From Mesoflavibacter profundi (GTDB taxonomy: Bacteria; Bacteroidota; Bacteroidia; Flavobacteriales; Flavobacteriaceae): DNA of 64,000 nucleotides. Of the stretch, positions 1 through 64,000 are shown one piece after another. The stretch is from positions 3,019,501 to 3,083,500 of the forward strand of contig NZ_CP061703.1 of NCBI RefSeq assembly GCF_014764305.1, written 5' to 3'. Position numbers and translations under genes: made by a program. Every line of letters begins with the position of its first letter. Positions within the stretch are counted from its first letter, which is position 1. The notes beneath the pieces are model-generated. The model worked only from the letters and a program-made list of their open reading frames with translations, was not told where the DNA came from and searched no databases.

Positions 1-1
1 T

Positions 2-460
2 TTTAGATTAAGAGCTTACCAACAAACAACTAATAACCAAATACATATAGCACTTACTAAAGGCGATTGGACTAGTAACGACGAAGTTTTAACAAGAGTA
101 AATTCTACTTTAGTTAATAACGATATTTTAGGTACATTGACTAATAATGCAGATCAAAAACTAGACAATATGTTTAGTGTTATTAATAATGAAGGTCGTG
201 GCGCTATATTATTTATCAATCAGCAGTCAGAAAGCATGAATTTACTTCAAAGACTTTCTTCACTTAAACTAATGCAAGAGCCAAACACTATTGCAAAAGC
301 GCCAGCTATAGCAATGGATAGCAAAGATTTTGGTATTGGTGCGCAAATACTTCATGATTTAAACATTCATAAAATAAAATTGATATCAAACTCGCAACAA
401 ACCAAAAGAGTTGGTATGATTGGATATGGATTAGAAATTGTAGATTATGTTAATTATTAA
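2..460 (+). CDS. ribB: 3,4-dihydroxy-2-butanone-4-phosphate synthase, C-terminal RibA-like domain only (5' partial)
   Basis: The reading frame is open from the window edge to a TAA stop, so the N-terminal part lies outside. The 152 visible residues align with the GTP cyclohydrolase II fold: an EGRG motif, then DFGIGAQILHDLN and the ending YGLEIVDYV. The active-site parts are missing: where RibA has three zinc-binding cysteines (SEC and RCDC) this protein has NST and TNNA, and the GTP-binding QEGR is QQSE. The tail also stops about 25 residues early. In Bacteroidota this layout occurs as DHBP synthase (RibB) fused to a non-catalytic RibA-like domain, often called RibBX. I infer riboflavin synthesis activity from the unseen N-terminal domain. 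Its stop overlaps the convergent aminotransferase gene by four bases. Confidence 0.72.
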   Translation, partial: FRLRAYQQTTNNQIHIALTKGDWTSNDEVLTRVNSTLVNNDILGTLTNNADQKLDNMFSVINNEGRGAILFINQQSESMNLLQRLSSLKLMQEPNTIAKAPAIAMDSKDFGIGAQILHDLNIHKIKLISNSQQTKRVGMIGYGLEIVDYVNY

Positions 461-1650
461 AGTGAATCTTTAATAATTTCTACCATTTTTTCAGCACGCT
501 TTTTTACTTCGTCTTTAGACCAAGAAAGCTTTATTAAACAAGAAATATTTCGTCCAATAAAATGATCAGATTGATCAAAGGTTTTATCTTTTAAATACTT
601 TAGACCTTCTTTTACTTCTGCTGAAATTGGATATAACGATTTAATTTCTTTTAAATGATCCCATTTTCTTACATAATGCCAATTGTTATCATAATAATGA
701 AAACAAGCATCTATACCTTGGTCCTTAAACTTCTTTGAAACCTTTCTAGCTATATCTAAATTTGGTAAATAAAAATTTAAAAAAGCATAACTTTCTTCTC
801 CGCCATCAGGAACTTTTCTAAATGTAATTTCAGAAATTTTAGATAATTCTTCTCTTAATATCGAATAATGCTGTTTTTGAATAGCAATAAATTCTTTTAA
901 TCGTCGCACTTGTGCTAATCCTACAGCAGCGTGTAATTCTGAAATCCTGAAATTGTAACCTAAAACAGGATGAGATTCCGCGCCTCTATCTGTACCAATA
1001 TGGTCGTGACCATGATCACTAAATTGGTCGGCATTTACAGCATATTCTTTGTTATTTGTTAGAATTGCTCCGCCTTCACCACAAGTGATTGTTTTTACAA
1101 AATCAAAAGACAAACAACCTACATTGCCATAAGTTCCTAGATATTTGTTTTTGTAAGTTCCTCCAACAGCTTGACAAGCGTCTTCGATTAATTTTAGATT
1201 ATGAGCATCACATAAAGCTTGTAATGCATCTAAATTTGCCATACTTCCACACATGTGAACAGGCATAATAGCTTTGGTCTTACTTGTTATGGCTTGTTCT
1301 ACTTTAACAGGATCTAGTGTAAGAGTTTCATCTATATCTACAAGTACAGGTATTGCTCCTAACATCATCACTGCTTCAAAAGTAGCTACAAAAGTAAAAG
1401 TTGGCACGATTACTTCATCTCCTGCTCCAACTCCTGCAATCGCAAGTGCTACAGAAACTGCTGCTGTACCACTACTTACTAACTGAACATGATTAACTTT
1501 AAGCGTATTTTGTAATTCTTCTTCTAAAGATTTTGCTTTGTAATGTCCTTTTCTTAAAGCATCAAAACCGTAACGCATTAAAATTCCGTTATCAAGTACA
1601 TCTTTTAGTTCGTTTCGTTCCGCATCGCCAAAAAATTCAAATCCAGGCAT
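457..1650 (-). CDS. DegT/DnrJ/EryC1/StrS family PLP-dependent aminotransferase (KdnA-like)
   Basis: This is a 397-residue fold-type I sugar aminotransferase, the usual family length. The PLP pocket is clear: SSGTAAV near residue 60, IEDACQA near 155, and the Schiff-base lysine in SFDFVKTITCGEGG near 185. Later come NFRISELHAAVGLAQ and the HGHDHIG stretch. The family transfers an amino group to keto-sugars used in cell-surface polysaccharides. The opening MPGFEFFGDAERNEL and the HDHIGTDRGAESH block resemble KdnA, which makes 8-amino-Kdo for lipid A cores, but no kdnB-like gene is adjacent, so the substrate is unassigned. It probably stands alone: the next upstream gene on its strand is an unrelated thioredoxin-like protein. 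Confidence 0.85.
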   Translation of the reverse strand: MPGFEFFGDAERNELKDVLDNGILMRYGFDALRKGHYKAKSLEEELQNTLKVNHVQLVSSGTAAVSVALAIAGVGAGDEVIVPTFTFVATFEAVMMLGAIPVLVDIDETLTLDPVKVEQAITSKTKAIMPVHMCGSMANLDALQALCDAHNLKLIEDACQAVGGTYKNKYLGTYGNVGCLSFDFVKTITCGEGGAILTNNKEYAVNADQFSDHGHDHIGTDRGAESHPVLGYNFRISELHAAVGLAQVRRLKEFIAIQKQHYSILREELSKISEITFRKVPDGGEESYAFLNFYLPNLDIARKVSKKFKDQGIDACFHYYDNNWHYVRKWDHLKEIKSLYPISAEVKEGLKYLKDKTFDQSDHFIGRNISCLIKLSWSKDEVKKRAEKMVEIIKDSL

Positions 1651-1674
1651 AAATATAAATAGTTGTTAGTCGTA

Positions 1675-2139
1675 TTAGTAGTTTTCTATGATAGCGTCTA
1701 TAAAAGCAAAATGTCTATCAGTTTCTCTTAAAAAAGTATATCCTGATAATTCTCCAATAACTTTTAAGTTATCGTTTAAAGCAACAAGATTTGGGTAACC
1801 ACCAGATTTATTATATTTTCTAACAACTTCAATATTTTTTTTTCGTTGTTCTGCTGTAATTATATCTGTTCGTCTTGGCATATCTATCATGACCAAAACA
1901 AATTGATTTGCTTTTTCTTTAAACTTATCGTTATCAAAAAAATCTTGTTTTAACATCTTACATGGTGCACACCAATCGCTTCCTGTAAATAAGACTAAAA
2001 TTGGTTTTTTTAAATCCTTAGACGAAGCTTGAGCTTCTTCTAAATCTGTAATCCAATTTAAACCAGATGTATAATCGTCGTCTTGAGAAATACCAATCGA
2101 GGTAATTAAAAATGTAAATAGTATTAATACTTTTTTCAT
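1675..2139 (-). CDS. exported thioredoxin-fold protein
   Basis: The 154-residue protein starts with a cleavable signal peptide (MKKVLILFTFLITSIGISQ), so it should act in the periplasm. The thioredoxin-fold active site GSDWCAPCKML sits near residue 55 and gives a redox-active CxxC pair. It is followed by a region typical of Thioredoxin_7-type proteins (FVLVMIDMP) and a GGYPN cis-proline motif near residue 115. The likely role is reducing or isomerising disulfides in the envelope. The substrate is unknown. It lies 24 bp upstream of the aminotransferase on the same strand with no terminator between them, so co-transcription is possible. Confidence 0.85.
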   Translation of the reverse strand: MKKVLILFTFLITSIGISQDDDYTSGLNWITDLEEAQASSKDLKKPILVLFTGSDWCAPCKMLKQDFFDNDKFKEKANQFVLVMIDMPRRTDIITAEQRKKNIEVVRKYNKSGGYPNLVALNDNLKVIGELSGYTFLRETDRHFAFIDAIIENY

Positions 2140-2206
2140 TATAAAATTATTTATTACAAAAATATCCTTTTTATACTATAAACAAGAATCTTGCCAATAA
2201 ATTGTA

Positions 2207-2836
2207 TTATTTATAAATGATGACATCTTCTAAAGGTTTTCTAACTTTTTGTAATGAAGACATTAAATCATCTTTTGCTCTATAACCTATTGGCATGACT
2301 AAAACACTTTTTAAGTTTAATTTTTTTAAATTTAAAAGTTCGTCATATTGTTCTGGTACAAAGCCTTCCATAGGACAAGCGTCTATATTAAGCATAGCGC
2401 AAACAGTTAATAAGTTACCCATCGCTAGATATGCTTGTTTACTTGCCCATTCAAAAATTTCTTTTTCGGATTTTGCCTTAAAATCTTCTATCAAAAATTT
2501 TTTGAAAGGATTTAAGATATCATCTGGCGTATCTCTAACTTTTTTTACTAATTCAAAATACTCTATTATAGTTTGATCATTAATTTTAGTATCAACACAA
2601 AATACTAATACGTGTGAAGCTTGTCCTATTTGTTTTTGATACATTGAATGCTCTACCAAATCTTCCTGTACTAATTTATCACTTATTACCATTAATTTTA
2701 TAGGTTGCAAACCATAGGAAGTTGCAGTTAAATTAAATGCATTAACTATTGTTGATATATCGTTTTCTGGAATAATTTTTTCGCTATCAAAAGATTTAGT
2801 AGCATATCTCCAGTTTAATTGTTTTAAAATATCCAT
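2207..2836 (-). CDS. NAD(P)H-dependent nitroreductase family oxidoreductase
   Basis: This 209-residue protein has the FMN-binding nitroreductase fold of the NfsB group. The start MDILKQLNWRYATKSFD contains the R-x-AxKxFD motif near residue 10 that contacts FMN phosphate, and the SYGLQPIKLMVI segment near 42 and ACPMEGF near 150 are typical of NfsB-like enzymes. Such flavoproteins reduce nitroaromatics, quinones or flavins with NAD(P)H in the cytoplasm. The physiological substrate cannot be read from the sequence. The gene stands alone, separated by 67 bp from the thioredoxin-like gene. Confidence 0.86.
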   Translation of the reverse strand: MDILKQLNWRYATKSFDSEKIIPENDISTIVNAFNLTATSYGLQPIKLMVISDKLVQEDLVEHSMYQKQIGQASHVLVFCVDTKINDQTIIEYFELVKKVRDTPDDILNPFKKFLIEDFKAKSEKEIFEWASKQAYLAMGNLLTVCAMLNIDACPMEGFVPEQYDELLNLKKLNLKSVLVMPIGYRAKDDLMSSLQKVRKPLEDVIIYK

Positions 2837-2962
2837 TATAAAAATTTTGGCAAAGGTAGTTTAGTTTGCTGATATTGAATACTATTAAATATAAATTTAT
2901 CTAATGACAGGATTAGAAAATTCTTTTAATCGAAAAAAAATTAAAAAAAAGTGTTATTTTTA

Positions 2963-2994
2963 TTTGAAAAGAAACAAAAAGGTATCTATATTTG
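2963..2994 (+). promoter_or_regulatory. Bacteroidota-type promoter of tRNA-Ser
   Basis: A TTTG at 2963-2966 is followed after 20 bp by TATATTTG at 2987-2994. This matches the -33/-7 pattern of the primary sigma factor in flavobacteria (TTG-N19-TAnnTTTG). It lies 32 bp upstream of the mature tRNA end. Confidence 0.65.
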
Positions 2995-3026
2995 CAACCG
3001 CATTTGGGAAATCCCAAAACACTCAA

Positions 3027-3111
3027 GGAGAAATGGCAGAGTGGTCGAATGCGGCAGTCTTGAAAACTGTTGAGGGTCACACCTCCGGGGGTTCGAATCC
3101 CTCTTTCTCCG
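3027..3111 (+). tRNA. tRNA-Ser (anticodon TGA)
   Basis: The 85-nt sequence folds as a class II tRNA with a long variable arm. The acceptor stem pairs GGAGAAA (3027-3033) with TTTCTCC (3104-3110). The anticodon loop CTTGAAA (3059-3065) is closed by CAGT/ACTG and gives anticodon TGA at 3061-3063, which reads UCA and other UCN serine codons. The T-loop is GGTTCGAATCC. The CCA end is not encoded: the discriminator G is followed by CTTAAA. A promoter precedes it and a strong hairpin terminator follows directly, so it is a single-gene transcript. Confidence 0.97.
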
Positions 3112-3114
3112 CTT

Positions 3115-3147
3115 AAACCTGTAAACAAAAGTTTACAGGTTTTTTAT
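3115..3147 (+). terminator. intrinsic terminator of tRNA-Ser
   Basis: A perfect 12-bp stem (AAACCTGTAAAC at 3115-3126 with GTTTACAGGTTT at 3131-3142) has an AAAA loop and runs into a T-rich tail. It starts three bases after the tRNA. Confidence 0.9.
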
Positions 3148-3195
3148 TTTAATACCTATTTTAAGTATTTTTAAATTGAATTTAGAAATAGTAAA

Positions 3196-4698
3196 ATGTC
3201 TACTCCATTTTCTTCAATTGCTTTATGTTTTTCTGGTGGCGGTTACCGCGCTGCTGGCTTTGCTTTAGGAAGCCTTTCTTTTTTTGAAAAAATAGGATTA
3301 TTAAACAATATAAAAGCAATTTCTACAGTATCTGGTGGTACAATTACTGGCGTAAAGTACACGCAATCTTTAATTGAAAATCAAACTTTTTCAAAGTTTT
3401 TTGAAGAATATTACCAATGGTTAAATGAGGATCAATTAGTTGATAATGCGATTAACCATATTAAAGGTTACAGTGTTTGGAATCAAGCTGAAAATAAACA
3501 CAAACACAAAAATCCTATCAACGCTTTTGCTATTGAATATAATAAACTAACAAACCATAAAACCTTAGCCGATTTTGAAAATGCTAAAACTCATTTAGAT
3601 CGTGTTAGTTTTAATGCTACAGATTTTACAAATGCTATTCAGTTTAGGTTTCAAAATAAGGATAAACCGCAACGTTTATTTGGAAATAAATTAATTTCTG
3701 AAGACTACAGAAACCTTAAAGACAACATAAAATTAGGAGATATTATTGCAGCGTCTTCTGCGTTTCCTGGTGGATTTGAACCTATTGCTTTTCCTTCAGA
3801 TTTTATGCCTAATTCTAACCTTAAAGATATTGGTTTGATGGATGGTGGTATTGTAGATAATCAAGGTGCTTCGGTATTTTTAACCACTTCAGAAGACACA
3901 AATCCTTATAGCTTGTTCGTAGTTAACGATGTCTCTTCGCCTTATATAAAAGATAATGAGACTTTTGAATTCGCAGAAACCACAAAATTCTCAAAAATAA
4001 TATCATTTTTAGCTAGCCCAATTGTGCTTGTGCTAATGTTGATCTTAGTCATTTATAGTAACTTAAAAAATTGGTGGTGGCTCTACTCTATTTCACTTAT
4101 CATTTTTAGTTTACAAGTCGCAATCAATATCATGCTGTTTTACGTAAGCGCTAGCGTGAGTAAAATGACCAATTTAAGTAACACCTTCAAAATTAACCCA
4201 CAACGCTTAGGTAAATATATTTTAAACCGACTTAGAAGCTTAATGGTAATGTCTGGCGTAGTTATGCTAAAAAACGACAGACGTCAAAACGCCAGTAAAC
4301 TTTATAAATCTTATAATGAAATTGCTATAACTTCAGCTATTTATGAACTTAGATGTAAAGAGCAAAATAAGCCAGAAAATGCTTTAGAATGGGATAAAAT
4401 CAAACCTTATACTAAAGATATTTCAGAAAAAATAAAAAAAGTTTCTGCTCATTGCACCGCTTTTGGCACTAACCTTTGGTTTGACAAAGAAGCTAAAGCA
4501 AACAATACTTTAAACCAGTTAATTGCTTGTGGTGAGTTTACGACTTGTTACAACTTAATCGCTTATTTAGTAAGATATCACGAAGACAAAATTAATGAGA
4601 AAGACAACTATTTAATCGAAATTTTCAACTTGTTATTGAATTATTGGGAAAAATTTCAAGACAATCCAATGTGGCTAGTTAATGAAAGAAGCAAATAA
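3196..4698 (+). CDS. patatin-like phospholipase family protein with membrane segments
   Basis: The 500-residue protein has the patatin hydrolase signature. The oxyanion loop SGGGYRAAG is at about residue 10, the nucleophile serine is in STVSGGTITG near 47, and the catalytic aspartate is in LMDGGIVDNQG near 215. The nucleophile motif reads TVSGG rather than the textbook GxSxG, which is tolerated in this family. After the catalytic domain come two hydrophobic segments at roughly 270-290 and 295-320, so it is probably anchored in the inner membrane. It should hydrolyse acyl chains from lipids, but the substrate is unknown. It has no signal peptide, and it is 37 bp upstream of selO, which has its own promoter-like element. 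Confidence 0.85.
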   Translation: MSTPFSSIALCFSGGGYRAAGFALGSLSFFEKIGLLNNIKAISTVSGGTITGVKYTQSLIENQTFSKFFEEYYQWLNEDQLVDNAINHIKGYSVWNQAENKHKHKNPINAFAIEYNKLTNHKTLADFENAKTHLDRVSFNATDFTNAIQFRFQNKDKPQRLFGNKLISEDYRNLKDNIKLGDIIAASSAFPGGFEPIAFPSDFMPNSNLKDIGLMDGGIVDNQGASVFLTTSEDTNPYSLFVVNDVSSPYIKDNETFEFAETTKFSKIISFLASPIVLVLMLILVIYSNLKNWWWLYSISLIIFSLQVAINIMLFYVSASVSKMTNLSNTFKINPQRLGKYILNRLRSLMVMSGVVMLKNDRRQNASKLYKSYNEIAITSAIYELRCKEQNKPENALEWDKIKPYTKDISEKIKKVSAHCTAFGTNLWFDKEAKANNTLNQLIACGEFTTCYNLIAYLVRYHEDKINEKDNYLIEIFNLLLNYWEKFQDNPMWLVNERSK

Positions 4699-4706
4699 AC
4701 AATCCT

Positions 4707-4714
4707 TATCTTTG
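4707..4714 (+). promoter_or_regulatory. candidate -7 element for selO
   Basis: TATCTTTG matches TAnnTTTG and ends 21 bp before the selO start codon. No good -33 TTG is present at the usual distance. Confidence 0.4.
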
Positions 4715-4735
4715 TGTTGAGAAAGAAAAAATTTA

Positions 4736-6298
4736 ATGAAATTCAACATAAAAAATAGCTTTATTAATCAGCTTCCTGCAGATTCTAAAACAGAAAATAG
4801 TCGTAGACAAGTGAAGGAAGCGTGTTACAGCTTTGTTTCACCTAAAAAAACAGCTCATCCAAAGCTAATTCATGTATCTCCTGAAGTATTAGATATCTTA
4901 GGTTTAACTACCGAAGACGCAAATACTGAAGCGTTTCTAAACATTTTCACTGGAAATAAAATTCTTGAAAACACTAAACCTTACGCCATGTGTTATGGCG
5001 GACACCAATTTGGACATTGGGCAGGACAATTAGGCGATGGTAGAGCTATTAATTTATTTGAAGTTAAACACAATAACACTAACTGGAAATTACAATTAAA
5101 AGGTGCTGGAGAAACGCCTTACTCCAGAAGTGCTGATGGATTGGCTGTTTTAAGAAGCTCTATCCGTGAGTATTTATGTAGCGAAGCAATACATCATTTA
5201 GGCATACCAACAACACGTGCTTTAAGTTTAGCGCTTACTGGTGACCAAGTATTACGTGATAAATTATATGACGGCAATCCAGAATATGAAAAAGGCGCAA
5301 TTGTTTGTCGTGTGTCGCAAAGTTTTTTGCGCTTTGGAAATTTTGAAATTTTCTCAGCAAGACAAGATTTTAAAACCTTAAAAACACTTGTAGATTATAC
5401 CATTAATACACATTATGCTTTCTTAGGAAAACCGAGTAAAGACGTTTATTTAAAGTTTTTTAATGAGGTAGCCAACCGAAGTCTTGATATGGTCATGCAT
5501 TGGCAACGCGTTGGCTTTGTTCATGGTGTGATGAATACAGATAACATGTCCATTTTAGGGCAAACCATAGATTACGGACCTTATGGTTGGTTAGAAGGTT
5601 ACGAGCCTGGTTGGACACCAAATACCACAGATGCACAACACAAACGTTACCGTTATGGCGCTCAAGTAGATGTTGTGCATTGGAATTTATTTCAACTCGC
5701 TAATGCTTTATATCCTCTAGTTAATGAAGCTGAAGGTTTTGAAGCTATTTTAGGCAACTTCGGAGAACAAAAAATAGAACGTTACAAAGCTATGATGCGT
5801 TCTAAATTAGGATTACAATTGAAAGATGAAAAAGATGCTGTTTTAATTCAAGAGTTAGAAGATTGTTTACAGCATATTGAAACCGATTTTACTATATTTT
5901 TTAGGTTATTAGCAGATTTTGAAAGTGAAAAACATTCGGAAGGATTTCAATTAATTTCTGAAGCATTTTATACTCCAAAAACAATAACCGAAGCCATCAA
6001 AACACGATGGAATTTATGGTTTTTATCTTATGCAGAACGATTAAAGCGTGAGACAATTTCCGCGCAAGCGAGAAAAAAACAAATGAACAGCATTAACCCT
6101 AAATACGTTTTAAGAAATTACATGGCGCAACTAGCAATAGACGATGCCAATAAAGGTGATTATGGTTTAATCGACGAGTTATTTAACCTTTTAAAACAAC
6201 CTTATGCAGAGCAACCAGAACACGAAAAATGGTTTGCAAAACGACCAGAATGGGCAAGACACAAAGTAGGTTGTTCTATGCTATCTTGTAGCTCTTAA
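4736..6298 (+). CDS. selO: protein adenylyltransferase SelO (YdiU family)
   Basis: SelO is a pseudokinase-fold enzyme that transfers AMP from ATP to Ser, Thr or Tyr of target proteins and takes part in oxidative-stress responses. The 520-residue length fits the family. The diagnostic blocks are visible: YGGHQFGHWAGQLGDGRA near residue 85, the nucleotide-binding LQLKGAGETPYSRSADG near 120, RSSIREYLCSEA near 145, and HGVMNTDNMSILG near 262 with the catalytic and metal-binding Asp and Asn. It ends SMLSCSS, with the Cys at the place where animal SelO has selenocysteine. It lies between a lipase and a DUF2452 gene, each with its own likely promoter. Confidence 0.95.
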   Translation: MKFNIKNSFINQLPADSKTENSRRQVKEACYSFVSPKKTAHPKLIHVSPEVLDILGLTTEDANTEAFLNIFTGNKILENTKPYAMCYGGHQFGHWAGQLGDGRAINLFEVKHNNTNWKLQLKGAGETPYSRSADGLAVLRSSIREYLCSEAIHHLGIPTTRALSLALTGDQVLRDKLYDGNPEYEKGAIVCRVSQSFLRFGNFEIFSARQDFKTLKTLVDYTINTHYAFLGKPSKDVYLKFFNEVANRSLDMVMHWQRVGFVHGVMNTDNMSILGQTIDYGPYGWLEGYEPGWTPNTTDAQHKRYRYGAQVDVVHWNLFQLANALYPLVNEAEGFEAILGNFGEQKIERYKAMMRSKLGLQLKDEKDAVLIQELEDCLQHIETDFTIFFRLLADFESEKHSEGFQLISEAFYTPKTITEAIKTRWNLWFLSYAERLKRETISAQARKKQMNSINPKYVLRNYMAQLAIDDANKGDYGLIDELFNLLKQPYAEQPEHEKWFAKRPEWARHKVGCSMLSCSS

Positions 6299-6312
6299 AA
6301 TTAGTATCTTTG
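6286..6312 (+). promoter_or_regulatory. candidate promoter of the DUF2452 gene
   Basis: TTG at 6286-6288, a 16-bp gap and TATCTTTG at 6305-6312 fit the flavobacterial promoter pattern with a short spacer. The -33 part overlaps the 3' end of selO. The ATG follows 17 bp later. Confidence 0.5.
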
Positions 6313-6329
6313 CATAAAAGAAATTAGCA

Positions 6330-6743
6330 ATGTCTACAGAGAAAAAACCTGATAATGTAGTGTTTAATACTAACACAAATTCTTATGATGCTGCATTAAA
6401 ACCTTATGCAACCAATGTTGGTGCGCCAGCAATTGTTGTAAAGGAAAATATTACTTGGAAGAATAAAAACATACATAAAGCCAACAAACAAATTAAGGCA
6501 AAATATTTAGAGCTTAAAGCAGAATATGATAGAATGATGGAAGAGCTTGAATATAATAATCTTGTGTATAATGCTAAATTTAATTTCGAGCCTATTTTAG
6601 GTGAAGTTTATCACTTGTACAGAGATAAAAACAACTTACCGTTTTTATCAATAATTGCTCCTTCGGAATGTAATTTTGATTTTGTAGGTAGTTTTTATCT
6701 TAATTCTGAACACATGTGGAAAAAAGTAGAAAATAATCAATAA
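6330..6743 (+). CDS. DUF2452 domain-containing protein
   Basis: The 137-residue soluble protein resembles DUF2452. The family region is the C-terminal half, with PILGEVYHLYRDKNNLPFLSI near residue 90 followed by FVGSFYLNSEHMWKKV. The N-terminal half is lysine-rich and helical, with an IKAKYLELKAEYDRMMEELE helix near 55-75 that could form a coiled coil. It has no signal peptide or membrane segment, so it is probably cytoplasmic. The function of the family is unknown. It seems to be a monocistronic unit with its own promoter, and a strong bidirectional terminator lies three bases beyond the stop codon. Confidence 0.75.
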   Translation: MSTEKKPDNVVFNTNTNSYDAALKPYATNVGAPAIVVKENITWKNKNIHKANKQIKAKYLELKAEYDRMMEELEYNNLVYNAKFNFEPILGEVYHLYRDKNNLPFLSIIAPSECNFDFVGSFYLNSEHMWKKVENNQ

Positions 6744-6776
6744 AAAAGTCCTAAGCAAAACGCTTAGGACTTTTTT
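6742..6776. terminator. bidirectional terminator between convergent genes
   Basis: The 9-bp stem GTCCTAAGC (6748-6756) with GCTTAGGAC (6762-6770) is flanked by six A on the left and six T on the right, so it can work for both the DUF2452 gene and the transaldolase-family gene. Confidence 0.9.
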
Positions 6777-6796
6777 ATTCTATTCTAGTAATACAA

Positions 6797-7450
6797 CTAG
6801 TTTCCTTTTTTATAATCTTCTAAAAACTTAGCTAAACCACTATCTGTTAATGGATGTTTTAGTAAACCTTCAATAGAACTTAATGGACCTGTCATTACAT
6901 CTGCACCAATCTTAGCACAATCAATAACGTGCATGGTGTGACGTACAGATGCTGCTAAAATTTCTGTTCCAAAATTATAGTTATCAAAGATGTGTCTAAT
7001 TTCTGCTATTAGGTTTAATCCATCTGTAGAAATATCATCTAAACGACCAATAAACGGACTCACATAAGTTGCTCCTGCTTTTGCAGCTAATAAGGCTTGA
7101 CCTGGAGAAAATACTAAAGTTACATTAGTTCTAATTCCTTTATCACTAAAATATTTACAAGCTTTTACACCATCTTTTATCATTGGTAATTTAACAACAA
7201 TTTGTTCATGTAATTCTGCTAAAGCTTCACCTTCTTTAACCATACCTTCAAAATCTGTTGCAATTACTTCTGCACTAACATCTCCATCTACAATATTGCA
7301 AATGTCTACGTAATGCTTCATTATGTTATCATGTCCTGTAATGCCTTCTTTAGCCATTAAAGATGGATTTGTAGTTACTCCATCAAGAATTCCCATATCT
7401 TGGGCTTCTTTAATCTGATCTAAGTTAGCAGTATCAATAAAAAATTTCAT
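6797..7450 (-). CDS. fsa: transaldolase family protein / fructose-6-phosphate aldolase
   Basis: This is the short, 217-residue type of transaldolase-like (beta/alpha)8 barrel. Key features are [16 protein letters not shown] at the start, [13 protein letters not shown] near residue 25, the Schiff-base lysine in [10 protein letters not shown] near 85, and [15 protein letters not shown] near 130. The enzyme acts on sugar phosphates in the non-oxidative pentose phosphate pathway or cleaves fructose 6-phosphate. These two activities are hard to tell apart by sequence, so the symbol is provisional. The gene has its own TTG-N19-TAnnTTTa promoter and ends at a bidirectional terminator. Confidence 0.88.
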
Positions 7451-7493
7451 TTTATATATATTTAGTTGTGTTAATTAATTAGTTTTTACTTGG

Positions 7494-7526
7494 TAAAAGT
7501 AGTAATTATATAAGCGATTACAAAAA
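7494..7526 (-). promoter_or_regulatory. promoter of the transaldolase-family gene
   Basis: On the minus strand TTTTTG (7526-7521), a 19-bp spacer and TACTTTTA (7501-7494) fit the flavobacterial consensus with one mismatch. The leader to the ATG at 7450 is about 36 nt. Confidence 0.55.
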
Positions 7527-7533
7527 TAAATAA

Positions 7534-7558
7534 TTAAAAAGTGTATTTTTTACACTTA
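7534..7558 (-). terminator. terminator of the SDR gene
   Basis: AAGTGTA (7539-7545) and TACACTT (7551-7557) form a 7-bp stem, followed on the minus strand by a T-rich tail. Confidence 0.65.
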
Positions 7559-7568
7559 TTAAGTTAAA

Positions 7569-8369
7569 TTATAATTTATAATGATTAATTAGTAGTTTTT
7601 CATAGAGTTTATCGGGTAAAACAAACTTTAATACTATCGAAAATTTCTGCATAAATGCACCTACTTTATAATGTATTTTAGGATGTTTTGTATTAATAAT
7701 TTGATAAACTTTTTTAGCAACTGCTATTGGCGATCCGCTTTCGTCAACTTCTTCATCTATATTATTTAATACGTCTGGATATTTTTTGTATGCAGACGAT
7801 TTTAAAACTGGTGCATGATAACGTCCTGCAGCAATATTTGTCGCAAAATCACCAGGTGCAAGGTTTGTAAATTTAACTCCAAAATCTTTGGTTTCCATTC
7901 GAAGTGCTTCTGTTAAAATTTCTAAAGCACCTTTGCTAGCGCTATAAATTCCTCTGTATGGTAATCCCATATAACCAGCAATAGATGTAATATTAATTAC
8001 TAAACCAGATTGCTGTTTACGCATTTGTGGTAAAACTGCTTTTATAACGTTAATAGGTCCAAAAAAGTTGGTATTAAAATTATGCTGTATTTGTTCTTGA
8101 GGAATTTCTTCTACAGCACCAGTTATACCTACTCCAGCATTATTAATTAATACATCAAGTTGTCCTTCTTTAGATATCACTGTACTTACTGCATCTTGTA
8201 TACTTTGTACATTGTTTACATCTAATGCTACGAGATTAAATGTGCTATCTGTGTAACGGTTTGGATTACGACTTGTCCCGTAAACCGTATATCCTTTTTG
8301 CGTTAAAAATTCTCCAATAGATTTTCCTATTCCAGAAGATCCGCCAGTAATTAATATAACTTTAGACAT
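7569..8369 (-). CDS. SDR family oxidoreductase
   Basis: The 266-residue protein is a classical short-chain dehydrogenase/reductase. The cofactor motif ITGGSSGIGKSIG is at residues 6-18, NNAGVG is near 87, the catalytic serine lies in INITSIAGYMG near 139, and the active-site YSASKGALE near 152 supplies Tyr and Lys. The fragment YGTSRNP after strand 2 suggests NADP(H) preference. The substrate cannot be inferred: such enzymes reduce ketones, sterols, sugars or acyl groups. The C-terminal tail with LKFVLPDKLYEKLLINHYKL could bind the membrane peripherally. It is followed by its own terminator and preceded by the SRP RNA gene on the same strand. Confidence 0.88.
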   Translation of the reverse strand: MSKVILITGGSSGIGKSIGEFLTQKGYTVYGTSRNPNRYTDSTFNLVALDVNNVQSIQDAVSTVISKEGQLDVLINNAGVGITGAVEEIPQEQIQHNFNTNFFGPINVIKAVLPQMRKQQSGLVINITSIAGYMGLPYRGIYSASKGALEILTEALRMETKDFGVKFTNLAPGDFATNIAAGRYHAPVLKSSAYKKYPDVLNNIDEEVDESGSPIAVAKKVYQIINTKHPKIHYKVGAFMQKFSIVLKFVLPDKLYEKLLINHYKL

Positions 8370-8455
8370 AGTTTTAGTTTAAAAGTTAAAAGTAAAGAAG
8401 TTTGAAAAGTTTGAAACTATAATTACGAGAAAAGATTTGAATAAAGAGTACAAAA

Positions 8456-8555
8456 AAAGGCAAGCTACCTACATCACACCGCTACGACCGCGTACCTTTG
8501 CTTCGTTCCCGACCTGGAGGATTAAGCAGGAGCTGGTTGTGTAGGACTTGCCGGC
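8456..8555 (-). ncRNA. ffs: signal recognition particle RNA, small bacterial (4.5S-like) type
   Basis: On the minus strand GGCAAG (8552-8547) begins a long imperfect hairpin that closes with CTTGCC (8464-8459). The apical part carries the SRP Alu-free domain IV hallmark: CAGGTCGGGAACGAAGCA, with the GGAA-type tetraloop, and the AGGTA opposite it that forms the Ffh-binding asymmetric loop. A run of seven T directly follows the helix and should terminate it. The Bacteroidota promoter motif begins just upstream. The RNA pairs with Ffh for co-translational targeting of membrane proteins. The exact ends are inferred from pairing and are uncertain by a few bases. Confidence 0.93.
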
Positions 8556-8557
8556 TG

Positions 8558-8587
8558 CAAAGATACACACTTTTAAATTTTTCACAA
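8558..8587 (-). promoter_or_regulatory. promoter of SRP RNA
   Basis: On the minus strand TTG (8587-8585), a 19-bp spacer and TATCTTTG (8565-8558) fit the flavobacterial primary promoter exactly, placing the start at about the first base of the hairpin. Confidence 0.75.
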
Positions 8588-8641
8588 TGATTTTTTATAA
8601 TGAATTTTAATAAATACCTTGCTATCAAATTTAGTTTTACA

Positions 8642-9676
8642 ATGAAAACACTTAAACATCTTACTATCATACTTTTAGCAATTGTCACTTTTTCTTGTGG
8701 TGATAACATAGAAACTATAAAAAACAGTTTATCTATTAAAACTAACACAGAAAACGGAACAATTGGCTTAGATAAAACGCTAGAAGTTGCTGTAATTAAT
8801 CCAAAAAATTTCGAAATTTCTTCAGTAGAATTTTCTTTAGATGGTAAAACAATTTCAGAAAAACAACCACTAAAGGACTTTAAATTAGGCGAACATCAAA
8901 TTATTGCAAAAGTTACAATAGATGGTAATACGGTAAATATAGAAGAAACCATTTCGATTTTAAACGATAAAAATCCTGAATTCTTAAAAGTAGAAATTAT
9001 AAATACGTATCCTCATGATAAGACTGCTTTTACCCAAGGATTAGAATTTTATAATGGTGTATTATACGAAAGTACTGGACAACGCGGAGAATCTAAAATT
9101 AAAAAAATAGATTATAAAACAGGAGACGTATTGCAAGACATAAGTATTCCTGATGCGTTTTTTGGCGAAGGTATTACTATACTAGATAATACAGTTTACC
9201 AATTAACTTGGATGGCAAAAAAAGGATTTACTTACAATGCAGATACTTTAGAAAAAACAGGAAGTTTTAATTATGGAGAAAGTAAAGAAGGTTGGGGATT
9301 TTGTAATGATGGTAAACAACTTTACAAAAGCGACGGAACTAGTATAATATGGCTAATTAACCCTGAAACTTTGGTGGAAGAAAATAAAATTCAAGTTTGT
9401 ACATCTAAAGGAAAAATTGGTCGTCTTAACGAAATTGAATGGGTTAACGACAAAATTTACGCAAATATATGGCAACGTAAAGGTATTGCTGTGATTAATC
9501 CTAAAAATGGCGCTGTAGATGCTGTTATAGACTGTAAATTATTAACAGACCAAATCGCTAATTTTTCTTTAGACGAAAACACACTTAACGGTATTGCTTA
9601 CAATCCAGATACTGAAACCTTCTTTTTAACAGGAAAGCGTTGGGACAAGTTATTTGAGGTAAAGATTGTTAAGTAG
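8642..9676 (+). CDS. glutaminyl-peptide cyclotransferase (glutamine cyclotransferase) lipoprotein
   Basis: From the ATG at 8642 the protein has 344 residues and starts with a lipoprotein signal (hydrophobic stretch, then TFSC at about residue 20). An upstream ATG at 8600 would add 14 residues before the signal and is less likely. The N-terminal ~100 residues form a beta-rich Ig-like part. The C-terminal ~240 residues are a glutamine cyclotransferase beta-propeller, opening with NTYPHDKTAFTQGLEFYNGVLYES and carrying FGEGI and LNGIAY blocks. The enzyme class converts N-terminal glutamine to pyroglutamate on exported peptides. It would be anchored to a membrane facing the periplasm or outside. 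The thioesterase gene follows 9 bp later, so the two are probably co-transcribed. Confidence 0.88.
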   Translation: MKTLKHLTIILLAIVTFSCGDNIETIKNSLSIKTNTENGTIGLDKTLEVAVINPKNFEISSVEFSLDGKTISEKQPLKDFKLGEHQIIAKVTIDGNTVNIEETISILNDKNPEFLKVEIINTYPHDKTAFTQGLEFYNGVLYESTGQRGESKIKKIDYKTGDVLQDISIPDAFFGEGITILDNTVYQLTWMAKKGFTYNADTLEKTGSFNYGESKEGWGFCNDGKQLYKSDGTSIIWLINPETLVEENKIQVCTSKGKIGRLNEIEWVNDKIYANIWQRKGIAVINPKNGAVDAVIDCKLLTDQIANFSLDENTLNGIAYNPDTETFFLTGKRWDKLFEVKIVK

Positions 9677-9685
9677 ATAATTAAG

Positions 9686-10066
9686 ATGAAAATTCATCAA
9701 AAACAAATAGTGGTTAGTACAGACGATTTAGATCAAAATAACCATGTAAATAACGTAAGATATGTTAAATGGGTTAATGATATTGCGCTTTCTCACTGGG
9801 AAAAAGAAGCTCCAAAACCCATAAAAAATCAACATTTTTGGGTGATGTTATCTCATAATATCGAGTATAAACACCAAATTCTTTTAGGTGAAACCGTTAC
9901 ACTAAAAACGTATGTTCAATCTTGTGAAGGCTTATTTTCTGTAAGAATCGTAGAAATTTTAGTTGACGATAAACTTTGCGCCTATTCTAAAACTAAATGG
10001 TGTTTTATGAATAGTGACACTTTAAAACCAAACAGAATTCCGCAAGAAATAATCGACCTGTTTTAA
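9686..10066 (+). CDS. acyl-CoA thioesterase, 4HBT hotdog-fold family
   Basis: The 126-residue protein is a single hotdog domain of the YbgC/4-hydroxybenzoyl-CoA thioesterase type. The motif DDLDQNNHVNNVRYVKWVNDIA near residue 12 has the acidic catalytic residue and the HVNN turn typical of the family. LSHNIEYKHQILLGETV near 55 forms the central helix-to-sheet part. Such enzymes release free acid from acyl-CoA or acyl-ACP in the cytoplasm; the chain-length preference is unknown. It follows the glutaminyl cyclotransferase gene closely, but no functional link is obvious. Confidence 0.85.
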   Translation: MKIHQKQIVVSTDDLDQNNHVNNVRYVKWVNDIALSHWEKEAPKPIKNQHFWVMLSHNIEYKHQILLGETVTLKTYVQSCEGLFSVRIVEILVDDKLCAYSKTKWCFMNSDTLKPNRIPQEIIDLF

Positions 10067-10118
10067 TTTATGTCAGTTTAAACCCAATGTACATTCAGAT
10101 TTCAAAATAATAATTAAG

Positions 10119-10164
10119 CGTCAGTTCGAGTGATTTTGAGGCACAAAAAAATTGTATCGAGAAC
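10119..10164. repeat. imperfect inverted-repeat element, flavobacterial interspersed-repeat-like
   Basis: In the 207-bp spacer after the thioesterase gene, GTTCGAG (10124-10130) and TCGAGAAC (10157-10164) face each other around an A-rich centre. The wording of the motif, especially CAGTTCGAG and GTATCGAGAAC, is one I associate with short dispersed repeats in flavobacterial genomes. I see no second copy in this window, so the repeat status rests on recognition only. Confidence 0.4.
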
Positions 10165-10273
10165 TTGTTTGAATTAAAAATTCTACCTTAGATTTTATTA
10201 ATTTTAATCACACATACTAAATAGCCTTTAAAAAAGTTATATTTTAGTCCAATAATAACGACCTAACCATTAC

Positions 10274-11830
10274 ATGAAACGTCTACTCTATCTTATTACA
10301 ACGTTTATAATTATATTAACATGGAGCTCTTGTCGAAATGATTTTGAGTTTTCTCCAAGCACCGGTAATCTAACCTTTTCTAAAGATACAGTGTACTTAG
10401 ATACCATTTTTGCTAACATTGGATCAAGTACATATAATTTAAAAGTTTACAATAATTCAGATGAAGACATTTCTATACCTACCATACAATTAAGTAACGG
10501 AGAAAACTCTGGTTATAGATTAAATGTCGATGGAATTTCTGGTAAAAGCTTCGAAAATGTACAATTACTAGCAAAAGACAGCATGTTTGTTTTTGTAGAA
10601 ACTACATACAATACAACAACTAATCCTTTACCAACAACAGAATTTTTATATACAGATGCTATAGAGTTTGACTCAGGCAATAACCTTCAAAAAGTAGAAT
10701 TAGTCACACTAGTAAAGGACGCTATTTTTATATATCCGGATAGAGACAACACAACACAGGTTATAGAAACGCTTACTTTAACAGTAGATGGCGAACCTGT
10801 TGAAACCGAACTTCAAGGTCGCGAGTTGTTACCTGAAGAATTAACCTTTACCAACCAAAAACCATATGTAATTTATGGTTACGCAGCTGTACCAGCTGGC
10901 GAAACTTTAACAATAGATGCTGGTGCACGCATTCATTTTCACGCAAATTCTGGATTGATCGTTCAAGAAAATGCTTCTTTAAATGTAAATGGCGCATTAA
11001 GTAATGATGAAGAATTACTGGAAAATCAAGTGATTTTTGAAAGCGATCGCTTGGAACCAATTTACAGTGATGTACCAGGACAATGGGGAACAATTTGGCT
11101 TTTTGAAAATAGCCAAAACAATACCATTAATTACGCCACAATAAAAAACGGAACGGTTGGAATTTTATCCGATGGTAATGCAGATGCTGTGACAGATAAA
11201 CTAACTATCACAAATTCTCAAATCTACAACTTTAGCACCTTTGGGATTTTAGGTAGAAATACTTCTATAAATGCGCAAAATATAGTTATTAATAATGCAG
11301 GACAGTCTAGTTTTGGTGCAACTTTAGGCGGTAAATACAATGTAACACACAGTACAATTGCTAATTATTGGAGTAATAGTTTTAGACAATTTCCGGCATT
11401 ACTAATTAACAATTTTGTTTTAGACGAAAACAACACAGCGTTTTTAGCAGACTTAACAGAAGCTAATTTTAACAATTGTATAATTTACGGAAATGATAAT
11501 CCAGAATTAATTGTAGATGAAATTGAAGACAACAGCGTAATTTTCAATTTTAAATTAACCAACTGTTTACTTAGATTTGATAATAACAGCGGAAACTTCT
11601 CAGGAAATAATTACGATTTTTCCAACACAACGCATTATGAAAATATAATCTTTAATCAAGATCCAAATTTTAGAAATCCATCTGCTAACGATTTAATAAT
11701 TGGCGAAACATCTGCTGCAAATAACCAAGGTAATACTACTTTTGCTACGCAAGTTCCAAATGATATTTTAGGTGTTAATCGTACAGCAAGTCCAGATTTA
11801 GGTGCTTATCAGCATGTTATTTTTGAGTAA
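10274..11830 (+). CDS. right-handed beta-helix lipoprotein of unknown function
   Basis: The 518-residue protein begins with a lipoprotein signal peptide ending in WSSC near residue 20. Residues about 30-150 form a beta-sandwich resembling an envelope adhesion domain (LDTIFANIGSSTYNLKVYNNSDEDI). From about 200 on there are repeating short beta units such as INYATIKNGTVGILSD, LTITNSQIYNFSTFGILGRN and INNAGQSSFGATLGG, the pattern of a right-handed parallel beta-helix. It ends with SPDLGAYQH, which is common at the end of such surface proteins. The cell-surface location is inferred, and no catalytic residues can be assigned. It stands alone, and a convergent TIR-like gene lies 7 bp downstream. 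Confidence 0.75.
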   Translation: MKRLLYLITTFIIILTWSSCRNDFEFSPSTGNLTFSKDTVYLDTIFANIGSSTYNLKVYNNSDEDISIPTIQLSNGENSGYRLNVDGISGKSFENVQLLAKDSMFVFVETTYNTTTNPLPTTEFLYTDAIEFDSGNNLQKVELVTLVKDAIFIYPDRDNTTQVIETLTLTVDGEPVETELQGRELLPEELTFTNQKPYVIYGYAAVPAGETLTIDAGARIHFHANSGLIVQENASLNVNGALSNDEELLENQVIFESDRLEPIYSDVPGQWGTIWLFENSQNNTINYATIKNGTVGILSDGNADAVTDKLTITNSQIYNFSTFGILGRNTSINAQNIVINNAGQSSFGATLGGKYNVTHSTIANYWSNSFRQFPALLINNFVLDENNTAFLADLTEANFNNCIIYGNDNPELIVDEIEDNSVIFNFKLTNCLLRFDNNSGNFSGNNYDFSNTTHYENIIFNQDPNFRNPSANDLIIGETSAANNQGNTTFATQVPNDILGVNRTASPDLGAYQHVIFE

Positions 11831-11837
11831 AAACTTT

Positions 11838-12671
11838 TTAAAAAGCTAAACTATCTATTCTTATATTTATTGGAATTATTTTTGAAAAAACACCTGATTC
11901 AGTTATGATTTCTACTAAATTATTTCCAGTTACTAAATAACTATCTTTAATTTCATCTCCTTCCCAAGCATTTGCTAAAAATTTAGTAGAAATTAGGACA
12001 AGTTCAATCCAACCATTATCAGGTATTTTATTTCTATCTACTGTTAAACTATATTTATAATTAAATTCATTAGTTTCTGATTTCCTATTTGTTACTTTTT
12101 TACCGTTTTGTGTAATATCCCATTTACTCTTAGTGTGTAAGTAAATTGCATGAATTTCAGGACTCATTTTATTGGATTTATTCTCAATATCTATATACAA
12201 ATCTATTTTAGCTTTTGCATAATCTTCAGTCTTTGATAAATCTCCCTCAGTTTTTGATGAAATTTCAAAAGGGTTATTATTCTCCTCTTTTAATTCTTCT
12301 ACAATCCACTTTATATTTCGCTCTAAGCTTTCTTTAAGTTTAACAATAGAATCTTCATAAACAATATGTCTTTTATGCTTTAAATCAAAAGGTATATTAT
12401 CAGCCTTTTGCGTAGTTAAAATACACCTCTTACCTAATGCATGAGCATATCCTAATTCATAAAATACATTTGGATTTTTATCAGAAAGATCTGCTATTAT
12501 AAAGTCACAATTTTCAATTTCTGAATATATCTTATCTAACATACCTTCATCAAAAAGTTCCTCATCTAATCTATAAGCTTCAACATTTAAACTTTTAGCT
12601 GTTTCTTTAATTCCTATTTGATAAATATCATCAAAATTGGGATTAAATGGAATAATCACAAATGCTTTCAT
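11838..12671 (-). CDS. TIR/nucleoside-deoxyribosyltransferase-like domain protein of unknown function
   Basis: The 277-residue protein has a Rossmann-like N-terminal domain of about 115 residues. It starts MKAFVIIPFNPNFDDIYQIG, continues with a charged helix, then has ENCDFIIADLSDKNPNVFYE near 58 and LGYAHALGKRCILTT near 78. The Glu in FYELGYA sits where the catalytic Glu of nucleoside deoxyribosyltransferases and TIR NADases lies. Residues 140-277 form a separate beta-rich domain with no family I recognise. It is probably cytoplasmic. The known relatives of this fold cleave N-glycosidic bonds, often in defence systems, but no cyclase, sensor or nuclease gene lies nearby, so a defence role is only a guess. 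It follows the glyA terminator region on the same strand. Confidence 0.6.
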   Translation of the reverse strand: MKAFVIIPFNPNFDDIYQIGIKETAKSLNVEAYRLDEELFDEGMLDKIYSEIENCDFIIADLSDKNPNVFYELGYAHALGKRCILTTQKADNIPFDLKHKRHIVYEDSIVKLKESLERNIKWIVEELKEENNNPFEISSKTEGDLSKTEDYAKAKIDLYIDIENKSNKMSPEIHAIYLHTKSKWDITQNGKKVTNRKSETNEFNYKYSLTVDRNKIPDNGWIELVLISTKFLANAWEGDEIKDSYLVTGNNLVEIITESGVFSKIIPINIRIDSLAF

Positions 12672-12716
12672 AAATTTTAATTTTTAACCAATTTCATTCT
12701 TTTTTATAAGATTCAC

Positions 12717-12747
12717 AAAAAAAGCTCACTTTTTCAGTGAGCTTTTT
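12717..12747. terminator. terminator after glyA
   Basis: GCTCACT (12724-12730) pairs with AGTGAGC (12736-12742) around a TTTTC loop. Seven A on the left give a T run on the minus strand, as expected for glyA. The right side has five T, so it may work both ways. Confidence 0.8.
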
Positions 12748-12748
12748 C

Positions 12749-12765
12749 TTTCCGCGAAAGCGAAA
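12749..12765 (+). repeat. 17-bp hairpin repeat, copy 1
   Basis: TTTCCGCGAAAGCGAAA can fold into a small hairpin with a GAAA tetraloop. The exact reverse complement occurs at 31923-31939 and a one-base variant at 18302-18318. This copy sits between the glyA stop codon and the glyA terminator. Confidence 0.7.
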
Positions 12766-12773
12766 TTATCTAT

Positions 12774-14045
12774 TTAAGCAAATAATGGTAAATCACTCAT
12801 CATTGCGTTTACTTTTACAGCAATTTCGTCTAACTTTTCTTCGTCTTGGTAATTTGTAATTACCTCATCTATTAAACTTACAATACCTTCCATATCTTCT
12901 TCCTTTAATCCTCTTGTAGTAATAGCTGGTGTACCAACTCTTATTCCAGAAGTAACAAACGGACTTTTATCGTCAAAAGGCACCATATTTTTATTTACGG
13001 TAATATCTGCTTTTACTAACGCTTGTTCTGCATCTTTACCGGTAATATTTTTGTTACGTAAATCTATTAACATCATGTGGTTATCAGTTCCACCAGAAAT
13101 AATATTATAACCACGATCTACAAACGCTTTTGCCATAGCTGCTGCGTTTTTCTTTACTTGTAACATGTAATGTAAAAAGTCGTCACTTAGCGCTTCGCCA
13201 AAAGCAATTGCTTTAGCTGCAATAATATGCTCTAATGGTCCACCTTGATTACCAGGAAAAACACCAGAGTCTAATAAAGAAGACATCATACGAGGTTTTC
13301 CGTTTTTAAGTGTAATGCCAAACGGATTTTCAAAATCTTTACCCATTAGTATTAATCCGCCTCTTGGTCCACGTAATGTTTTATGTGTTGTAGTAGTAAC
13401 AATATGACAATGTGGTATAGGATCGTTTAAAATCCCTTTGGCAATTAATCCTGAAGGATGAGAAATATCTGCTAGTAAGATTGCGCCAACGCTATCTGCT
13501 ATCTCTCTAAAACGTTTAAAATCTATATCTCTAGAGTAAGCAGAAGCACCAGCAATTATTAATTGAGGCTGCTCTTTTGTTGCTATCTCTTGTATTTTAT
13601 CATAATTTAAAACGCCTGTTTGTTCTTCTACACCATAAAAAACAGGATTATAAAGTTTACCAGAAAAGTTAACAGGAGAACCGTGTGTTAAATGTCCTCC
13701 ATGTGATAAATCAAAACCTAAAATTTTGTCACCAGGTTTTAAACACGCATGGTAAACAGCAGTATTTGCTTGGCTTCCAGAATGTGGTTGCACATTAGCA
13801 TACGCTGCTCCAAATAAAGTTTTAGCACGATCTATTGCTATTTGCTCTACCTCGTCCACTACTTCACAACCGCCATAATAGCGTTTTCCTGGATAACCTT
13901 CGGCGTATTTATTAGTTAAAACAGATCCTGCAGCTTCCATAACTTGGTCGCTAACAAAATTTTCAGATGCTATTAATTCTATACCGTGTAGCTGTCTATC
14001 TTTTTCAGCTCTTATTAGTTCAAAAATTTGTTCGTCGCGTTGCAT
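12774..14045 (-). CDS. glyA: serine hydroxymethyltransferase
   Basis: GlyA is a cytoplasmic PLP enzyme that interconverts serine and glycine and charges tetrahydrofolate with a one-carbon unit. The 423-residue length is normal. The start [15 protein letters not shown], then [15 protein letters not shown] near 45, the HSGSQAN block near 90, and the PLP lysine in [15 protein letters not shown] near 222 are all intact. [15 protein letters not shown] near 365 is the substrate-carboxylate region. The gene reads alone on the minus strand, divergent from fahA with 110 bp between the starts, and ends at a strong terminator. Confidence 0.98.
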
Positions 14046-14072
14046 ATTTATTGATACTCGTTAAAAATTTAT

Positions 14073-14080
14073 CAAAAATA
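14073..14080 (-). promoter_or_regulatory. candidate -7 element for glyA
   Basis: TATTTTTG on the minus strand matches TAnnTTTG and lies about 28 bp before the glyA start. No clear -33 TTG accompanies it. Confidence 0.35.
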
Positions 14081-14155
14081 AGAAATATGCCTTGTAAATA
14101 ATTGAAAAAACATATATTTACTAATAATTTATAAACAACAAATCAACAATATTAT

Positions 14156-15448
14156 ATGCCTTTATCAGCTAATAATCCAGATAGAAAATCGTGGTTACAC
14201 GTCGATAAAAACTCAGACTTTCCAATACAAAACATACCTTTTGGTGTTTTCTTAACAAGAGACGATATTATTACCATTGGTACTAGAATTGGTGATACAG
14301 CGATAGATTTAGGAGCTTTACACCAACTTGGATATTTTGACGGTATACCATTAACAGACGATATTTTTCTTCAGGATACATTAAACGATTTTATCGCAGA
14401 TGGCAGACAAACTTGGCGCGCTGTAAGAAATAGAATTGCCGAAATTTTTGACGCAGACAATGATGCTTTAAAAAACAATGTAAAACATAAAGAAATTGTT
14501 CTATTTAGATTAGATGAAATAGAAATGCAATTACCTGTTCAAGTTGGTGACTATACAGATTTTTACTCAAGTATAGAACATGCAACTAATGTAGGAACAA
14601 TGTTTAGAGATCCAGATAATGCGTTACTACCTAACTGGCTTCACATACCTGTTGGATATCATGGTAGAAGTAGCTCTATAATACCTTCTGGTATTCCTGT
14701 ACATAGACCGCAAGGACAAACTTTACCTGCTGGCGAAACTGAGCCTGTTTTTGGACCAAGTAAATTAGTAGATTTTGAATTAGAAATGGCATTTATTACT
14801 ACAGATGCGAATGATTTAGGTGAACCTATTCCTGTAGACGAAGCTGAAGAATACATCTTCGGATTAGTGTTATTTAATGATTGGTCTGCACGTGATATCC
14901 AAAAATGGGAATATGTACCATTAGGTCCGTTTTTAGCTAAAAACTTTGCTTCTTCTGTGTCTCCTTGGATTGTAACTTTAGATGCGTTACAACCTTTCAA
15001 AACAGATGGTCCTAAACCGCTAAAAAAACAATTACCATACCTTCAACAAAAAGGTCAAAAAAGTTACGATATTAATTTAGAAGTTGCTATTCAACCAGAA
15101 AAAGCTAAAGAAAAAGTGGTTAGTAAATCTAACTTTAAATATATGTATTGGAGTATGTCGCAACAATTAGCGCATCACACCGTAAATGGTTGTCCGGTAA
15201 ATTCTGGAGATTTAATGGGAAGTGGTACAATATCAGGACCAACTCCAGATAGTTTTGGATCTATGCTAGAATTAACTTGGCGAGGAGAAAAACCAATTAA
15301 AATGGCAGATGGTACAGAACGTAAATTTATTAACGATAATGACACCGTAATAATGCGAGGTTATTGCGAAAAAGATGGTACTAGAATTGGTTTTGGTGAA
15401 GTAAAAACAAAACTACTTCCTGTTTTCGAACCAAAAAAAAATAAATAA
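14156..15448 (+). CDS. fahA: fumarylacetoacetase
   Basis: FahA hydrolyses fumarylacetoacetate to fumarate and acetoacetate in the last step of tyrosine breakdown. The 430 residues cover both domains: an N-terminal SH3-like part (about 15-115) and the C-terminal FAH fold. Visible metal and active-site blocks are YTDFYSSIEHATNVGTMFR near 128, PVGYHGRSSSI near 160, LVDFELEMAF near 200 with the Glu ligands, and FNDWSARDIQKWEYVPLGPF near 240. The rest of the tyrosine pathway is not in the window. A terminator with an 11-bp stem follows the stop codon, so it is a single-gene unit divergent from glyA. Confidence 0.96.
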   Translation: MPLSANNPDRKSWLHVDKNSDFPIQNIPFGVFLTRDDIITIGTRIGDTAIDLGALHQLGYFDGIPLTDDIFLQDTLNDFIADGRQTWRAVRNRIAEIFDADNDALKNNVKHKEIVLFRLDEIEMQLPVQVGDYTDFYSSIEHATNVGTMFRDPDNALLPNWLHIPVGYHGRSSSIIPSGIPVHRPQGQTLPAGETEPVFGPSKLVDFELEMAFITTDANDLGEPIPVDEAEEYIFGLVLFNDWSARDIQKWEYVPLGPFLAKNFASSVSPWIVTLDALQPFKTDGPKPLKKQLPYLQQKGQKSYDINLEVAIQPEKAKEKVVSKSNFKYMYWSMSQQLAHHTVNGCPVNSGDLMGSGTISGPTPDSFGSMLELTWRGEKPIKMADGTERKFINDNDTVIMRGYCEKDGTRIGFGEVKTKLLPVFEPKKNK

Positions 15449-15475
15449 AATAAGTTACTTAAATATACATTTTTT

Positions 15476-15509
15476 AAACCCTTTAGAAAACTAAAGGGTT
15501 TATTTTTTT
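15476..15509 (+). terminator. intrinsic terminator of fahA
   Basis: A perfect 11-bp stem, AAACCCTTTAG (15476-15486) with CTAAAGGGTTT (15491-15501), has an AAAA loop and is followed by a run of T. Confidence 0.9.
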
Positions 15510-15514
15510 AGTTT

Positions 15515-15530
15515 TGGCACACATCTTGAA
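15515..15530 (+). promoter_or_regulatory. candidate sigma-54-type promoter
   Basis: TGGCAC, five bases, then TTGAA resembles the RpoN -24/-12 pattern TGGCAC-N5-TTGCA, with the invariant GG and the -12 element correctly spaced by 12 bp. The -12 C is replaced by A. It lies 37 bp upstream of the lipoprotein start and directly behind the fahA terminator. Confidence 0.4.
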
Positions 15531-15567
15531 ATTAGACTTAACCTACAAACCCAAAAACCTATAAAAG

Positions 15568-16749
15568 ATGAAAAACTTTACAATTATTACAGTACTTTTT
15601 CTGGTGCTATCATCTTGCGTTGGAAGAAAACAAATCGAAAAGCAACTTAATACTGGTAATTATGATCAGGCAATTAATAATGCTTTAAAAAAATTAGAAA
15701 CCAATAAAAATGTAAAGCGTAAACAAGATTATGTGTATATGCTAAGAGAAGCATATTACAAAGTTGTTGAAGATAATCTTTACAGAATAGATCAATTAAT
15801 TAAAGATGGTAATCCAGAATATTATCAAGACATATTTAATATTTACAGACAATTAGATAGTAGACAAAACTCAATAAAAAGTGTTTTGCCACTACATTTA
15901 AATGGTAAAGAAGTTAAATTTAAATTTAATAATTATACGTCTAATATTGTTGCTTATAAAAACAAAGTATCAGATTATAAATACGAGCAGGCAAAACAAT
16001 TATTAGCAACTAATGCAAAATATGATGCTAGACAAGCTTATACGCTTTTAGAAGATATTGAAGCTATAAACCCTAACTTTAAAGACATTAGAGAATTAAT
16101 GGATCAAGCCCATTTTATTGGAACAGTCTTTGTTTTAGTAGCTGTTAAAAATGAAACTAATCAAATTGTACCAACACGATTAGAAGACGATTTATTAAAT
16201 CTTGATACTTACGGACTGAATAATAAATTTTGGACAAGTTACCATTCTACACCTTTAAGTGATATAAGCTATGATTATAGCATGGATTTAGAGCTAAAAA
16301 GAATTAACATTTCTCCAGAACATGTTTACGAAAAACAACAATTAAGAGAATTAGAAGTTGTAGATGGTTGGGGATATGTTTTAGATGAAAACGGTAACGT
16401 TGCCAAAGACAGTTTAGGAAACGATATAAAACAAGATAAAATAGTTACAGTTAGAGCTAGATTTTTTGAAATTCAGCAAGTAAAATCTACACAAGTCATT
16501 GGTAAAGTTGTTTTTACAGATTTAAAACTGAACCAAATATTGGAAAGTTTTCCAATAGATTCAGAATTTATTTTTGAAAACTTCTACGGTAGAGTAAATG
16601 GAGACCGTAGAGCTTTAAATGAAGACGATATACAATTACTTGGTAATCGTGCAGTACCATTCCCTTCAAACGAACAAATGGTCTTTGATACCGGCGAAGA
16701 TTTAAAGCTAAAATTAAAAGATATAATAAGGCGAATGACGTTCTCCTAA
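15568..16749 (+). CDS. lipoprotein of unknown function with TPR-like N-terminal part
   Basis: The 393-residue protein has a lipoprotein signal peptide (MKNFTIITVLFLVLSSC). After the Cys comes a helical, TPR-like segment, beginning RKQIEKQLNTGNYDQAINNALKK and continuing to about residue 195. The rest is more beta-rich, with VFVLVAVKNETNQIVP near 195 and a VTVRARFFEIQQV strand near 310. I do not recognise the family. It should be membrane-anchored in the periplasm or at the outer membrane. Its unusual upstream element resembles a sigma-54 promoter, and a bidirectional terminator follows. It is therefore a stand-alone gene, possibly under special control. Confidence 0.7.
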   Translation: MKNFTIITVLFLVLSSCVGRKQIEKQLNTGNYDQAINNALKKLETNKNVKRKQDYVYMLREAYYKVVEDNLYRIDQLIKDGNPEYYQDIFNIYRQLDSRQNSIKSVLPLHLNGKEVKFKFNNYTSNIVAYKNKVSDYKYEQAKQLLATNAKYDARQAYTLLEDIEAINPNFKDIRELMDQAHFIGTVFVLVAVKNETNQIVPTRLEDDLLNLDTYGLNNKFWTSYHSTPLSDISYDYSMDLELKRINISPEHVYEKQQLRELEVVDGWGYVLDENGNVAKDSLGNDIKQDKIVTVRARFFEIQQVKSTQVIGKVVFTDLKLNQILESFPIDSEFIFENFYGRVNGDRRALNEDDIQLLGNRAVPFPSNEQMVFDTGEDLKLKLKDIIRRMTFS

Positions 16750-16753
16750 TCAC

Positions 16754-16784
16754 AAAACTCTCAATAACAATTGAGAGTTTTTTT
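16754..16784. terminator. bidirectional terminator between convergent genes
   Basis: AAAACTCTCAA (16754-16764) pairs with TTGAGAGTTTT (16771-16781) around a six-base loop, with T runs possible on both strands. It separates the lipoprotein gene and the marC-like gene. Confidence 0.88.
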
Positions 16785-17388
16785 ATGTAAAAAAGTCTTT
16801 TAAACCAGTTAAAATACTTTGTACGGCATAAGACGCCAAAATTAGTCCCATTATTTTACTAATTACGGTAATACCATACTCGCCTATTTTTTTTTGCACT
16901 CCATTTGCAGCCAATAATAATATACCTGTTAGAGCAATAACAAACATAACAAGTAATGTTGTTACAATTTGTTGATTTATAGTATAAATATGATTGTCTG
17001 TCATTAATACTACAGCCATAATTGCGCCAGGAGAAGCTATTGAAGGAATTGCTACAGGAAAAATAGTTACGTGTTTATAATCTGTAATTAAATGTTTTTC
17101 GCTTTCTGGTTTACCACTACCAAATATCATTGTCAAAGCAAACAAAAACAGAATGACGCCACCAGAAATCTGAAAGGCATCTAATGTTACATTCATTCCT
17201 TCTAAAATTAATTGTCCGATTACAATAAAAAATAGAAGTACAAAAAATGCTATAATACAAGCTCTAATAGCTACACGTTTTTTGTATTTGACATCTAAAT
17301 GTTTGGTTGCTTCCAAATACACAGGTACAGATCCTAATGGATCAATTACTGCGATTAAAAATAATATGGTTGTAATAAATTCTTTCAT
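16783..17388 (-). CDS. MarC family integral membrane protein
   Basis: The 201-residue protein has six predicted membrane helices and the MarC/UPF0056 landmarks: an N-terminal AVIDPLGSVPVYL near residue 15, a central FQISGGVILFLFALTMIFG near 75, and the PVAIPSIASPGAIMAVVLM motif near 112. It sits in the inner membrane. The family was once linked to antibiotic resistance, but that is no longer supported; its transport substrate is unknown. It is the last gene of a minus-strand run ytxJ-DUF3124-marC, with only 2 bp to the gene before it. Confidence 0.9.
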   Translation of the reverse strand: MKEFITTILFLIAVIDPLGSVPVYLEATKHLDVKYKKRVAIRACIIAFFVLLFFIVIGQLILEGMNVTLDAFQISGGVILFLFALTMIFGSGKPESEKHLITDYKHVTIFPVAIPSIASPGAIMAVVLMTDNHIYTINQQIVTTLLVMFVIALTGILLLAANGVQKKIGEYGITVISKIMGLILASYAVQSILTGLKDFFT

Positions 17389-17390
17389 TA

Positions 17391-17894
17391 TTATAAATCA
17401 ACACCTTTTGTTGTAAATGATAAACCTTGTTGTCCAGATGTAGATATCATTACAGCTTCAAAATAAGGTTGCGATGTTTGATGATCTACTTGCCATTCAA
17501 ACATAAAATTTGCGCCTGTTCCGCCTTCTTTATCTTTTTCATCAATAACAATTTCTATAGTTTGCATTGGTTTTACAAAAATAGTTTGTTTGATATAATG
17601 TCTTATTAAGTCACCTTTTGTATTGTAATAATCTGCCTTCTTAATATAAATTGTATCTGTTGTGCTAACATTTCTTATACTTACTGTAGCTGTTAAATCG
17701 TGTGTTTTATGTTCTGTTGTGCTATAAATTTGAGAATACACAGATAAATAGGTATGACCTGTTATTAAAGAATCGGATACAGTACCATTAAACACCATAG
17801 ACTGTAAATTACTTGATGGTTTAGGCTCGTTTGCTTGTTTGGATTGACAAGCACAAAGACTAACAATTGCTAATAAAACAAGAATATTTTTCAT
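17391..17894 (-). CDS. DUF3124 domain-containing lipoprotein
   Basis: The 167-residue protein starts with a lipoprotein signal (MKNILVLLAIVSLCAC). The remainder is one beta-rich domain matching DUF3124: TYLSVYSQIYSTTEHKTHDL near residue 48, ATVSIRNVSTTDTIYIKKADYY near 70, and the GGTGANFMFEWQVD motif near 124. Its function is unknown. It is expected at the periplasmic face of a membrane. It sits between marC and ytxJ with small spacings and is likely transcribed with them. Confidence 0.8.
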   Translation of the reverse strand: MKNILVLLAIVSLCACQSKQANEPKPSSNLQSMVFNGTVSDSLITGHTYLSVYSQIYSTTEHKTHDLTATVSIRNVSTTDTIYIKKADYYNTKGDLIRHYIKQTIFVKPMQTIEIVIDEKDKEGGTGANFMFEWQVDHQTSQPYFEAVMISTSGQQGLSFTTKGVDL

Positions 17895-17905
17895 GTAGAT
17901 TAATT

Positions 17906-18286
17906 TTAAACAAAGTTACTTAAATCTAAGTCATTAATAGCACCATGACTTGCATTTGCAACAGTAATTCCATTTTTTATCACTAATAATTGTGGTGATT
18001 GATGCATAACTTGAAATTTATAACCAACCTCATTAGATACATCTCTATAACTCAACAAATCCAAATAATATAAATCTGCATTAAGGTCTAAATCATAGGC
18101 TTCAGTAAATTGGTTTAACACCATTCTACTTATACCACATCTGGTAGAATGTTTAAAGATTAGTTGTGTTTTTCCTTTAGATGAAAGTTCTATTTCATCT
18201 AATTGATCAATAGTTGTTAAATTCTGCCAAGGAAGTACTTTCTCTTCTTTAGGCGTTTTATTGTTTCCAAATAGTTTTCCAAACAT
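17906..18286 (-). CDS. ytxJ: bacillithiol system redox-active protein YtxJ
   Basis: The 126-residue cytoplasmic protein has a thioredoxin-like fold of the YtxJ family. Near residue 49 the motif FKHSTRCGISRMVLNQF supplies the single active-site Cys, and HQSPQLLVIKNG near 95 holds the cis-proline. YtxJ-type proteins are thought to remove bacillithiol from proteins or reduce mixed disulfides. Its presence fits use of bacillithiol, which is known in several Flavobacteriaceae. It begins the ytxJ-DUF3124-marC run. A copy of the 17-bp hairpin repeat lies 16-32 bp upstream of the start. Confidence 0.86.
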   Translation of the reverse strand: MFGKLFGNNKTPKEEKVLPWQNLTTIDQLDEIELSSKGKTQLIFKHSTRCGISRMVLNQFTEAYDLDLNADLYYLDLLSYRDVSNEVGYKFQVMHQSPQLLVIKNGITVANASHGAINDLDLSNFV

Positions 18287-18301
18287 ATTGTATACTTCGT
18301 T

Positions 18302-18318
18302 TTTCCGCTAAAGCGAAA
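18302..18318 (+). repeat. 17-bp hairpin repeat, copy 2 (variant loop)
   Basis: TTTCCGCTAAAGCGAAA differs from the copy at 12749-12765 only in the loop position (TAAA instead of GAAA), so the stem is kept. It lies just upstream of ytxJ. Confidence 0.65.
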
Positions 18319-18440
18319 GTTAAATTTATATAGTAAGTCGACTTCATTTTTAAAACTTACAAACTGACTAAAAGTCATTAAAAACCAGTAGATAACAGAC
18401 ATTTTGTCGCTAAAATACTATTGGTAAGATAATTGAAATA

Positions 18441-18459
18441 TAGCAATCAAACGTTGCTA
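18441..18459. promoter_or_regulatory. inverted repeat upstream of clpB
   Basis: TAGCAA (18441-18446) and TTGCTA (18454-18459) are separated by seven bases and end 13 bp before the clpB ATG. This could be a heat-shock operator or a 5'-UTR hairpin. It is not a CIRCE element. Confidence 0.35.
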
Positions 18460-18472
18460 AATTTTAAAAAAA

Positions 18473-21079
18473 ATGAACTTAAACAATTATACAATAAAAT
18501 CGCAAGAAGCCATACAACAATCGCAACAAATTGCGCAAAGTTATGGGCATCAACAAATAGAAAACGAACACCTTTTTAAAGGTATCTTAGAAGTTGATGA
18601 AAACGTGTTACCATTTTTATTAAAAAAACTAAATGTTAACACAACAGTACTAAAACAAGCTTTAGACAAACAACTAGAAAGCTTTTCTAAAGTGTCTGGC
18701 GCAGATCTAATGTTATCGCGCGAAGCTGGAAAAACACTTAACGAAGCGTCTATCATTGCTAAAAACATGAAAGACGATTTTGTATCTATAGAGCATTTAA
18801 TCTTAGCCATCTTAAAATCTAACAGCAAGATTGCACAAATGCTTAAAGACCAAAGCGTGACAGAAAAAGGTCTAAAAGCTGCAATAGAAGAGCTTAGAAA
18901 AGGTGATCGCGTAACGTCTCAAAGTCAAGAAGACACTTATAATTCTTTAAACAAATACGCAAAAAACCTAAATCAATTAGCAAAAGACGGTAAGCTAGAT
19001 CCAGTAATTGGTCGTGACGAAGAGATTAGACGTATTTTACAAATCTTGTCACGTCGTACTAAAAACAACCCTATCTTGGTAGGTGAACCTGGTACTGGTA
19101 AAACCGCTATTGCCGAAGGTTTAGCGCATCGTATTGTAGATGGTGACGTACCTGAAAACTTAAAAGAAAAGCAAATTTTTGCTCTAGACATGGGCGCACT
19201 TATTGCTGGTGCTAAATTTAAAGGTGAATTTGAAGAGCGTCTTAAAGCTGTAATCAAAGAAGTAACGACTAGCGAAGGTGATATCGTACTTTTTATAGAC
19301 GAAATACATACGCTTGTTGGTGCTGGTGGCGGACAAGGTGCAATGGACGCAGCAAACATCCTAAAACCTGCATTAGCGCGTGGTGAGTTAAGATCTATTG
19401 GTGCAACAACACTTGACGAGTATCAAAAATACTTCGAAAAAGACAAAGCTCTAGAACGTCGTTTTCAAAAAGTAATGGTAGACGAGCCAGATACAGAAAG
19501 CGCCATTTCTATACTTAGAGGTATTAAAGAAAAATACGAAACGCATCATAAAGTACGTATTAAAGACGAAGCTATTATTGGTGCTGTTGAGTTATCTCAA
19601 CGTTACATTACCAACAGATTTTTACCAGATAAAGCTATCGATTTAATGGATGAAGCAGCTTCAAAACTGCGTATGGAAATTAATTCAAAACCAGAAGAAT
19701 TAGATGTTTTGGATAGAAAAATCATGCAGTTAGAAATTGAAATCGAAGCCATTAAACGCGAAAAAGATGAAGTAAAACTGAAATCTTTAAGAAGTGATTT
19801 AGCTAACCTTAAAGAAGAACGTAATGAAATTAATGCCAAGTGGAAAAGCGAAAAAGAAGTTGTAGACAATATCCAAAACACAAAACAAGATATTGAAAAC
19901 TTTAAGCTTGAAGCTGAACGTGCTGAACGAGAAGGTAACTATGGTAAAGTAGCCGAGCTTAGATATGGTAAAATAAAAGAAGCGCAAGAAAAACTGGAAA
20001 GCCTTCAAAAAGACTTGCAATCGCAATCAGAACATAGTTTGATTAAAGAAGAAGTTAACTATGATGATATTGCAGAAGTTGTTGCAAAATGGACAGGTAT
20101 TCCTGTTACAAAAATGCTTCAAAGCGAACGCGAAAAGCTTTTAAAGTTAGAAGACGAACTTCACAAACGTGTGGTTGGTCAAGAAGAAGCTATTGAAGCA
20201 GTAAGTGATGCTGTTAGACGTAGTCGCGCAGGTTTACAAAATCCAGAAAAACCAATTGGTACATTCCTGTTTTTAGGAACAACTGGTGTTGGTAAAACAG
20301 AACTTGCTAAAGCGTTAGCCGAATATCTTTTTGATGACGAAAACGCAATGACACGTATTGATATGAGCGAATATCAAGAACGTCACGCTGTTAGCAGATT
20401 AGTTGGTGCGCCTCCAGGATATGTTGGCTACGACGAAGGTGGACAATTAACAGAAGCCGTTAGACGTAAACCTTATTCTGTAGTATTGTTAGACGAAATT
20501 GAAAAAGCACATCCAGATACGTTCAATATTTTATTACAAGTTCTAGACGAAGGTCATTTAACAGATAATAAAGGACGATTAGCAGACTTTAAAAACACTA
20601 TTATAATCATGACTTCAAACATGGGAAGTCACATTATACAAGAGCGTTTTGAAGCTACCAAAGATGTAGAATCTGCAATGGAAGCAGCAAAAGTTGAAGT
20701 ATTAGGTTTACTAAAACAAACGGTTAGACCAGAGTTTTTAAACCGTATTGATGATACTATTATGTTTACACCATTAACACAAGACAACATTACCCAAATT
20801 GTTGGATTACAGTTAAAAAGTGTTACAAAAATGATCGGAAAACAAGGTATAACTTTTGATGCGACACCAGAAGCAATAGCGTATTTAGCTCAAAAAGGTT
20901 ATAATCCAGAATACGGAGCAAGACCAGTTAAACGCGTCATACAAAAAGAAGTTTTAAATCAATTAAGTAAAGAGATTTTAGCTGGAAAAATAAATACAGA
21001 CAGTATCATTTTATTGGATGCTTTTGATGGAGAATTAGTGTTTAGAAATCAAGGCGATTTAGTTCAAGAAGAATTTTAA
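18473..21079 (+). CDS. clpB: ATP-dependent disaggregase ClpB
   Basis: ClpB is a cytoplasmic hexameric AAA+ chaperone that pulls proteins out of aggregates together with DnaK. The 868-residue length is typical. Domains in order are: the Clp-N repeat domain (1-145), AAA-1 with Walker [10 protein letters not shown] near 205 and Walker B VLFIDEIH near 275, the coiled-coil M domain (about 410-525) which separates ClpB from ClpA and ClpC, and AAA-2 with Walker [10 protein letters not shown] near 603 and [12 protein letters not shown] near 675. The C-terminal D2-small domain has YGARPVKR. No ClpP-binding loop is seen, as expected. The gene stands alone with an inverted repeat just upstream and a terminator downstream. 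Confidence 0.98.
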
Positions 21080-21180
21080 ATGTTCACATTTTCAGCAAAA
21101 CTCACAAAGTTTTGTTAATTCAAAAAATCAATAAAATAATAAAATACCAAGACCGTTTTCATAATTGGTTGGTTAGTTGA

Positions 21181-21227
21181 AAAAGCAACGCAATACTTTT
21201 CTTACAAGTGGCGCGTTGCTTTTTTTT
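21181..21227 (+). terminator. terminator downstream of clpB
   Basis: AAAAGCAACGC (21181-21191) pairs with GCGTTGCTTTT (21213-21223) around a 21-base loop and is followed by further T. It is about 100 bp beyond the clpB stop. Confidence 0.75.
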
Positions 21228-21262
21228 AACACAATAGTAACATATTATTTTGTATCTTCATA

Positions 21263-21277
21263 AGTAAGTAACTTACT
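21263..21277. promoter_or_regulatory. 15-bp perfect palindrome upstream of the STAS-like gene
   Basis: AGTAAGTAACTTACT is a 7-1-7 perfect palindrome. It ends 15 bp before the start codon and lies just downstream of a weak -7-like TATCTTCA (21253-21260), where a repressor would block transcription. Confidence 0.4.
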
Positions 21278-21292
21278 ATAAATCAAAACAAT

Positions 21293-21688
21293 ATGGGCAT
21301 TATTAACTATTACAATATCAGTCACGCCGAAGTTTTAGTTTTTGATGATTTTTTAATTAAACAAGTAAAAGAAGGTGTAAAGATTGATTTAGAAGAAACG
21401 AAAGAATTAAAATTAATTCTAAAAGAACATTTTAAAAACAAGAAAATGGCATACATTTCTAACAGAGTAACATCTTATTCTGTTAACCCTTTAGTTTACA
21501 AAGAGGTTGAAAAAATGTCAAATCTAGTTGCTATAGCTATAATACCAAAAGATGAAACTATGAGACAAAGTGCAGAATTTGAAAGACAGTTCTTTAATAA
21601 GCCTTTTGAAATTTTTGAAAATCTATCGGATGCTATACAATGGGTACAAAAAATTATTTTGAATGAAAACAAAGAAGCTATAGTATAA
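21293..21688 (+). CDS. small cytoplasmic protein, STAS/SpoIIAA-like
   Basis: This 131-residue protein has no signal peptide or membrane helix. Its pattern of alternating short strands and helices (AEVLVFDDFLIKQ, KMAYISNRVTSYSV, NLVAIAIIPKD, then a helix AEFERQFFNKPFEIFENLSDAIQWV) resembles the STAS/SpoIIAA-like fold seen in many small flavobacterial proteins, which end with the same pattern of a phenylalanine-rich turn and a final DAIQWV helix. No catalytic residue or exact family is recognised, so this is a fold guess. It stands alone between terminators and has a palindrome in its promoter region. Confidence 0.5.
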   Translation: MGIINYYNISHAEVLVFDDFLIKQVKEGVKIDLEETKELKLILKEHFKNKKMAYISNRVTSYSVNPLVYKEVEKMSNLVAIAIIPKDETMRQSAEFERQFFNKPFEIFENLSDAIQWVQKIILNENKEAIV

Positions 21689-21690
21689 AC

Positions 21691-23172
21691 CTATAGCTTT
21701 AATTTTTTTTCAACGTCTTTTAAAGTTGTTTTAAATAAGTCTTCATCTAAATCTGCATTGTAAAATGGTACCATTTGTTGTAATTTCTCTTTACCAGATT
21801 TAGTATTTAACAGTTCTGGAAACGCCTTATTTAAAACATCAAGCATAATATAAGTCGCTGTAGAAGCACCAGGTGATGCACCAAGTAAACATGTAATAGA
21901 TCCGTCTTTACTACTAATTACTTCGGTACCAAATTGTAGTTTTCCGCCTTCATATTCATCTTTTTTAATTATTTGAACACGTTGTCCGGCTGTAATGTAT
22001 TCCCAATCTTCATCTTTAGCATCTTTTACAAATGTTCTTAACTCTTCCATCCTATCTTCAAAAGACATAGATAGTTGATTAACTAAATAGTTTGTAAGTG
22101 GTAAATTATGCCAAAAAGCTCCAAACATAGAAGATAAATTATCCATTTTTATAGACTTAAATAAATCTAGATTAGAACCTTCTTTTAAAAATTTAGGACT
22201 AAAACCAGCAAAAGGTCCAAATAATAATTCTTGTTTACCATTAATAAATCTTGTATCCAAATGTGGCGTAGACATTGGTGGATCGTTTGGTCCTGCTTTA
22301 CTGTAAACTTTTGCTAAATGCTGATTTATAATTTCTTGATTTTTACATACTAACCAAGCACCACTTACAGGAAAACCGCCATAACCTTCTTTTTCTTCTA
22401 TTTCTACCTTTTGCAATAACAACAAACTACCGCCACCAGCACCTATAAACACGTGCTTTGCTTCTAAATTATATACTGTATTTGTATTTAAATCCTTTGC
22501 TTCTACTGTCCAATCTATGTCAGGATTTGGATCTACATCAGTAACTTCAACATTACAATGTACTGGTGTATTAAATTGTGTTTCTAAAACTTCAAAAAGA
22601 GTTTCTGTTAATTGTCCATAATTTACTTCTGTTCCTCTATCTATTCTAGAAGCTGCTAATGCTTCATCATCAGATCTACTTTTCATTATTAAAGGAAACC
22701 ATTTGGACATGTTTTGCTTATCCTTAGTAAATTGAATAGTATCAAACATAAAATGAGATTTCATGGTTTGATATCGTTTTTCTAGGTAATCCACATTGTC
22801 TTTACCAAAAACCCAACTATGATGAGGTACTTGCTTTACAAAAGACGTATCTTCAATTAGGTTATTTTCTACTAAATAAGCCCAAAATTGTTTAGAGACT
22901 TCAAATTGTTTACAAATTTGAATGGCTTTATCTATGTTTACTTTACCATCTTCTTCTGGGCAATAATTTAATTCACATAACGCAGAATGACCTGTTCCAG
23001 CATTATTCCAAGCTGCACTACTCTCTTGTGCTACTTTATCAAGTCGTTCTAGAATTAAAACTTTAAGTTCTGGATTAAATATTTTGGCTAATAATGCTAG
23101 ATTAGCACTCATAATTCCGCCACCAATACAGATTAAATCATATTCTGTTTGTAAAGTCTCTTTGGTTAACAT
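21691..23172 (-). CDS. mqo: malate:quinone oxidoreductase
   Basis: Mqo is a peripheral inner-membrane FAD enzyme that oxidises malate to oxaloacetate and passes electrons to menaquinone, in place of or next to malate dehydrogenase. From the ATG at 23172 the protein has 493 residues, the usual length. It opens with the FAD-binding motif DLICIGGGIMSANLALLA and keeps SSAAWNNAGTGHSALCELNY near 55, SRIDRGTEVNYGQLT near 180, and GASPGASTATYIM near 455. An open frame extends upstream to 23229, but it would run through the terminator of the preceding gene, so the later start is preferred. Confidence 0.96.
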   Translation of the reverse strand: MLTKETLQTEYDLICIGGGIMSANLALLAKIFNPELKVLILERLDKVAQESSAAWNNAGTGHSALCELNYCPEEDGKVNIDKAIQICKQFEVSKQFWAYLVENNLIEDTSFVKQVPHHSWVFGKDNVDYLEKRYQTMKSHFMFDTIQFTKDKQNMSKWFPLIMKSRSDDEALAASRIDRGTEVNYGQLTETLFEVLETQFNTPVHCNVEVTDVDPNPDIDWTVEAKDLNTNTVYNLEAKHVFIGAGGGSLLLLQKVEIEEKEGYGGFPVSGAWLVCKNQEIINQHLAKVYSKAGPNDPPMSTPHLDTRFINGKQELLFGPFAGFSPKFLKEGSNLDLFKSIKMDNLSSMFGAFWHNLPLTNYLVNQLSMSFEDRMEELRTFVKDAKDEDWEYITAGQRVQIIKKDEYEGGKLQFGTEVISSKDGSITCLLGASPGASTATYIMLDVLNKAFPELLNTKSGKEKLQQMVPFYNADLDEDLFKTTLKDVEKKLKL

Positions 23173-23217
23173 AAAAAATAAAATTTCAACTAAATTATAG
23201 ATTAAAAGTTTACAAAT

Positions 23218-23246
23218 AAAAAAAGCCACTTAAAAAGTGGCTTTTT
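23218..23246 (-). terminator. terminator of the beta-barrel gene
   Basis: AAAAGCCACTT (23221-23231) pairs with AAGTGGCTTTT (23235-23245) around AAA. The A run on the left gives a minus-strand T tail. Confidence 0.85.
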
Positions 23247-23273
23247 CTAATTTTGGTTAAAACTAACTAACTC

Positions 23274-23813
23274 TTAAAATAATAATTTGATACCAAAATT
23301 AACATCCATAGAGTTAAATCCTAAAGATGTAGATCCTACTGCATCACCTTCGTCTGGTGATATTGCATTGTATCCAAATTGTCCAAAAGTAGCTTCTAAT
23401 GTTAATACGTTAGACACAAAAAAGTCTACTCCTGGTCTTAAATTAAAACCATAACCAGTTGCTCCATCATAAAAAGTTAATGGTACATCTGCTTGACCAA
23501 AAATGTAAAATTTCTCATTAATATTCCAGTATTTTCTTGCTAAAGGCATTACTGTTACTGCATCTACAGCATCTGCATCTGCTACTTTTACAGAACTATA
23601 ACCTACACCTAAACCAACTGTAACAGAAGGAGAAACAAATGTTCCTACTACAGGCATAATTCCAAAAGTACTTGTATCTGATGCTTCATCATCATTAAAC
23701 TCTAGTTGTCCTAATGCCCACCAAGCACCTTTTAATCCTTGGTTATCTTCTTGAGCAGATACTTTAAATGATATTAATAAAATTAATGCTAATGGTAATA
23801 ATAATTTTTTCAT
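23274..23813 (-). CDS. outer membrane beta-barrel protein
   Basis: The 179-residue protein has a cleavable signal peptide (MKKLLLPLALILLISFKVSAQ). The mature part is a series of amphipathic strands such as SVTVGLGVGYSSVKV, KFYIFGQADVPLTFY, GYGFNLRPGVDFFV and the closing MDVNFGIKLLF. The final residue is Phe, the usual outer-membrane insertion signal, so it is a small eight-stranded-type barrel of the OmpA/OmpW-like class. The role is unknown. The GC- and Ala/Val-rich part near residues 85-95 forms a repetitive loop. It is a single-gene unit with a TAnnTTTG element upstream and a terminator downstream. Confidence 0.8.
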   Translation of the reverse strand: MKKLLLPLALILLISFKVSAQEDNQGLKGAWWALGQLEFNDDEASDTSTFGIMPVVGTFVSPSVTVGLGVGYSSVKVADADAVDAVTVMPLARKYWNINEKFYIFGQADVPLTFYDGATGYGFNLRPGVDFFVSNVLTLEATFGQFGYNAISPDEGDAVGSTSLGFNSMDVNFGIKLLF

Positions 23814-23841
23814 GTCGTAATATTTGTTTTAGTTACTGACA

Positions 23842-23849
23842 CAAATTTA
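23842..23849 (-). promoter_or_regulatory. candidate -7 element for the beta-barrel gene
   Basis: TAAATTTG on the minus strand matches TAnnTTTG, 29 bp before the start codon. The -33 box is not clear. Confidence 0.4.
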
Positions 23850-23983
23850 TAGCAGTCTTAGAGCTTAAAAACTGACTTTTATCATGCTTTTCAAAAGTTT
23901 TTACTTCATCTTAAAAATGAACATCCATTAGATTATTATTCTGTGTAAAATTTCTATAACTTTATATCATAATACTAATTTAA

Positions 23984-24655
23984 ATGAATTCTTTAAACAC
24001 ATATATAGACCACACACTTCTAAAAGCTACAGCTACAGAGCAAGATATTATTAACCTCTGCAACGAAGCAAAAAAGCACAAATTTTTCTCCGTTTGTGTT
24101 AATAGTTGCTATGTTAGTTTAGCTAAAACCCAATTAAACAGCTCAGATGTTAAAGTATGTAGCGTTATAGGATTTCCGTTAGGCGCTATGAGTACAAAAG
24201 CAAAAGTTGAAGAAACCAAACAAGCCCTAAAAGATGGTGCAGATGAAATTGATATGGTGCTTAACGTTGGATTCTTAAAAAGTAAAAAATTTGATGCCGT
24301 TTGGCAAGACATAGAAGCCGTAAAACAAGTTATGCCCAATAACATACTAAAAGTTATTTTAGAAACTTGTTATTTAGAAGAAATTGAAATTATAAAGGCT
24401 AGTGAGTTAGCCATTAACTCTGGAGCAGATTTTATTAAAACATCTACCGGTTTTGGTACTGGTGGCGCAACAATACATGACGTTGAAATAATGAAAAGTG
24501 TTGCCCAAAAATGCAATGTAAAAATTAAAGCTTCTGGCGGAATTAGAGATACCGAAACCGCAAAAGCCTATATAGAAGCTGGTGCAGAACGTATTGGCAC
24601 TTCTAACGGAATTGCAATTGTAACTGGTCAAAAAGCCGAAGAAGGTAATTATTAA
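23984..24655 (+). CDS. deoC: deoxyribose-phosphate aldolase
   Basis: DeoC cleaves 2-deoxyribose 5-phosphate to glyceraldehyde 3-phosphate and acetaldehyde, the last step of deoxynucleoside breakdown. The 223-residue length is standard for the short bacterial form. Landmarks are YIDHTLLKATATEQDI at the start, VCSVIGFPLGA near 50, GADEIDMVLNVGFLK near 75, the catalytic Lys in FIKTSTGFGTGGAT near 150, and VKIKASGGIRD near 178. It lies 57 bp upstream of deoD, so the two enzymes form a nucleoside-salvage operon in which DeoD supplies the sugar phosphate. Confidence 0.97.
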   Translation: MNSLNTYIDHTLLKATATEQDIINLCNEAKKHKFFSVCVNSCYVSLAKTQLNSSDVKVCSVIGFPLGAMSTKAKVEETKQALKDGADEIDMVLNVGFLKSKKFDAVWQDIEAVKQVMPNNILKVILETCYLEEIEIIKASELAINSGADFIKTSTGFGTGGATIHDVEIMKSVAQKCNVKIKASGGIRDTETAKAYIEAGAERIGTSNGIAIVTGQKAEEGNY

Positions 24656-24661
24656 TCACAA

Positions 24662-24697
24662 CTCTAAATACTCTAAATACTTTAGACACTTTAAATA
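24662..24697 (+). repeat. four imperfect 9-bp tandem repeats in the deoC-deoD spacer
   Basis: The units CTCTAAATA, CTCTAAATA, CTTTAGACA and CTTTAAATA follow each other without gaps. They fill most of the non-coding spacer before deoD and may result from slippage. Confidence 0.7.
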
Positions 24698-24712
24698 CTT
24701 ATAACTACAAAA

Positions 24713-25411
24713 ATGAGCGTACATATAGAAGCCAAAAAAGGCGAAATAGCAGAAACCATATTACTTCCTGGTGATCCATTACGTGCTAAATGGATTGCAG
24801 AAACTTTTCTTGAAAACGCAGTTTGTTTTAACCGTGTAAGAAACATGTTTGGATACACTGGTACTTATAAAGGCAAAAAAATATCTGTGATGGGAACAGG
24901 AATGGGCGTACCTAGCATTTCTATCTATGCACACGAATTAATCACAGAATATGGCGTAAAAAATTTGATTAGAGTTGGTAGTGCTGGTTCGTATCAAGAA
25001 CATGTTAAAATTAGAGACATTGTTTTAGCTATGGCGGCATCTTCTAATTCTGGTGTAAACGAGCTTAGATTTGGTGGTGCAGATTATGCGCCTACTGCTA
25101 ATTTTGACTTATTTAATAAAGCGGTTAACATCGCTAAAGAAAAAAATATTGAGATTAAAGCTGGTAATGTATTTACTAGTGACGAGTTTTATGCAGACGA
25201 TTTTGAATCCTACAAAAAATGGTCAAAATTTGGAGTGTTATGTGTCGAAATGGAAACTGCTGGTTTATATACAGTTGCTGCAAAACACAAAGTTAATGCG
25301 CTTACAATTTTAACCATTTCTGATTCTTTAGTGACAGGTGAAAGAACAACTAGTGCCGAACGTGAAACTACATTTTCAGATATGATAAACATAGCATTAG
25401 AACTAGCTTAA
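24713..25411 (+). CDS. deoD: purine-nucleoside phosphorylase, DeoD type
   Basis: DeoD is the hexameric bacterial PNP that splits purine (deoxy)ribonucleosides with phosphate into base and sugar 1-phosphate. The 232 residues match the family. Key motifs are [15 protein letters not shown] near 18, [17 protein letters not shown] near 62, [10 protein letters not shown] near 84, and the base-binding VEMETAGLY near 178 with the catalytic Asp in [10 protein letters not shown] near 202. It belongs to the deoC operon, and a phosphatase-like lipoprotein gene follows 10 bp later. Confidence 0.97.
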
Positions 25412-25421
25412 ATTAATATAA

Positions 25422-25964
25422 ATGAAACAGTTACTTCTAATTTGTTTAACGTTTTGTCTTCTTAGTTGCAAGCCAGACAAGGAAAATTCTATAGCTGCTA
25501 ACCCTAATTTAACTACTAAAAACCAAAGTAAAACAACTACATATTACTTAATTAGACATGCAGAAAAAAACCGTACAGATAGCTTAATCAACAATCCAAA
25601 CCTTACAAACAAAGGAAAAGAAAGAGCTAATAATTGGAGTAATATATTTAAACATATAAAATTTGATGCTATTTATACAACTAATTATAACAGAACAATT
25701 CAAACAGCACAACCTACAGCAACACAACAAAATATACCTTTAAAATATTACCAAGCTAATAACTTATATAACGCAACATTTAAAGACGATACAAATGGTA
25801 AAACAGTATTAATTGTTGGTCACAGCAATACTACACCTAAATTTGTAAATTCCATTTTAGATCAAAATAAATATACCGATATAAACGACTCTATAAATGG
25901 TAATTTATATATCGTTAATGTAGATAAACACCATGTAACAGATATATTATTAAACTTTAATTAG
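25422..25964 (+). CDS. histidine phosphatase family lipoprotein
   Basis: The 180-residue protein has a lipoprotein signal peptide ([16 protein letters not shown]) and a single histidine-phosphatase domain. The phosphohistidine motif is [10 protein letters not shown] near residue 42, a partner Arg lies in [11 protein letters not shown] near 87, and the second catalytic His is in VLIVGHSNT near 130. It probably removes phosphate from a small molecule or a phosphoprotein outside the cytoplasm. The substrate cannot be told. It is short for the family, as in many flavobacterial members. It is encoded tightly between deoD and smpB. Confidence 0.85.
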
Positions 25965-25972
25965 TACATTTG
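25965..25972 (+). promoter_or_regulatory. candidate -7 element for smpB
   Basis: TACATTTG matches TAnnTTTG only five bases before the smpB ATG, which would give an almost leaderless mRNA. No -33 TTG is seen, so the assignment is weak. Confidence 0.3.
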
Positions 25973-25977
25973 CCTTA

Positions 25978-26436
25978 ATGCAAAAGAAAATAAACATACT
26001 TAATAAAAAGGCTAAATTTCAATATGAAATTTTAGACAAATACACTGCTGGAATTGTCCTAACTGGTACCGAAATTAAATCCATTAGAGACAGCAAGGCT
26101 TCTATTGCCGAAAGCTTTTGCGAGTTTAATGATCATGGCGAATTATTTGTAATCAATATGACCATACAAGAATATATGTATGGTAATTATTACAACCACA
26201 AACCTAAAGCAGAGCGTAAATTATTACTTAACAGACGTGAACTTAAAAAGTTAGAAAAAGAAGTCAATACATCTGGTTTAACTATCATTCCGTTACGTCT
26301 ATTTATTAACGAAAAAGGTCTTGCAAAGCTAGATATAGCCTTAGCTAAAGGTAAAAAACTTTACGACAAAAGAGAAACTATTAAAGACCGCGATAACAAG
26401 CGTAATCTAGATCGTATCAAGAAAATTTATAATTAA
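25978..26436 (+). CDS. smpB: SsrA-binding protein SmpB
   Basis: SmpB binds the tRNA-like part of tmRNA and brings it to stalled ribosomes for trans-translation. The 152-residue length is typical. Visible landmarks are [24 protein letters not shown] near residue 5, [17 protein letters not shown] near 33, and the basic C-terminal tail with [18 protein letters not shown] near 120, which acts in the ribosomal decoding centre. tmRNA itself is not in the window. It is the last gene of the deoC-deoD-phosphatase-smpB run and may also have a promoter of its own. Confidence 0.97.
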
Positions 26437-26493
26437 TTTAAGTCTCTGATAATTACATAATTCAGTAAAAAAAATTATGTTTGGCTTTATGTA

Positions 26494-26522
26494 GGCAACC
26501 ATTTATGTAAAAATGACGTCTA
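26494..26522 (+). promoter_or_regulatory. candidate ECF sigma-factor promoter
   Basis: GGCAACC (26494-26500), 16 bases, then CGTCTA (26517-26522) resembles the ECF pattern with an AAC-type -35 and a CGTC -10. Transcription would start about 13 bp before the ATG of the DUF5686 gene, and no TAnnTTTG element is nearby. Confidence 0.5.
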
Positions 26523-26540
26523 TACTATAAAACCATCATA

Positions 26541-29006
26541 ATGAAAAAATCTTTACTTCTATTACTCCTATTATTTTGTATTAAACTTTCTGCACAAGTT
26601 GTAGGAACTGTAACTTCTAAAGAAAACCAACCACTTGCTGTAGTCAATATTTTTGTTGAAAACACTAGAAAAGGAACAACCACAAACAACGACGGTTATT
26701 ACCAGTTAGATATAAAAAACACAGGAAATTACACTATTGTTTTTCAATATTTAGGTTTTAAAACATTAAAAAAAACTGTGACTATTAACAGTTTTCCTTT
26801 TACTTTAGACGTTGTTTTAGAAGAAGAAGATATTAATTTAGATGAAGTCGTTTTAAACGCAAAAGAAGATCCTGCTATTCAAATTATTAGAAACACGATT
26901 GCCAAAAGAAAAGAAAACCTAGAAAAATACAATACGTATACTGCTGACTTTTATTCCAGAGGATTATTACAACTTAAAGATGCACCAGAAAAGATTTTTG
27001 GTCAAGAAGTTGGCGATCTTGAAGGTAGCTTAGACTCGACAAGAAGTGGTATTATCTATCTTTCTGAAACTATTTCTAAACTAGAAAAATTATCGCCTAA
27101 ACCTTTAAAAGAAACCATTACAGCTTCTAAAGTTAGTGGTAACAGCAATGGTTTTAGTTTTAATAACGCGACAGATGTCGACTTTAATTTTTACGAAAAC
27201 ACCATAAGTCTTGAAACCGAAATCGTCTCACCAATTGCAGACTTTGCCTTTAATTATTATAATTACAAGTTAGTTGGTACGTTTTATGACGATTCAGGAC
27301 ATTTAGTTAATAAAATTGAAGTTTTGCCAAAGCGTAAAAACGACAAAACCTTTGATGGTTTCATTTATATTGTAGAAGACCAATGGAGTTTATTTGGTTT
27401 AGAACTTAATATTACTGGGCAACAAGCGCAAATTGCACCTGTAGATTTATTTACAATAAATCAGTCCTTTTCATATTTTGAAAACGAAAAGGTTTGGGGA
27501 AAAATTTCTCAAATTTTCGATTTCACCTTTGGTTTTATGGGCTTTAATGGTAGCGGACGTTTTACCGCAGTGTACAGCGACTTTGATTTTAACCCTAATT
27601 TAGATAAGAACAATTTCTCGCGCGAGATTCTTTCATTTAAAGATAACGCCAACAAAAAAGACAGCTTATATTGGCAAGAAAAACGACCTGTACCACTTAC
27701 AGATGCAGAGGTTAAAGACTACATAAAAAAAGATAGCATACAATTGGTTAGAGAATCTCAGCCTTACTTAGATTCGGTAGATCAAGCAGAAAACAAATTT
27801 AAACTTGGTGATATTTTAGGCGGTTACACGTATAAAAATTCGTTTAAAAAGAAACGTTTTTCAATTTCATCTCCAATATCAGCAATTCAATTTAATACTG
27901 TGCAAGGTTGGAACGGAACAGTAACCGCAAATTATACAAAACGCTATAAAGACAGCGAAAAATATTTCAACATAAAATCTGATGTTAATTATGGTTTTGC
28001 AGACGATAGATTACGTGGTACAGGAACTATAAACTATAGATTCAACAATAAAAATCGTGCATTTGTATCGCTTTCTGGTGGTAGTAAAGTAGAACAATTT
28101 AATCCAAGTTTAACTAGTTTACCATTATTAAACACATCGTATTCTTTATGGTTTGAAAAAAATTATTTAAAGCTTTACGACCGTAGTTTTGTACAGTTAA
28201 ATTATAATCAAGAATTAGTCAATGGGCTTCACCTCTACTCTAATTTAAGTTACAATAACCGAAAATCGCTTTTCAATACCACAGACCAAGCTTGGTACCC
28301 AAAAGCAGACAGAGTATACACGAGCAATAATCCTGTAAATCCTACTGCTTATGGCGTGTCTTCTTTTGCAAACCATCATATTTATAAGTTAAATTTAAAC
28401 ACGCGTATTAATTTTGGTCAAAACTATTTAAGTTATCCTAACGGAAAATACAACATCCCGAACAGTAAAATTCCGACGCTATTTTTAGGTTACGAAAAAG
28501 GGTTTGGCAGTAGCATTAGCAACTACAATTTTGATTTGTTTAAAGCACAATTGTATCAAAACGTTAACTTAAGTAACAAAGGAGATTTAACTTACTTTTT
28601 AAAAGCTGGCGTATTTAATAATGCAGAAAACATTGCGTTTATGGATTACCATCACTTTAACGGTAACCAAACCAATATTGTTATGGATGGTAATTATATT
28701 AACAGCTTTAAAATCTTACCGTATTACGATTTAAGCACCAATAACAACTATGCCGAAATCCATGCAGAGCACAATTTTAAAGGCTATATTTTAAATAAAA
28801 TCCCTTTAATAAATAAGCTAAACTACAATTTGGTATTAGGTTACAACGCTGCATTAACTAAAGAAAACAAGCCTTACAACGAGTTTTCTATAGGTTTAAG
28901 CAACTTAGGTTGGGGAAAAGTTAGGTTTTTACGTGTAGATTACGTGCGCGCTTATTCTGGAAGCGGATTGGTTAATGATACCTTTTTGTTTGGGTTTAGT
29001 TTTTAA
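26541..29006 (+). CDS. outer-membrane DUF5686 protein with N-terminal carboxypeptidase-regulatory-like domain
   Basis: The 821-residue protein has a signal peptide ending at LSAQ near residue 19. Residues 20-105 form a CarboxypepD_reg-like beta-sandwich (VVGTVTSKENQPLAVVNIFVENTRKGTTTN), the domain found at the start of SusC-type receptors. DUF5686 follows, with DEVVLNAKEDPAIQIIRN near 112 and YTADFYSRGL near 135. The last ~400 residues consist of amphipathic strands and end with VNDTFLFGFSF, which suggests an outer-membrane beta-barrel. No TonB plug is seen, so it is not a SusC transporter. The function of the family is unknown. It stands alone behind an ECF-like promoter, which hints at an envelope-stress regulon. 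Confidence 0.82.
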   Translation: MKKSLLLLLLLFCIKLSAQVVGTVTSKENQPLAVVNIFVENTRKGTTTNNDGYYQLDIKNTGNYTIVFQYLGFKTLKKTVTINSFPFTLDVVLEEEDINLDEVVLNAKEDPAIQIIRNTIAKRKENLEKYNTYTADFYSRGLLQLKDAPEKIFGQEVGDLEGSLDSTRSGIIYLSETISKLEKLSPKPLKETITASKVSGNSNGFSFNNATDVDFNFYENTISLETEIVSPIADFAFNYYNYKLVGTFYDDSGHLVNKIEVLPKRKNDKTFDGFIYIVEDQWSLFGLELNITGQQAQIAPVDLFTINQSFSYFENEKVWGKISQIFDFTFGFMGFNGSGRFTAVYSDFDFNPNLDKNNFSREILSFKDNANKKDSLYWQEKRPVPLTDAEVKDYIKKDSIQLVRESQPYLDSVDQAENKFKLGDILGGYTYKNSFKKKRFSISSPISAIQFNTVQGWNGTVTANYTKRYKDSEKYFNIKSDVNYGFADDRLRGTGTINYRFNNKNRAFVSLSGGSKVEQFNPSLTSLPLLNTSYSLWFEKNYLKLYDRSFVQLNYNQELVNGLHLYSNLSYNNRKSLFNTTDQAWYPKADRVYTSNNPVNPTAYGVSSFANHHIYKLNLNTRINFGQNYLSYPNGKYNIPNSKIPTLFLGYEKGFGSSISNYNFDLFKAQLYQNVNLSNKGDLTYFLKAGVFNNAENIAFMDYHHFNGNQTNIVMDGNYINSFKILPYYDLSTNNNYAEIHAEHNFKGYILNKIPLINKLNYNLVLGYNAALTKENKPYNEFSIGLSNLGWGKVRFLRVDYVRAYSGSGLVNDTFLFGFSF

Positions 29007-29135
29007 TTGAATATTACACTGTAAATCTAGATTTGATATTGAATAATAAATCAATTAACTTCGTTTGATAATGATAAGGCGAATTGGAAATTTGATTTAT
29101 CTTTTTAATAAGTACAATTTTAGAAACAGCACAGA

Positions 29136-30095
29136 ATGAACAGAAAGTCCTTTTTATTTTTTGGAGATTTAATCGTGCCATTTCGAAAAGATAATATTGA
29201 ATTATTTGAGAATTATGTTCTGAAAAAGGCAAATAATGAACAAATTAAAATTATTCAGAACTTCATTGCTGATTACACAAAAATTTTACATCATGATGTA
29301 AATCGTTACGAATACTATTCTGAACCAAAAGAGAACGGACTCACATTCCATACACTTAAAAAAAAAGATTGGAAATACTGGATAATTGAATATCCTGAAA
29401 TCAATATGTCGGATGTTGTACCAATTGCTTTAGGACTATCTAAAATTGATTTGACAATTTTATTTTCAGTAGCTTATACTGGTATTAAAACCATAAATGG
29501 AAAAGAAATTCCAGGTATTGTAAGTAATCAATTGAAAACATTAAATTTTTTCTATAACACGCAATTTGATAAATTAGAAAATAAACCAATCACTAAAACT
29601 GATGTCAATGAAATCAATAGTCTATTCTATTCACTAACAGAGTTCCAAAAGGATAAACATAATTTTGAATTTATAGATAAGGCTTTACAAGACTATCTGA
29701 ACTTACAAAATATATCGAAAGAGTCTACATTTAGAATACTTGGATACTTTTCGATATTGGAACTTTTATTAACTAATTATAAACCAAACGAAAATTCAAT
29801 AAATAATCAACTTCAGACTAAAATAAATTTAATAAATAATCAAATTAATAATCCAATGAACTTTCGAGAGTATTTCGGTGGTTCAAATACAAATACATTA
29901 GAAATTATCATTGCAAAACTATATCAATATAGAAATGATATTGCACACGGAAACAAATCTGATTTTGAAAAACAACTGAAAATTTTTAAAAATAGCCAAA
30001 GCTTTATACAGGAGTTTTTAAGGGATTTAACAAAAAACATATTAACTTTTGCAATCAAAAACCCAGAATTGACTTCAGACCTGAAAAAATGCTAA
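29136..30095 (+). CDS. HEPN domain-containing protein (Apea-like), accessory gene
   Basis: The 319-residue cytoplasmic protein has a C-terminal HEPN-type helical bundle. From about 205 come FRILGYFSILELLLTNY and then LYQYRNDIAHGNKSDFEKQL near 272, which holds the R-x4-H motif of HEPN ribonucleases (R, N, D, I, A, H). The N-terminal ~180 residues have no recognised domain. HEPN proteins are often RNases in toxin or defence modules, but an Apea-like member can be non-catalytic. No antitoxin or nucleotidyltransferase partner is adjacent. Leu codons CTG and TTG occur more than in the neighbours, and a GTTGGCAAC palindrome follows the stop, so it may be a recent acquisition. Confidence 0.65.
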   Translation: MNRKSFLFFGDLIVPFRKDNIELFENYVLKKANNEQIKIIQNFIADYTKILHHDVNRYEYYSEPKENGLTFHTLKKKDWKYWIIEYPEINMSDVVPIALGLSKIDLTILFSVAYTGIKTINGKEIPGIVSNQLKTLNFFYNTQFDKLENKPITKTDVNEINSLFYSLTEFQKDKHNFEFIDKALQDYLNLQNISKESTFRILGYFSILELLLTNYKPNENSINNQLQTKINLINNQINNPMNFREYFGGSNTNTLEIIIAKLYQYRNDIAHGNKSDFEKQLKIFKNSQSFIQEFLRDLTKNILTFAIKNPELTSDLKKC

Positions 30096-30139
30096 AAAAA
30101 CAGTTGGCAACAATTTCTTAAGTAATTACTTGTTCTTGC

Positions 30140-30781
30140 CTAATTCTTATCCTCCAATAGCGGTACAAATCTAAACTCGCCAAACTCAGTTTTTTCAAAA
30201 TCGGTTTGCCCTTTTCTAACAAAAAGTGTCATGGTTTGTACGTTATCTCCAACAGGAATCACTAAACGACCATCAATTTTAAGTTGCGCTAATAATGGTT
30301 TTGGCACAAATGGAGCGCCAGCAGTAACAATAATACTATCAAAAGGTGCTTCTTCTACCAATCCTTTGTAGCCATCACCAAAAATTAGTTTTTTAGCACG
30401 ATAGCCTATTTTTGGTAAAAAACGACTGGTTAGCTTAAATAATTCATGTTGTCTTTCTATACTATACACTTTTGCGCCAAGCTCGCATAACACAGCAGTT
30501 TGATAACCGCTACCTGTACCAATCTCTAAAACTTTATCGCCACGTTTTATTTGCATTAATTCGGTTTGAAAAGCTACCGTATAAGGCTGCGATATGGTTT
30601 GATCTGCCGCAATAGGAAACGCCTTATCTTGATACGCATGATCCAAAAAACTAGAATCCATAAATAAGTGTCTAGGTATCTTACCAATAGCATTTAAAAC
30701 ATCGTTATTAGTAATACCTTTAGCTTTTAAAACAGCTACTAGTTTCTGTCGCAATCCTTTATGTTTAAACGTATCTTTCAA
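30140..30781 (-). CDS. pcm: protein-L-isoaspartate O-methyltransferase
   Basis: Pcm methylates isoaspartyl residues in damaged proteins with S-adenosylmethionine so that they can revert to aspartate. The 213-residue protein is complete: the N-terminal helices with GITNNDVLNAIGKIPRHLFMD, the substrate loop DQTISQPYTVAFQTELM near 60, the SAM motif KVLEIGTGSGYQTAVL near 80, and the IIVTAGAPFVPKPLL block near 150 that closes the active site. It acts in the cytoplasm. The gene stands alone on the minus strand, convergent with the HEPN gene and divergent from the Gfo/Idh gene. Confidence 0.95.
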   Translation of the reverse strand: MKDTFKHKGLRQKLVAVLKAKGITNNDVLNAIGKIPRHLFMDSSFLDHAYQDKAFPIAADQTISQPYTVAFQTELMQIKRGDKVLEIGTGSGYQTAVLCELGAKVYSIERQHELFKLTSRFLPKIGYRAKKLIFGDGYKGLVEEAPFDSIIVTAGAPFVPKPLLAQLKIDGRLVIPVGDNVQTMTLFVRKGQTDFEKTEFGEFRFVPLLEDKN

Positions 30782-30916
30782 AATATGGGCTAGTTTAGAA
30801 GGCTAAAAATAGGGCAAAAATTTAAAGCTGAAAAACAAAATTTATGCCTTTTAAAATTTATTCAAAAAACATCTATTTTTATTATCAATTTCATTTTAAA
30901 TACTATTTAAAAAACT

Positions 30917-30924
30917 TATTTTTG
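30917..30924 (+). promoter_or_regulatory. candidate -7 element for the Gfo/Idh gene
   Basis: TATTTTTG matches TAnnTTTG, 19 bp upstream of the ATG. No -33 TTG is seen at the expected distance. Confidence 0.4.
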
Positions 30925-30942
30925 AAAAAAACAGAATAATCT

Positions 30943-31902
30943 ATGTTAAAAGCTGGAGTATTAGGTGCTGGACATCTTGGTAAAATTCATTTAAGACTAC
31001 TTAAACAATCCGAAAAATTTGAACTTGTAGGTTTTTACGATGCCGATAAAGACAACGGAAAAAAAGTAGAAGCCGAATTTGGTTACAAGTTTTTTGATAC
31101 CATTGAAGCCTTAATAGACGCTGTAGATGTTGTAGACATTGTAACGCCAACATTATCGCATTACGATTGTGCAAAACAAGCCATTAAAAAAGGTAAACAT
31201 ATCTTTATAGAAAAACCTATTACAAACACCGTTGAAGAAGCCGAAACAATAAGAACTTTGGTTGCAGAACATGGTGTTAAAGGTCAAGTTGGTCATGTAG
31301 AGCGTTTTAATCCTGCTTTTACAGCAGTAAAAGACCAATTAGATAGCCCAATGTTTATTGAAGCGCATCGTTTGGCCGAATTTAATCCACGTGGTACAGA
31401 TGTTCCTGTAGTTTTAGATTTAATGATTCACGATATAGACGTAATTTTAAGCGTTGTAAAATCTAAAGTTAAAAACGTTTCGGCAAGTGGCGTTTCGGTA
31501 ATTAGTGACACGCCAGATATTGCAAATGCACGTATCGAGTTTGTTAACGGTTGCGTAGCCAATATTACAGCAAGCAGAATTTCACTTAAAAACATGCGTA
31601 AAACACGTTTTTTCCAGCGTGATGCTTACATATCGGTAGACTTTTTAGAAAAGAAATGTGAAGTCGTAAAAATGAAAGATGCACCAGAACAACCTGGCGA
31701 TTTTGATATGATTTTACAAAATGCCGAAGGTATCAAAAAGCAAATCTATTTTGACAATCCAGAAATATCAGCTAACAACGCCATTTTAGACGAGCTAGAA
31801 AGTTTTGCCAACGCCATAAACACCAATACAAAACCAGTTGTAACGTTACACGATGGTACAGAAGCTTTACGTGTAGCCACAATGATTATCGATCAATTTT
31901 AA
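30943..31902 (+). CDS. Gfo/Idh/MocA family NAD(P)-dependent oxidoreductase
   Basis: The 319-residue protein has the two-domain GFO/IDH/MocA layout. The Rossmann start LKAGVLGAGHLGKIHLRLL is at residue 2. The catalytic EKP motif is in IFIEKPITNTVEEAE near 88, and VGHVERFNPAFTAVK near 120 and HDIDVILSVVK near 165 are family blocks. It should oxidise or reduce a sugar, inositol or biliverdin-like substrate. The opening and the VERFNPAF pattern resemble UDP-N-acetylglucosamine 3-dehydrogenase-like (LpxG-type) homologues. The assignment to a substrate is not possible. It is followed 56 bp later by the acyl-CoA dehydrogenase gene with a hairpin repeat between. Confidence 0.87.
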   Translation: MLKAGVLGAGHLGKIHLRLLKQSEKFELVGFYDADKDNGKKVEAEFGYKFFDTIEALIDAVDVVDIVTPTLSHYDCAKQAIKKGKHIFIEKPITNTVEEAETIRTLVAEHGVKGQVGHVERFNPAFTAVKDQLDSPMFIEAHRLAEFNPRGTDVPVVLDLMIHDIDVILSVVKSKVKNVSASGVSVISDTPDIANARIEFVNGCVANITASRISLKNMRKTRFFQRDAYISVDFLEKKCEVVKMKDAPEQPGDFDMILQNAEGIKKQIYFDNPEISANNAILDELESFANAINTNTKPVVTLHDGTEALRVATMIIDQF

Positions 31903-31922
31903 ACTAATTTATAATTTAAAAA

Positions 31923-31939
31923 TTTCGCTTTCGCGGAAA
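31923..31939 (-). repeat. 17-bp hairpin repeat, copy 3 (inverted)
   Basis: TTTCGCTTTCGCGGAAA on the plus strand is the exact reverse complement of the copy at 12749-12765. It sits between a stop codon and the next start, 19 bp before the 3-hydroxyacyl-CoA dehydrogenase. Confidence 0.75.
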
Positions 31940-31958
31940 TAAAATTCAACATACAAAC

Positions 31959-32846
31959 ATGAAACATGTAGCAGTTATTGGCGCAGGAACAATGGGTAAC
32001 GGTATTGCCCACACTTTTGCCCAATCAGGATTTAAAGTTAACTTAATAGATATTAGCGACGCATCTTTAAAAAGAGGAATGGATACCATTGCAAAAAATT
32101 TAGATCGCATGGTCGCTAAAGAAAAAATTACAGAAGCTGATAAAGCTGAAACTTTAGCGAACATTACCACGTTTACAACAACAGAAGATGGCGTTAAAAA
32201 TGTAGGTTTAGTTGTAGAAGCAGCTACCGAAAATGTAGACTTAAAACTTAAAATCTTTAAGCAATTAAGCGATGTTTGTCCTGAAGATACCATCTTAGCA
32301 ACAAACACATCTTCTATTTCTATCACACAGATAGCTGCTGTAACCAACAGACCAGACAAAGTGATTGGTATGCATTTTATGAATCCTGTGCCAATCATGA
32401 AATTAGTAGAAATTATTAGAGGTTACAACACGACAGATGAAGTGACAAATACCATTATGGAATTATCTAAAACCTTAGGTAAAGTTCCTGTAGAAGTTAA
32501 TGATTATCCAGGTTTTGTTGCCAATCGTATTTTAATGCCAATGATTAACGAGTCTATTGAAACGTTATACAACGGTGTTGCTGGTGTTACCGAAATTGAT
32601 ACCGTAATGAAGTTAGGTATGGCGCATCCAATGGGACCATTACAATTAGCAGATTTTATTGGACTTGACGTGTGTTTATCCATCTTAGAAGTGATGTACA
32701 ACGGATTTAAAAACCCTAAATATGCACCTTGCCCATTATTAGTAAATATGGTACGTGCTGGTAAATTAGGTGTAAAATCTGGTGAAGGTTTTTACGATTA
32801 TTCAGAAAGTAGAAAAGCTGAAAACGTTTCAAAACAATTTAGTTAA
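31959..32846 (+). CDS. 3-hydroxybutyryl-CoA dehydrogenase
   Basis: The 295-residue NAD-dependent 3-hydroxyacyl-CoA dehydrogenase is a single-function PaaH/Hbd-type enzyme without a fused hydratase. Landmarks are VAVIGAGTMGNGIAHTFAQ at the start, NTSSISITQIA near 115 and the catalytic HFMNPVPIMKLVEII near 140. DYPGFVANRILMPMINE near 180 starts the C-terminal helical domain. It oxidises (S)-3-hydroxybutyryl-CoA or short homologues in the cytoplasm, in fatty acid or ketone-body metabolism. No other beta-oxidation gene lies in the window. A strong hairpin follows the gene. Confidence 0.93.
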   Translation: MKHVAVIGAGTMGNGIAHTFAQSGFKVNLIDISDASLKRGMDTIAKNLDRMVAKEKITEADKAETLANITTFTTTEDGVKNVGLVVEAATENVDLKLKIFKQLSDVCPEDTILATNTSSISITQIAAVTNRPDKVIGMHFMNPVPIMKLVEIIRGYNTTDEVTNTIMELSKTLGKVPVEVNDYPGFVANRILMPMINESIETLYNGVAGVTEIDTVMKLGMAHPMGPLQLADFIGLDVCLSILEVMYNGFKNPKYAPCPLLVNMVRAGKLGVKSGEGFYDYSESRKAENVSKQFS

Positions 32847-32863
32847 TCAAATAATAATCAAAC

Positions 32864-32910
32864 AATAAGGTAAATTCAACTAAAGTTGATGTTTACCTTA
32901 TTTTGTTTTT
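32864..32910 (+). terminator. terminator-like hairpin between the 3-hydroxyacyl-CoA dehydrogenase and DUF1015 genes
   Basis: AATAAGGTAAA (32864-32874) pairs with TTTACCTTATT (32892-32902), with a second inner stem TCAAC/GTTGA, and runs into TTTTGTTTTTG. It ends only about 5-12 bases before the DUF1015 start codon, so it could also act as a leader attenuator. Confidence 0.75.
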
Positions 32911-32914
32911 GTTT

Positions 32915-34153
32915 ATGAGTAAAATTTTACCATTTAAAGCTGTAAGACCAACAAGAGACAAGGTAAGTCTAGTTGCTTCAAGATCGTATCAAAGCTATAC
33001 GCAAGCCGAACGTGAAGCAAGATTAGATTATAATCCGTTTTCTTTTTTACATATTGTTAATCCAGGTTATAAATATGATAAAGAAATTTCTGGAGAAGCG
33101 AGATACAATCTTGTAAAAAACAGGTATTTAGAGTTTAAAGAAGATGGTATTTTTATTCAAGATCAATCACCTTGTTATTACATTTACAAAATTGTAGATA
33201 GAGATAATCAAGAGTTTAATGGTATTGTTGCTGCTGCAAGTGTTGAAGATTATAACAACAACGTTATAAAAAAACACGAAGATACCATTGCGTCTAGAGA
33301 AGTTATTTTTAAAGACTATTTAAAAACAGTTGGGTTTAATGCAGAGCCTGTACTACTTACTTATCCTAAAAATAATACCATTAGTGCGATTATTAAGGAA
33401 AAACAAAAGGAACGTGCAGAGTTTGAGTTTACTACAACTTACCGCGATACGCATTACCTTTGGTTAATTGATAATCCAGAAGATATAAACGCTATTAGCG
33501 ATGCGTTTAGCAACATAAAAACATTATATATTGCAGATGGACATCATAGATCTTCGTCTTCAAAATTACTTTGTGAAGATTTAAAATCTAACAATCTACA
33601 ACATACTGGAAACGAAACTTATAATTATTTTATGAGTTATTTAATCTGCGAAGAAGAATTAAAAATTAATCAATTTAACCGTTTGGTAAAAGATCTAAAC
33701 GGATTATCTAAAGAAGAGTTTTTAATTCAGTTAGATACGATGTTTAGAATAGAAAACAGAGGTATTATGCCTTATCAACCTTCTAAACAACATCATTTTA
33801 GTATGTATTTAGATGGCGAGTTTTATTCCTTGTATTTAAGAAAATCTAATTATATTTTTAATACCGCTTTAGATCAATTAGATGCGCAAATACTATACAA
33901 AACCATCTTACAACCTATTTTAGGCATTACAGATTTAAGAAACGATAATCGCATTATGTATTTAAGCGGTAAAAAAGACATTGTTAATTTAAAAAGTATG
34001 GTAGATAGTAAAGCTTTTGAAGTTGGCTTTGGTATGATTCCTGCAACTATCGAGCAAATGAAACTTATCGCAGATCAAAATCTAACAATGCCACCAAAAA
34101 GCACATATATAGAACCTAAATTAAGAAGTGGCGTTACTATTTATGAGTTTTAA
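32915..34153 (+). CDS. DUF1015 domain-containing protein
   Basis: From the ATG at 32915 the protein has 412 residues and begins MSKILPFKAVRPTRDKVSLVAS, the usual start of this family; the TTG at 32903 would add only a tail within the hairpin. DUF1015 landmarks are the N-terminal YNPFSFLHIVNPG near residue 42, a central domain with NTLYIADGHHRSSS-type residues near 200 (LYIADGHHRSSSSKLL), and the final ITDLRNDNRIMYLSG near 330. The HH pair suggests a metal or nucleotide site, but the activity is not established. In Bacteroidota it often accompanies serine-pathway genes. Here it heads a tight operon with yggS. Confidence 0.9.
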   Translation: MSKILPFKAVRPTRDKVSLVASRSYQSYTQAEREARLDYNPFSFLHIVNPGYKYDKEISGEARYNLVKNRYLEFKEDGIFIQDQSPCYYIYKIVDRDNQEFNGIVAAASVEDYNNNVIKKHEDTIASREVIFKDYLKTVGFNAEPVLLTYPKNNTISAIIKEKQKERAEFEFTTTYRDTHYLWLIDNPEDINAISDAFSNIKTLYIADGHHRSSSSKLLCEDLKSNNLQHTGNETYNYFMSYLICEEELKINQFNRLVKDLNGLSKEEFLIQLDTMFRIENRGIMPYQPSKQHHFSMYLDGEFYSLYLRKSNYIFNTALDQLDAQILYKTILQPILGITDLRNDNRIMYLSGKKDIVNLKSMVDSKAFEVGFGMIPATIEQMKLIADQNLTMPPKSTYIEPKLRSGVTIYEF

Positions 34154-34166
34154 TTCAATTTAATCT

Positions 34167-34838
34167 ATGAGCATAAAACATAACTTAGATACTATAAAAC
34201 AATCCTTACCAGAACATGTTACACTTGTAGCTGTATCTAAAACAAAACCTGTAAGTGATCTAATGGAAGCTTACAACGCTGGACAACGCATTTTTGGAGA
34301 AAATAAAATCCAAGAAATGGCAGATAAGTATCAAGAAATGCCAAAAGATATCAAATGGCATATGATTGGTCATGTACAGCGTAATAAGGTAAAATATATG
34401 GCTGAGTTTGTGGATTTAATTCATGGTGTAGATTCGGTAAGATTGTTAGAAGAAATTAATAAACAAGCCTTAAAACACGATAGAATTATTAATTGTTTAC
34501 TTCAAATTAAAATTGCAGAAGAAGATAGTAAATTTGGAATGCGCATTAAAGATGCAGAAGAATTATTGCTTTCTGAAACCGTTTCAGAATTAAAAAATAT
34601 AAACATCGTTGGTCTTATGGGAATGGCAACATTTACAGATAATAAAGACCAAATAAAAGAAGAGTTTTTACGCCTAAAATCTGCTTTTGAAGATTTAAAA
34701 ACTATTAAGACCTCAAATTGCAACTTACAAACCATAAGTATGGGAATGAGTGGCGATTACAAATTAGCTATAGAATGCGGTAGTACAATGGTTCGCGTTG
34801 GAAGTAGTATTTTTGGCGCTAGAAATTATAATAATTAA
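34167..34838 (+). CDS. YggS family pyridoxal-phosphate homeostasis protein
   Basis: The 223-residue protein is a monomeric PLP-binding barrel of the YggS/PROSC family. It keeps the PLP-lysine motif VTLVAVSKTKPVSDLMEAY near residue 20, the GENKIQEM block near 45, WHMIGHVQRNKVKYM near 67, and the phosphate-binding tail MGMSGDYKLAIECGSTMVRVGSSIFG near 190. It stores and delivers PLP rather than acting as a racemase. It starts 13 bp behind DUF1015, and its stop is 15 bp from the probable ATT start of the exonuclease gene. Confidence 0.95.
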   Translation: MSIKHNLDTIKQSLPEHVTLVAVSKTKPVSDLMEAYNAGQRIFGENKIQEMADKYQEMPKDIKWHMIGHVQRNKVKYMAEFVDLIHGVDSVRLLEEINKQALKHDRIINCLLQIKIAEEDSKFGMRIKDAEELLLSETVSELKNINIVGLMGMATFTDNKDQIKEEFLRLKSAFEDLKTIKTSNCNLQTISMGMSGDYKLAIECGSTMVRVGSSIFGARNYNN

Positions 34839-34853
34839 AAAACATATATTTCT

Positions 34854-36218
34854 ATTTATACGATAGTCGACATAGAAACTACAGGCGGTAAATACAATGA
34901 AGAAGGTATTACCGAAATTGCTATTTATAAATTTGATGGACATAAAGTTGTAGATCAATTTATAAGTTTAGTTAATCCCGAAAGAGAAATTCAACCTTTC
35001 GTGGTTAACCTTACTGGGATTAATAGCAATATGCTTAAAAATGCACCTAAGTTTTATGAAGTTGCTAAACGTATTGTAGAAATTACCGAAAACACCATTT
35101 TAGTAGCTCACAATGCAAAATTTGATTATCGCATACTTCGTACAGAATTTAAACGATTAGGTTTTGATTACGAACGTGAAACCTTATGCACTGTAGAGCT
35201 TTCTAAAGATTTGATTCCAGACCAAAAAAGCTATAGTTTAGGTAAACTTGTACGCGCTTTAGGAATACCAGTAAGCGATAGGCATCGTGCTGCAGGAGAT
35301 GCAAAAGCGACGGTTAAATTATTTCAGTTATTATTAGATAAAGACACTAATAAAAACATTATACAAGAGTCCGTTAGAAAAGAGCCTAAATTTCAAATGG
35401 AACCAAGGTTAATAGATATTGTACAAGATTTACCTAGTGAAACTGGCGTGTATTACATTCATAAATCGGACGGAGAAATTATTTACATAGGTAAAAGTAA
35501 AAACATAAAAAACCGCGTTAATCAACATTTTACTGGCACAAATCCAAAGTCAAAAAAAATACAAAGCTTAGTTGCTGCTGTTACTTTTGAAAAAACAGGA
35601 AGCGAATTAGTTGCGCTTTTAAAAGAAAGTGAAGAAATTAAAAAAACAAAACCTGCTTTTAATAGAGCGTTAAGACGTAATATTTTTACGCATGCACTTT
35701 ACAGCTTTACAGACCATAAAGGGTATATAAATCTAACCATTGATAAAGCCTATAAAGACAAAGCTAATATTACAACGTTTAGTAATAGACAAAGCGGTAA
35801 GCACTTTTTAGAAAAAGCTATAGAAGACTATAATCTTTGCCAAAAACTAACAGGAATTTATAAAACCAACACTAGCTGTTTTAACTACGAAGTTAAAAAA
35901 TGTGAAGGCGCTTGTATACAAGAAGAATCTGCAGAAGACTACAATAATCGCGTTAATCAATTATTAAAAAAACATAGTTACGACCAACAAAATATGGTGA
36001 TTATAGATCGAGGTCGTGATGTTGACGAACGTAGCGCTATTTTAATTAAAAATGGCATTTTTAAAGGGTTTGGCTTTTACAGTTTAAACTATCAAATTAA
36101 TAATTTAGAAATTTTGGAATCTATTATCACACCAATGGAAAATAATAGAGACCAACAACATATAATCCAAAGCTATTTAAGACGTAATAAACGTCTAAAA
36201 ATCATTCAATTACCATGA
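34854..36218 (+). CDS. DnaQ-like exonuclease fused to a GIY-YIG nuclease, probable ATT start
   Basis: The frame has no ATG, GTG, CTG or TTG upstream of 35001, but the DEDDh exonuclease motif I (IVDIETTGG) is encoded at 34863-34889. The conserved start of this family, MYTIVDIETTGG, would begin at the ATT at 34854, so I choose it (454 residues). A GTG at 35001 would delete the catalytic Asp/Glu motif. Residues 1-165 form the exonuclease (LVAHNAKFDYRIL near 87, HRAAGDAKATV near 150). The GIY-YIG domain starts near 200 with TGVYYIHKS and IIYIGKSKNIKNRVNQHF. This exonuclease/UvrC-N-like fusion is known in Bacteroidota and may act in repair. The stop overlaps the next gene by four bases. Confidence 0.72.
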   Translation: MYTIVDIETTGGKYNEEGITEIAIYKFDGHKVVDQFISLVNPEREIQPFVVNLTGINSNMLKNAPKFYEVAKRIVEITENTILVAHNAKFDYRILRTEFKRLGFDYERETLCTVELSKDLIPDQKSYSLGKLVRALGIPVSDRHRAAGDAKATVKLFQLLLDKDTNKNIIQESVRKEPKFQMEPRLIDIVQDLPSETGVYYIHKSDGEIIYIGKSKNIKNRVNQHFTGTNPKSKKIQSLVAAVTFEKTGSELVALLKESEEIKKTKPAFNRALRRNIFTHALYSFTDHKGYINLTIDKAYKDKANITTFSNRQSGKHFLEKAIEDYNLCQKLTGIYKTNTSCFNYEVKKCEGACIQEESAEDYNNRVNQLLKKHSYDQQNMVIIDRGRDVDERSAILIKNGIFKGFGFYSLNYQINNLEILESIITPMENNRDQQHIIQSYLRRNKRLKIIQLP

Positions 36219-38182
36219 GGAAATTATCATTACTAACCTTACTAACTTTTTTATTTACTAATCTCCTAATTGCACAAATTCAATTTAATTCAGAAAACAT
36301 TATTGTTACTAAATCTGATTTAGAAAAAAACACTTTTGAACAAGACACTACAGCAAATGCTGTTATTTTATATGAGTTTGGAAATGCTTACATAGACAAA
36401 AGAACTTTTGAATTAGTTTTTGAATACAAAAAGAAAGTCAAAATTTTAAATCGTGAAGGATTTAAACATTCAAATATTAGTTTAAGACTTTACAATTCAG
36501 ACAGAAATAAAGAGAAAATAAACAATATTAAAGGTTCTACAACTAACCTAGTAAACGGACAAATTAAAAGAACTAACTTAGAACCTTCTCAAATATTCGA
36601 AGATAAAATTGATGAAAATAACACGTATATAAAATTTACATTACCAGATATTAAAGAAGGCTCTGTTATAACATATACCTATGAGTTAAGAACTCCTTTT
36701 ATTTATAAATATCAACCTTGGTATTTTCAAGAAGACCTACCAAAATTATATAGTGAATATATAACTAGTATTCCAGGTAATTATGATTATCATATTAAAT
36801 TAGTTGGAGACTTAGAGCTAAAGACTCATGATATGACTTTAGACAAATATTGTATAAAAGTAAGTAACGGTGGATCAGCTCATTGTACAGTAGCTAAATA
36901 TGTTATGACTAATATTCCTGCTTTTAGAGAAGAAAGTTATATGAGAGCTGCTTCAAATTACATTTCTAGAATTGAATATGAATTAAAAACTATAAACAGG
37001 TTTGATGGTGTAGTAGAAAACATCACTAAGAGTTGGGAAACAGCTGATAAAGAATTAAAAACTAATCAAAATTTTGGTAAACAGTTAAAAAAAGAAAGCT
37101 TAGTTAAAAAATTAATACCTGAAGAAGAAATATTAAAACAAAATTCAACTTTAGATAAAGCAAAATTGATTTATGATTTTGTAAAAAACAATTACACATG
37201 GAATAATAAACATCGAATTTTTAAAGATATCTCTATTAAAGATGTAATTGATGATAAATCAGGAAACACAGCCGAAATTAATCTTCTTTTATACAACCTA
37301 CTAAAATCAAATAATTTAAAGGTAAATCCTGTTTTATTAAGTACTAGAGATCATGGTCTAGTAACAAAGTTATTTCCTGTAATTTCAGAATTTAATTACC
37401 TTATTTTAAAATTAGAAATTGAAGGTAAATCATACTTTTTGGATGCTACAGATAAAGATCTAGTATTTGGTCAAATACCATTTAAATGTCTTAATGATTA
37501 TGGTCGAGAAATAGACTTTAATAATGGTAGCAAGTGGATTGATTTAGAGCCGCAAACAAAATCTTCAATAATTCAAAAATCTGAAATCACAATAAATGAT
37601 GACTATACATTTAATGCAACAATAAATATAACTAGCTTAGGTTTTAAAGCTTTAGATATTAAGAAAGAATTCAATAAAAATAATCAAAAATTTATAGATT
37701 ATTATACACAAGCATTCCCAGATTTTACCTTTGATAATATTGATGTTTTAATAGATGAAGACACCTTAAAAGTTAATGAAATAATCACTTTTTCTGGTCC
37801 TGTAAATACAATTGGGAATAAAGTGTTTTTTGACCCTTTTATTTTTAAAAACTTTACAGAAAATCCATTAAAATTACAAGAACGGTCTTATCCAGTAGAT
37901 TTTGGTTATAAGGATATGTATACAAATAGAATTAAAATTTTCTTTAGTGATAATTTTGTAGTCAATGATATATCTAAAGAAAACACAAAACAATTACCCC
38001 AAAGTTCTGCACTTTCAATATTTAAATCAAAAAAAGAATCTGGAATAGTTGAATTTTATTTTAAAGCTAACTTTTATGAAAAAAGTTATCATCATTTTTA
38101 TTATAAGGAATTAAAGTCTTTTTTTGATAACTTAGTAGATTTACAATCTAACTCTATATTAGTTCTAGAGAAAAAAGGTTAA
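36215..38182 (+). CDS. DUF3857 and transglutaminase-like domain protein
   Basis: The 655-residue protein has a signal peptide (MRKLSLLTLLTFLFTNLLIAQ). Residues about 55-240 form DUF3857, with VKILNREGFKHSNISLRLYN near 78 and FTLPDIKEGSVITYTYELRTP near 135. A transglutaminase-like region around 300-400 has TLDKAKLIYDFVKNNYTW near 312 and FLDATDKDLVFGQIP near 411. The usual catalytic Cys is not present where expected (DDKSGNTAEINLLL instead of a GxCxE), although the AEI and HxxD-like parts remain, so it may be non-catalytic. It is exported and probably periplasmic. The function is unknown. It overlaps the exonuclease gene by four bases. Confidence 0.82.
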   Translation: MRKLSLLTLLTFLFTNLLIAQIQFNSENIIVTKSDLEKNTFEQDTTANAVILYEFGNAYIDKRTFELVFEYKKKVKILNREGFKHSNISLRLYNSDRNKEKINNIKGSTTNLVNGQIKRTNLEPSQIFEDKIDENNTYIKFTLPDIKEGSVITYTYELRTPFIYKYQPWYFQEDLPKLYSEYITSIPGNYDYHIKLVGDLELKTHDMTLDKYCIKVSNGGSAHCTVAKYVMTNIPAFREESYMRAASNYISRIEYELKTINRFDGVVENITKSWETADKELKTNQNFGKQLKKESLVKKLIPEEEILKQNSTLDKAKLIYDFVKNNYTWNNKHRIFKDISIKDVIDDKSGNTAEINLLLYNLLKSNNLKVNPVLLSTRDHGLVTKLFPVISEFNYLILKLEIEGKSYFLDATDKDLVFGQIPFKCLNDYGREIDFNNGSKWIDLEPQTKSSIIQKSEITINDDYTFNATINITSLGFKALDIKKEFNKNNQKFIDYYTQAFPDFTFDNIDVLIDEDTLKVNEIITFSGPVNTIGNKVFFDPFIFKNFTENPLKLQERSYPVDFGYKDMYTNRIKIFFSDNFVVNDISKENTKQLPQSSALSIFKSKKESGIVEFYFKANFYEKSYHHFYYKELKSFFDNLVDLQSNSILVLEKKG

Positions 38183-38194
38183 GATTTATAATTA

Positions 38195-39052
38195 ATGAGT
38201 ATTAACAAACATAAAAACTGGAAAGAAAATCTTCATGAAATAATTTATGAAGCAGATACGCCTGCTGGTAAAATTTTTGACATTGTATTACTTTTATTAA
38301 TTGTTGCTAGTATTATTCTAGTAATGCTAGAAAGTGTTACATCTTTTGCCGAAAAACATTACGACTTTTTAAACATCTCTGAATGGGTAATTACAATATT
38401 ATTTTCAATAGAATATATTGCAAGAATAATTGTAGTTAATCAACCCAAAAAATATATTTTCAGTTTTTATGGTATCGTAGATTTTTTATCAACCATACCA
38501 AAATACTTATCATTTTTCATTCTAAATTCACATTCGTTAGTAGCGTTAAGAGCTTTACGATTAATGCGCGTGTTTAGAATTTTAAAACTAGCTAGATTTG
38601 TTGGCGAATCTAACAACTTAATGAAAGCGCTTAGAGCAAGTCGTGCAAAAATAGCTGTTTTTGTATTTTTTGTTTTAATCATTTGCGTCATACTTGGTGC
38701 AGTAATGTACATTGTAGAAAGTGGTCAAGATAGTGGTTTTACAAGCATACCACGAAGTGTATATTGGGCTATTGTAACACTAACTACAGTTGGTTATGGT
38801 GATATTGCTCCTGCAACAGCACTTGGCCAATTTATTTCTTCTATAATTATGATTATTGGTTATGGCGTTATTGCTATTCCAACAGGAATAGTATCTGTAG
38901 AGTATTCTAAAAACTATTCTGATAAAGAGAATTTAGAAGAAAAACCAATACAAAAAATACGATTAAACACGCAGATTTGTAGTAATTGCCATCATAGAAC
39001 ACATGACGACGATGCTAATTTTTGTAAAATCTGCGGAAATAACCTTCATTAA
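38195..39052 (+). CDS. voltage-gated-like potassium channel with C-terminal zinc ribbon
   Basis: The 285-residue protein has six predicted membrane helices: S1-S4 lie between about residues 25 and 140, with the arginine-rich S4 (SLVALRALRLMRVFRILKLARF) near 110. The pore follows, with the selectivity filter TTVGYGD near 200, typical of K+ channels. After S6 a cytoplasmic tail carries two CxxC pairs, CSNC and CKIC, with histidines between, which should bind one zinc ion. It sits in the inner membrane. The zinc ribbon may sense metal or redox state, but that is a guess. It lies 12 bp behind the DUF3857 gene and 2 bp before miaA. Confidence 0.9.
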   Translation: MSINKHKNWKENLHEIIYEADTPAGKIFDIVLLLLIVASIILVMLESVTSFAEKHYDFLNISEWVITILFSIEYIARIIVVNQPKKYIFSFYGIVDFLSTIPKYLSFFILNSHSLVALRALRLMRVFRILKLARFVGESNNLMKALRASRAKIAVFVFFVLIICVILGAVMYIVESGQDSGFTSIPRSVYWAIVTLTTVGYGDIAPATALGQFISSIIMIIGYGVIAIPTGIVSVEYSKNYSDKENLEEKPIQKIRLNTQICSNCHHRTHDDDANFCKICGNNLH

Positions 39053-39054
39053 TT

Positions 39055-39972
39055 GTGAGTAACACAACGTATTTAATATCTATTGTTGGTCCTACAGCAA
39101 TTGGCAAAACGTCGCTTAGTATCAAACTAGCAAATTATTTTAATACCGAAATAGTTTCAGCAGATTCTAGACAGTTTTTTAAAGAAATGAGTATTGGTAC
39201 TGCTGCGCCAACCATAGAAGAATTAGTTGCTGCGCCACATCATTTTATTCATCATAAATCTATAACAGAAAATTATAATGTTGGTGCTTTTGAAAAAGAT
39301 GCGCTAAAAACAATTGAAGAATTACATCAAAAACACGATATCGTAATTATGGTTGGCGGCTCAGGATTGTATGTAGATGCGGTGACTAAAGGGTTAGATT
39401 ATTTTCCGGATGTAGATCCAAACATTAGAGAACAACTTAATAATACACTTGAAGAAGAAGGTTTGGAATCGCTTCAGCTTCAACTTAAAAATTTAGATGA
39501 AGTTGCCTATAATACCATAGCAATTGATAATCCGCATCGTGTTATTCGTGCTTTAGAAATTTGTATTGGCACAAAGCAACCATATTCTTCCTTTTTAAAT
39601 AAAGACAAAAATAAAAGACCGTTTAAAACAATAACTATTGGACTAACTGCAGATCGTGAGATTATTTACGACAGAATAAACCAACGTGTAGATATTATGA
39701 TAGAAAATGGTTTAATTGAAGAAGTAAAATCTTTAATTGAATACAAACATTTAAACGCATTAAATACGGTTGGTTACAAAGAAATTTTTAATTATTTAGA
39801 TGAAAAATGGACTTTAGATTTTGCCATTTCTGAAATTAAAAAAAATAGCCGAAGATTTGCCAAACGCCAATTAACGTGGTTTAAAAAAAATAATGAAACA
39901 CTTTGGTTTGATTATACAACCAATCTTGATGACATAACATCTGCTATAAATAATCAAATTAATGAGTACTAA
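39055..39972 (+). CDS. miaA: tRNA dimethylallyltransferase
   Basis: MiaA adds a dimethylallyl group to adenosine 37 of tRNAs reading UNN codons. The 305-residue protein keeps the P-loop GPTAIGKTSL near residue 11, VSADSRQFFKEM near 34, the MVGGSGLYVDAV block near 100, and HRVIRALEI near 162. Translation starts at GTG, two bases after the channel gene. It ends within the next gene, overlapping the acetyltransferase start by 11 bp. The only tRNA in the window, tRNA-Ser(TGA), reads UCA and is one of the expected substrates. Confidence 0.97.
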   Translation: MSNTTYLISIVGPTAIGKTSLSIKLANYFNTEIVSADSRQFFKEMSIGTAAPTIEELVAAPHHFIHHKSITENYNVGAFEKDALKTIEELHQKHDIVIMVGGSGLYVDAVTKGLDYFPDVDPNIREQLNNTLEEEGLESLQLQLKNLDEVAYNTIAIDNPHRVIRALEICIGTKQPYSSFLNKDKNKRPFKTITIGLTADREIIYDRINQRVDIMIENGLIEEVKSLIEYKHLNALNTVGYKEIFNYLDEKWTLDFAISEIKKNSRRFAKRQLTWFKKNNETLWFDYTTNLDDITSAINNQINEY

Positions 39973-40477
39973 AACATTTGAGACAAACCGATTAATTTTA
40001 CGTGCAACAACAGTTAATGATGCTAGTTTTATAGTCGAATTATTAAATACGCCAAAGTGGTTAAAATATATTGGAGATAGAAATGTACACACCATTGAAG
40101 ATGCCGTACGATACATTAAAGATAAATTTAATCCACACTTAAAACAATACGGTTACTCGACCTATAGTGTAATTAAAAAAGACGATCATACCATAATTGG
40201 TACTTGTGGACTATATAACAGAGAAGATATTGAAGGTGTAGATATTGGATTTGCGTTTTTACCAGAATATGAAGGAAAAGGATATGCTTTTGAAGCAGCA
40301 AATAGATTAAAACAAGCTGCTTTTGAAGATTTTAATCTTACTTTTATTAAAGCTATAACTTTGCCTAACAACACATCTTCTCAAAAATTATTAGAGCGTT
40401 TAGGATTTACCTTTAAGTCTTTAATTAACATACCAAATGACGAAGAAACCCTTATGCTTTATGAATTAAAAGCATAA
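39962..40477 (+). CDS. GNAT family N-acetyltransferase, RimJ/RimL-like
   Basis: The 171-residue protein is a single GNAT domain. It starts ETNRLILRATTVNDASFIVEL, then has IIGTCGLYNREDIEGVDIGFAF near residue 77, and the acetyl-CoA-binding LPEYEGKGYAFEA near 100. It ends with the family's NTSSQKLLERLGF near 140. Such enzymes acetylate amino groups of proteins, ribosomal proteins or small molecules. The substrate is unknown. It is the last gene of the run that starts with DUF1015, and it ends at a strong terminator. Confidence 0.88.
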   Translation: MSTKTFETNRLILRATTVNDASFIVELLNTPKWLKYIGDRNVHTIEDAVRYIKDKFNPHLKQYGYSTYSVIKKDDHTIIGTCGLYNREDIEGVDIGFAFLPEYEGKGYAFEAANRLKQAAFEDFNLTFIKAITLPNNTSSQKLLERLGFTFKSLINIPNDEETLMLYELKA

Positions 40478-40502
40478 AAAAGCTAGCAATTTGCTAGCTT
40501 TT
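40476..40502. terminator. bidirectional terminator
   Basis: GCTAGCA (40482-40488) pairs with TGCTAGC (40492-40498), with A and T runs on either side. It separates the DUF1015-GNAT run from the two-component system on the other strand. Confidence 0.85.
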
Positions 40503-40523
40503 GATATTATAAAACGTAGTTTT

Positions 40524-41231
40524 TTATCCTTGATTTATTACTAATCTAAATCCTTCACCGTGAATGTTTAAAATTTCTACGTTAGGATCTACTTTTAAGT
40601 ACTTTCTTAATTTAGCAATATAAACATCCATACTTCTTGACGTAAAGTAGTTATCGTCTCTCCATATTTTTGTTAATGCTAATTCACGAGGCATTAAATC
40701 GTTTTCATGTAAAGCAAGTAAACGTAATAATTCGTTTTCTTTAGGCGATAATTTAATTGGTTCTTGATCTTTATAAGTTAAAAATCTTAGTTTAGAATTT
40801 AAATCAAAATCACCAATTTTAAATTCAAATTGTTTGCTATCTGCTAAAGAGTCTGTTGCTTTACGTTGCATGATAGCTTTAATTTTCATTAAAAGAACTT
40901 CGCTATCAAAAGGCTTGTTTAAATAATCGTCTGCTCCTACTTTATAACCTTTTAAAACGTCTTCTTTCATTGCTTTTGCTGTTAAGAAAACAATAGGAAT
41001 ATCTTCGTTTTTTTCTCTAATTTCTTTAGCTAAAGTAAAACCATCTTTATAAGGCATCATGACGTCTAAAATACATAAATCAAAATCACCTCTTTTAAAT
41101 TTTTCGAAGCCTTCCATACCGTTTTTGGCATGTGTTACTTCGTAATCATTCATGGTTAAATAATCTTTTAAGACTGTTCCAAAGTTTGGATCGTCTTCTA
41201 CTAATAAAATTCGTTTTTGTTGTTCTTCCAT
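40524..41231 (-). CDS. response regulator, OmpR family (RprY-like)
   Basis: The 235-residue protein has a receiver domain (1-120) and a winged-helix DNA-binding domain (about 130-230). The phosphoacceptor Asp is in LCILDVMMPYKDGF near 55, with acidic residues in VEDDPNF near 12, the conserved Thr in IVFLTAKAM near 83 and Lys in YLNKPFDSEVL near 105. The C-terminal part has the OmpR/PhoB pattern LSPKENELLRLLALHEN near 160 and SMDVYIAKLRKYL near 202. It lies 6 bp behind its histidine kinase, as in the Bacteroidota RprXY pair. The regulon is unknown. Confidence 0.93.
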   Translation of the reverse strand: MEEQQKRILLVEDDPNFGTVLKDYLTMNDYEVTHAKNGMEGFEKFKRGDFDLCILDVMMPYKDGFTLAKEIREKNEDIPIVFLTAKAMKEDVLKGYKVGADDYLNKPFDSEVLLMKIKAIMQRKATDSLADSKQFEFKIGDFDLNSKLRFLTYKDQEPIKLSPKENELLRLLALHENDLMPRELALTKIWRDDNYFTSRSMDVYIAKLRKYLKVDPNVEILNIHGEGFRLVINQG

Positions 41232-41237
41232 AGTAAC

Positions 41238-42803
41238 TTATGATATTAACGGAAGCTTTATGGTAAAAGTACTTCCTTTGTCTTTTTCGCTTTCTACTGA
41301 TATGTGACCTTGATGGTCTTCTATTATTCTTTTTACATAGGCTAATCCTAACCCATGACCTTTTACATTATGTATATTTCCTGTATGTTCTCTGTAAAAT
41401 TTTTCGAACACACGTTTTTGTGCTGTTTTACTCATACCACTTCCGTGATCTTTAACATGCACTAATATATTGTTTCCTACTACTTCTGTAGTAACTATAA
41501 TTTTTGGTGCTTCTGGAGAATACTTTATAGCATTATCCAAAATATTCACTAATACGTTTGTAAAGTGAGAGTCGTTTGCTAAAACAGATGTTTTTTCTGC
41601 ATTTAGATTGGCTGTTATTTCTCCACCACGATCTTCTACAATTAGCTCTACATGTGTTATTGCTTCTTCTACTAAGCTGTGTAAATCTAATCGTTCTTTA
41701 CTTATATTTAGTTCGTTTTTTTCTAGTTTAGATATTCTTAAAACGTTTTCTACTTGAGCATGCATTCTTTTATTTTCTTCTCTTATCATGCCTAAATATC
41801 GTAGCACTTTTTCTTTGTCTTCAATAATTTTAGGGTTTCTTATAGAGTCTAATGCTAAATTAATTGTTGCTATTGGTGTTTTAAATTCATGCGTCATATT
41901 ATTTATGAAATCTGTTTTGATTTCTGAAATTTGACGTTGCTTAATTAATTGATAAATAGCACTAGAATATGCTAATATGATGATAGATGTAAATACTATT
42001 GAAAGTATTAGCATTGTTAATATAGAAGATAAAATAAATTCTTTTCTATCTGGAAAATTAACTAATAGTCTGTAGTTACTTTTGTCTTTTTTGTTACTAA
42101 AAAATGGTGCACTAAAGGTTGCTCCTTTTTTTAGTTCAAAATTTTCAGTTTTAACTTTTGTTGCTAATCCGTTACTGTAAATTGCAAATTCGTAGTCTAT
42201 ATCTATTTCGTCTTCTAATAGTTTTAAACTTAATAGTCTATCTATTTCTTCTACAGATACTCGTTTATGTATTGGTCTACGGTAAGCAAACTCGTTATAA
42301 GAAGATTCTGAGAATATATCTGCAAATTCTTGTGTTGCGATTTGCGATAATAATGCTGTAAGGCTTGTGCCACCATCTACAGATCCATCTTCTATGACTT
42401 TAGTTTCTTTTTCGCTTAAAATTCTTTTTACGTTTATACTATCTAAACCTATGTCAAAGAGCGCAGAAGATAACTTAAAGTTTTCTTCTAGTATACCGTT
42501 ACGATATATTAATGTTTCGTTTGTATCGTTGTTTTTTTGCTCTACATAAAAGTTTAAAATTGCAGTTGTGTCTGCTTTTGTTCCGCTTTCTTGTATCGCT
42601 TTAGATAGCCAGAAAATGTGTTGTTCTTTTTCTTGCTTTTCTATTGTTTTTGATACAAAACTTAAGGCTTTTCTAACGTTAAAGTTAAATTGCTCTTCTG
42701 TATTGCGAAGAGAATTGTTAATATAATAGGCTTGTACTAAGATAATTCCTATCAAAGAAAGGCTCATTAATATAACTAATGCTAGAAAAATCCTTTTGTT
42801 CAT
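41238..42803 (-). CDS. sensor histidine kinase (RprX-like)
   Basis: The 521-residue protein has two membrane helices, at about residues 5-27 and 255-285, enclosing a 230-residue periplasmic sensor domain. HisKA follows with FINNMTHEFKTPIATINLALD near 302 (phosphoacceptor His). The ATPase domain holds NILDNAIKYSPEAP near 415, VKDHGSGMS near 445 and GHGLGLAYVKRIIEDHQGHI near 480. It should autophosphorylate and pass phosphate to the adjacent response regulator. The periplasmic domain has no recognised ligand. An inverted repeat lies 52-67 bp upstream of the start. Confidence 0.93.
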   Translation of the reverse strand: MNKRIFLALVILMSLSLIGIILVQAYYINNSLRNTEEQFNFNVRKALSFVSKTIEKQEKEQHIFWLSKAIQESGTKADTTAILNFYVEQKNNDTNETLIYRNGILEENFKLSSALFDIGLDSINVKRILSEKETKVIEDGSVDGGTSLTALLSQIATQEFADIFSESSYNEFAYRRPIHKRVSVEEIDRLLSLKLLEDEIDIDYEFAIYSNGLATKVKTENFELKKGATFSAPFFSNKKDKSNYRLLVNFPDRKEFILSSILTMLILSIVFTSIIILAYSSAIYQLIKQRQISEIKTDFINNMTHEFKTPIATINLALDSIRNPKIIEDKEKVLRYLGMIREENKRMHAQVENVLRISKLEKNELNISKERLDLHSLVEEAITHVELIVEDRGGEITANLNAEKTSVLANDSHFTNVLVNILDNAIKYSPEAPKIIVTTEVVGNNILVHVKDHGSGMSKTAQKRVFEKFYREHTGNIHNVKGHGLGLAYVKRIIEDHQGHISVESEKDKGSTFTIKLPLIS

Positions 42804-42854
42804 TGCCCAAAATTAAGATTTTAACATTTATCCTTATATCCTTTTAACCTTACA

Positions 42855-42870
42855 TTAACAAAAATGTTAA
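42855..42870. promoter_or_regulatory. inverted repeat upstream of the histidine kinase gene
   Basis: TTAACA (42855-42860) and TGTTAA (42865-42870) around AAAA form a perfect palindrome in the spacer between coaE and the kinase. It could be an autoregulatory operator or a weak hairpin. Confidence 0.35.
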
Positions 42871-42873
42871 AAT

Positions 42874-43470
42874 TTAATGCTTAGAGGTCAATTTTAATAT
42901 TTTTTTGTGGATTTTTCTTACTTGAATTTTTGTTTGCTCTAAATCTATATTCTCTATTACAAAATCCGATCGTTTGATTTTTTCTTGATCAGACCATTGG
43001 TTTGCCATTATAGCTTCTACCTTTTGTTTATTACTATTATCACGTTTTATCACACGTTGCAATCTTATATTTTCTGGAGCTGTAACAGTTATTATGAAAT
43101 CGTATTTTTTATAGCTTCCGTTTTCAAAAAGAATTGCTGCTTCACTAATTACGTAAGGTGAATCTTGTTTGTTTACCCAACGCTTAAAATGACTTGCTAC
43201 TTTTGGATGTACAATAGCATTCATAGCGTTAAGCAATTTTTTATCATTAAAAATTTGCTGAGCTATAAATAGTCTATTTAACGTGTTTTCTAAATAGGCT
43301 TCATTACCAAATAAAGCTATTAGTTTTCTTCGAATAACTTTTGATCGATTCATAAGCGCTTTAGCTTCTGAATCTGCAATGTAGACTGGTACGCCAAGTT
43401 CTTCAAAATATTTAGCTACAGTTGTTTTACCGCTTCCTATACCGCCAGTTAATCCTACTAATTTTGTCAT
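42874..43470 (-). CDS. coaE: dephospho-CoA kinase
   Basis: CoaE phosphorylates the 3'-OH of dephospho-CoA, the final step of CoA synthesis. The 198-residue protein is a P-loop kinase with LVGLTGGIGSGKTTVAKYF at the start and the substrate-binding DSEAKALMN near 33. Later come HPKVASHFKRWV near 87, VISEAAILFENGSYKKYDFIITV near 105, and the lid-like RVIKRDNSNKQKVEAIMANQWS near 135. Its start overlaps the YbbR gene by four bases, so the two are probably translationally coupled. CoaBC of the same pathway is encoded at 51857-53068. Confidence 0.96.
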   Translation of the reverse strand: MTKLVGLTGGIGSGKTTVAKYFEELGVPVYIADSEAKALMNRSKVIRRKLIALFGNEAYLENTLNRLFIAQQIFNDKKLLNAMNAIVHPKVASHFKRWVNKQDSPYVISEAAILFENGSYKKYDFIITVTAPENIRLQRVIKRDNSNKQKVEAIMANQWSDQEKIKRSDFVIENIDLEQTKIQVRKIHKKILKLTSKH

Positions 43471-44429
43471 TTTTGAGTTATGATAAATTCGATTTGCTGC
43501 TCTTCTACTCTAGCATTTTTAACGTTTTTAGGTTGTTGGATTAATTCGGGAATTAAAAAAGAGTTGTTTTTTACTTTTTTATAATCACATTGTACAACAA
43601 AATCGGTTTTACTAATAGTATTAAAATTTTCTATAGTTGTAGAGTATTTTACATTGACTTGCTTAGGAAAATAATTGATTGATAAATGTTCTGGCACATT
43701 AGTAATTGTGACAGGTAAAGTAATTATTCCTTCTGTAAATTTAGAAACTTCCAATTTGAAGTTGACTTGGGTTTGCGATACTTTAATCTCTTTACTTATA
43801 TTATCTAAAATTAACTGTATAGGTTTATTAATATTAGTTTTTACTTCTTCGTAAGTTTTAGATTCGGTTGTGATAAAATCTATTTTTTGCAGAAGTGTTG
43901 CAGGACCAATTATATTTATAGATTCTGGCTTTACAGTAATTAGATCTAAAGTGTTATATCCTTCTTTAAAAGCTATTTTAAAATTACTTTTTATTGGTAC
44001 TTTTTTAACTTGATTTACATCAAAATTAAAGACTAAAGTGTCTGGGTTTATACTTAATACTTTAGTGTCTTTACCAAATTGTTTACTTATGCTAGAAAAT
44101 CCTTTACGTTCTGTCCATATTAAAGTTGAATCTTTTTGTAAGACATCATTTTGAAGATTAACTTTTACTTCAGGTTTATTAAAAGCATAATTTAACCAAT
44201 TAAACCCATGTGTTTCTAAAGTAATAATTAATTGGTTGGCAGAATCGTTTAGAATGACTTGTGTTTCTTTTACATCTGTTGGCTTGACATTAAATACTAA
44301 AGTACCTTGATAAGTCTGAGATAATTTAGTTAACACCAATATACTTAGAGCAATCATAAAAAAGACAAAAAACACATTAAGTTTTTTACTTCTAAATAAT
44401 GACAAGATTTTGGCTTTTAAAGATTTCAT
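43467..44429 (-). CDS. YbbR-like domain-containing membrane protein
   Basis: The 320-residue protein has one N-terminal membrane helix (KKLNVFFVFFMIALSILVLTKL, about 15-35) and a large extracytoplasmic part made of YbbR-like beta domains. The repeated pattern is seen in KVPIKSNFKIAFKEGYNTLDLITVKPESINIIGP near 150 and GIITLPVTITNVPEHLSINYFPKQVNVKY near 235. In Firmicutes the homologue CdaR controls a diadenylate cyclase, but no cyclase gene is visible here. The role in Bacteroidota is unknown. The gene lies between a glycosyltransferase (2 bp away) and coaE (4-bp overlap). Confidence 0.85.
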   Translation of the reverse strand: MKSLKAKILSLFRSKKLNVFFVFFMIALSILVLTKLSQTYQGTLVFNVKPTDVKETQVILNDSANQLIITLETHGFNWLNYAFNKPEVKVNLQNDVLQKDSTLIWTERKGFSSISKQFGKDTKVLSINPDTLVFNFDVNQVKKVPIKSNFKIAFKEGYNTLDLITVKPESINIIGPATLLQKIDFITTESKTYEEVKTNINKPIQLILDNISKEIKVSQTQVNFKLEVSKFTEGIITLPVTITNVPEHLSINYFPKQVNVKYSTTIENFNTISKTDFVVQCDYKKVKNNSFLIPELIQQPKNVKNARVEEQQIEFIITQK

Positions 44430-44431
44430 CT

Positions 44432-45433
44432 TTACTTAAAAAATAATTTAGGAAACAATTGCTCAGGCTGCTTTTTACTAAAAAGTAATTTAATATTAGA
44501 TTTTAAAAAACCATAACCGTAACCAGAAAATTGAATTATTATAGCTATTAAGCTTTGTATAGCAACAATTAAATTTTTAGTCTTATAGCATGCTAGTAAA
44601 AAAGCTAGAATAAAATACCCAACATAACACATTAAAAATATTTTATACCCTAGAATATATAATATAAAACTAAATAAAAGTCCAATAATAAATAACGAAG
44701 GAAACCAATAAGTTACCTTTTTAGTTGAAGGATGCCACGAATTTAAAATTGGTCTAACCGATCCAAATTTATACACCTGGATGTAAAATTTTGTCCAAGA
44801 TATACGTCTTTTATGATACACAAATGCATCTTCAATTAATTTGGTTTGGTAACCTAATTGCCATAATCTAATTGTTAGATCTGGATCTTCACCAGGATGA
44901 ATATTGCCAAAACCTTTTGAAGCTTCAAAAGCAGCTTTAGATAAACCCATATTAAAACTTCTAGGCTGAAAACGATTTACAGCATGCTTACTTCCTCGTA
45001 TTCCGCCAGTAGTAATAAAAGAAGTCATACTAAAATCTATTGCCTTTTGTAATGTTGTAAAATCTTTATGCGCTGCATCAGGACCACCAAAACAATCAAC
45101 AAAATTCTCGGTTAAGCTTTTTAAGACCTTTTTTAAATATTGTTTTGGCAAAATACAATCACTATCTAAAATGATAAAATAATTTCCTTTTGCCTTTCTC
45201 ATCCCAAAATTTCTAGAATCTCCTGGACCAGAATTGGCTTTAAAATAATAGGAAATATTTAAAGTAGTGTTATACTTTTCTACAACAGCTTTAGAAGTAA
45301 TGGTAGATCCATCTTCTATTATTACAACCTCAAAAGGAATATCACCTATTAAATTTGATAAGCTATGCAATAGTTCATCAATCTCATTAGGTCTATTATA
45401 AACAGGTACAATAAATGAAAAGTTTAACTTCAT
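44432..45433 (-). CDS. membrane-bound glycosyltransferase family 2 protein
   Basis: The 333-residue protein starts with a GT-A domain (about 1-235): FSFIVPVYNRPNEIDELLHSL near residue 5, VVIIEDGST near 37, the metal-binding DSDC in FIILDSDCILP near 90, and GEDPDLTIRLWQLGYQ near 180. Two or three membrane helices follow (about 240-310), including FPSLFIIGLLFSFILYILGY. It should transfer a sugar from a nucleotide donor to a lipid or polysaccharide acceptor at the inner membrane. Substrates are unknown. It heads the glycosyltransferase-ybbR-coaE run. Confidence 0.9.
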   Translation of the reverse strand: MKLNFSFIVPVYNRPNEIDELLHSLSNLIGDIPFEVVIIEDGSTITSKAVVEKYNTTLNISYYFKANSGPGDSRNFGMRKAKGNYFIILDSDCILPKQYLKKVLKSLTENFVDCFGGPDAAHKDFTTLQKAIDFSMTSFITTGGIRGSKHAVNRFQPRSFNMGLSKAAFEASKGFGNIHPGEDPDLTIRLWQLGYQTKLIEDAFVYHKRRISWTKFYIQVYKFGSVRPILNSWHPSTKKVTYWFPSLFIIGLLFSFILYILGYKIFLMCYVGYFILAFLLACYKTKNLIVAIQSLIAIIIQFSGYGYGFLKSNIKLLFSKKQPEQLFPKLFFK

Positions 45434-45457
45434 AAAACAAATTTAAGTTAAACACAT

Positions 45458-45485
45458 AAAAAAAGCCACCAAATGGTGGCTCTTT
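45458..45485 (-). terminator. terminator of the type IX-secreted protein gene
   Basis: GCCACC (45465-45470) and GGTGGC (45475-45480) form a GC-rich stem around AAAT. On the minus strand a run of seven T follows. Confidence 0.85.
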
Positions 45486-45503
45486 TATTTATTGTAATAA
45501 AAA

Positions 45504-48194
45504 TTAATTTTTAATTACTTTAATTGTATTTGTAGAATTACCAATAGTAACTTTAACAAAATATGCACCAGCTTGTAAATTAGTCATATCTACAACTTCT
45601 GTCATTGTATTAGGTACATTTCTGTAAACCTCTTGACCTATCATATTAAATACAGATACATTATTTATCTCTTTCTGAGACTTTAAAGTTAAATTGTTAT
45701 TAACTGGGTTAGGATAATAGCTAAATCCTAATTCTTGATCAAATTGTGCAGTAGAAAGCGCAACTTCTGAAACAGTTAATGTAAATGCTCCTGGAGCTTG
45801 CATTCTTGCTGTTCCGTCGTCTGTTACTCTTACATAATACGTTTGTCCATCTACCAGTCCAGTTACTGTTTGTTGGTTACAAACTAATTCTGTAGTACAG
45901 TCTGAGAATACAGAGAAATTAGCAGCTGTACATTCGATACTTACTTCTGTTGAAGCTGGTCCAACAAATGAATACCAAACATCAGAAATAATTCCTGAAT
46001 CACAAGCAGATGTTACACCAGAATCTGTAGCGCCTGTATTATCACCAGACATCTCTACACCTAATGTTAATGGGAATGCACCAGCACATTCGTCGTTTTC
46101 TGGAACAGTACTAGCATTTAAATATAAATCTCCTGTGTTTGTACCAGTAGTTGTTACATTCCAACCTGTTGCACCAAATGTCATATTAAAAGAACCTACA
46201 ACTACATAATATGTACCTGCTGGTTGACCGGATAATGTTAAAGAACTTAAAGTACCTGTTCCACCATCGTCATTATTACCAATTAAGTTTCCTGAAGCAT
46301 CATAAATTCCTATTTCAGTGTCAAACGCACCACCTTCTGTATCAATTGTAAAGTCTGTACATGTTGCATCATAAACCAACTCATACCAATGTAATTCACC
46401 TGCAAGTAATTCACTTACTGCAGAATCATTTGCAAGACCACAGTCTCCTGTTAAATTTAATGTTGCTATAGTTAGAGGAGGACAATTATCTTCAAAAGAT
46501 CCTAAATTAACATTACAAGCTGCATTTTGCTCGTGTTCTAATACTAAATTAACAGGAGTACCTTGAGCAAAAGGACCTACTGTATATGTACCTGTTGCGT
46601 TAATTCCAGTTGTAGCTGCTACTCCACCATCATTTGAAATGGTTAATGAAGTTGCATCACCTAAGTCTGTAATTTCAACATCTACACTAAATTGATTGTT
46701 AGCACAATCGTCGTTTACAGTCGTAGTTGCAACTGGTGAAGAACAAGTAACAACAATTATATTTACATCTAAATCCATAGTTACACCATACGCTCCATTA
46801 TAACATGAGTTTGGTGTTGCTTGTCCTGAATCTGCAGTACCAATTCTCATTCTGTGTTGACCTAAAGCAGCTGTAGCAGGCATCATAAATGAAGCATCTA
46901 ATGTTGTTGGATTATCAGCAAGAGAAACACCATCAAATACTTGTTCAGAAGAATCAAAAACAAAATCATCATTAAAATCTATCCAAATATTAGTATCATA
47001 TGTCCAACCTGTTTGAAATACTATTTGAACATTAGCTGTTAAACCTTGTCCTAAGTCTACTGGAGTTCCTGTAAAATCTTCGTATGTAACATCACCTCCA
47101 CTAGTAAAGTCTGTAGTTCCTACTTGTAAACTTCCAATCCCAGTACCATCATTACTTGAAGGTATTGATTCACAATAACAAGAAGTTGAAAATGTAGTAA
47201 AAGACCCTTCAGCACATCCAGATGTTTGACCTGCTGTATTATATGCATTGACTGTATAGTAGTAATTGGCTCCTGCAACTTGGTTGGTAAAAGTATAAGA
47301 CAAAGATGTTCCTAAATCTGTTGCATCTTCAATATCATTAGCTCCTGGAGTAGTTCCTGCAGTTATTGTATAGCCATCTGCTCCATCAATAGCTAACCAA
47401 GAGATTTGAGAATCATAGTTACCACAAGCTGGATCAGTTACTGCTGTTACCTCTGGACATACTTCAGGTGCGTTAATAGTAGTAAAACTATATTCTGTAC
47501 AACCTGATGCAGCTCCATTAGCATTAGTTGGTACGATGTTAACATAAAAAGTTGTTCCAGGTGCTAATGAACCAACATTTACAGTTGTTACGTCGCCTAA
47601 AGAAGCAGAGTAAACGTCAGAAGCCCCAGTTGTTGTACCTACAGTTATGTCATAACCTGAAGCGCCTCCAGTTGCAGCAGACCATGAAATATCACCAGTA
47701 ACAGGCACATCAATTGAAGCATCTGCAGGAGATGTCATAACTGCATCGCAATTTGGTGGTGTTGACGGTGTATAAGTAACATCTAAATCTATATCAAAGA
47801 ATACTAAATCATTATAGGCGTCAATATCCTCACTTGTTATTGTTATAGTAGTAAAACCTGTAACGTCTAAACCGTTAAATTCAGCATCACAACCACCTAA
47901 AATTGATGTACCATCTGCAACTCCTCCAGTAACAGCTAAATCAAATGCATACCAACTGCCACAATACGCAGTACTTCCCGTAGCAGAATTATAGTGAGTT
48001 GTAAAAGTACCTAAAGAAACAGCATCAATTGGAGCTGCTCCATTTACAGTAATATCACCAGAGTTAATTGTTAAAACTGTTGGCGCAGAATCTGTACCAC
48101 TAGTTCCAAAATTTTCTGATGTCGTTACTTGAGCATTTGCTTGCCATATAAACAAAGCTAGAAATGCAAAAATCATAAAAGTAATTTTTTTCAT
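45504..48194 (-). CDS. large secreted multidomain protein with type IX sorting domain
   Basis: The 896-residue protein has a signal peptide (MKKITFMIFAFLALFIWQANAQ). Residues about 150-335 hold two fibronectin type III-like repeats, each with a SWxA/SWLA...GYxITxGTTxGxxD pattern. A GEVED-type domain follows (NIWIDFNDDFVFDSSEQVFDG near 400), then a pre-peptidase-like part with GAFDTEIGIYDASGNLIGNNDDG near 620. The end is a type A C-terminal sorting domain: SYYPNPVNNNLTL near 825 and the final NTIKVIKN. It should cross the outer membrane through the type IX system and be displayed or released. No enzyme domain is seen, so it may be an adhesin or a carrier. It is a single-gene unit. Confidence 0.9.
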   Translation of the reverse strand: MKKITFMIFAFLALFIWQANAQVTTSENFGTSGTDSAPTVLTINSGDITVNGAAPIDAVSLGTFTTHYNSATGSTAYCGSWYAFDLAVTGGVADGTSILGGCDAEFNGLDVTGFTTITITSEDIDAYNDLVFFDIDLDVTYTPSTPPNCDAVMTSPADASIDVPVTGDISWSAATGGASGYDITVGTTTGASDVYSASLGDVTTVNVGSLAPGTTFYVNIVPTNANGAASGCTEYSFTTINAPEVCPEVTAVTDPACGNYDSQISWLAIDGADGYTITAGTTPGANDIEDATDLGTSLSYTFTNQVAGANYYYTVNAYNTAGQTSGCAEGSFTTFSTSCYCESIPSSNDGTGIGSLQVGTTDFTSGGDVTYEDFTGTPVDLGQGLTANVQIVFQTGWTYDTNIWIDFNDDFVFDSSEQVFDGVSLADNPTTLDASFMMPATAALGQHRMRIGTADSGQATPNSCYNGAYGVTMDLDVNIIVVTCSSPVATTTVNDDCANNQFSVDVEITDLGDATSLTISNDGGVAATTGINATGTYTVGPFAQGTPVNLVLEHEQNAACNVNLGSFEDNCPPLTIATLNLTGDCGLANDSAVSELLAGELHWYELVYDATCTDFTIDTEGGAFDTEIGIYDASGNLIGNNDDGGTGTLSSLTLSGQPAGTYYVVVGSFNMTFGATGWNVTTTGTNTGDLYLNASTVPENDECAGAFPLTLGVEMSGDNTGATDSGVTSACDSGIISDVWYSFVGPASTEVSIECTAANFSVFSDCTTELVCNQQTVTGLVDGQTYYVRVTDDGTARMQAPGAFTLTVSEVALSTAQFDQELGFSYYPNPVNNNLTLKSQKEINNVSVFNMIGQEVYRNVPNTMTEVVDMTNLQAGAYFVKVTIGNSTNTIKVIKN

Positions 48195-48246
48195 ATTAAT
48201 TAAGTTTAGTATTTATTTATATACCTTATAAAAATATTAATTTAAT

Positions 48247-48265
48247 GTTAAGTATTATGCTTAAC
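48247..48265. promoter_or_regulatory. inverted repeat upstream of the type IX-secreted protein gene
   Basis: GTTAAG (48247-48252) and CTTAAC (48260-48265) face each other over seven bases, within the 199-bp spacer shared with the fabI terminator. It lies about 55-70 bp upstream of the start and could be an operator. The rest of the spacer shows nothing I can name. Confidence 0.3.
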
Positions 48266-48339
48266 TGTTATCAAATCGTTTAAAAACAAATAAAATAGTT
48301 AAAGTGTTAACATTTTATTATGATCAAATATTTATTCAT

Positions 48340-48370
48340 AAAAAAAGCGCTTTACAAAATGTAAAGCGCT
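48340..48370 (-). terminator. terminator of fabI
   Basis: AGCGCTTTACA (48346-48356) pairs perfectly with TGTAAAGCGCT (48360-48370), followed on the minus strand by a run of six T. Confidence 0.9.
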
Positions 48371-48393
48371 TATATTTAAGTAATAAATTATAA

Positions 48394-49215
48394 TTATTCT
48401 TGATTTTCTACAAAAGTATCCATCACAGCATCACTTACTCCCATATTACTAAAACCACCATCGTTATACAGATTTTGTAATGTAACTCTTTTTGTTAAAT
48501 CACTAAATAACGTTACTGTATAATTAGCACAATCTAAAGCTGTAGCATTTCCTAAAGGAGACATTTTTTCTGCGTAAGCAATAAACCCATCAAATCCTTT
48601 TACACCTTGACCAGCTGTTGTTGGTGTTGGAGACTGCGAAATTGTATTTACTCTTACTTTTTTATCTCTTCCAAAGAAATATCCAAAACTGCGGGCAATA
48701 CTTTCTAAATAAGCTTTATTATCTGCCATATCATTATAATCTGGAAAAACACGTTGTGCAGCCATGTATGTTAAAGCTACGATACTTCCCCATTCATTCA
48801 TTGCATCTTTTTTATATAAAGTTTGCATTGTTTTATGAAAAGACATTGCAGATACGTCTGTTCCTTTTTGTGTCCAATCATAATTTTGATCTGTGTAAGC
48901 ACGACCTTTACGAACGTTTACAGACATTCCAATTGAGTGTAAAACAAAGTCTATTTTTCCGCCTAATAACTCCATAGATTTTTCTACTAAATTTTCTAAA
49001 TCTTCTAAATTAGTAGCATCTGCTGGAATAATATGAGATCCTGTTTTACTTGCTAATTGATCTATTTGTCCCATACGCATAGCTATAGGCGCATTAGTTA
49101 ACACAAATTCTCCGCCTTCTTCATGTACACGTTCTGCAGTTTTCCATGCTATTGAGTTTGGATCTAATGCTCCAAATATGATTCCTTTTTTTCCTTTTAA
49201 TAAATTGAATGACAT
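48394..49215 (-). CDS. fabI: enoyl-[acyl-carrier-protein] reductase, NADH-dependent
   Basis: FabI reduces the double bond of enoyl-ACP in the last step of each fatty-acid elongation cycle. The 273-residue protein is an atypical SDR: the cofactor start is GKKGIIFGALDPNSIAWKTAERV, HSIGMSV near 91 follows, and the catalytic Tyr-x6-Lys is in DYNDMADNKAYLES near 158. VRVNTISQSPTPTTAGQGVKG near 190 is the mobile substrate loop, somewhat longer than in E. coli. FabI is the target of triclosan-type inhibitors. It has a promoter-like element of its own and a strong terminator, so it appears monocistronic. Confidence 0.94.
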   Translation of the reverse strand: MSFNLLKGKKGIIFGALDPNSIAWKTAERVHEEGGEFVLTNAPIAMRMGQIDQLASKTGSHIIPADATNLEDLENLVEKSMELLGGKIDFVLHSIGMSVNVRKGRAYTDQNYDWTQKGTDVSAMSFHKTMQTLYKKDAMNEWGSIVALTYMAAQRVFPDYNDMADNKAYLESIARSFGYFFGRDKKVRVNTISQSPTPTTAGQGVKGFDGFIAYAEKMSPLGNATALDCANYTVTLFSDLTKRVTLQNLYNDGGFSNMGVSDAVMDTFVENQE

Positions 49216-49250
49216 ATTAATAGTTGTTTCGTTTTTTTGTTATGAGATTT

Positions 49251-49258
49251 CAAATGTA
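49251..49258 (-). promoter_or_regulatory. candidate -7 element for fabI
   Basis: TACATTTG on the minus strand matches TAnnTTTG, 35 bp before the start codon. The -33 element is poorly conserved. Confidence 0.4.
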
Positions 49259-49285
49259 TAAAATAACTTTTTACTTTAAGTGATA

Positions 49286-50938
49286 TTAATTTAATAATTG
49301 TTTAGCATGAGCTATTGCTGAATCTGATATTTTTGTTCCTCCAAGCATTTGAGCTAATTCTACTACTCTTTCGTCATAATCTAATTTAATTAAATTTGAA
49401 GTAGTTACATTATTAATATCTTCTTTATACACTTTAAAATGTGTATTTCCTTTTGCTGCTATTTGTGGTAAATGTGTAATGCTAAATACTTGCATTTGCT
49501 TACTCATTTGTGACATAATATCTGCCATTTTATTTGAGATTTCGCCAGAAACGCCAGTATCTATTTCATCAAAAATAATACTTGGTAGTTTTATGTATTG
49601 TGATAATATAGCTTTTATTGCTAGCATTATTCGCGATAATTCTCCACCTGAAGCCGCCTTTTTTAATGTATTAAATTGTCCGCCTTTATTTGCTGAAAAT
49701 AAAAAACTTAATTGATCTTTACCATTACTTAAAAAGTCTGATGCAGGTATTAATGTAATTTCAAATTGTGCATTTGGCATTCCTAGTTTAGCAAGAATAT
49801 TCTGCAATTGTCGAATTAAATTAGGTATTGCTTTATTGCGTTTTTCTGTAATAATTTTGGCTTGATTATTAAGTGTTTGTTTTATTTCTTCTATTTGGTT
49901 TTGTTTATCTACTATATCCTTATCTACATTTTCTGTAGCTTCAACTTTAATTGATAATTCTTCTTTAATTTTTATTAATTCTAACACATTTTGCGCAACG
50001 TGTTTTTGCATCAAATTATTTATAAGTGCAAGTTTAGCATCTACTTGTTCTAATCTAGATGGATTAACTTCTAAAATAGAGTGATAATTATCTATATCTG
50101 TCACCACATCATCAAGCTCTATTAAACAGCTATTTACGCGATTAAAAATATCTATATATTTATCTGAAATTGTTGAAAGTTTTTGAAGATTGTTTTTTAC
50201 TTCTCTTAAGTTTTCTATAATTCCTACTTGCTCTTCTGTTAGTAATTGATTAGAACTCTCTAACTTTTCTTGTATTGCTTCAACATTACTTAAAACCTCA
50301 TATTCTTCTTCTAAATCTTGCAACTCGCCTTCTTTAAGTTTTGCTTCTTCTAACTCTTTAAGTAAAAAAGAATTATAATCGTGTTCTTTTATAGCTTCTG
50401 CTTGAAATTGTTTTAATTCTAATAATTCCTTTTGAAGTATTTTATATGTTTTTAATGTCGTAGTATAAGACTTTAAATCTGCTTCTGTTTTTGCTAAAGC
50501 ATCAATTACTTGAAACTGAAAACTATCATCTACTAATTGTAATGTTTCATTCTGTGAATGAATATCTATTAATTGTTCTCCTAGCTTTTGTAAGCTTGAA
50601 AGATTTACAGGCGAATCGTTTACAAAAGCTCTTGATTTTCCTGATGGTAAAATTTCTCTTCTAACAATTGTTTGCTCTTCATAATCCAAATCTTCTGAAG
50701 CAAATAATGGTTTTAATTTATAGTTAGAAATATTAAAAGTTGCTTCTATTATGCATTTTTTTTCAGGATTTTTTAGGCTTGACAAATCTGCTCTTTTTCC
50801 TAATATTAAAGATAATCCACCAAGTAATATAGATTTTCCTGCACCAGTTTCGCCAGTAATAATAGTAAAACCGTCATTAAAATTTACTTGCATTTGATCT
50901 ATTAATGCATAGTTTTTTATAGTTAATCCTGTTAACAT
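49286..50938 (-). CDS. recN: DNA repair protein RecN
   Basis: RecN is an SMC-like ATPase that joins broken DNA ends in double-strand break repair. The 550-residue length is typical. The N-terminal ATPase half has MLTGLTIKNYALIDQMQVNF and the Walker A FTIITGETGAGKSILLGGLSL near 35. The middle (about 150-370) is a long antiparallel coiled coil. The C-terminal half has the signature AASGGELSRIMLAIKAIL near 430 and Walker B PSIIFDEIDTGVSGE near 458. It is the last gene of the bamD-rpoZ-coaBC-DUF4835-recN run, 38 bp behind DUF4835. Confidence 0.96.
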   Translation of the reverse strand: MLTGLTIKNYALIDQMQVNFNDGFTIITGETGAGKSILLGGLSLILGKRADLSSLKNPEKKCIIEATFNISNYKLKPLFASEDLDYEEQTIVRREILPSGKSRAFVNDSPVNLSSLQKLGEQLIDIHSQNETLQLVDDSFQFQVIDALAKTEADLKSYTTTLKTYKILQKELLELKQFQAEAIKEHDYNSFLLKELEEAKLKEGELQDLEEEYEVLSNVEAIQEKLESSNQLLTEEQVGIIENLREVKNNLQKLSTISDKYIDIFNRVNSCLIELDDVVTDIDNYHSILEVNPSRLEQVDAKLALINNLMQKHVAQNVLELIKIKEELSIKVEATENVDKDIVDKQNQIEEIKQTLNNQAKIITEKRNKAIPNLIRQLQNILAKLGMPNAQFEITLIPASDFLSNGKDQLSFLFSANKGGQFNTLKKAASGGELSRIMLAIKAILSQYIKLPSIIFDEIDTGVSGEISNKMADIMSQMSKQMQVFSITHLPQIAAKGNTHFKVYKEDINNVTTSNLIKLDYDERVVELAQMLGGTKISDSAIAHAKQLLN

Positions 50939-50976
50939 ATAAGTAAGATATATTGATGGTTATTTAATAACTAATC

Positions 50977-51864
50977 CTAAAACTTAATATTTCGCCATTT
51001 TGAAGAATGCATTGGCGCAACTTTATTTAAAACATCTACCAATTCTACGATTTCTACACTTGGTCCATCTGAAAAGATTTGTTCGATTTCTTCTGCTTTG
51101 GCATCAAAAAATATTCTAGCTAAATAAGAATTTGGTCGTCTTCTGTTCATCTCTTTAAAATTTAAAAGCGATGTTGCAATTTGGTTTTTTGCGTCTTTTA
51201 AATTCGTACTAAATTGATCTAAGCCTTTACGGTGATAACTGTACATGACTTGTCTAAACTCTTTATAAGTTGGCGACATCAAATTATCTATTAAAGCAAA
51301 TCTACTTTGTAAACCGTCTTCTAATTTCCAACCTTTATAATTATTTTGTTGAGAAAAGTTATTAATATTTTGTGCTTGTTTGAAGTATACATCACCTCCA
51401 TTTTCTTCAAAACTATCTGCGTCCATACCTAATATCATATATACATGAAAGGATAATACCGAAATTAAATTAGACACATATTGATTTGGATTGTAAATTA
51501 TATTTTGAAACTCGACATAATCAAAAGAAAAGTCTTTATCATTTATGTTATAGATTGGTGTTGTATAAGAGGCTCCAAAAACTGGTCTAGAAGATTGTAT
51601 TTGTAACGTTGCGTTGTAATTATTTCCAGAATACTCTGTGATATTTATTACTAAATTACAATTAATACGTTCTTGAGGTTTAAACTCTTTATTTGTCCAT
51701 TTTGTATTAGTAATAAATTCGGTTAGCTGGTTCTCTAGAGTTTTAAATTGTTGTAAATTTTCATTACCCGTTAATTGTGCATTTACAACTACAGTTGCAT
51801 TAAACTCTTGAGCAAAACTAATACATTGAGTAAGTAAAATTAATACAAAAAGAAAATTACGCAT
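50977..51864 (-). CDS. DUF4835 family protein
   Basis: The 295-residue protein has a signal peptide (MRNFLFVLILLTQCISFAQ) and a single DUF4835 domain. Typical elements are FNATVVVNAQLTGNENLQQFKTLENQL near residue 20, FDYVEFQNIIYNPNQYVSNLISVLSFHVYMILGMDADSF near 112, and YSYHRKGLDQF near 208. It is exported and likely periplasmic or outer-membrane associated. Its function is unknown, but it is almost always found next to coaBC and recN in Bacteroidota. Here its start overlaps coaBC by 8 bp, which suggests coupled translation. Confidence 0.9.
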   Translation of the reverse strand: MRNFLFVLILLTQCISFAQEFNATVVVNAQLTGNENLQQFKTLENQLTEFITNTKWTNKEFKPQERINCNLVINITEYSGNNYNATLQIQSSRPVFGASYTTPIYNINDKDFSFDYVEFQNIIYNPNQYVSNLISVLSFHVYMILGMDADSFEENGGDVYFKQAQNINNFSQQNNYKGWKLEDGLQSRFALIDNLMSPTYKEFRQVMYSYHRKGLDQFSTNLKDAKNQIATSLLNFKEMNRRRPNSYLARIFFDAKAEEIEQIFSDGPSVEIVELVDVLNKVAPMHSSKWRNIKF

Positions 51865-53068
51865 TTATTGCAGTTATTATAGTGTTTATTATATCTGTTG
51901 CGACTTCGGTTTTAGATTTTAACTTAAATGTACTAATGTTTTCGTCTTTATCTATTAACGTAACTTTATTAGTGTCTGATTTAAAACCTGCACCTTTGTC
52001 CTGTAACGAATTTAATACAATTAAGTCTAAATTCTTTCTTTTTAGTTTGCTTTTTGCATTTTCTACTTCATTATTAGTTTCTAAAGCAAATCCTACTAAA
52101 AACTGACTTGTTTTTATTTCTCCTAAAGATGCTAACACATCTTTTGTTTTTTCTAGCTCTAAAGTTAACGTAGCATCTTTCTTTTTTATTTTTTGATTGG
52201 CTACATTTTTTGGTTTGTAGTCTGCAACTGCTGCTGCTGCTATAACAATATCACTATTAGAATAATATTTATGTGCAGCCTCGTACATATTTAAAGCACT
52301 AACAACAGGAACTATAGTAATTAAATTGTGATTTACTGTTTGATGTGTTGGACCAGAAATTAAAATAACTTCTGCACCTAAATTTGCTGCTGCTTTGGCT
52401 ATCTCGAATCCCATTTTTCCTGAAGAATGATTTCCTATAAATCTAACTGGATCTATAGCTTCATACGTTGGTCCAGCAGTAATCATAACTTTTTTTCCGT
52501 TTAACGGTAGTCCGTTTAAAATATCCTTTTCTATAAACGATACGATATCTTCTGGCTCTGCCATTCTTCCTTGTCCAACTAATCCGCTAGCTAATTCACC
52601 AGAAGTTGCAGGTATCATTACATTACCAAATGCTTGTAATTTACTAAATGAATTTAAAGTAGATGGATGTTTATACATATCTAAATCCATTGCTGGAGCA
52701 AAATATACTTTACATTTTGCCGATAGATACGTTGCTAATAATAAATTATCGCAAGTTCCATTAGCCATTTTTGATAATGTATTTGCTGTTGCTGGCGCTA
52801 TCACAAAATAGTCTGCCCAAAGCCCTAACTCTACATGGTTATTCCAAGTAGCGTTTTCGTCTTCTTCGTCTGTAAATGTGGAATATACAGGATTTTTGGA
52901 AAGTGTAGATAATGTAAGCGGAGTTACAAAATCCTTAGAAGCAGGTGTCATGACTACTTGTACATTGGCACCTGCTTTTATAAATTGTCTAACTAAAGTT
53001 GCTGTTTTATAAGCAGCTATACCAGCGCTTACGCCTAACAGTATATTCTTGCCACTTAAAATAGACAT
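51857..53068 (-). CDS. coaBC: bifunctional phosphopantothenoylcysteine decarboxylase / phosphopantothenate-cysteine ligase
   Basis: CoaBC makes 4'-phosphopantetheine from phosphopantothenate and cysteine in CoA synthesis. The 403-residue protein contains the flavin-dependent CoaC domain (1-180) with LGVSAGIAAYKTATLVRQF at the start, WNNHVELGLWADYFVIAPATANTLSK near 73, and the PAMDLDMY active-site motif near 122. The CoaB ligase domain (about 185-403) opens with KKVMITAGPTYEAIDPVRFIGNHSSG. It works with the CoaE encoded at 42874-43470. It lies 4 bp behind rpoZ. Confidence 0.96.
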   Translation of the reverse strand: MSILSGKNILLGVSAGIAAYKTATLVRQFIKAGANVQVVMTPASKDFVTPLTLSTLSKNPVYSTFTDEEDENATWNNHVELGLWADYFVIAPATANTLSKMANGTCDNLLLATYLSAKCKVYFAPAMDLDMYKHPSTLNSFSKLQAFGNVMIPATSGELASGLVGQGRMAEPEDIVSFIEKDILNGLPLNGKKVMITAGPTYEAIDPVRFIGNHSSGKMGFEIAKAAANLGAEVILISGPTHQTVNHNLITIVPVVSALNMYEAAHKYYSNSDIVIAAAAVADYKPKNVANQKIKKKDATLTLELEKTKDVLASLGEIKTSQFLVGFALETNNEVENAKSKLKRKNLDLIVLNSLQDKGAGFKSDTNKVTLIDKDENISTFKLKSKTEVATDIINTIITAINA

Positions 53069-53072
53069 GCGA

Positions 53073-53402
53073 TTACTTTTTGTTATCTTCTTCTGTGTTT
53101 CTGTAATAGATTTTATTATCTAACCATTCTTTAACTGCTAAAGCATGTGGTTTAGGTAATTTTTCGTAAAATTTAGAAACTTCTATTTGCTCTTTGTTTT
53201 CAAAGATTTCTTCTAAACTATCGTTATAAGTAGCAAATTCTTCTAACTTTTCAATTAATTCTTTTTTAATTTCAGAATTAATCTGCTCTGCTCTTCTTGA
53301 AATGATAGAAATAGCTTCGTAAATATTGTTTGTTGGCTCATCTATAGCATTTCTATTGTAAGTAGTTGTTGTTGATGGCGCATCGATTTTCTTTAAATCC
53401 AT
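53073..53402 (-). CDS. rpoZ: RNA polymerase omega subunit-like protein
   Basis: The 109-residue protein matches the Bacteroidota form of RNA polymerase omega. The central NNIYEAISIISRRAEQINSEIKKEL near 25 is the family core that clamps the beta' C-terminus. The rest (EEFATYNDSLEEIFENKEQIEVSKFYEKLPKPHALAVKEWLDN) is the longer acidic tail found in this phylum. Omega aids assembly of the polymerase and can mediate ppGpp binding. It lies between bamD (4 bp) and coaBC (4 bp), as expected in Bacteroidota. Confidence 0.9.
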   Translation of the reverse strand: MDLKKIDAPSTTTTYNRNAIDEPTNNIYEAISIISRRAEQINSEIKKELIEKLEEFATYNDSLEEIFENKEQIEVSKFYEKLPKPHALAVKEWLDNKIYYRNTEEDNKK

Positions 53403-53406
53403 AGTA

Positions 53407-54207
53407 TTAGATATTTGTGCTATATTTTTGTAATTGTTCTTTCAGGTCTTCGTTCATTTTATCGGCATCTGCTATAAACTCTGATCCTGAGTATAATCTT
53501 TTAAATGCGTTGTAATAAGTAATTGCGTCTTCTAATCTTTGCTTTTTCTTATACTCAACACTATTTATTGCTAATCTGTAAGCAGAATCAAATCTGTAAT
53601 ATAACGCTTTTTCGCGTAATGTAGATCCAGGAAAATCTGCTATAAAATTATCAAATGTTTTTATTGAAGCTTTATAATCTGTAATGTGATTATATTGTTT
53701 TGCTATACTGTAAGCTTTTAATTCTAATTTATATTCTAAATCTTTTACCGTTTTATTTATCTCTGGCATATGACTAGAGCTTGGATAAAGATTTGCAAAT
53801 AGTTGTAATTTTTCTAAAGCATTTTGTGTTTCATGTTGGTCTTTAGAATATACTGGAGACAAAGCTGCATAACTCATAGCACTTTTGTAGTACGCTTCTT
53901 CTAACTTTTCACTTCTTGGGTAAGCAGATGTAAAACGTTCAAATTGGTAACCTGCAAGGTACTCTTCTCCTGTTTGGTAATATGTATCTGCGTAAAGAAA
54001 CATTAATTTTTCTGCTTGAGGTTTACCTCTGTAAGCAGGAACAATTTGTTCAAATAAACGGTTAGCTTTGGTATACTTACCTTCGTTATACAATTGTTCT
54101 CCTAATTGAAACTTTGCAGCGATATCTTCAGATTTTAAAACTTTTTGATATTCACTACACGAATTAAAAAAAACTAATGCGACTAAAATATAAATTAAAT
54201 GCTTCAT
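53407..54207 (-). CDS. bamD: outer membrane protein assembly factor BamD
   Basis: BamD is a lipoprotein of the BAM complex that inserts beta-barrels in the outer membrane. The 266-residue protein starts with a lipoprotein signal (MKHLIYILVALVFFNSC). The mature part consists of TPR-like helical repeats: KFQLGEQLYNEGKYTKANRLFEQI near 32, MFLYADTYYQTGEEYLAGYQFERF near 65, EEAYYKSAMSYAAL near 102, and FDSAYRLAINSVEYKKKQRLEDAITYYNAF near 205. The length and repeat order match BamD. It is the first gene of the bamD-rpoZ-coaBC-DUF4835-recN run. Confidence 0.93.
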   Translation of the reverse strand: MKHLIYILVALVFFNSCSEYQKVLKSEDIAAKFQLGEQLYNEGKYTKANRLFEQIVPAYRGKPQAEKLMFLYADTYYQTGEEYLAGYQFERFTSAYPRSEKLEEAYYKSAMSYAALSPVYSKDQHETQNALEKLQLFANLYPSSSHMPEINKTVKDLEYKLELKAYSIAKQYNHITDYKASIKTFDNFIADFPGSTLREKALYYRFDSAYRLAINSVEYKKKQRLEDAITYYNAFKRLYSGSEFIADADKMNEDLKEQLQKYSTNI

Positions 54208-54224
54208 AAAATTTTAACGAAGCG

Positions 54225-54232
54225 CAAAAATA
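54225..54232 (-). promoter_or_regulatory. candidate -7 element for the bamD operon
   Basis: TATTTTTG on the minus strand matches TAnnTTTG, 18 bp before the bamD ATG. The -33 region is only AT-rich. Confidence 0.45.
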
Positions 54233-54315
54233 CGCTATTTATATGGATTTTAAAAATATTATTTAATTGCTAAAATAATTGTTAGCTTGTACTTTAGTAT
54301 AGGTTTAAGTATAAT

Positions 54316-55239
54316 TTAACTTTTATAAGGTGTTATACTATCTATCTTATCAAAATCTAATATAAGTTTACCGTCTTTATTGTAATAAAATGCTGGATTA
54401 AATTTATAATTTAGCTTTAAATCTTTAAAGTTGTAAGAATGTATTTGATGGACTTCTTGATTAAAGGATTGATCAAAATAAGTTATCATTACCACAAGCT
54501 CTGCATTTAAAAGATTTAATTCTTCATTTTTATATTCTATTAGCGGACTATCTTGATCTATTTCATGAACTATTGTCCATGTTGTTGGCAAATAATTTAT
54601 TTGTTCGCGTTCTAATTTTAAGTTGTAAAACGATCGCTTATATTCGTTTTTATTATTCAACTTAGATAAAGCTAATGTTACAGTTGCTTTAGGTTTAATC
54701 ATAACATTAGACCTATTATTTACTAATCTAAACATTATGGCTTTTGTAGTATTAAAATCCCTGAAAATTAAATTTTCACTAAATCTAATTGATGCTTTGG
54801 GTTTAGAGAATCGACCGTAAATTAACCCGGTTAAAAATGCAAACATGGATAGACCTAAAAACGCTTCAAAAGAAGATATAAAACCACTTAACATTCCATT
54901 TGGTGCTAAATACCCGTAACCTAAAGTGGTTAATGTTTGCGCCGAGAAAAATAATGCTGTTATAAAATTTTCTAATACACTATTGGTTGGCACCATTATT
55001 TGATCTACACCTATTAATAAATAGATTAGAGCAAATAACACATTTACTGCTGTAAATGCGACTATTGCTAATAAAAAAAATCTGGTCCAAGTGATGTTTA
55101 TTAAGTAATGATAAGTATCTAAAATATTAGTCCTTTTATTTACTCTGTTTACATTAAAACTACCGTCAGAATTCATAATGCTTTGCGCAAATTCTGACGA
55201 TTGTTCTCCTAAACCTGGATCTTTTATTTTTTTTGGCAT
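54316..55239 (-). CDS. inward-rectifier-type potassium channel (KirBac-like)
   Basis: The 307-residue protein has two membrane helices, about 50-72 (WTRFFLLAIVAFTAVNVLFALIYLL) and 120-140, around a pore loop. The filter is TLTTLGYGYLAP near 110, close to the KirBac TxGYGxM/L pattern. The C-terminal 160 residues form the Kir immunoglobulin-like cytoplasmic domain (ASIRFSENLIFRDFNTTKAIMFRLVNNRSN and following). It should conduct K+ across the inner membrane. It lies directly behind dapA on the same strand, with no spacer, so the two are co-transcribed. Confidence 0.9.
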   Translation of the reverse strand: MPKKIKDPGLGEQSSEFAQSIMNSDGSFNVNRVNKRTNILDTYHYLINITWTRFFLLAIVAFTAVNVLFALIYLLIGVDQIMVPTNSVLENFITALFFSAQTLTTLGYGYLAPNGMLSGFISSFEAFLGLSMFAFLTGLIYGRFSKPKASIRFSENLIFRDFNTTKAIMFRLVNNRSNVMIKPKATVTLALSKLNNKNEYKRSFYNLKLEREQINYLPTTWTIVHEIDQDSPLIEYKNEELNLLNAELVVMITYFDQSFNQEVHQIHSYNFKDLKLNYKFNPAFYYNKDGKLILDFDKIDSITPYKS

Positions 55240-56121
55240 TTAGATTGTTTTAAGCGCTTCTTTGATTTGCGCTTGCAATTCTTCTGTTGCTTCTACTAAT
55301 GGCAATCTTACTTTATCACTACATAAATTTAAAGCTTTTAAAACAGCTTTGATACCAGCTGGATTATTTTCAGCAAAAATTAAATCTATCATTTTCATTA
55401 ATTTAAAATGAATTTTATAAGCTTCTTTAGCTTTTCCTTCTAGACCTAATTGTATCATTTCACAAAATGGTTTTGGTAAACCTTGACCTATCACAGAGAT
55501 TACTCCTGCGCCGCCAGCAAGTACAATACCTAAAGCCAAATCGTCGTCACCAGATATCACTGAAAAATCTTCTGGTTTATCTCTTAATAACTCTAAATAT
55601 TGTTGTACGTTATTACCTGCTTCTTTTACCGCTACAACATTTTCAAAATCTCTAGCTAATCGTAAAGTTGTTGAAGGCTCCATGTTTTTGGCAGTTCTTC
55701 CTGGTACATTGTATAGAATTACAGGTATTGGACAAGCTTCTGCAACAGCTTTAAAATGTTGGTACATACCTTCTTGTGTAGGCTTAGAATAATATGGAGA
55801 AACAGATAATATTCCTGCAAAATCAGATAAATCTGTAGATTTAATTTCTTCTATAACAGCTGCTGTATTATTACCACCAACACCTAAAACTAAAGGTAAT
55901 TGTCCTGCATTTGCTTCTTTTATAGTTTGTATAATTTCTTGTTTTTCTTGTTTAGTAATGGTTACACTTTCTCCTGTTGTACCACTAATTACGATGTAAT
56001 TTGTACCATTTTCTATATTGTAGTTTACAATTTTTTTTAACGACTCGTGATCTACACTTCCATCATTATTAAATGGTGTTACAATTGCTATTCCTGTTCC
56101 TAAAAAAGGGTTATTCATCAC
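55240..56121 (-). CDS. dapA: 4-hydroxy-tetrahydrodipicolinate synthase
   Basis: DapA condenses pyruvate with aspartate semialdehyde in lysine and meso-diaminopimelate synthesis. The 293-residue barrel keeps [17 protein letters not shown]-type N-terminal residues ([15 protein letters not shown]), [17 protein letters not shown] near 44, and [15 protein letters not shown] near 135 with the catalytic Tyr. The Schiff-base Lys is in [13 protein letters not shown] near 162. Its start shares one base with the stop of the DUF6913 gene, so translation is coupled. A K+ channel gene follows immediately. Confidence 0.97.
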
Positions 56122-56636
56122 TATAATTTATTTAAAATATTTAAGTATTTAACCAATTCTGTTTCAAATATGGTTGTATTGTTTATGTCTATATCTAGAA
56201 TTAAATCGTTTACTTGTTCTTCTGCTAAAACACCAACTTTAAATTTTGCTTTTGTTATTGCTGATAAGAAAACAAGAGGTAATTTACTGGTTTTGTAAAA
56301 ACTAATTAGCAAATCAAAATCTGTATTTGTAAAGGTTTTTAAAATATCTGTTTTTACGGTTCCTTTCCAACCTAAATCCTTTTTTGTAAAATTTAGGTCG
56401 TAAACATTTACTTCTTTTTGTTTTGGATTTACTAAAGCTATAATTTTAAGGTTAGTTGGATTTACGTTTAGTGTAGTAGACAAAGATTGCAGCCAATTTA
56501 AATCTTTAAATTCGCTTTGATCTACTATTACTCCTACTGTATTGATTTTATTTGTGTTAGAATCTACTACTCTATTTTTAACACATTTATCAATATAGTT
56601 TTTATTAGATTTTTCTTTTAAACCTTTTAAAATCAT
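56121..56636 (-). CDS. DUF6913-like protein of unknown function
   Basis: The 171-residue protein has no signal peptide or membrane helix. It has a Rossmann-like alternation of strands and helices: [13 protein letters not shown] near 31, [21 protein letters not shown] near 62, [29 protein letters not shown] near 106, and [25 protein letters not shown] at the end. This pattern matches the flavobacterial DUF6913 family usually found before dapA. No catalytic motif is visible. It is the first gene of a three-gene run with dapA and the Kir channel. Confidence 0.68.
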
Positions 56637-56650
56637 TTATCTTTATTGCT

Positions 56651-56677
56651 TTGTTACAAAGGTACTAATTGTAACAA
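56651..56677. promoter_or_regulatory. inverted repeat in the divergent promoter region
   Basis: TTGTTACA (56651-56658) and TGTAACAA (56670-56677) are perfect 8-bp arms separated by 11 bases. The left arm overlaps a minus-strand TACCTTTG -7 element (56664-56657) for the DUF6913-dapA run, and the right arm is 31 bp from the start of the divergent nucleotidase gene. It looks like an operator. Confidence 0.5.
56657..56664 (-). promoter_or_regulatory. candidate -7 element for the DUF6913-dapA operon
   Basis: TACCTTTG on the minus strand matches TAnnTTTG and lies 21 bp before the start codon. No -33 TTG stands at the usual spacing. Confidence 0.45.
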
Positions 56678-56707
56678 GAAATTAACTTGAAATTTTTCAA
56701 CTTTATT

Positions 56708-57463
56708 ATGCAAAATAAAACGTTAGTATTGCTAATATTATTAAGTCTAGTGTTTTCTTGTAAACAAGACTTAAGCTTAACTAAAATAGAAGGTAAGCAA
56801 ATACCAATCACAGATTCTATAGTCGCAGATAGCGACATAGACAACTTTATAAAACCTTACAGAGAAAGTCTTGAAAAAGACATGAATAAAGTCCTTTCTT
56901 ATGCTCCAGAAACGTACCATAAAAACGACGGAGAATACAACACTGCTATTGGTAATTTAATGGCTCATATTGTTTTAAAAGAAGGCAATGCTATCTTTAA
57001 TAAAAGAACTGGAGAAAACATTGATATAGTCTTGTTAAATCATGGTGGAATTAGAGCTCCAATTAACAAAGGAAACATAACTACAGAAACTGCTTTTCAA
57101 GTTATGCCTTTTGAAAATAGCATTGTAGTTGTTGCTTTGAAAGGTGCTCAAATAGATAGTCTTACGCATTACTTAAGTCAATCTAAAAAAGCGCATCCAA
57201 TTGAAGGTTTACAACTAACTATAGACAAGGATTTTAACATCACAAAAGCCTTAGTTGATAATCAACCAATAGACTCTAACAAAACCTACTATGTAGCAAC
57301 CAACGATTATTTATATAATGGTGGCGACAGAATGCGTTTTTTTAAAACCAACGATACCGTTTATTCTTTAGATTATAAAATTAGAAACGCAATGATTGAT
57401 TATTTTTCTAAAGTAGACACAATACGACCTGTAATAGATAATAGATTTATTCAAACTAAATAA
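56708..57463 (+). CDS. 5'-nucleotidase C-terminal domain lipoprotein
   Basis: From the ATG at 56708 the protein has 251 residues and a lipoprotein signal (MQNKTLVLLILLSLVFSC); a TTG start at 56687 would add seven residues. The mature part matches the substrate-binding C-terminal domain of 5'-nucleotidases: NTAIGNLMAHIVLKE near 78, IDIVLLNHGGIRAPINKGNITTETAFQVMPFEN near 105 and TNDYLYNGGDRMRFF near 205. The catalytic metallophosphatase half is missing and is encoded by the next gene, 1 bp away. The two products presumably form one enzyme that removes phosphate from nucleotides outside the cytoplasm. Confidence 0.88.
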   Translation: MQNKTLVLLILLSLVFSCKQDLSLTKIEGKQIPITDSIVADSDIDNFIKPYRESLEKDMNKVLSYAPETYHKNDGEYNTAIGNLMAHIVLKEGNAIFNKRTGENIDIVLLNHGGIRAPINKGNITTETAFQVMPFENSIVVVALKGAQIDSLTHYLSQSKKAHPIEGLQLTIDKDFNITKALVDNQPIDSNKTYYVATNDYLYNGGDRMRFFKTNDTVYSLDYKIRNAMIDYFSKVDTIRPVIDNRFIQTK

Positions 57464-57464
57464 A

Positions 57465-58379
57465 ATGAAACGTAGAGATTTTATACAACAAGCTACAGCA
57501 GCAACTGCTTTTGCTACAATTGGAGGATATGGATTTTCTTCGTTTACAAGTAAAAGCGCTAAAAAAATTACAATCTTACATACTAACGATGTACACAGTC
57601 ATATAGATGCATTTGGACCAGAAGATGGCAGAAATGCTAATCAAGGTGGCGTTGCTAGACGCGCTACATTAATAGAGTCTATTAGGAATGAAAATCCTAA
57701 TACACTTTTATTAGATGCAGGCGATATTTTTCAAGGTACACCTTATTTTAATTATTATGGTGGCGAATTGGAATTTAAACTTATGAGTAAGCTTAAATAC
57801 GATGCTGCAACCATTGGTAATCATGATTTTGATAATGGTATTGACGGACTTTACGCTCAATTACCACATGCTAATTTTCAGTTTATTAGTGCTAATTACG
57901 ATTTTAAAAATACCGTAATGGATACTCATGTAAAACCGTATCAAATTTTTATTAAAGACGGAATTAAAATAGGTGTTTTTGGAATTGGGATTAAATTAGA
58001 TGGTTTAGTAGACAAAAAAATGTACAAAGAAACAGTGTACTTAGATCCTATTGAAACGTCTCAAGAAATGACTAGAATACTTAAAGAACAAGAACAATGC
58101 GATCTTGTAATCTGCTTATCGCATTTAGGATATCATTATAGAAAATCTCCAGAAAAGATTAGCGATTTAAATCTTGCTAAAGCTACCAAAAACATAGACT
58201 TAATTATTGGTGGTCATACACATACGTTTTTACCAAAACCAACGGTTGCACAAAATTTAGAAGGTAAAAATGTACTTGTAAATCAAGTAGGTTGTTACGG
58301 TATTAACTTAGGTAAAATAGACTTTTATTTTGATGCAGATAACAGTAAATCTGCAAACGGAACTTCGATTATTGTTTAA
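57465..58379 (+). CDS. metallophosphatase subunit of a split 5'-nucleotidase, Tat signal
   Basis: The 304-residue protein starts with a twin-arginine-like signal (MKRRDFIQQATAATAFATIGG), so it is probably exported folded with its metals. The calcineurin-like metallophosphatase domain has ILHTNDVHSHID near residue 37 (first Asp and His), LLLDAGDIFQGTPYF near 82, ATIGNHDFDNGIDGL near 115, and the metal-ligand His residues of IIGGHTHTFLPKP near 250. It lacks the substrate-binding C-terminal domain, which the upstream gene supplies. The 3' end overlaps the convergent membrane-protein gene by 11 bp. Confidence 0.9.
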   Translation: MKRRDFIQQATAATAFATIGGYGFSSFTSKSAKKITILHTNDVHSHIDAFGPEDGRNANQGGVARRATLIESIRNENPNTLLLDAGDIFQGTPYFNYYGGELEFKLMSKLKYDAATIGNHDFDNGIDGLYAQLPHANFQFISANYDFKNTVMDTHVKPYQIFIKDGIKIGVFGIGIKLDGLVDKKMYKETVYLDPIETSQEMTRILKEQEQCDLVICLSHLGYHYRKSPEKISDLNLAKATKNIDLIIGGHTHTFLPKPTVAQNLEGKNVLVNQVGCYGINLGKIDFYFDADNSKSANGTSIIV

Positions 58380-59085
58380 TTAACGATTTGCTTTTTATCT
58401 CTAAAAGAGTATAAAAATAAATAAAGCCAAAGCCTATCGCCATTAAGACAATGTAGCCTATTTTTAAGAAAATTTCTTCTGTTATAAAAAAGTAGGCTAC
58501 TTGTATCATTTCTGAAAATACAATACAAACACAAGCTAAAAATAGCAATAACGCTTGCTTAGTTTCAGTATATAAATAATACAATAAGGATTTAGAAAGT
58601 ATTAGTAAGATTAATAGATTATAAAATACTTCCAAAAAAAACGGAAATGTAAAAACCTCTAAAGAATCATCTTGTAATATCATCTGATTAAGCGTATACA
58701 AGATATATAGATTAAAAGTGATTAAAATAAAAATATGAAATTTAAATTTTTTAATCAGTCGCTTTGCATCCATTCCTTTCAAAAAAAATGTAATTAAACT
58801 ACAATACGCAGTCATTATAAATATATATGAGATATAATGATTGAATAATTCTGAAGTAAAAAACCACATTTTAAAAAATTCTGAAATCGCAAAACCTATT
58901 AAAAAAACAGTAAAGAATACATTTTTGTGTTTATTCTTTTTTGAATAAAAATAAATAAGTATTGGCAATATTAAAATCCATGAAATATCAGACATATATT
59001 TCAATTGAAAAATATGTCCTAAAATAGTTAGCACTATCAATACAAAAAGCACCATTGTGATGGTTTTGTATTCTATTAATTTCAT
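58369..59085 (-). CDS. polytopic membrane protein of unknown function
   Basis: The 238-residue protein has about seven predicted membrane helices, beginning with MVLFVLIVLTILGHIFQL near 10, then WILILPILIYFYS near 36 and FFTVFLIGFAISEFFKMWFF near 57. Further helices are at about 85-105, 118-140, 155-175 and 180-230. The interhelical loops are short and Lys-rich on one side. The pattern of a seven-helix protein with YhhN-like spacing is seen in several flavobacterial proteins, but I cannot assign a family with confidence. It has a good promoter of its own. Confidence 0.6.
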   Translation of the reverse strand: MKLIEYKTITMVLFVLIVLTILGHIFQLKYMSDISWILILPILIYFYSKKNKHKNVFFTVFLIGFAISEFFKMWFFTSELFNHYISYIFIMTAYCSLITFFLKGMDAKRLIKKFKFHIFILITFNLYILYTLNQMILQDDSLEVFTFPFFLEVFYNLLILLILSKSLLYYLYTETKQALLLFLACVCIVFSEMIQVAYFFITEEIFLKIGYIVLMAIGFGFIYFYTLLEIKSKSLIKQ

Positions 59086-59107
59086 TATTACACAGATTTT
59101 GGGAGTA

Positions 59108-59137
59108 CAAAATTAAACAAAAGTACAGATAATCCAA
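59108..59137 (-). promoter_or_regulatory. promoter of the polytopic membrane-protein gene
   Basis: On the minus strand TTG (59137-59135), a 19-bp spacer and TAATTTTG (59115-59108) fit the flavobacterial consensus exactly. The leader is about 16 nt. A second TAnnTTTG (59125-59118) overlaps it. Confidence 0.65.
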
Positions 59138-59183
59138 AAAATCATGCATTTTATCGATTAACAGCAAGACAATATTTTAAAAA

Positions 59184-59215
59184 ATACTCAAAAATCACAT
59201 CGTTTTTTTGAGTAT
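59184..59215 (-). terminator. hairpin with T tail in the spacer before the membrane-protein gene
   Basis: ATACTCAAAAA (59184-59194) pairs with TTTTTGAGTAT (59205-59215), and on the minus strand a T-rich tail follows. It lies beyond the ligA terminator, so it may be a second terminator or the end of a small transcript. Confidence 0.5.
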
Positions 59216-59240
59216 AATTATATATTACATAATATATTCT

Positions 59241-59262
59241 GTTAATTTCAATTGAAACTAAC
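59241..59262. promoter_or_regulatory. 22-bp near-perfect palindrome
   Basis: GTTA-a-TTTCAATTGAAA-c-TAAC is symmetric except for one mismatched pair. It lies between the ligA terminator and the hairpin at 59184-59215, within the 251-bp gene-free spacer. Confidence 0.4.
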
Positions 59263-59291
59263 CAAAATATCAAAATAAAATGATTATTCAA

Positions 59292-59315
59292 TAAAATTAC
59301 GGTTTTTACCGTAAT
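59292..59315 (-). terminator. terminator of ligA
   Basis: ATTACGGT (59296-59303) pairs with ACCGTAAT (59308-59315) around TTTT. On the minus strand the tail is TTTTATTG. It is 21 bp beyond the ligA stop. Confidence 0.7.
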
Positions 59316-59336
59316 CTTAAATTTTAGGCTAATAAA

Positions 59337-61331
<1,995 letters not shown>

Positions 61332-61336
61332 TTAAA

Positions 61337-62992
61337 CTATATTTCTAAAATATTATAAAATGAGTCTTTAAGTTTATATTTTAAGTAAAAGCAATGGTCA
61401 CTAGACTCATAACAATCTGAATTTGACATAAATTTAATTATAAATTCTTTGTTACTAATCCAATAAATTTCTTCTTCTGTTTTATTTAGGAATTGACTTG
61501 TATCAAAATCACTCTCTAAATAGTCTTCTAAATCATAAAAAAGCATGAAAGATTTTTCAATTTTATCATTCTTAATCCTATCTATGAATACTGTTCTTTG
61601 AGAAAGACATTCTAAATCATAATCTATAGACACCACATAATCTTTATTTGGCGACACATAAGGATAACCGCCTTCATATACATCATTAATACTTCCATTT
61701 TCTTTATTTATAAAAATGAAATTTGGATACGAAAACACCATAGAAGATCCAACCAAAAATGTATTAGGAAAATCTTGATCTTGATAAAGTGAAAATGTTT
61801 TTGTTGGACTATATTCTGAATGATAAGTCGTGTCTTTATAAACCAACTTTTCACCATTATCTGCTATTATTTTCAATGTATTATCCTGCTTATAATCTTT
61901 AGTAATATCCTGGATTTTTGGCGTTTTAATGATGTTGTTTTTGTATTTACTTATATCAACAACATTGATTTCAAATAAATCATCCATGCAAATAGGAAGC
62001 ACTTCTTTACCTTTAATTGAAAAGCCTGAATTTTTATAAGCAAAATTGGTCTGTCCACAGTAAGAATCAAATAAATAACCATCAAAAATATAACCGTGAT
62101 TATAGCTTTCAGTCGGAATTAAAAGATGTTTTAAATACGCTTGATAGTCTAAAATAATTTTAGCTTTTTTGCCTTTAATTGGTTGACCTTGATCATAAAT
62201 AATGGTATCATTTTCAGAAGACTTTTCTATAGTGACTTTGTCTAAAAAGTTTAATTTACCTATTTGATTTCCAATTGAATCTCTAACAATCAATCCGCTA
62301 CTTGCTTTTACTGATCTGGTATGTTCTCTAACTGCAGATTTTTTTTCTTTAAATGAAATTTTTCCGTTTTCATCCATTAAAAAATAATCGTAAGTAGTTT
62401 TCATCACTCCATCATCATAGTAATATGATTTTATATTGAAATTACTATCATAAAAATAAAATACCGTTTCGGAATTAGTTTTGTAAGGATAAACAACCTT
62501 TACATCTAATATAGACTTGTAATCATTAGTGTAATTTATCACCGAAAAAAACGATCCAACATTAGCCTGTACCGAGTAAAAAAGTAAAGTTTTATAGTTT
62601 TTAGAGACACTTAAATTGTGAATAATTTTTGTTTTTAAATGCTTATCTAAAGCGTATTCTTTTGATAAATGATACAGATGATGTGATTTATCATAATCAT
62701 AAAACCTAAAACCTCGTTTAGTAATAGATATTATTGTATCTAACTGCAATGCTAGTTTTTGACTAAACTCAAGACCTTCAAAATCGTTGTATTTGTTTTT
62801 AGGCTGTAAAAAAGAAATGGTATCTATTAAAGGTGAAGTTTTTAATTCATAGCTATTTAAAAAATCAACAGTTTTTACTTTTTCTGCAATAGGTTTATTT
62901 GTGTTTTCATTTTCTTCTTTACAAGAAAATCCAACTAACAAAACCAACAAAAAAAGTAAAAATCTCATCATTTTTATGTCTAGATTTCGCAT
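61337..62992 (-). CDS. lipoprotein of unknown function with an SH3-like segment
   Basis: From the ATG at 62992, which overlaps the prmC stop by one base, the protein has 551 residues; in-frame ATGs at 62971 and 62968 are also possible starts. A lipoprotein signal ends at GFSC near residue 25. Around residues 225-255, RSVKASSGLIVRDSIGNQIG followed by KLNFLDKVTIEKSS resembles a bacterial SH3 domain, as found in peptidoglycan-binding proteins. The remaining parts have repeated beta-strand segments that I cannot place. It should be anchored in the envelope. It lies 5 bp before ligA, so it is co-transcribed with prmC and ligA, without an obvious functional link. Confidence 0.68.
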   Translation of the reverse strand: MRNLDIKMMRFLLFLLVLLVGFSCKEENENTNKPIAEKVKTVDFLNSYELKTSPLIDTISFLQPKNKYNDFEGLEFSQKLALQLDTIISITKRGFRFYDYDKSHHLYHLSKEYALDKHLKTKIIHNLSVSKNYKTLLFYSVQANVGSFFSVINYTNDYKSILDVKVVYPYKTNSETVFYFYDSNFNIKSYYYDDGVMKTTYDYFLMDENGKISFKEKKSAVREHTRSVKASSGLIVRDSIGNQIGKLNFLDKVTIEKSSENDTIIYDQGQPIKGKKAKIILDYQAYLKHLLIPTESYNHGYIFDGYLFDSYCGQTNFAYKNSGFSIKGKEVLPICMDDLFEINVVDISKYKNNIIKTPKIQDITKDYKQDNTLKIIADNGEKLVYKDTTYHSEYSPTKTFSLYQDQDFPNTFLVGSSMVFSYPNFIFINKENGSINDVYEGGYPYVSPNKDYVVSIDYDLECLSQRTVFIDRIKNDKIEKSFMLFYDLEDYLESDFDTSQFLNKTEEEIYWISNKEFIIKFMSNSDCYESSDHCFYLKYKLKDSFYNILEI

Positions 62993-63882
62993 CAAATACG
63001 CAATGTACCTTTTACCATTCTATCCTTTCCAAAAAGATCTTGCTTTAACTGAATGTCTTTAAAGCCAAATTCTTCTAAAAGCGACATCATTTCTTTTCCA
63101 AGATATTCATTTATTTCAAAATACAATTCGCCATTTGGATTTAAATTTTTAGTCGCAAATTGCGTAATTGCTCTGTAAAATATTAGCGGATTTTCATCAT
63201 CGACAAACAAAGCCAAATGTGGCTCGTGATTAAGCACATTGTCTTGCATTTGCTGTTTTTCTAATTGTCTAACGTATGGCGGATTGGAAACGATAATATC
63301 AAATTTGTTTGCTGAATCTAGTTCAGAATCACAGATTTTTAATATATCGTTTTCAATAAAATTAATGTCTACTTGGTTTAATTCTGCGTTTTTGTTTGCT
63401 ATTTCTAACGCTTTCGCAGAAACATCTATCGCAGACACATTAGCATTTGGTAACTGTTTTGCTAGGCTAATAGCAATACAACCTGTTCCTGTACCAATAT
63501 CTAAAATATTAAATTGGTTATTACCTTCAAAATTCTCAAGTTGACTGTTAGCATTAGTATTAGATAAAATTAATTCAACCAATTCTTCAGTTTCTGGTCT
63601 TGGAATTAATGTGTTTTCATTAACATAAAATGGCAAACCATAAAATTCAGTTTGCCCAATAATATATTGTATGGGCTCATGATTTTTTAAAGCTTCTAAA
63701 GCACTTTCATACTTTAAAACACAATCATTTTCAATAGTCAACTCTGTGTTTAAAGCTAAATCAAGTCGCTTAATAGCATTGTAGTATTCAGTTAGCATAA
63801 AGAAAAAAGTTTGCACTTCTTCTTTACCGTAAATGGCGTCTAAATGCTCATGAAATTTATATTTTAGATCTTTTAATTTCAT
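62992..63882 (-). CDS. prmC: peptide chain release factor N5-glutamine methyltransferase
   Basis: PrmC (HemK) methylates the Gln of the GGQ motif in release factors RF1 and RF2. From the ATG at 63882 the protein has 296 residues. The N-terminal helical domain (about 1-90) has EPIQYIIGQTEFYGLPF near 92 at its end. The SAM domain follows with FNILDIGTGTGCIAISLAKQ near 130 and the catalytic IIVSNPPYVRQLEKQQM near 195, whose NPPY binds the glutamine. It starts 7 bp behind the GNAT gene, and its stop overlaps the lipoprotein start. Confidence 0.95.
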   Translation of the reverse strand: MKLKDLKYKFHEHLDAIYGKEEVQTFFFMLTEYYNAIKRLDLALNTELTIENDCVLKYESALEALKNHEPIQYIIGQTEFYGLPFYVNENTLIPRPETEELVELILSNTNANSQLENFEGNNQFNILDIGTGTGCIAISLAKQLPNANVSAIDVSAKALEIANKNAELNQVDINFIENDILKICDSELDSANKFDIIVSNPPYVRQLEKQQMQDNVLNHEPHLALFVDDENPLIFYRAITQFATKNLNPNGELYFEINEYLGKEMMSLLEEFGFKDIQLKQDLFGKDRMVKGTLRI

Positions 63883-63889
63883 CAAACTA

Positions 63890-64000
63890 TTATAAATCTT
63901 TCAACATCCAAATACCACAATTAAAATGACCGGTATCACCTAAAGGTCCATCTAAAAACTTAAAACCATTGGTTTCGTAAATATGTATCGCTTCTTTAAG
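63890..64000 (-). CDS. GNAT-type acetyltransferase, C-terminal end only (5' partial)
   Basis: The minus-strand frame runs open from the window edge to a TAA at 63890. The 36 visible residues include AIHIYETNGFKFLDG, the IYxxxGF pattern near the end of GNAT acetyltransferases. The ending DTGHFNCGIWMLKDL is found in small flavobacterial GNAT proteins located next to prmC. The catalytic part lies outside the window, so the assignment rests on this tail and the context. It is the first visible gene of the prmC-lipoprotein-ligA operon. Confidence 0.6.
   Translation of the reverse strand, partial: LKEAIHIYETNGFKFLDGPLGDTGHFNCGIWMLKDL

Follow-up and report, generated by a model that had tools for sequence, protein, structure and literature searches.

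A conserved non-AUG start codon without a canonical alternative in a predicted exonuclease/GIY-YIG nuclease gene of Flavobacteriaceae

We report that a gene of Mesoflavibacter profundi encoding a predicted two-domain nuclease has a non-AUG start with no canonical alternative, a conclusion reached by sequence and conservation rather than by start mapping. The start is almost certainly the ATT at position 34854 of the window (the whole 64,000-nt stretch of DNA that was analysed). A preliminary description of this DNA had pointed to the ATT; the comparisons described here add that the non-AUG start is conserved throughout a clade in which ATT, ATC, ATA and TTG interchange, with no ATG in 128 genes. 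We consider it likely that this reflects conserved weak initiation of the kind found in infC and pcnB, which would limit synthesis of the nuclease. The features discussed are as follows.

34167..34838, + strand: gene with an ATG start, which we take to be yggS-like; located upstream in 79 of 80 relatives (the best 80 of 384 confirmed loci)
34854..34856, + strand: predicted ATT start codon of the exonuclease/GIY-YIG gene, aligned with ATT, ATC, ATA, TTG, GTG or ATG starts in 183 distinct orthologues
34854..36218, + strand: predicted DEDDh exonuclease and GIY-YIG (Cho/UvrC-like) protein of 454 amino acids, based on Pfam domains and invariant residues
34857..34862, + strand: codons 2 and 3, TAT ACG, without an out-of-frame ATG
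35001..35003, + strand: GTG, the first canonical start codon and the likely choice of a gene finder; it encodes the conserved internal residue V50 (PFVVNLTGIN)

Position of the start codon

The stop-to-stop frame of the nuclease gene (34839-36218, + strand; preceding stop at 34836-34838) is open and intact, and its codons from 34839 read AAA ACA TAT ATT TCT ATT TAT ACG ATA GTC GAC ATA GAA ACT, with the second ATT at 34854. Reading the frame codon by codon, we found no ATG, GTG, TTG or CTG between the stop and the catalytic motif IVDIETTGG, as the preliminary description had stated. It had also warned that a gene finder starting at 35001 would lose the active site, and this holds, since the first canonical codon, GTG 35001, lies downstream of the motif. 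The Pfam RNase_T match begins at residue 9 of the stop-to-stop frame, which corresponds to profile position 2. Two ATT codons precede the motif in frame, at 34848 and 34854. We chose 34854 on two grounds: ATG, TTG or GTG stands at this column in 76 of the 183 distinct orthologues and one codon before it (as TTG) in two more, 78 in all, and the residues before 34854 mostly vary among relatives; those after this codon are largely invariant. Alignment with the starts of relatives thus bears out ATT at the expected position.

We read the start codon of relatives mechanically, as the codon five before the Asp of the motif. Among 80 relatives, the best 80 of 384 confirmed loci, the start is ATT in 51 (Mesoflavibacter zeaxanthinifaciens, L005, and 50 more), ATC in 16, TTG in 11, ATA in two and ATG in none. 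A wider family search drew loci from the upper part of the 284 genomes with a match, with distant family members under-sampled; of 219 parsed loci, 21 were removed as being paralogues or class-level homologues and 15 because their first 600 bases duplicate those of another locus, which leaves 183 distinct orthologues. Their starts are ATT (80), TTG (46), ATG (23), ATC (20), GTG (7) and ATA (5), in addition to the two shifted TTG codons. An ATH codon (ATT, ATC or ATA) therefore starts 105 of 183 genes, and 102 of the 180 that remain after clustering at 95% nucleotide identity, a set of near-identical make-up in which tree neighbours are still related. No ATG, GTG, TTG or CTG occurs back to the preceding stop in 96 of the 105 ATH genes; the other nine have an in-frame TTG, GTG or ATG upstream, at least 8 codons away. 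Downstream, none of the 105 has a canonical codon until past the motif, at a distance of 18 codons or more.

As a control, we examined yggS in the same 80 loci. All 77 readable starts are ATG: 76 coincide with the aligned codon, and the other is no more than 8 codons away. Two more matches were cut, and one locus has no yggS. The downstream gene was uninformative as a control: a usable start could be read in only 31 of 80 loci, in eight of them at the aligned codon and in the other 23 as an ATG up to 8 codons away. For a paralogue found in six family loci, inspection by eye places the nearest start, ATG in five and GTG in one, at the aligned codon or a few codons before it. Among 15 class-level homologues, the aligned codon is ATG in six (L168, L173, L175, L177, L178 and L181) and a non-start codon in nine.

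The codons after the start carry a further signal. A TAT at codon 2 followed by a codon 3 beginning with G creates an out-of-frame ATG overlapping codon 2. This combination is found in 0 of 84 ATH genes and 0 of 42 TTG genes (0 of 126 jointly), but in 1 of 7 GTG genes and 6 of 22 ATG genes (Fisher 4e-5 for ATH versus ATG genes, with kinship ignored). TAC precedes G in all 84 ATH genes concerned; with any other base at the start of codon 3, the ATH genes have TAC 11 times and TAT 10 times, and elsewhere in the same genes TAT is chosen before G in 274 of 449 cases (61%). Codons 2 and 3 of the M. profundi gene form no out-of-frame ATG, because codon 3 (ACG) starts with A rather than G. TAC before G is favoured in ATG-start orthologues too (16 of 22), and Bacteroidetes genes in general are described as depleted of AUG around their starts (PMC6847099); hence, the signal is partly non-specific. 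As we read the alignment, the missing out-of-frame AUG strongly backs the position of the start and, more modestly, the weakness of the codon.

Start codons across the clade and their leaders

We built a quick protein tree (single-matrix model, start column left out, rooted on five class-level rows), in which the M. profundi gene belongs to a clade of 128 genes. Their start codons are ATT (76), TTG (27), ATC (20) and ATA (5), with neither ATG nor GTG represented. The 55 orthologues outside the clade have ATG (23), TTG (19), GTG (7), ATT (4) and shifted TTG (2). By parsimony, the clade has undergone at least 34 changes of start codon. We counted 18 to 20 ATH-to-TTG changes, each requiring two base changes, and only 4 to 6 gains of ATH from ATG, the direction being insecure in both cases. 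Given so few gains, most of the 105 ATH starts are inherited and not independent.

We then simulated neutral change among seven initiators (ATG, GTG, TTG, CTG, ATT, ATC and ATA), with an ATT root and the composition of four-fold sites, assuming the branch lengths of the tree and equal fitness of the seven codons. At rates giving 28-39 changes (34 observed), the probability of finding no ATG was 0.001-0.009 (1,000 runs each) and that of finding 27 or more TTG was 0.003-0.015. The two outcomes coincided in no simulated run at any of the seven settings. In a coarse first simulation, ATG had been absent from 3 of 60 and 1 of 60 runs at the lowest rate, and from 0 of 60 at six higher settings. ATG is described as normally favoured at starts (PMC5622118), which makes its absence from the clade more telling. 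As far as the tree and alignment tell, a non-AUG codon is evolutionarily conserved across the 128 genes. Since TTG is common among them, the selected trait may be "not AUG" rather than AUU. Counting against a conserved weak start are the 23 ATG genes within the family and the four ATT genes outside the clade.

Bacteroidia ribosomes are described as forming no Shine-Dalgarno pairing and as relying on upstream adenines, low structure and the absence of AUGs (PMC9976891). Only 3 of 105 ATH leaders contain Shine-Dalgarno-like 4-base strings, and G accounts for 0-12% of the bases at every position between -15 and -6; extended Shine-Dalgarno guidance of the Staphylococcus type is not found in these leaders. 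The fraction of A at -13 to -11 is 0.68-0.83 in ATH genes versus 0.17-0.30 in ATG-start orthologues, with kinship ignored, and is high in ATH genes both near and far from the yggS stop. It is possible that this A-rich segment compensates for the weak codon, and we regard it as a lead only. We also considered a Kozak-like A at -3 and rejected it, as it is not enriched in ATH genes (0.41 versus 0.62 in yggS). Likewise, a hairpin masking the start was not retained: in a single-sequence fold of 121 nt the z-score is -0.84, and 41 of 200 shuffles are as stable. Separately, 12 of the 219 parsed loci, duplicates included, have tandem TTTTAAC heptamers (two or more copies) in the 80 nt that precede the start (L015, L017, L021, L030, L043, L052, L093, L107, L109, L112, L118 and L155). 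None occurs in the 64,000-nt M. profundi window.

The predicted nuclease

The predicted protein matches Pfam RNase_T (117.7 bits) and GIY-YIG (39.3 bits), both above gathering scores. Residues D6, E8, H86, D91, H144, D149, Y211-I212-G213 and E258 are invariant in 33 sequences, as are Cys 329, 342, 350 and 354, which form a four-Cys segment after the GIY-YIG domain; Pfam gave no match, to a C-terminal UvrBb domain or to any other, beyond frame residue 272. Relatives of solved structure, identified by sequence, are PolC-, DinG- and DnaQ-type exonucleases and UvrC N-terminal domains. The predicted structure is weak (mean pLDDT 69.6, pTM 0.38).

The combination of DEDDh exonuclease, GIY-YIG domain and four-Cys segment would place the protein near the Cho-like+Exo nucleases, which share an N-terminal exonuclease, a GIY-YIG domain and a four-Cys segment (PMC1564403). 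That variety was called Actinobacteria-specific in the same paper, whereas the present gene is from Flavobacteriaceae; the terms "Bacteroid", "Flavobacter" and "Cytophaga" are absent from the paper's main text. One proposal for the mycobacterial fusion has the GIY-YIG domain making nicks and the exonuclease degrading the damaged strand (PMC1564403). The best score against NCBIfam PRK07883.1 is 283.6 bits, versus a curated cut-off of 495, and the protein is thus not assigned to this equivalog. We did not adopt a defence role from PADLOC, whose matches, PDC-S48 (best) and then CRISPR-associated DEDDh, cover mainly the exonuclease domain. Three relatives (L166, L170 and L171) have open frames of 367-374 codons in which the match ends at residue 272-277, and these seem to be without the C-terminal third.

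Proposed weak initiation, its alternatives and significance

We propose that translation of the nuclease begins at AUU 34854, presumably with formyl-methionine, giving the N-terminal peptide (f)MYTIVDIETTGG.... Without Shine-Dalgarno pairing, the weak codon would be found through its A-rich, AUG-poor surroundings. Selection would keep initiation weak and the amount of this two-domain nuclease, which could be harmful in excess, small; a limit of this kind is reported for E. coli pcnB. Binns and Masters (2002) reportedly found that pcnB, with its AUU start, is translationally limited. Like the present gene, pcnB encodes a nucleic-acid enzyme, and its AUU start is reported to limit the amount made, but initiation there is aided by a Shine-Dalgarno sequence, whereas here AUU, AUC, AUA and UUG interchange clade-wide with no such pairing. 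To our knowledge, conserved AUU, AUC or AUA starts are known for few bacterial genes, and those described are in bacteria with Shine-Dalgarno pairing. The gene for IF3, infC, which the preliminary description had named as a comparison, likewise has an AUH start (AUU or AUA), and indeed starts with ATA in the same genome. infC regulates itself; no such loop is expected for the nuclease, since it is not an initiation factor. IF3 discriminates against non-AUG starts of this sort in known cases, and by analogy nuclease output may fall as IF3 rises.

In E. coli, infC and pcnB start with AUU (PMC1780047, PMC9410913); in Staphylococcus reporters, output from AUU and AUA starts was about 10% of that from AUG, with ccpN reaching as much as 30% in rich medium (PMC13009471). 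From these cases we infer a low-output start for the nuclease; the "low or regulated translation" anticipated in the preliminary description would fit this reading. The non-canonical starts of Staphylococcus cvfC1 (AUU) and ccpN (AUA) are conserved too, but extended Shine-Dalgarno motifs guide the ribosome there (PMC13009471), whereas the ATH leaders studied here are rarely Shine-Dalgarno-like. A literature search covering mostly open papers, in abstracts and passages, found no mention of the start of the exonuclease/GIY-YIG gene.

We surveyed 2.06 Mb of the genome (1,676 called genes) for coding ahead of the canonical start, using a codon score. infC ranked first and the nuclease gene fourth, a placing that we take as more than chance; of the two entries between them, the second is a fragment of a gene and the third resembles noise. 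We judged infC and the nuclease gene to be the two clear cases of coding before any canonical start. The infC gene (G000:C1:2327268-2327831, L184) lies outside the window, and its ATA start was assigned by conservation; the codon is ATA in 26 of 27 readable family relatives and ATC in the other (28 of 30 loci were readable, namely its own and 27 of 29, with one of 30 genomes lacking a match). The survey scripts required 10 or 12 codons of coding signal before the canonical codon, and tend to miss genes in which an internal ATG, GTG or TTG occurs early. A FemAB-like gene (G000:C1:338555-339568, minus strand) was listed low in the 10-codon survey and was absent from the 12-codon survey; the number of ATH-start genes is therefore a lower bound. 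This gene has no canonical start before its conserved N-terminus, a weak TIGR03019 match below cut-off, and no Pfam match. Of its 29 loci, 27 were readable (L294-L320), and nine of these, including its own (ATT), have an aligned ATH whose four preceding codons include no canonical start. By eye, the remainder comprise nine ATG, four TTG, one GTG, one ambiguous and three unclear starts. The fragment ranked second in the survey, G000:C1:2211208-2211450, lacks a canonical start codon, and its match to the four-helix-bundle protein TIGR02436 begins at profile position 29; it is probably a truncated or broken gene.

These three genes raise the possibility of a dynamic switch that senses IF3, with infC (ATA), the nuclease (ATT) and the FemAB-like gene (ATT) forming a regulon that follows the supply of IF3 or 30S subunits. 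This idea overlaps with a throttle set by a weak start, and the two are not mutually exclusive. We hold it tentatively and think it somewhat doubtful: the near-constant ATA of infC and the nine FemAB-like ATH loci are in its favour, but TTG replaces ATH in 27 of 128 clade members, and FemAB-like loci elsewhere include ATG, TTG and GTG starts. With similar reserve, we can imagine a Flavobacteriaceae AUH-start regulon (infC, the nuclease and the FemAB-like transferase) whose output would be set by IF3, without Shine-Dalgarno sequences, via A-rich leaders and the removal of competing AUGs.

An alternative to selection for weak initiation is that ribosomes finishing yggS re-initiate on the nuclease gene by coupling, such that any weak codon is tolerated and the start drifts without a regulatory role. 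The near-constant position of yggS upstream is consistent with this, as is the spacing, with 42 of 79 nuclease starts within 30 nt of the yggS stop (range 5-435 nt, median 23). However, the share of ATH is independent of this distance (36 of 42 at up to 30 nt, 23 of 26 at 31-70 nt, and 9 of 11 above 70 nt), which speaks against mere tolerance, and drift among initiators should have produced ATG, whose absence had a probability of only 0.001-0.009 in the neutral simulation. We therefore regard re-initiation with drift as unlikely. Frameshifting or read-through from yggS was ruled out, given the variable spacing and the fact that ATG-start orthologues begin at the same codon.

It is highly improbable that the functional product begins at GTG 35001, without the first exonuclease motif and with the upstream stretch untranslated, even though this is the first canonical codon of the frame. 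Codons 2-49, compared position by position and ungapped with 103 ATH-start relatives, differ by 0.103, 0.026 and 0.468 per site at codon positions 1, 2 and 3; judged by this pattern, the stretch between ATT 34854 and GTG 35001 is evolving as protein. In addition, D6 and E8 are among the invariant residues, and V50, also invariant in 33 sequences, falls inside the protein in the 23 orthologues that start with ATG at the column of 34854. Misreading of ATG as ATT in sequencing can be set aside, as can decay of the gene, since the frame is intact and 105 of the 183 distinct orthologues, drawn from many assemblies, have ATT, ATC or ATA at this codon; the orthologue comparison suggested in the preliminary description excludes error.

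At every ATH start, a gene finder limited to ATG, GTG and TTG would lose the N-terminal stretch (49 residues here) that carries the first exonuclease motif. The roughly 180 orthologues form a natural series in which AUU, AUC, AUA, UUG, GUG and AUG occupy one site in bacteria that do not use Shine-Dalgarno sequences. This series opens two questions: how ribosomes find a non-AUG start without Shine-Dalgarno pairing, and whether the nuclease must be sparse.
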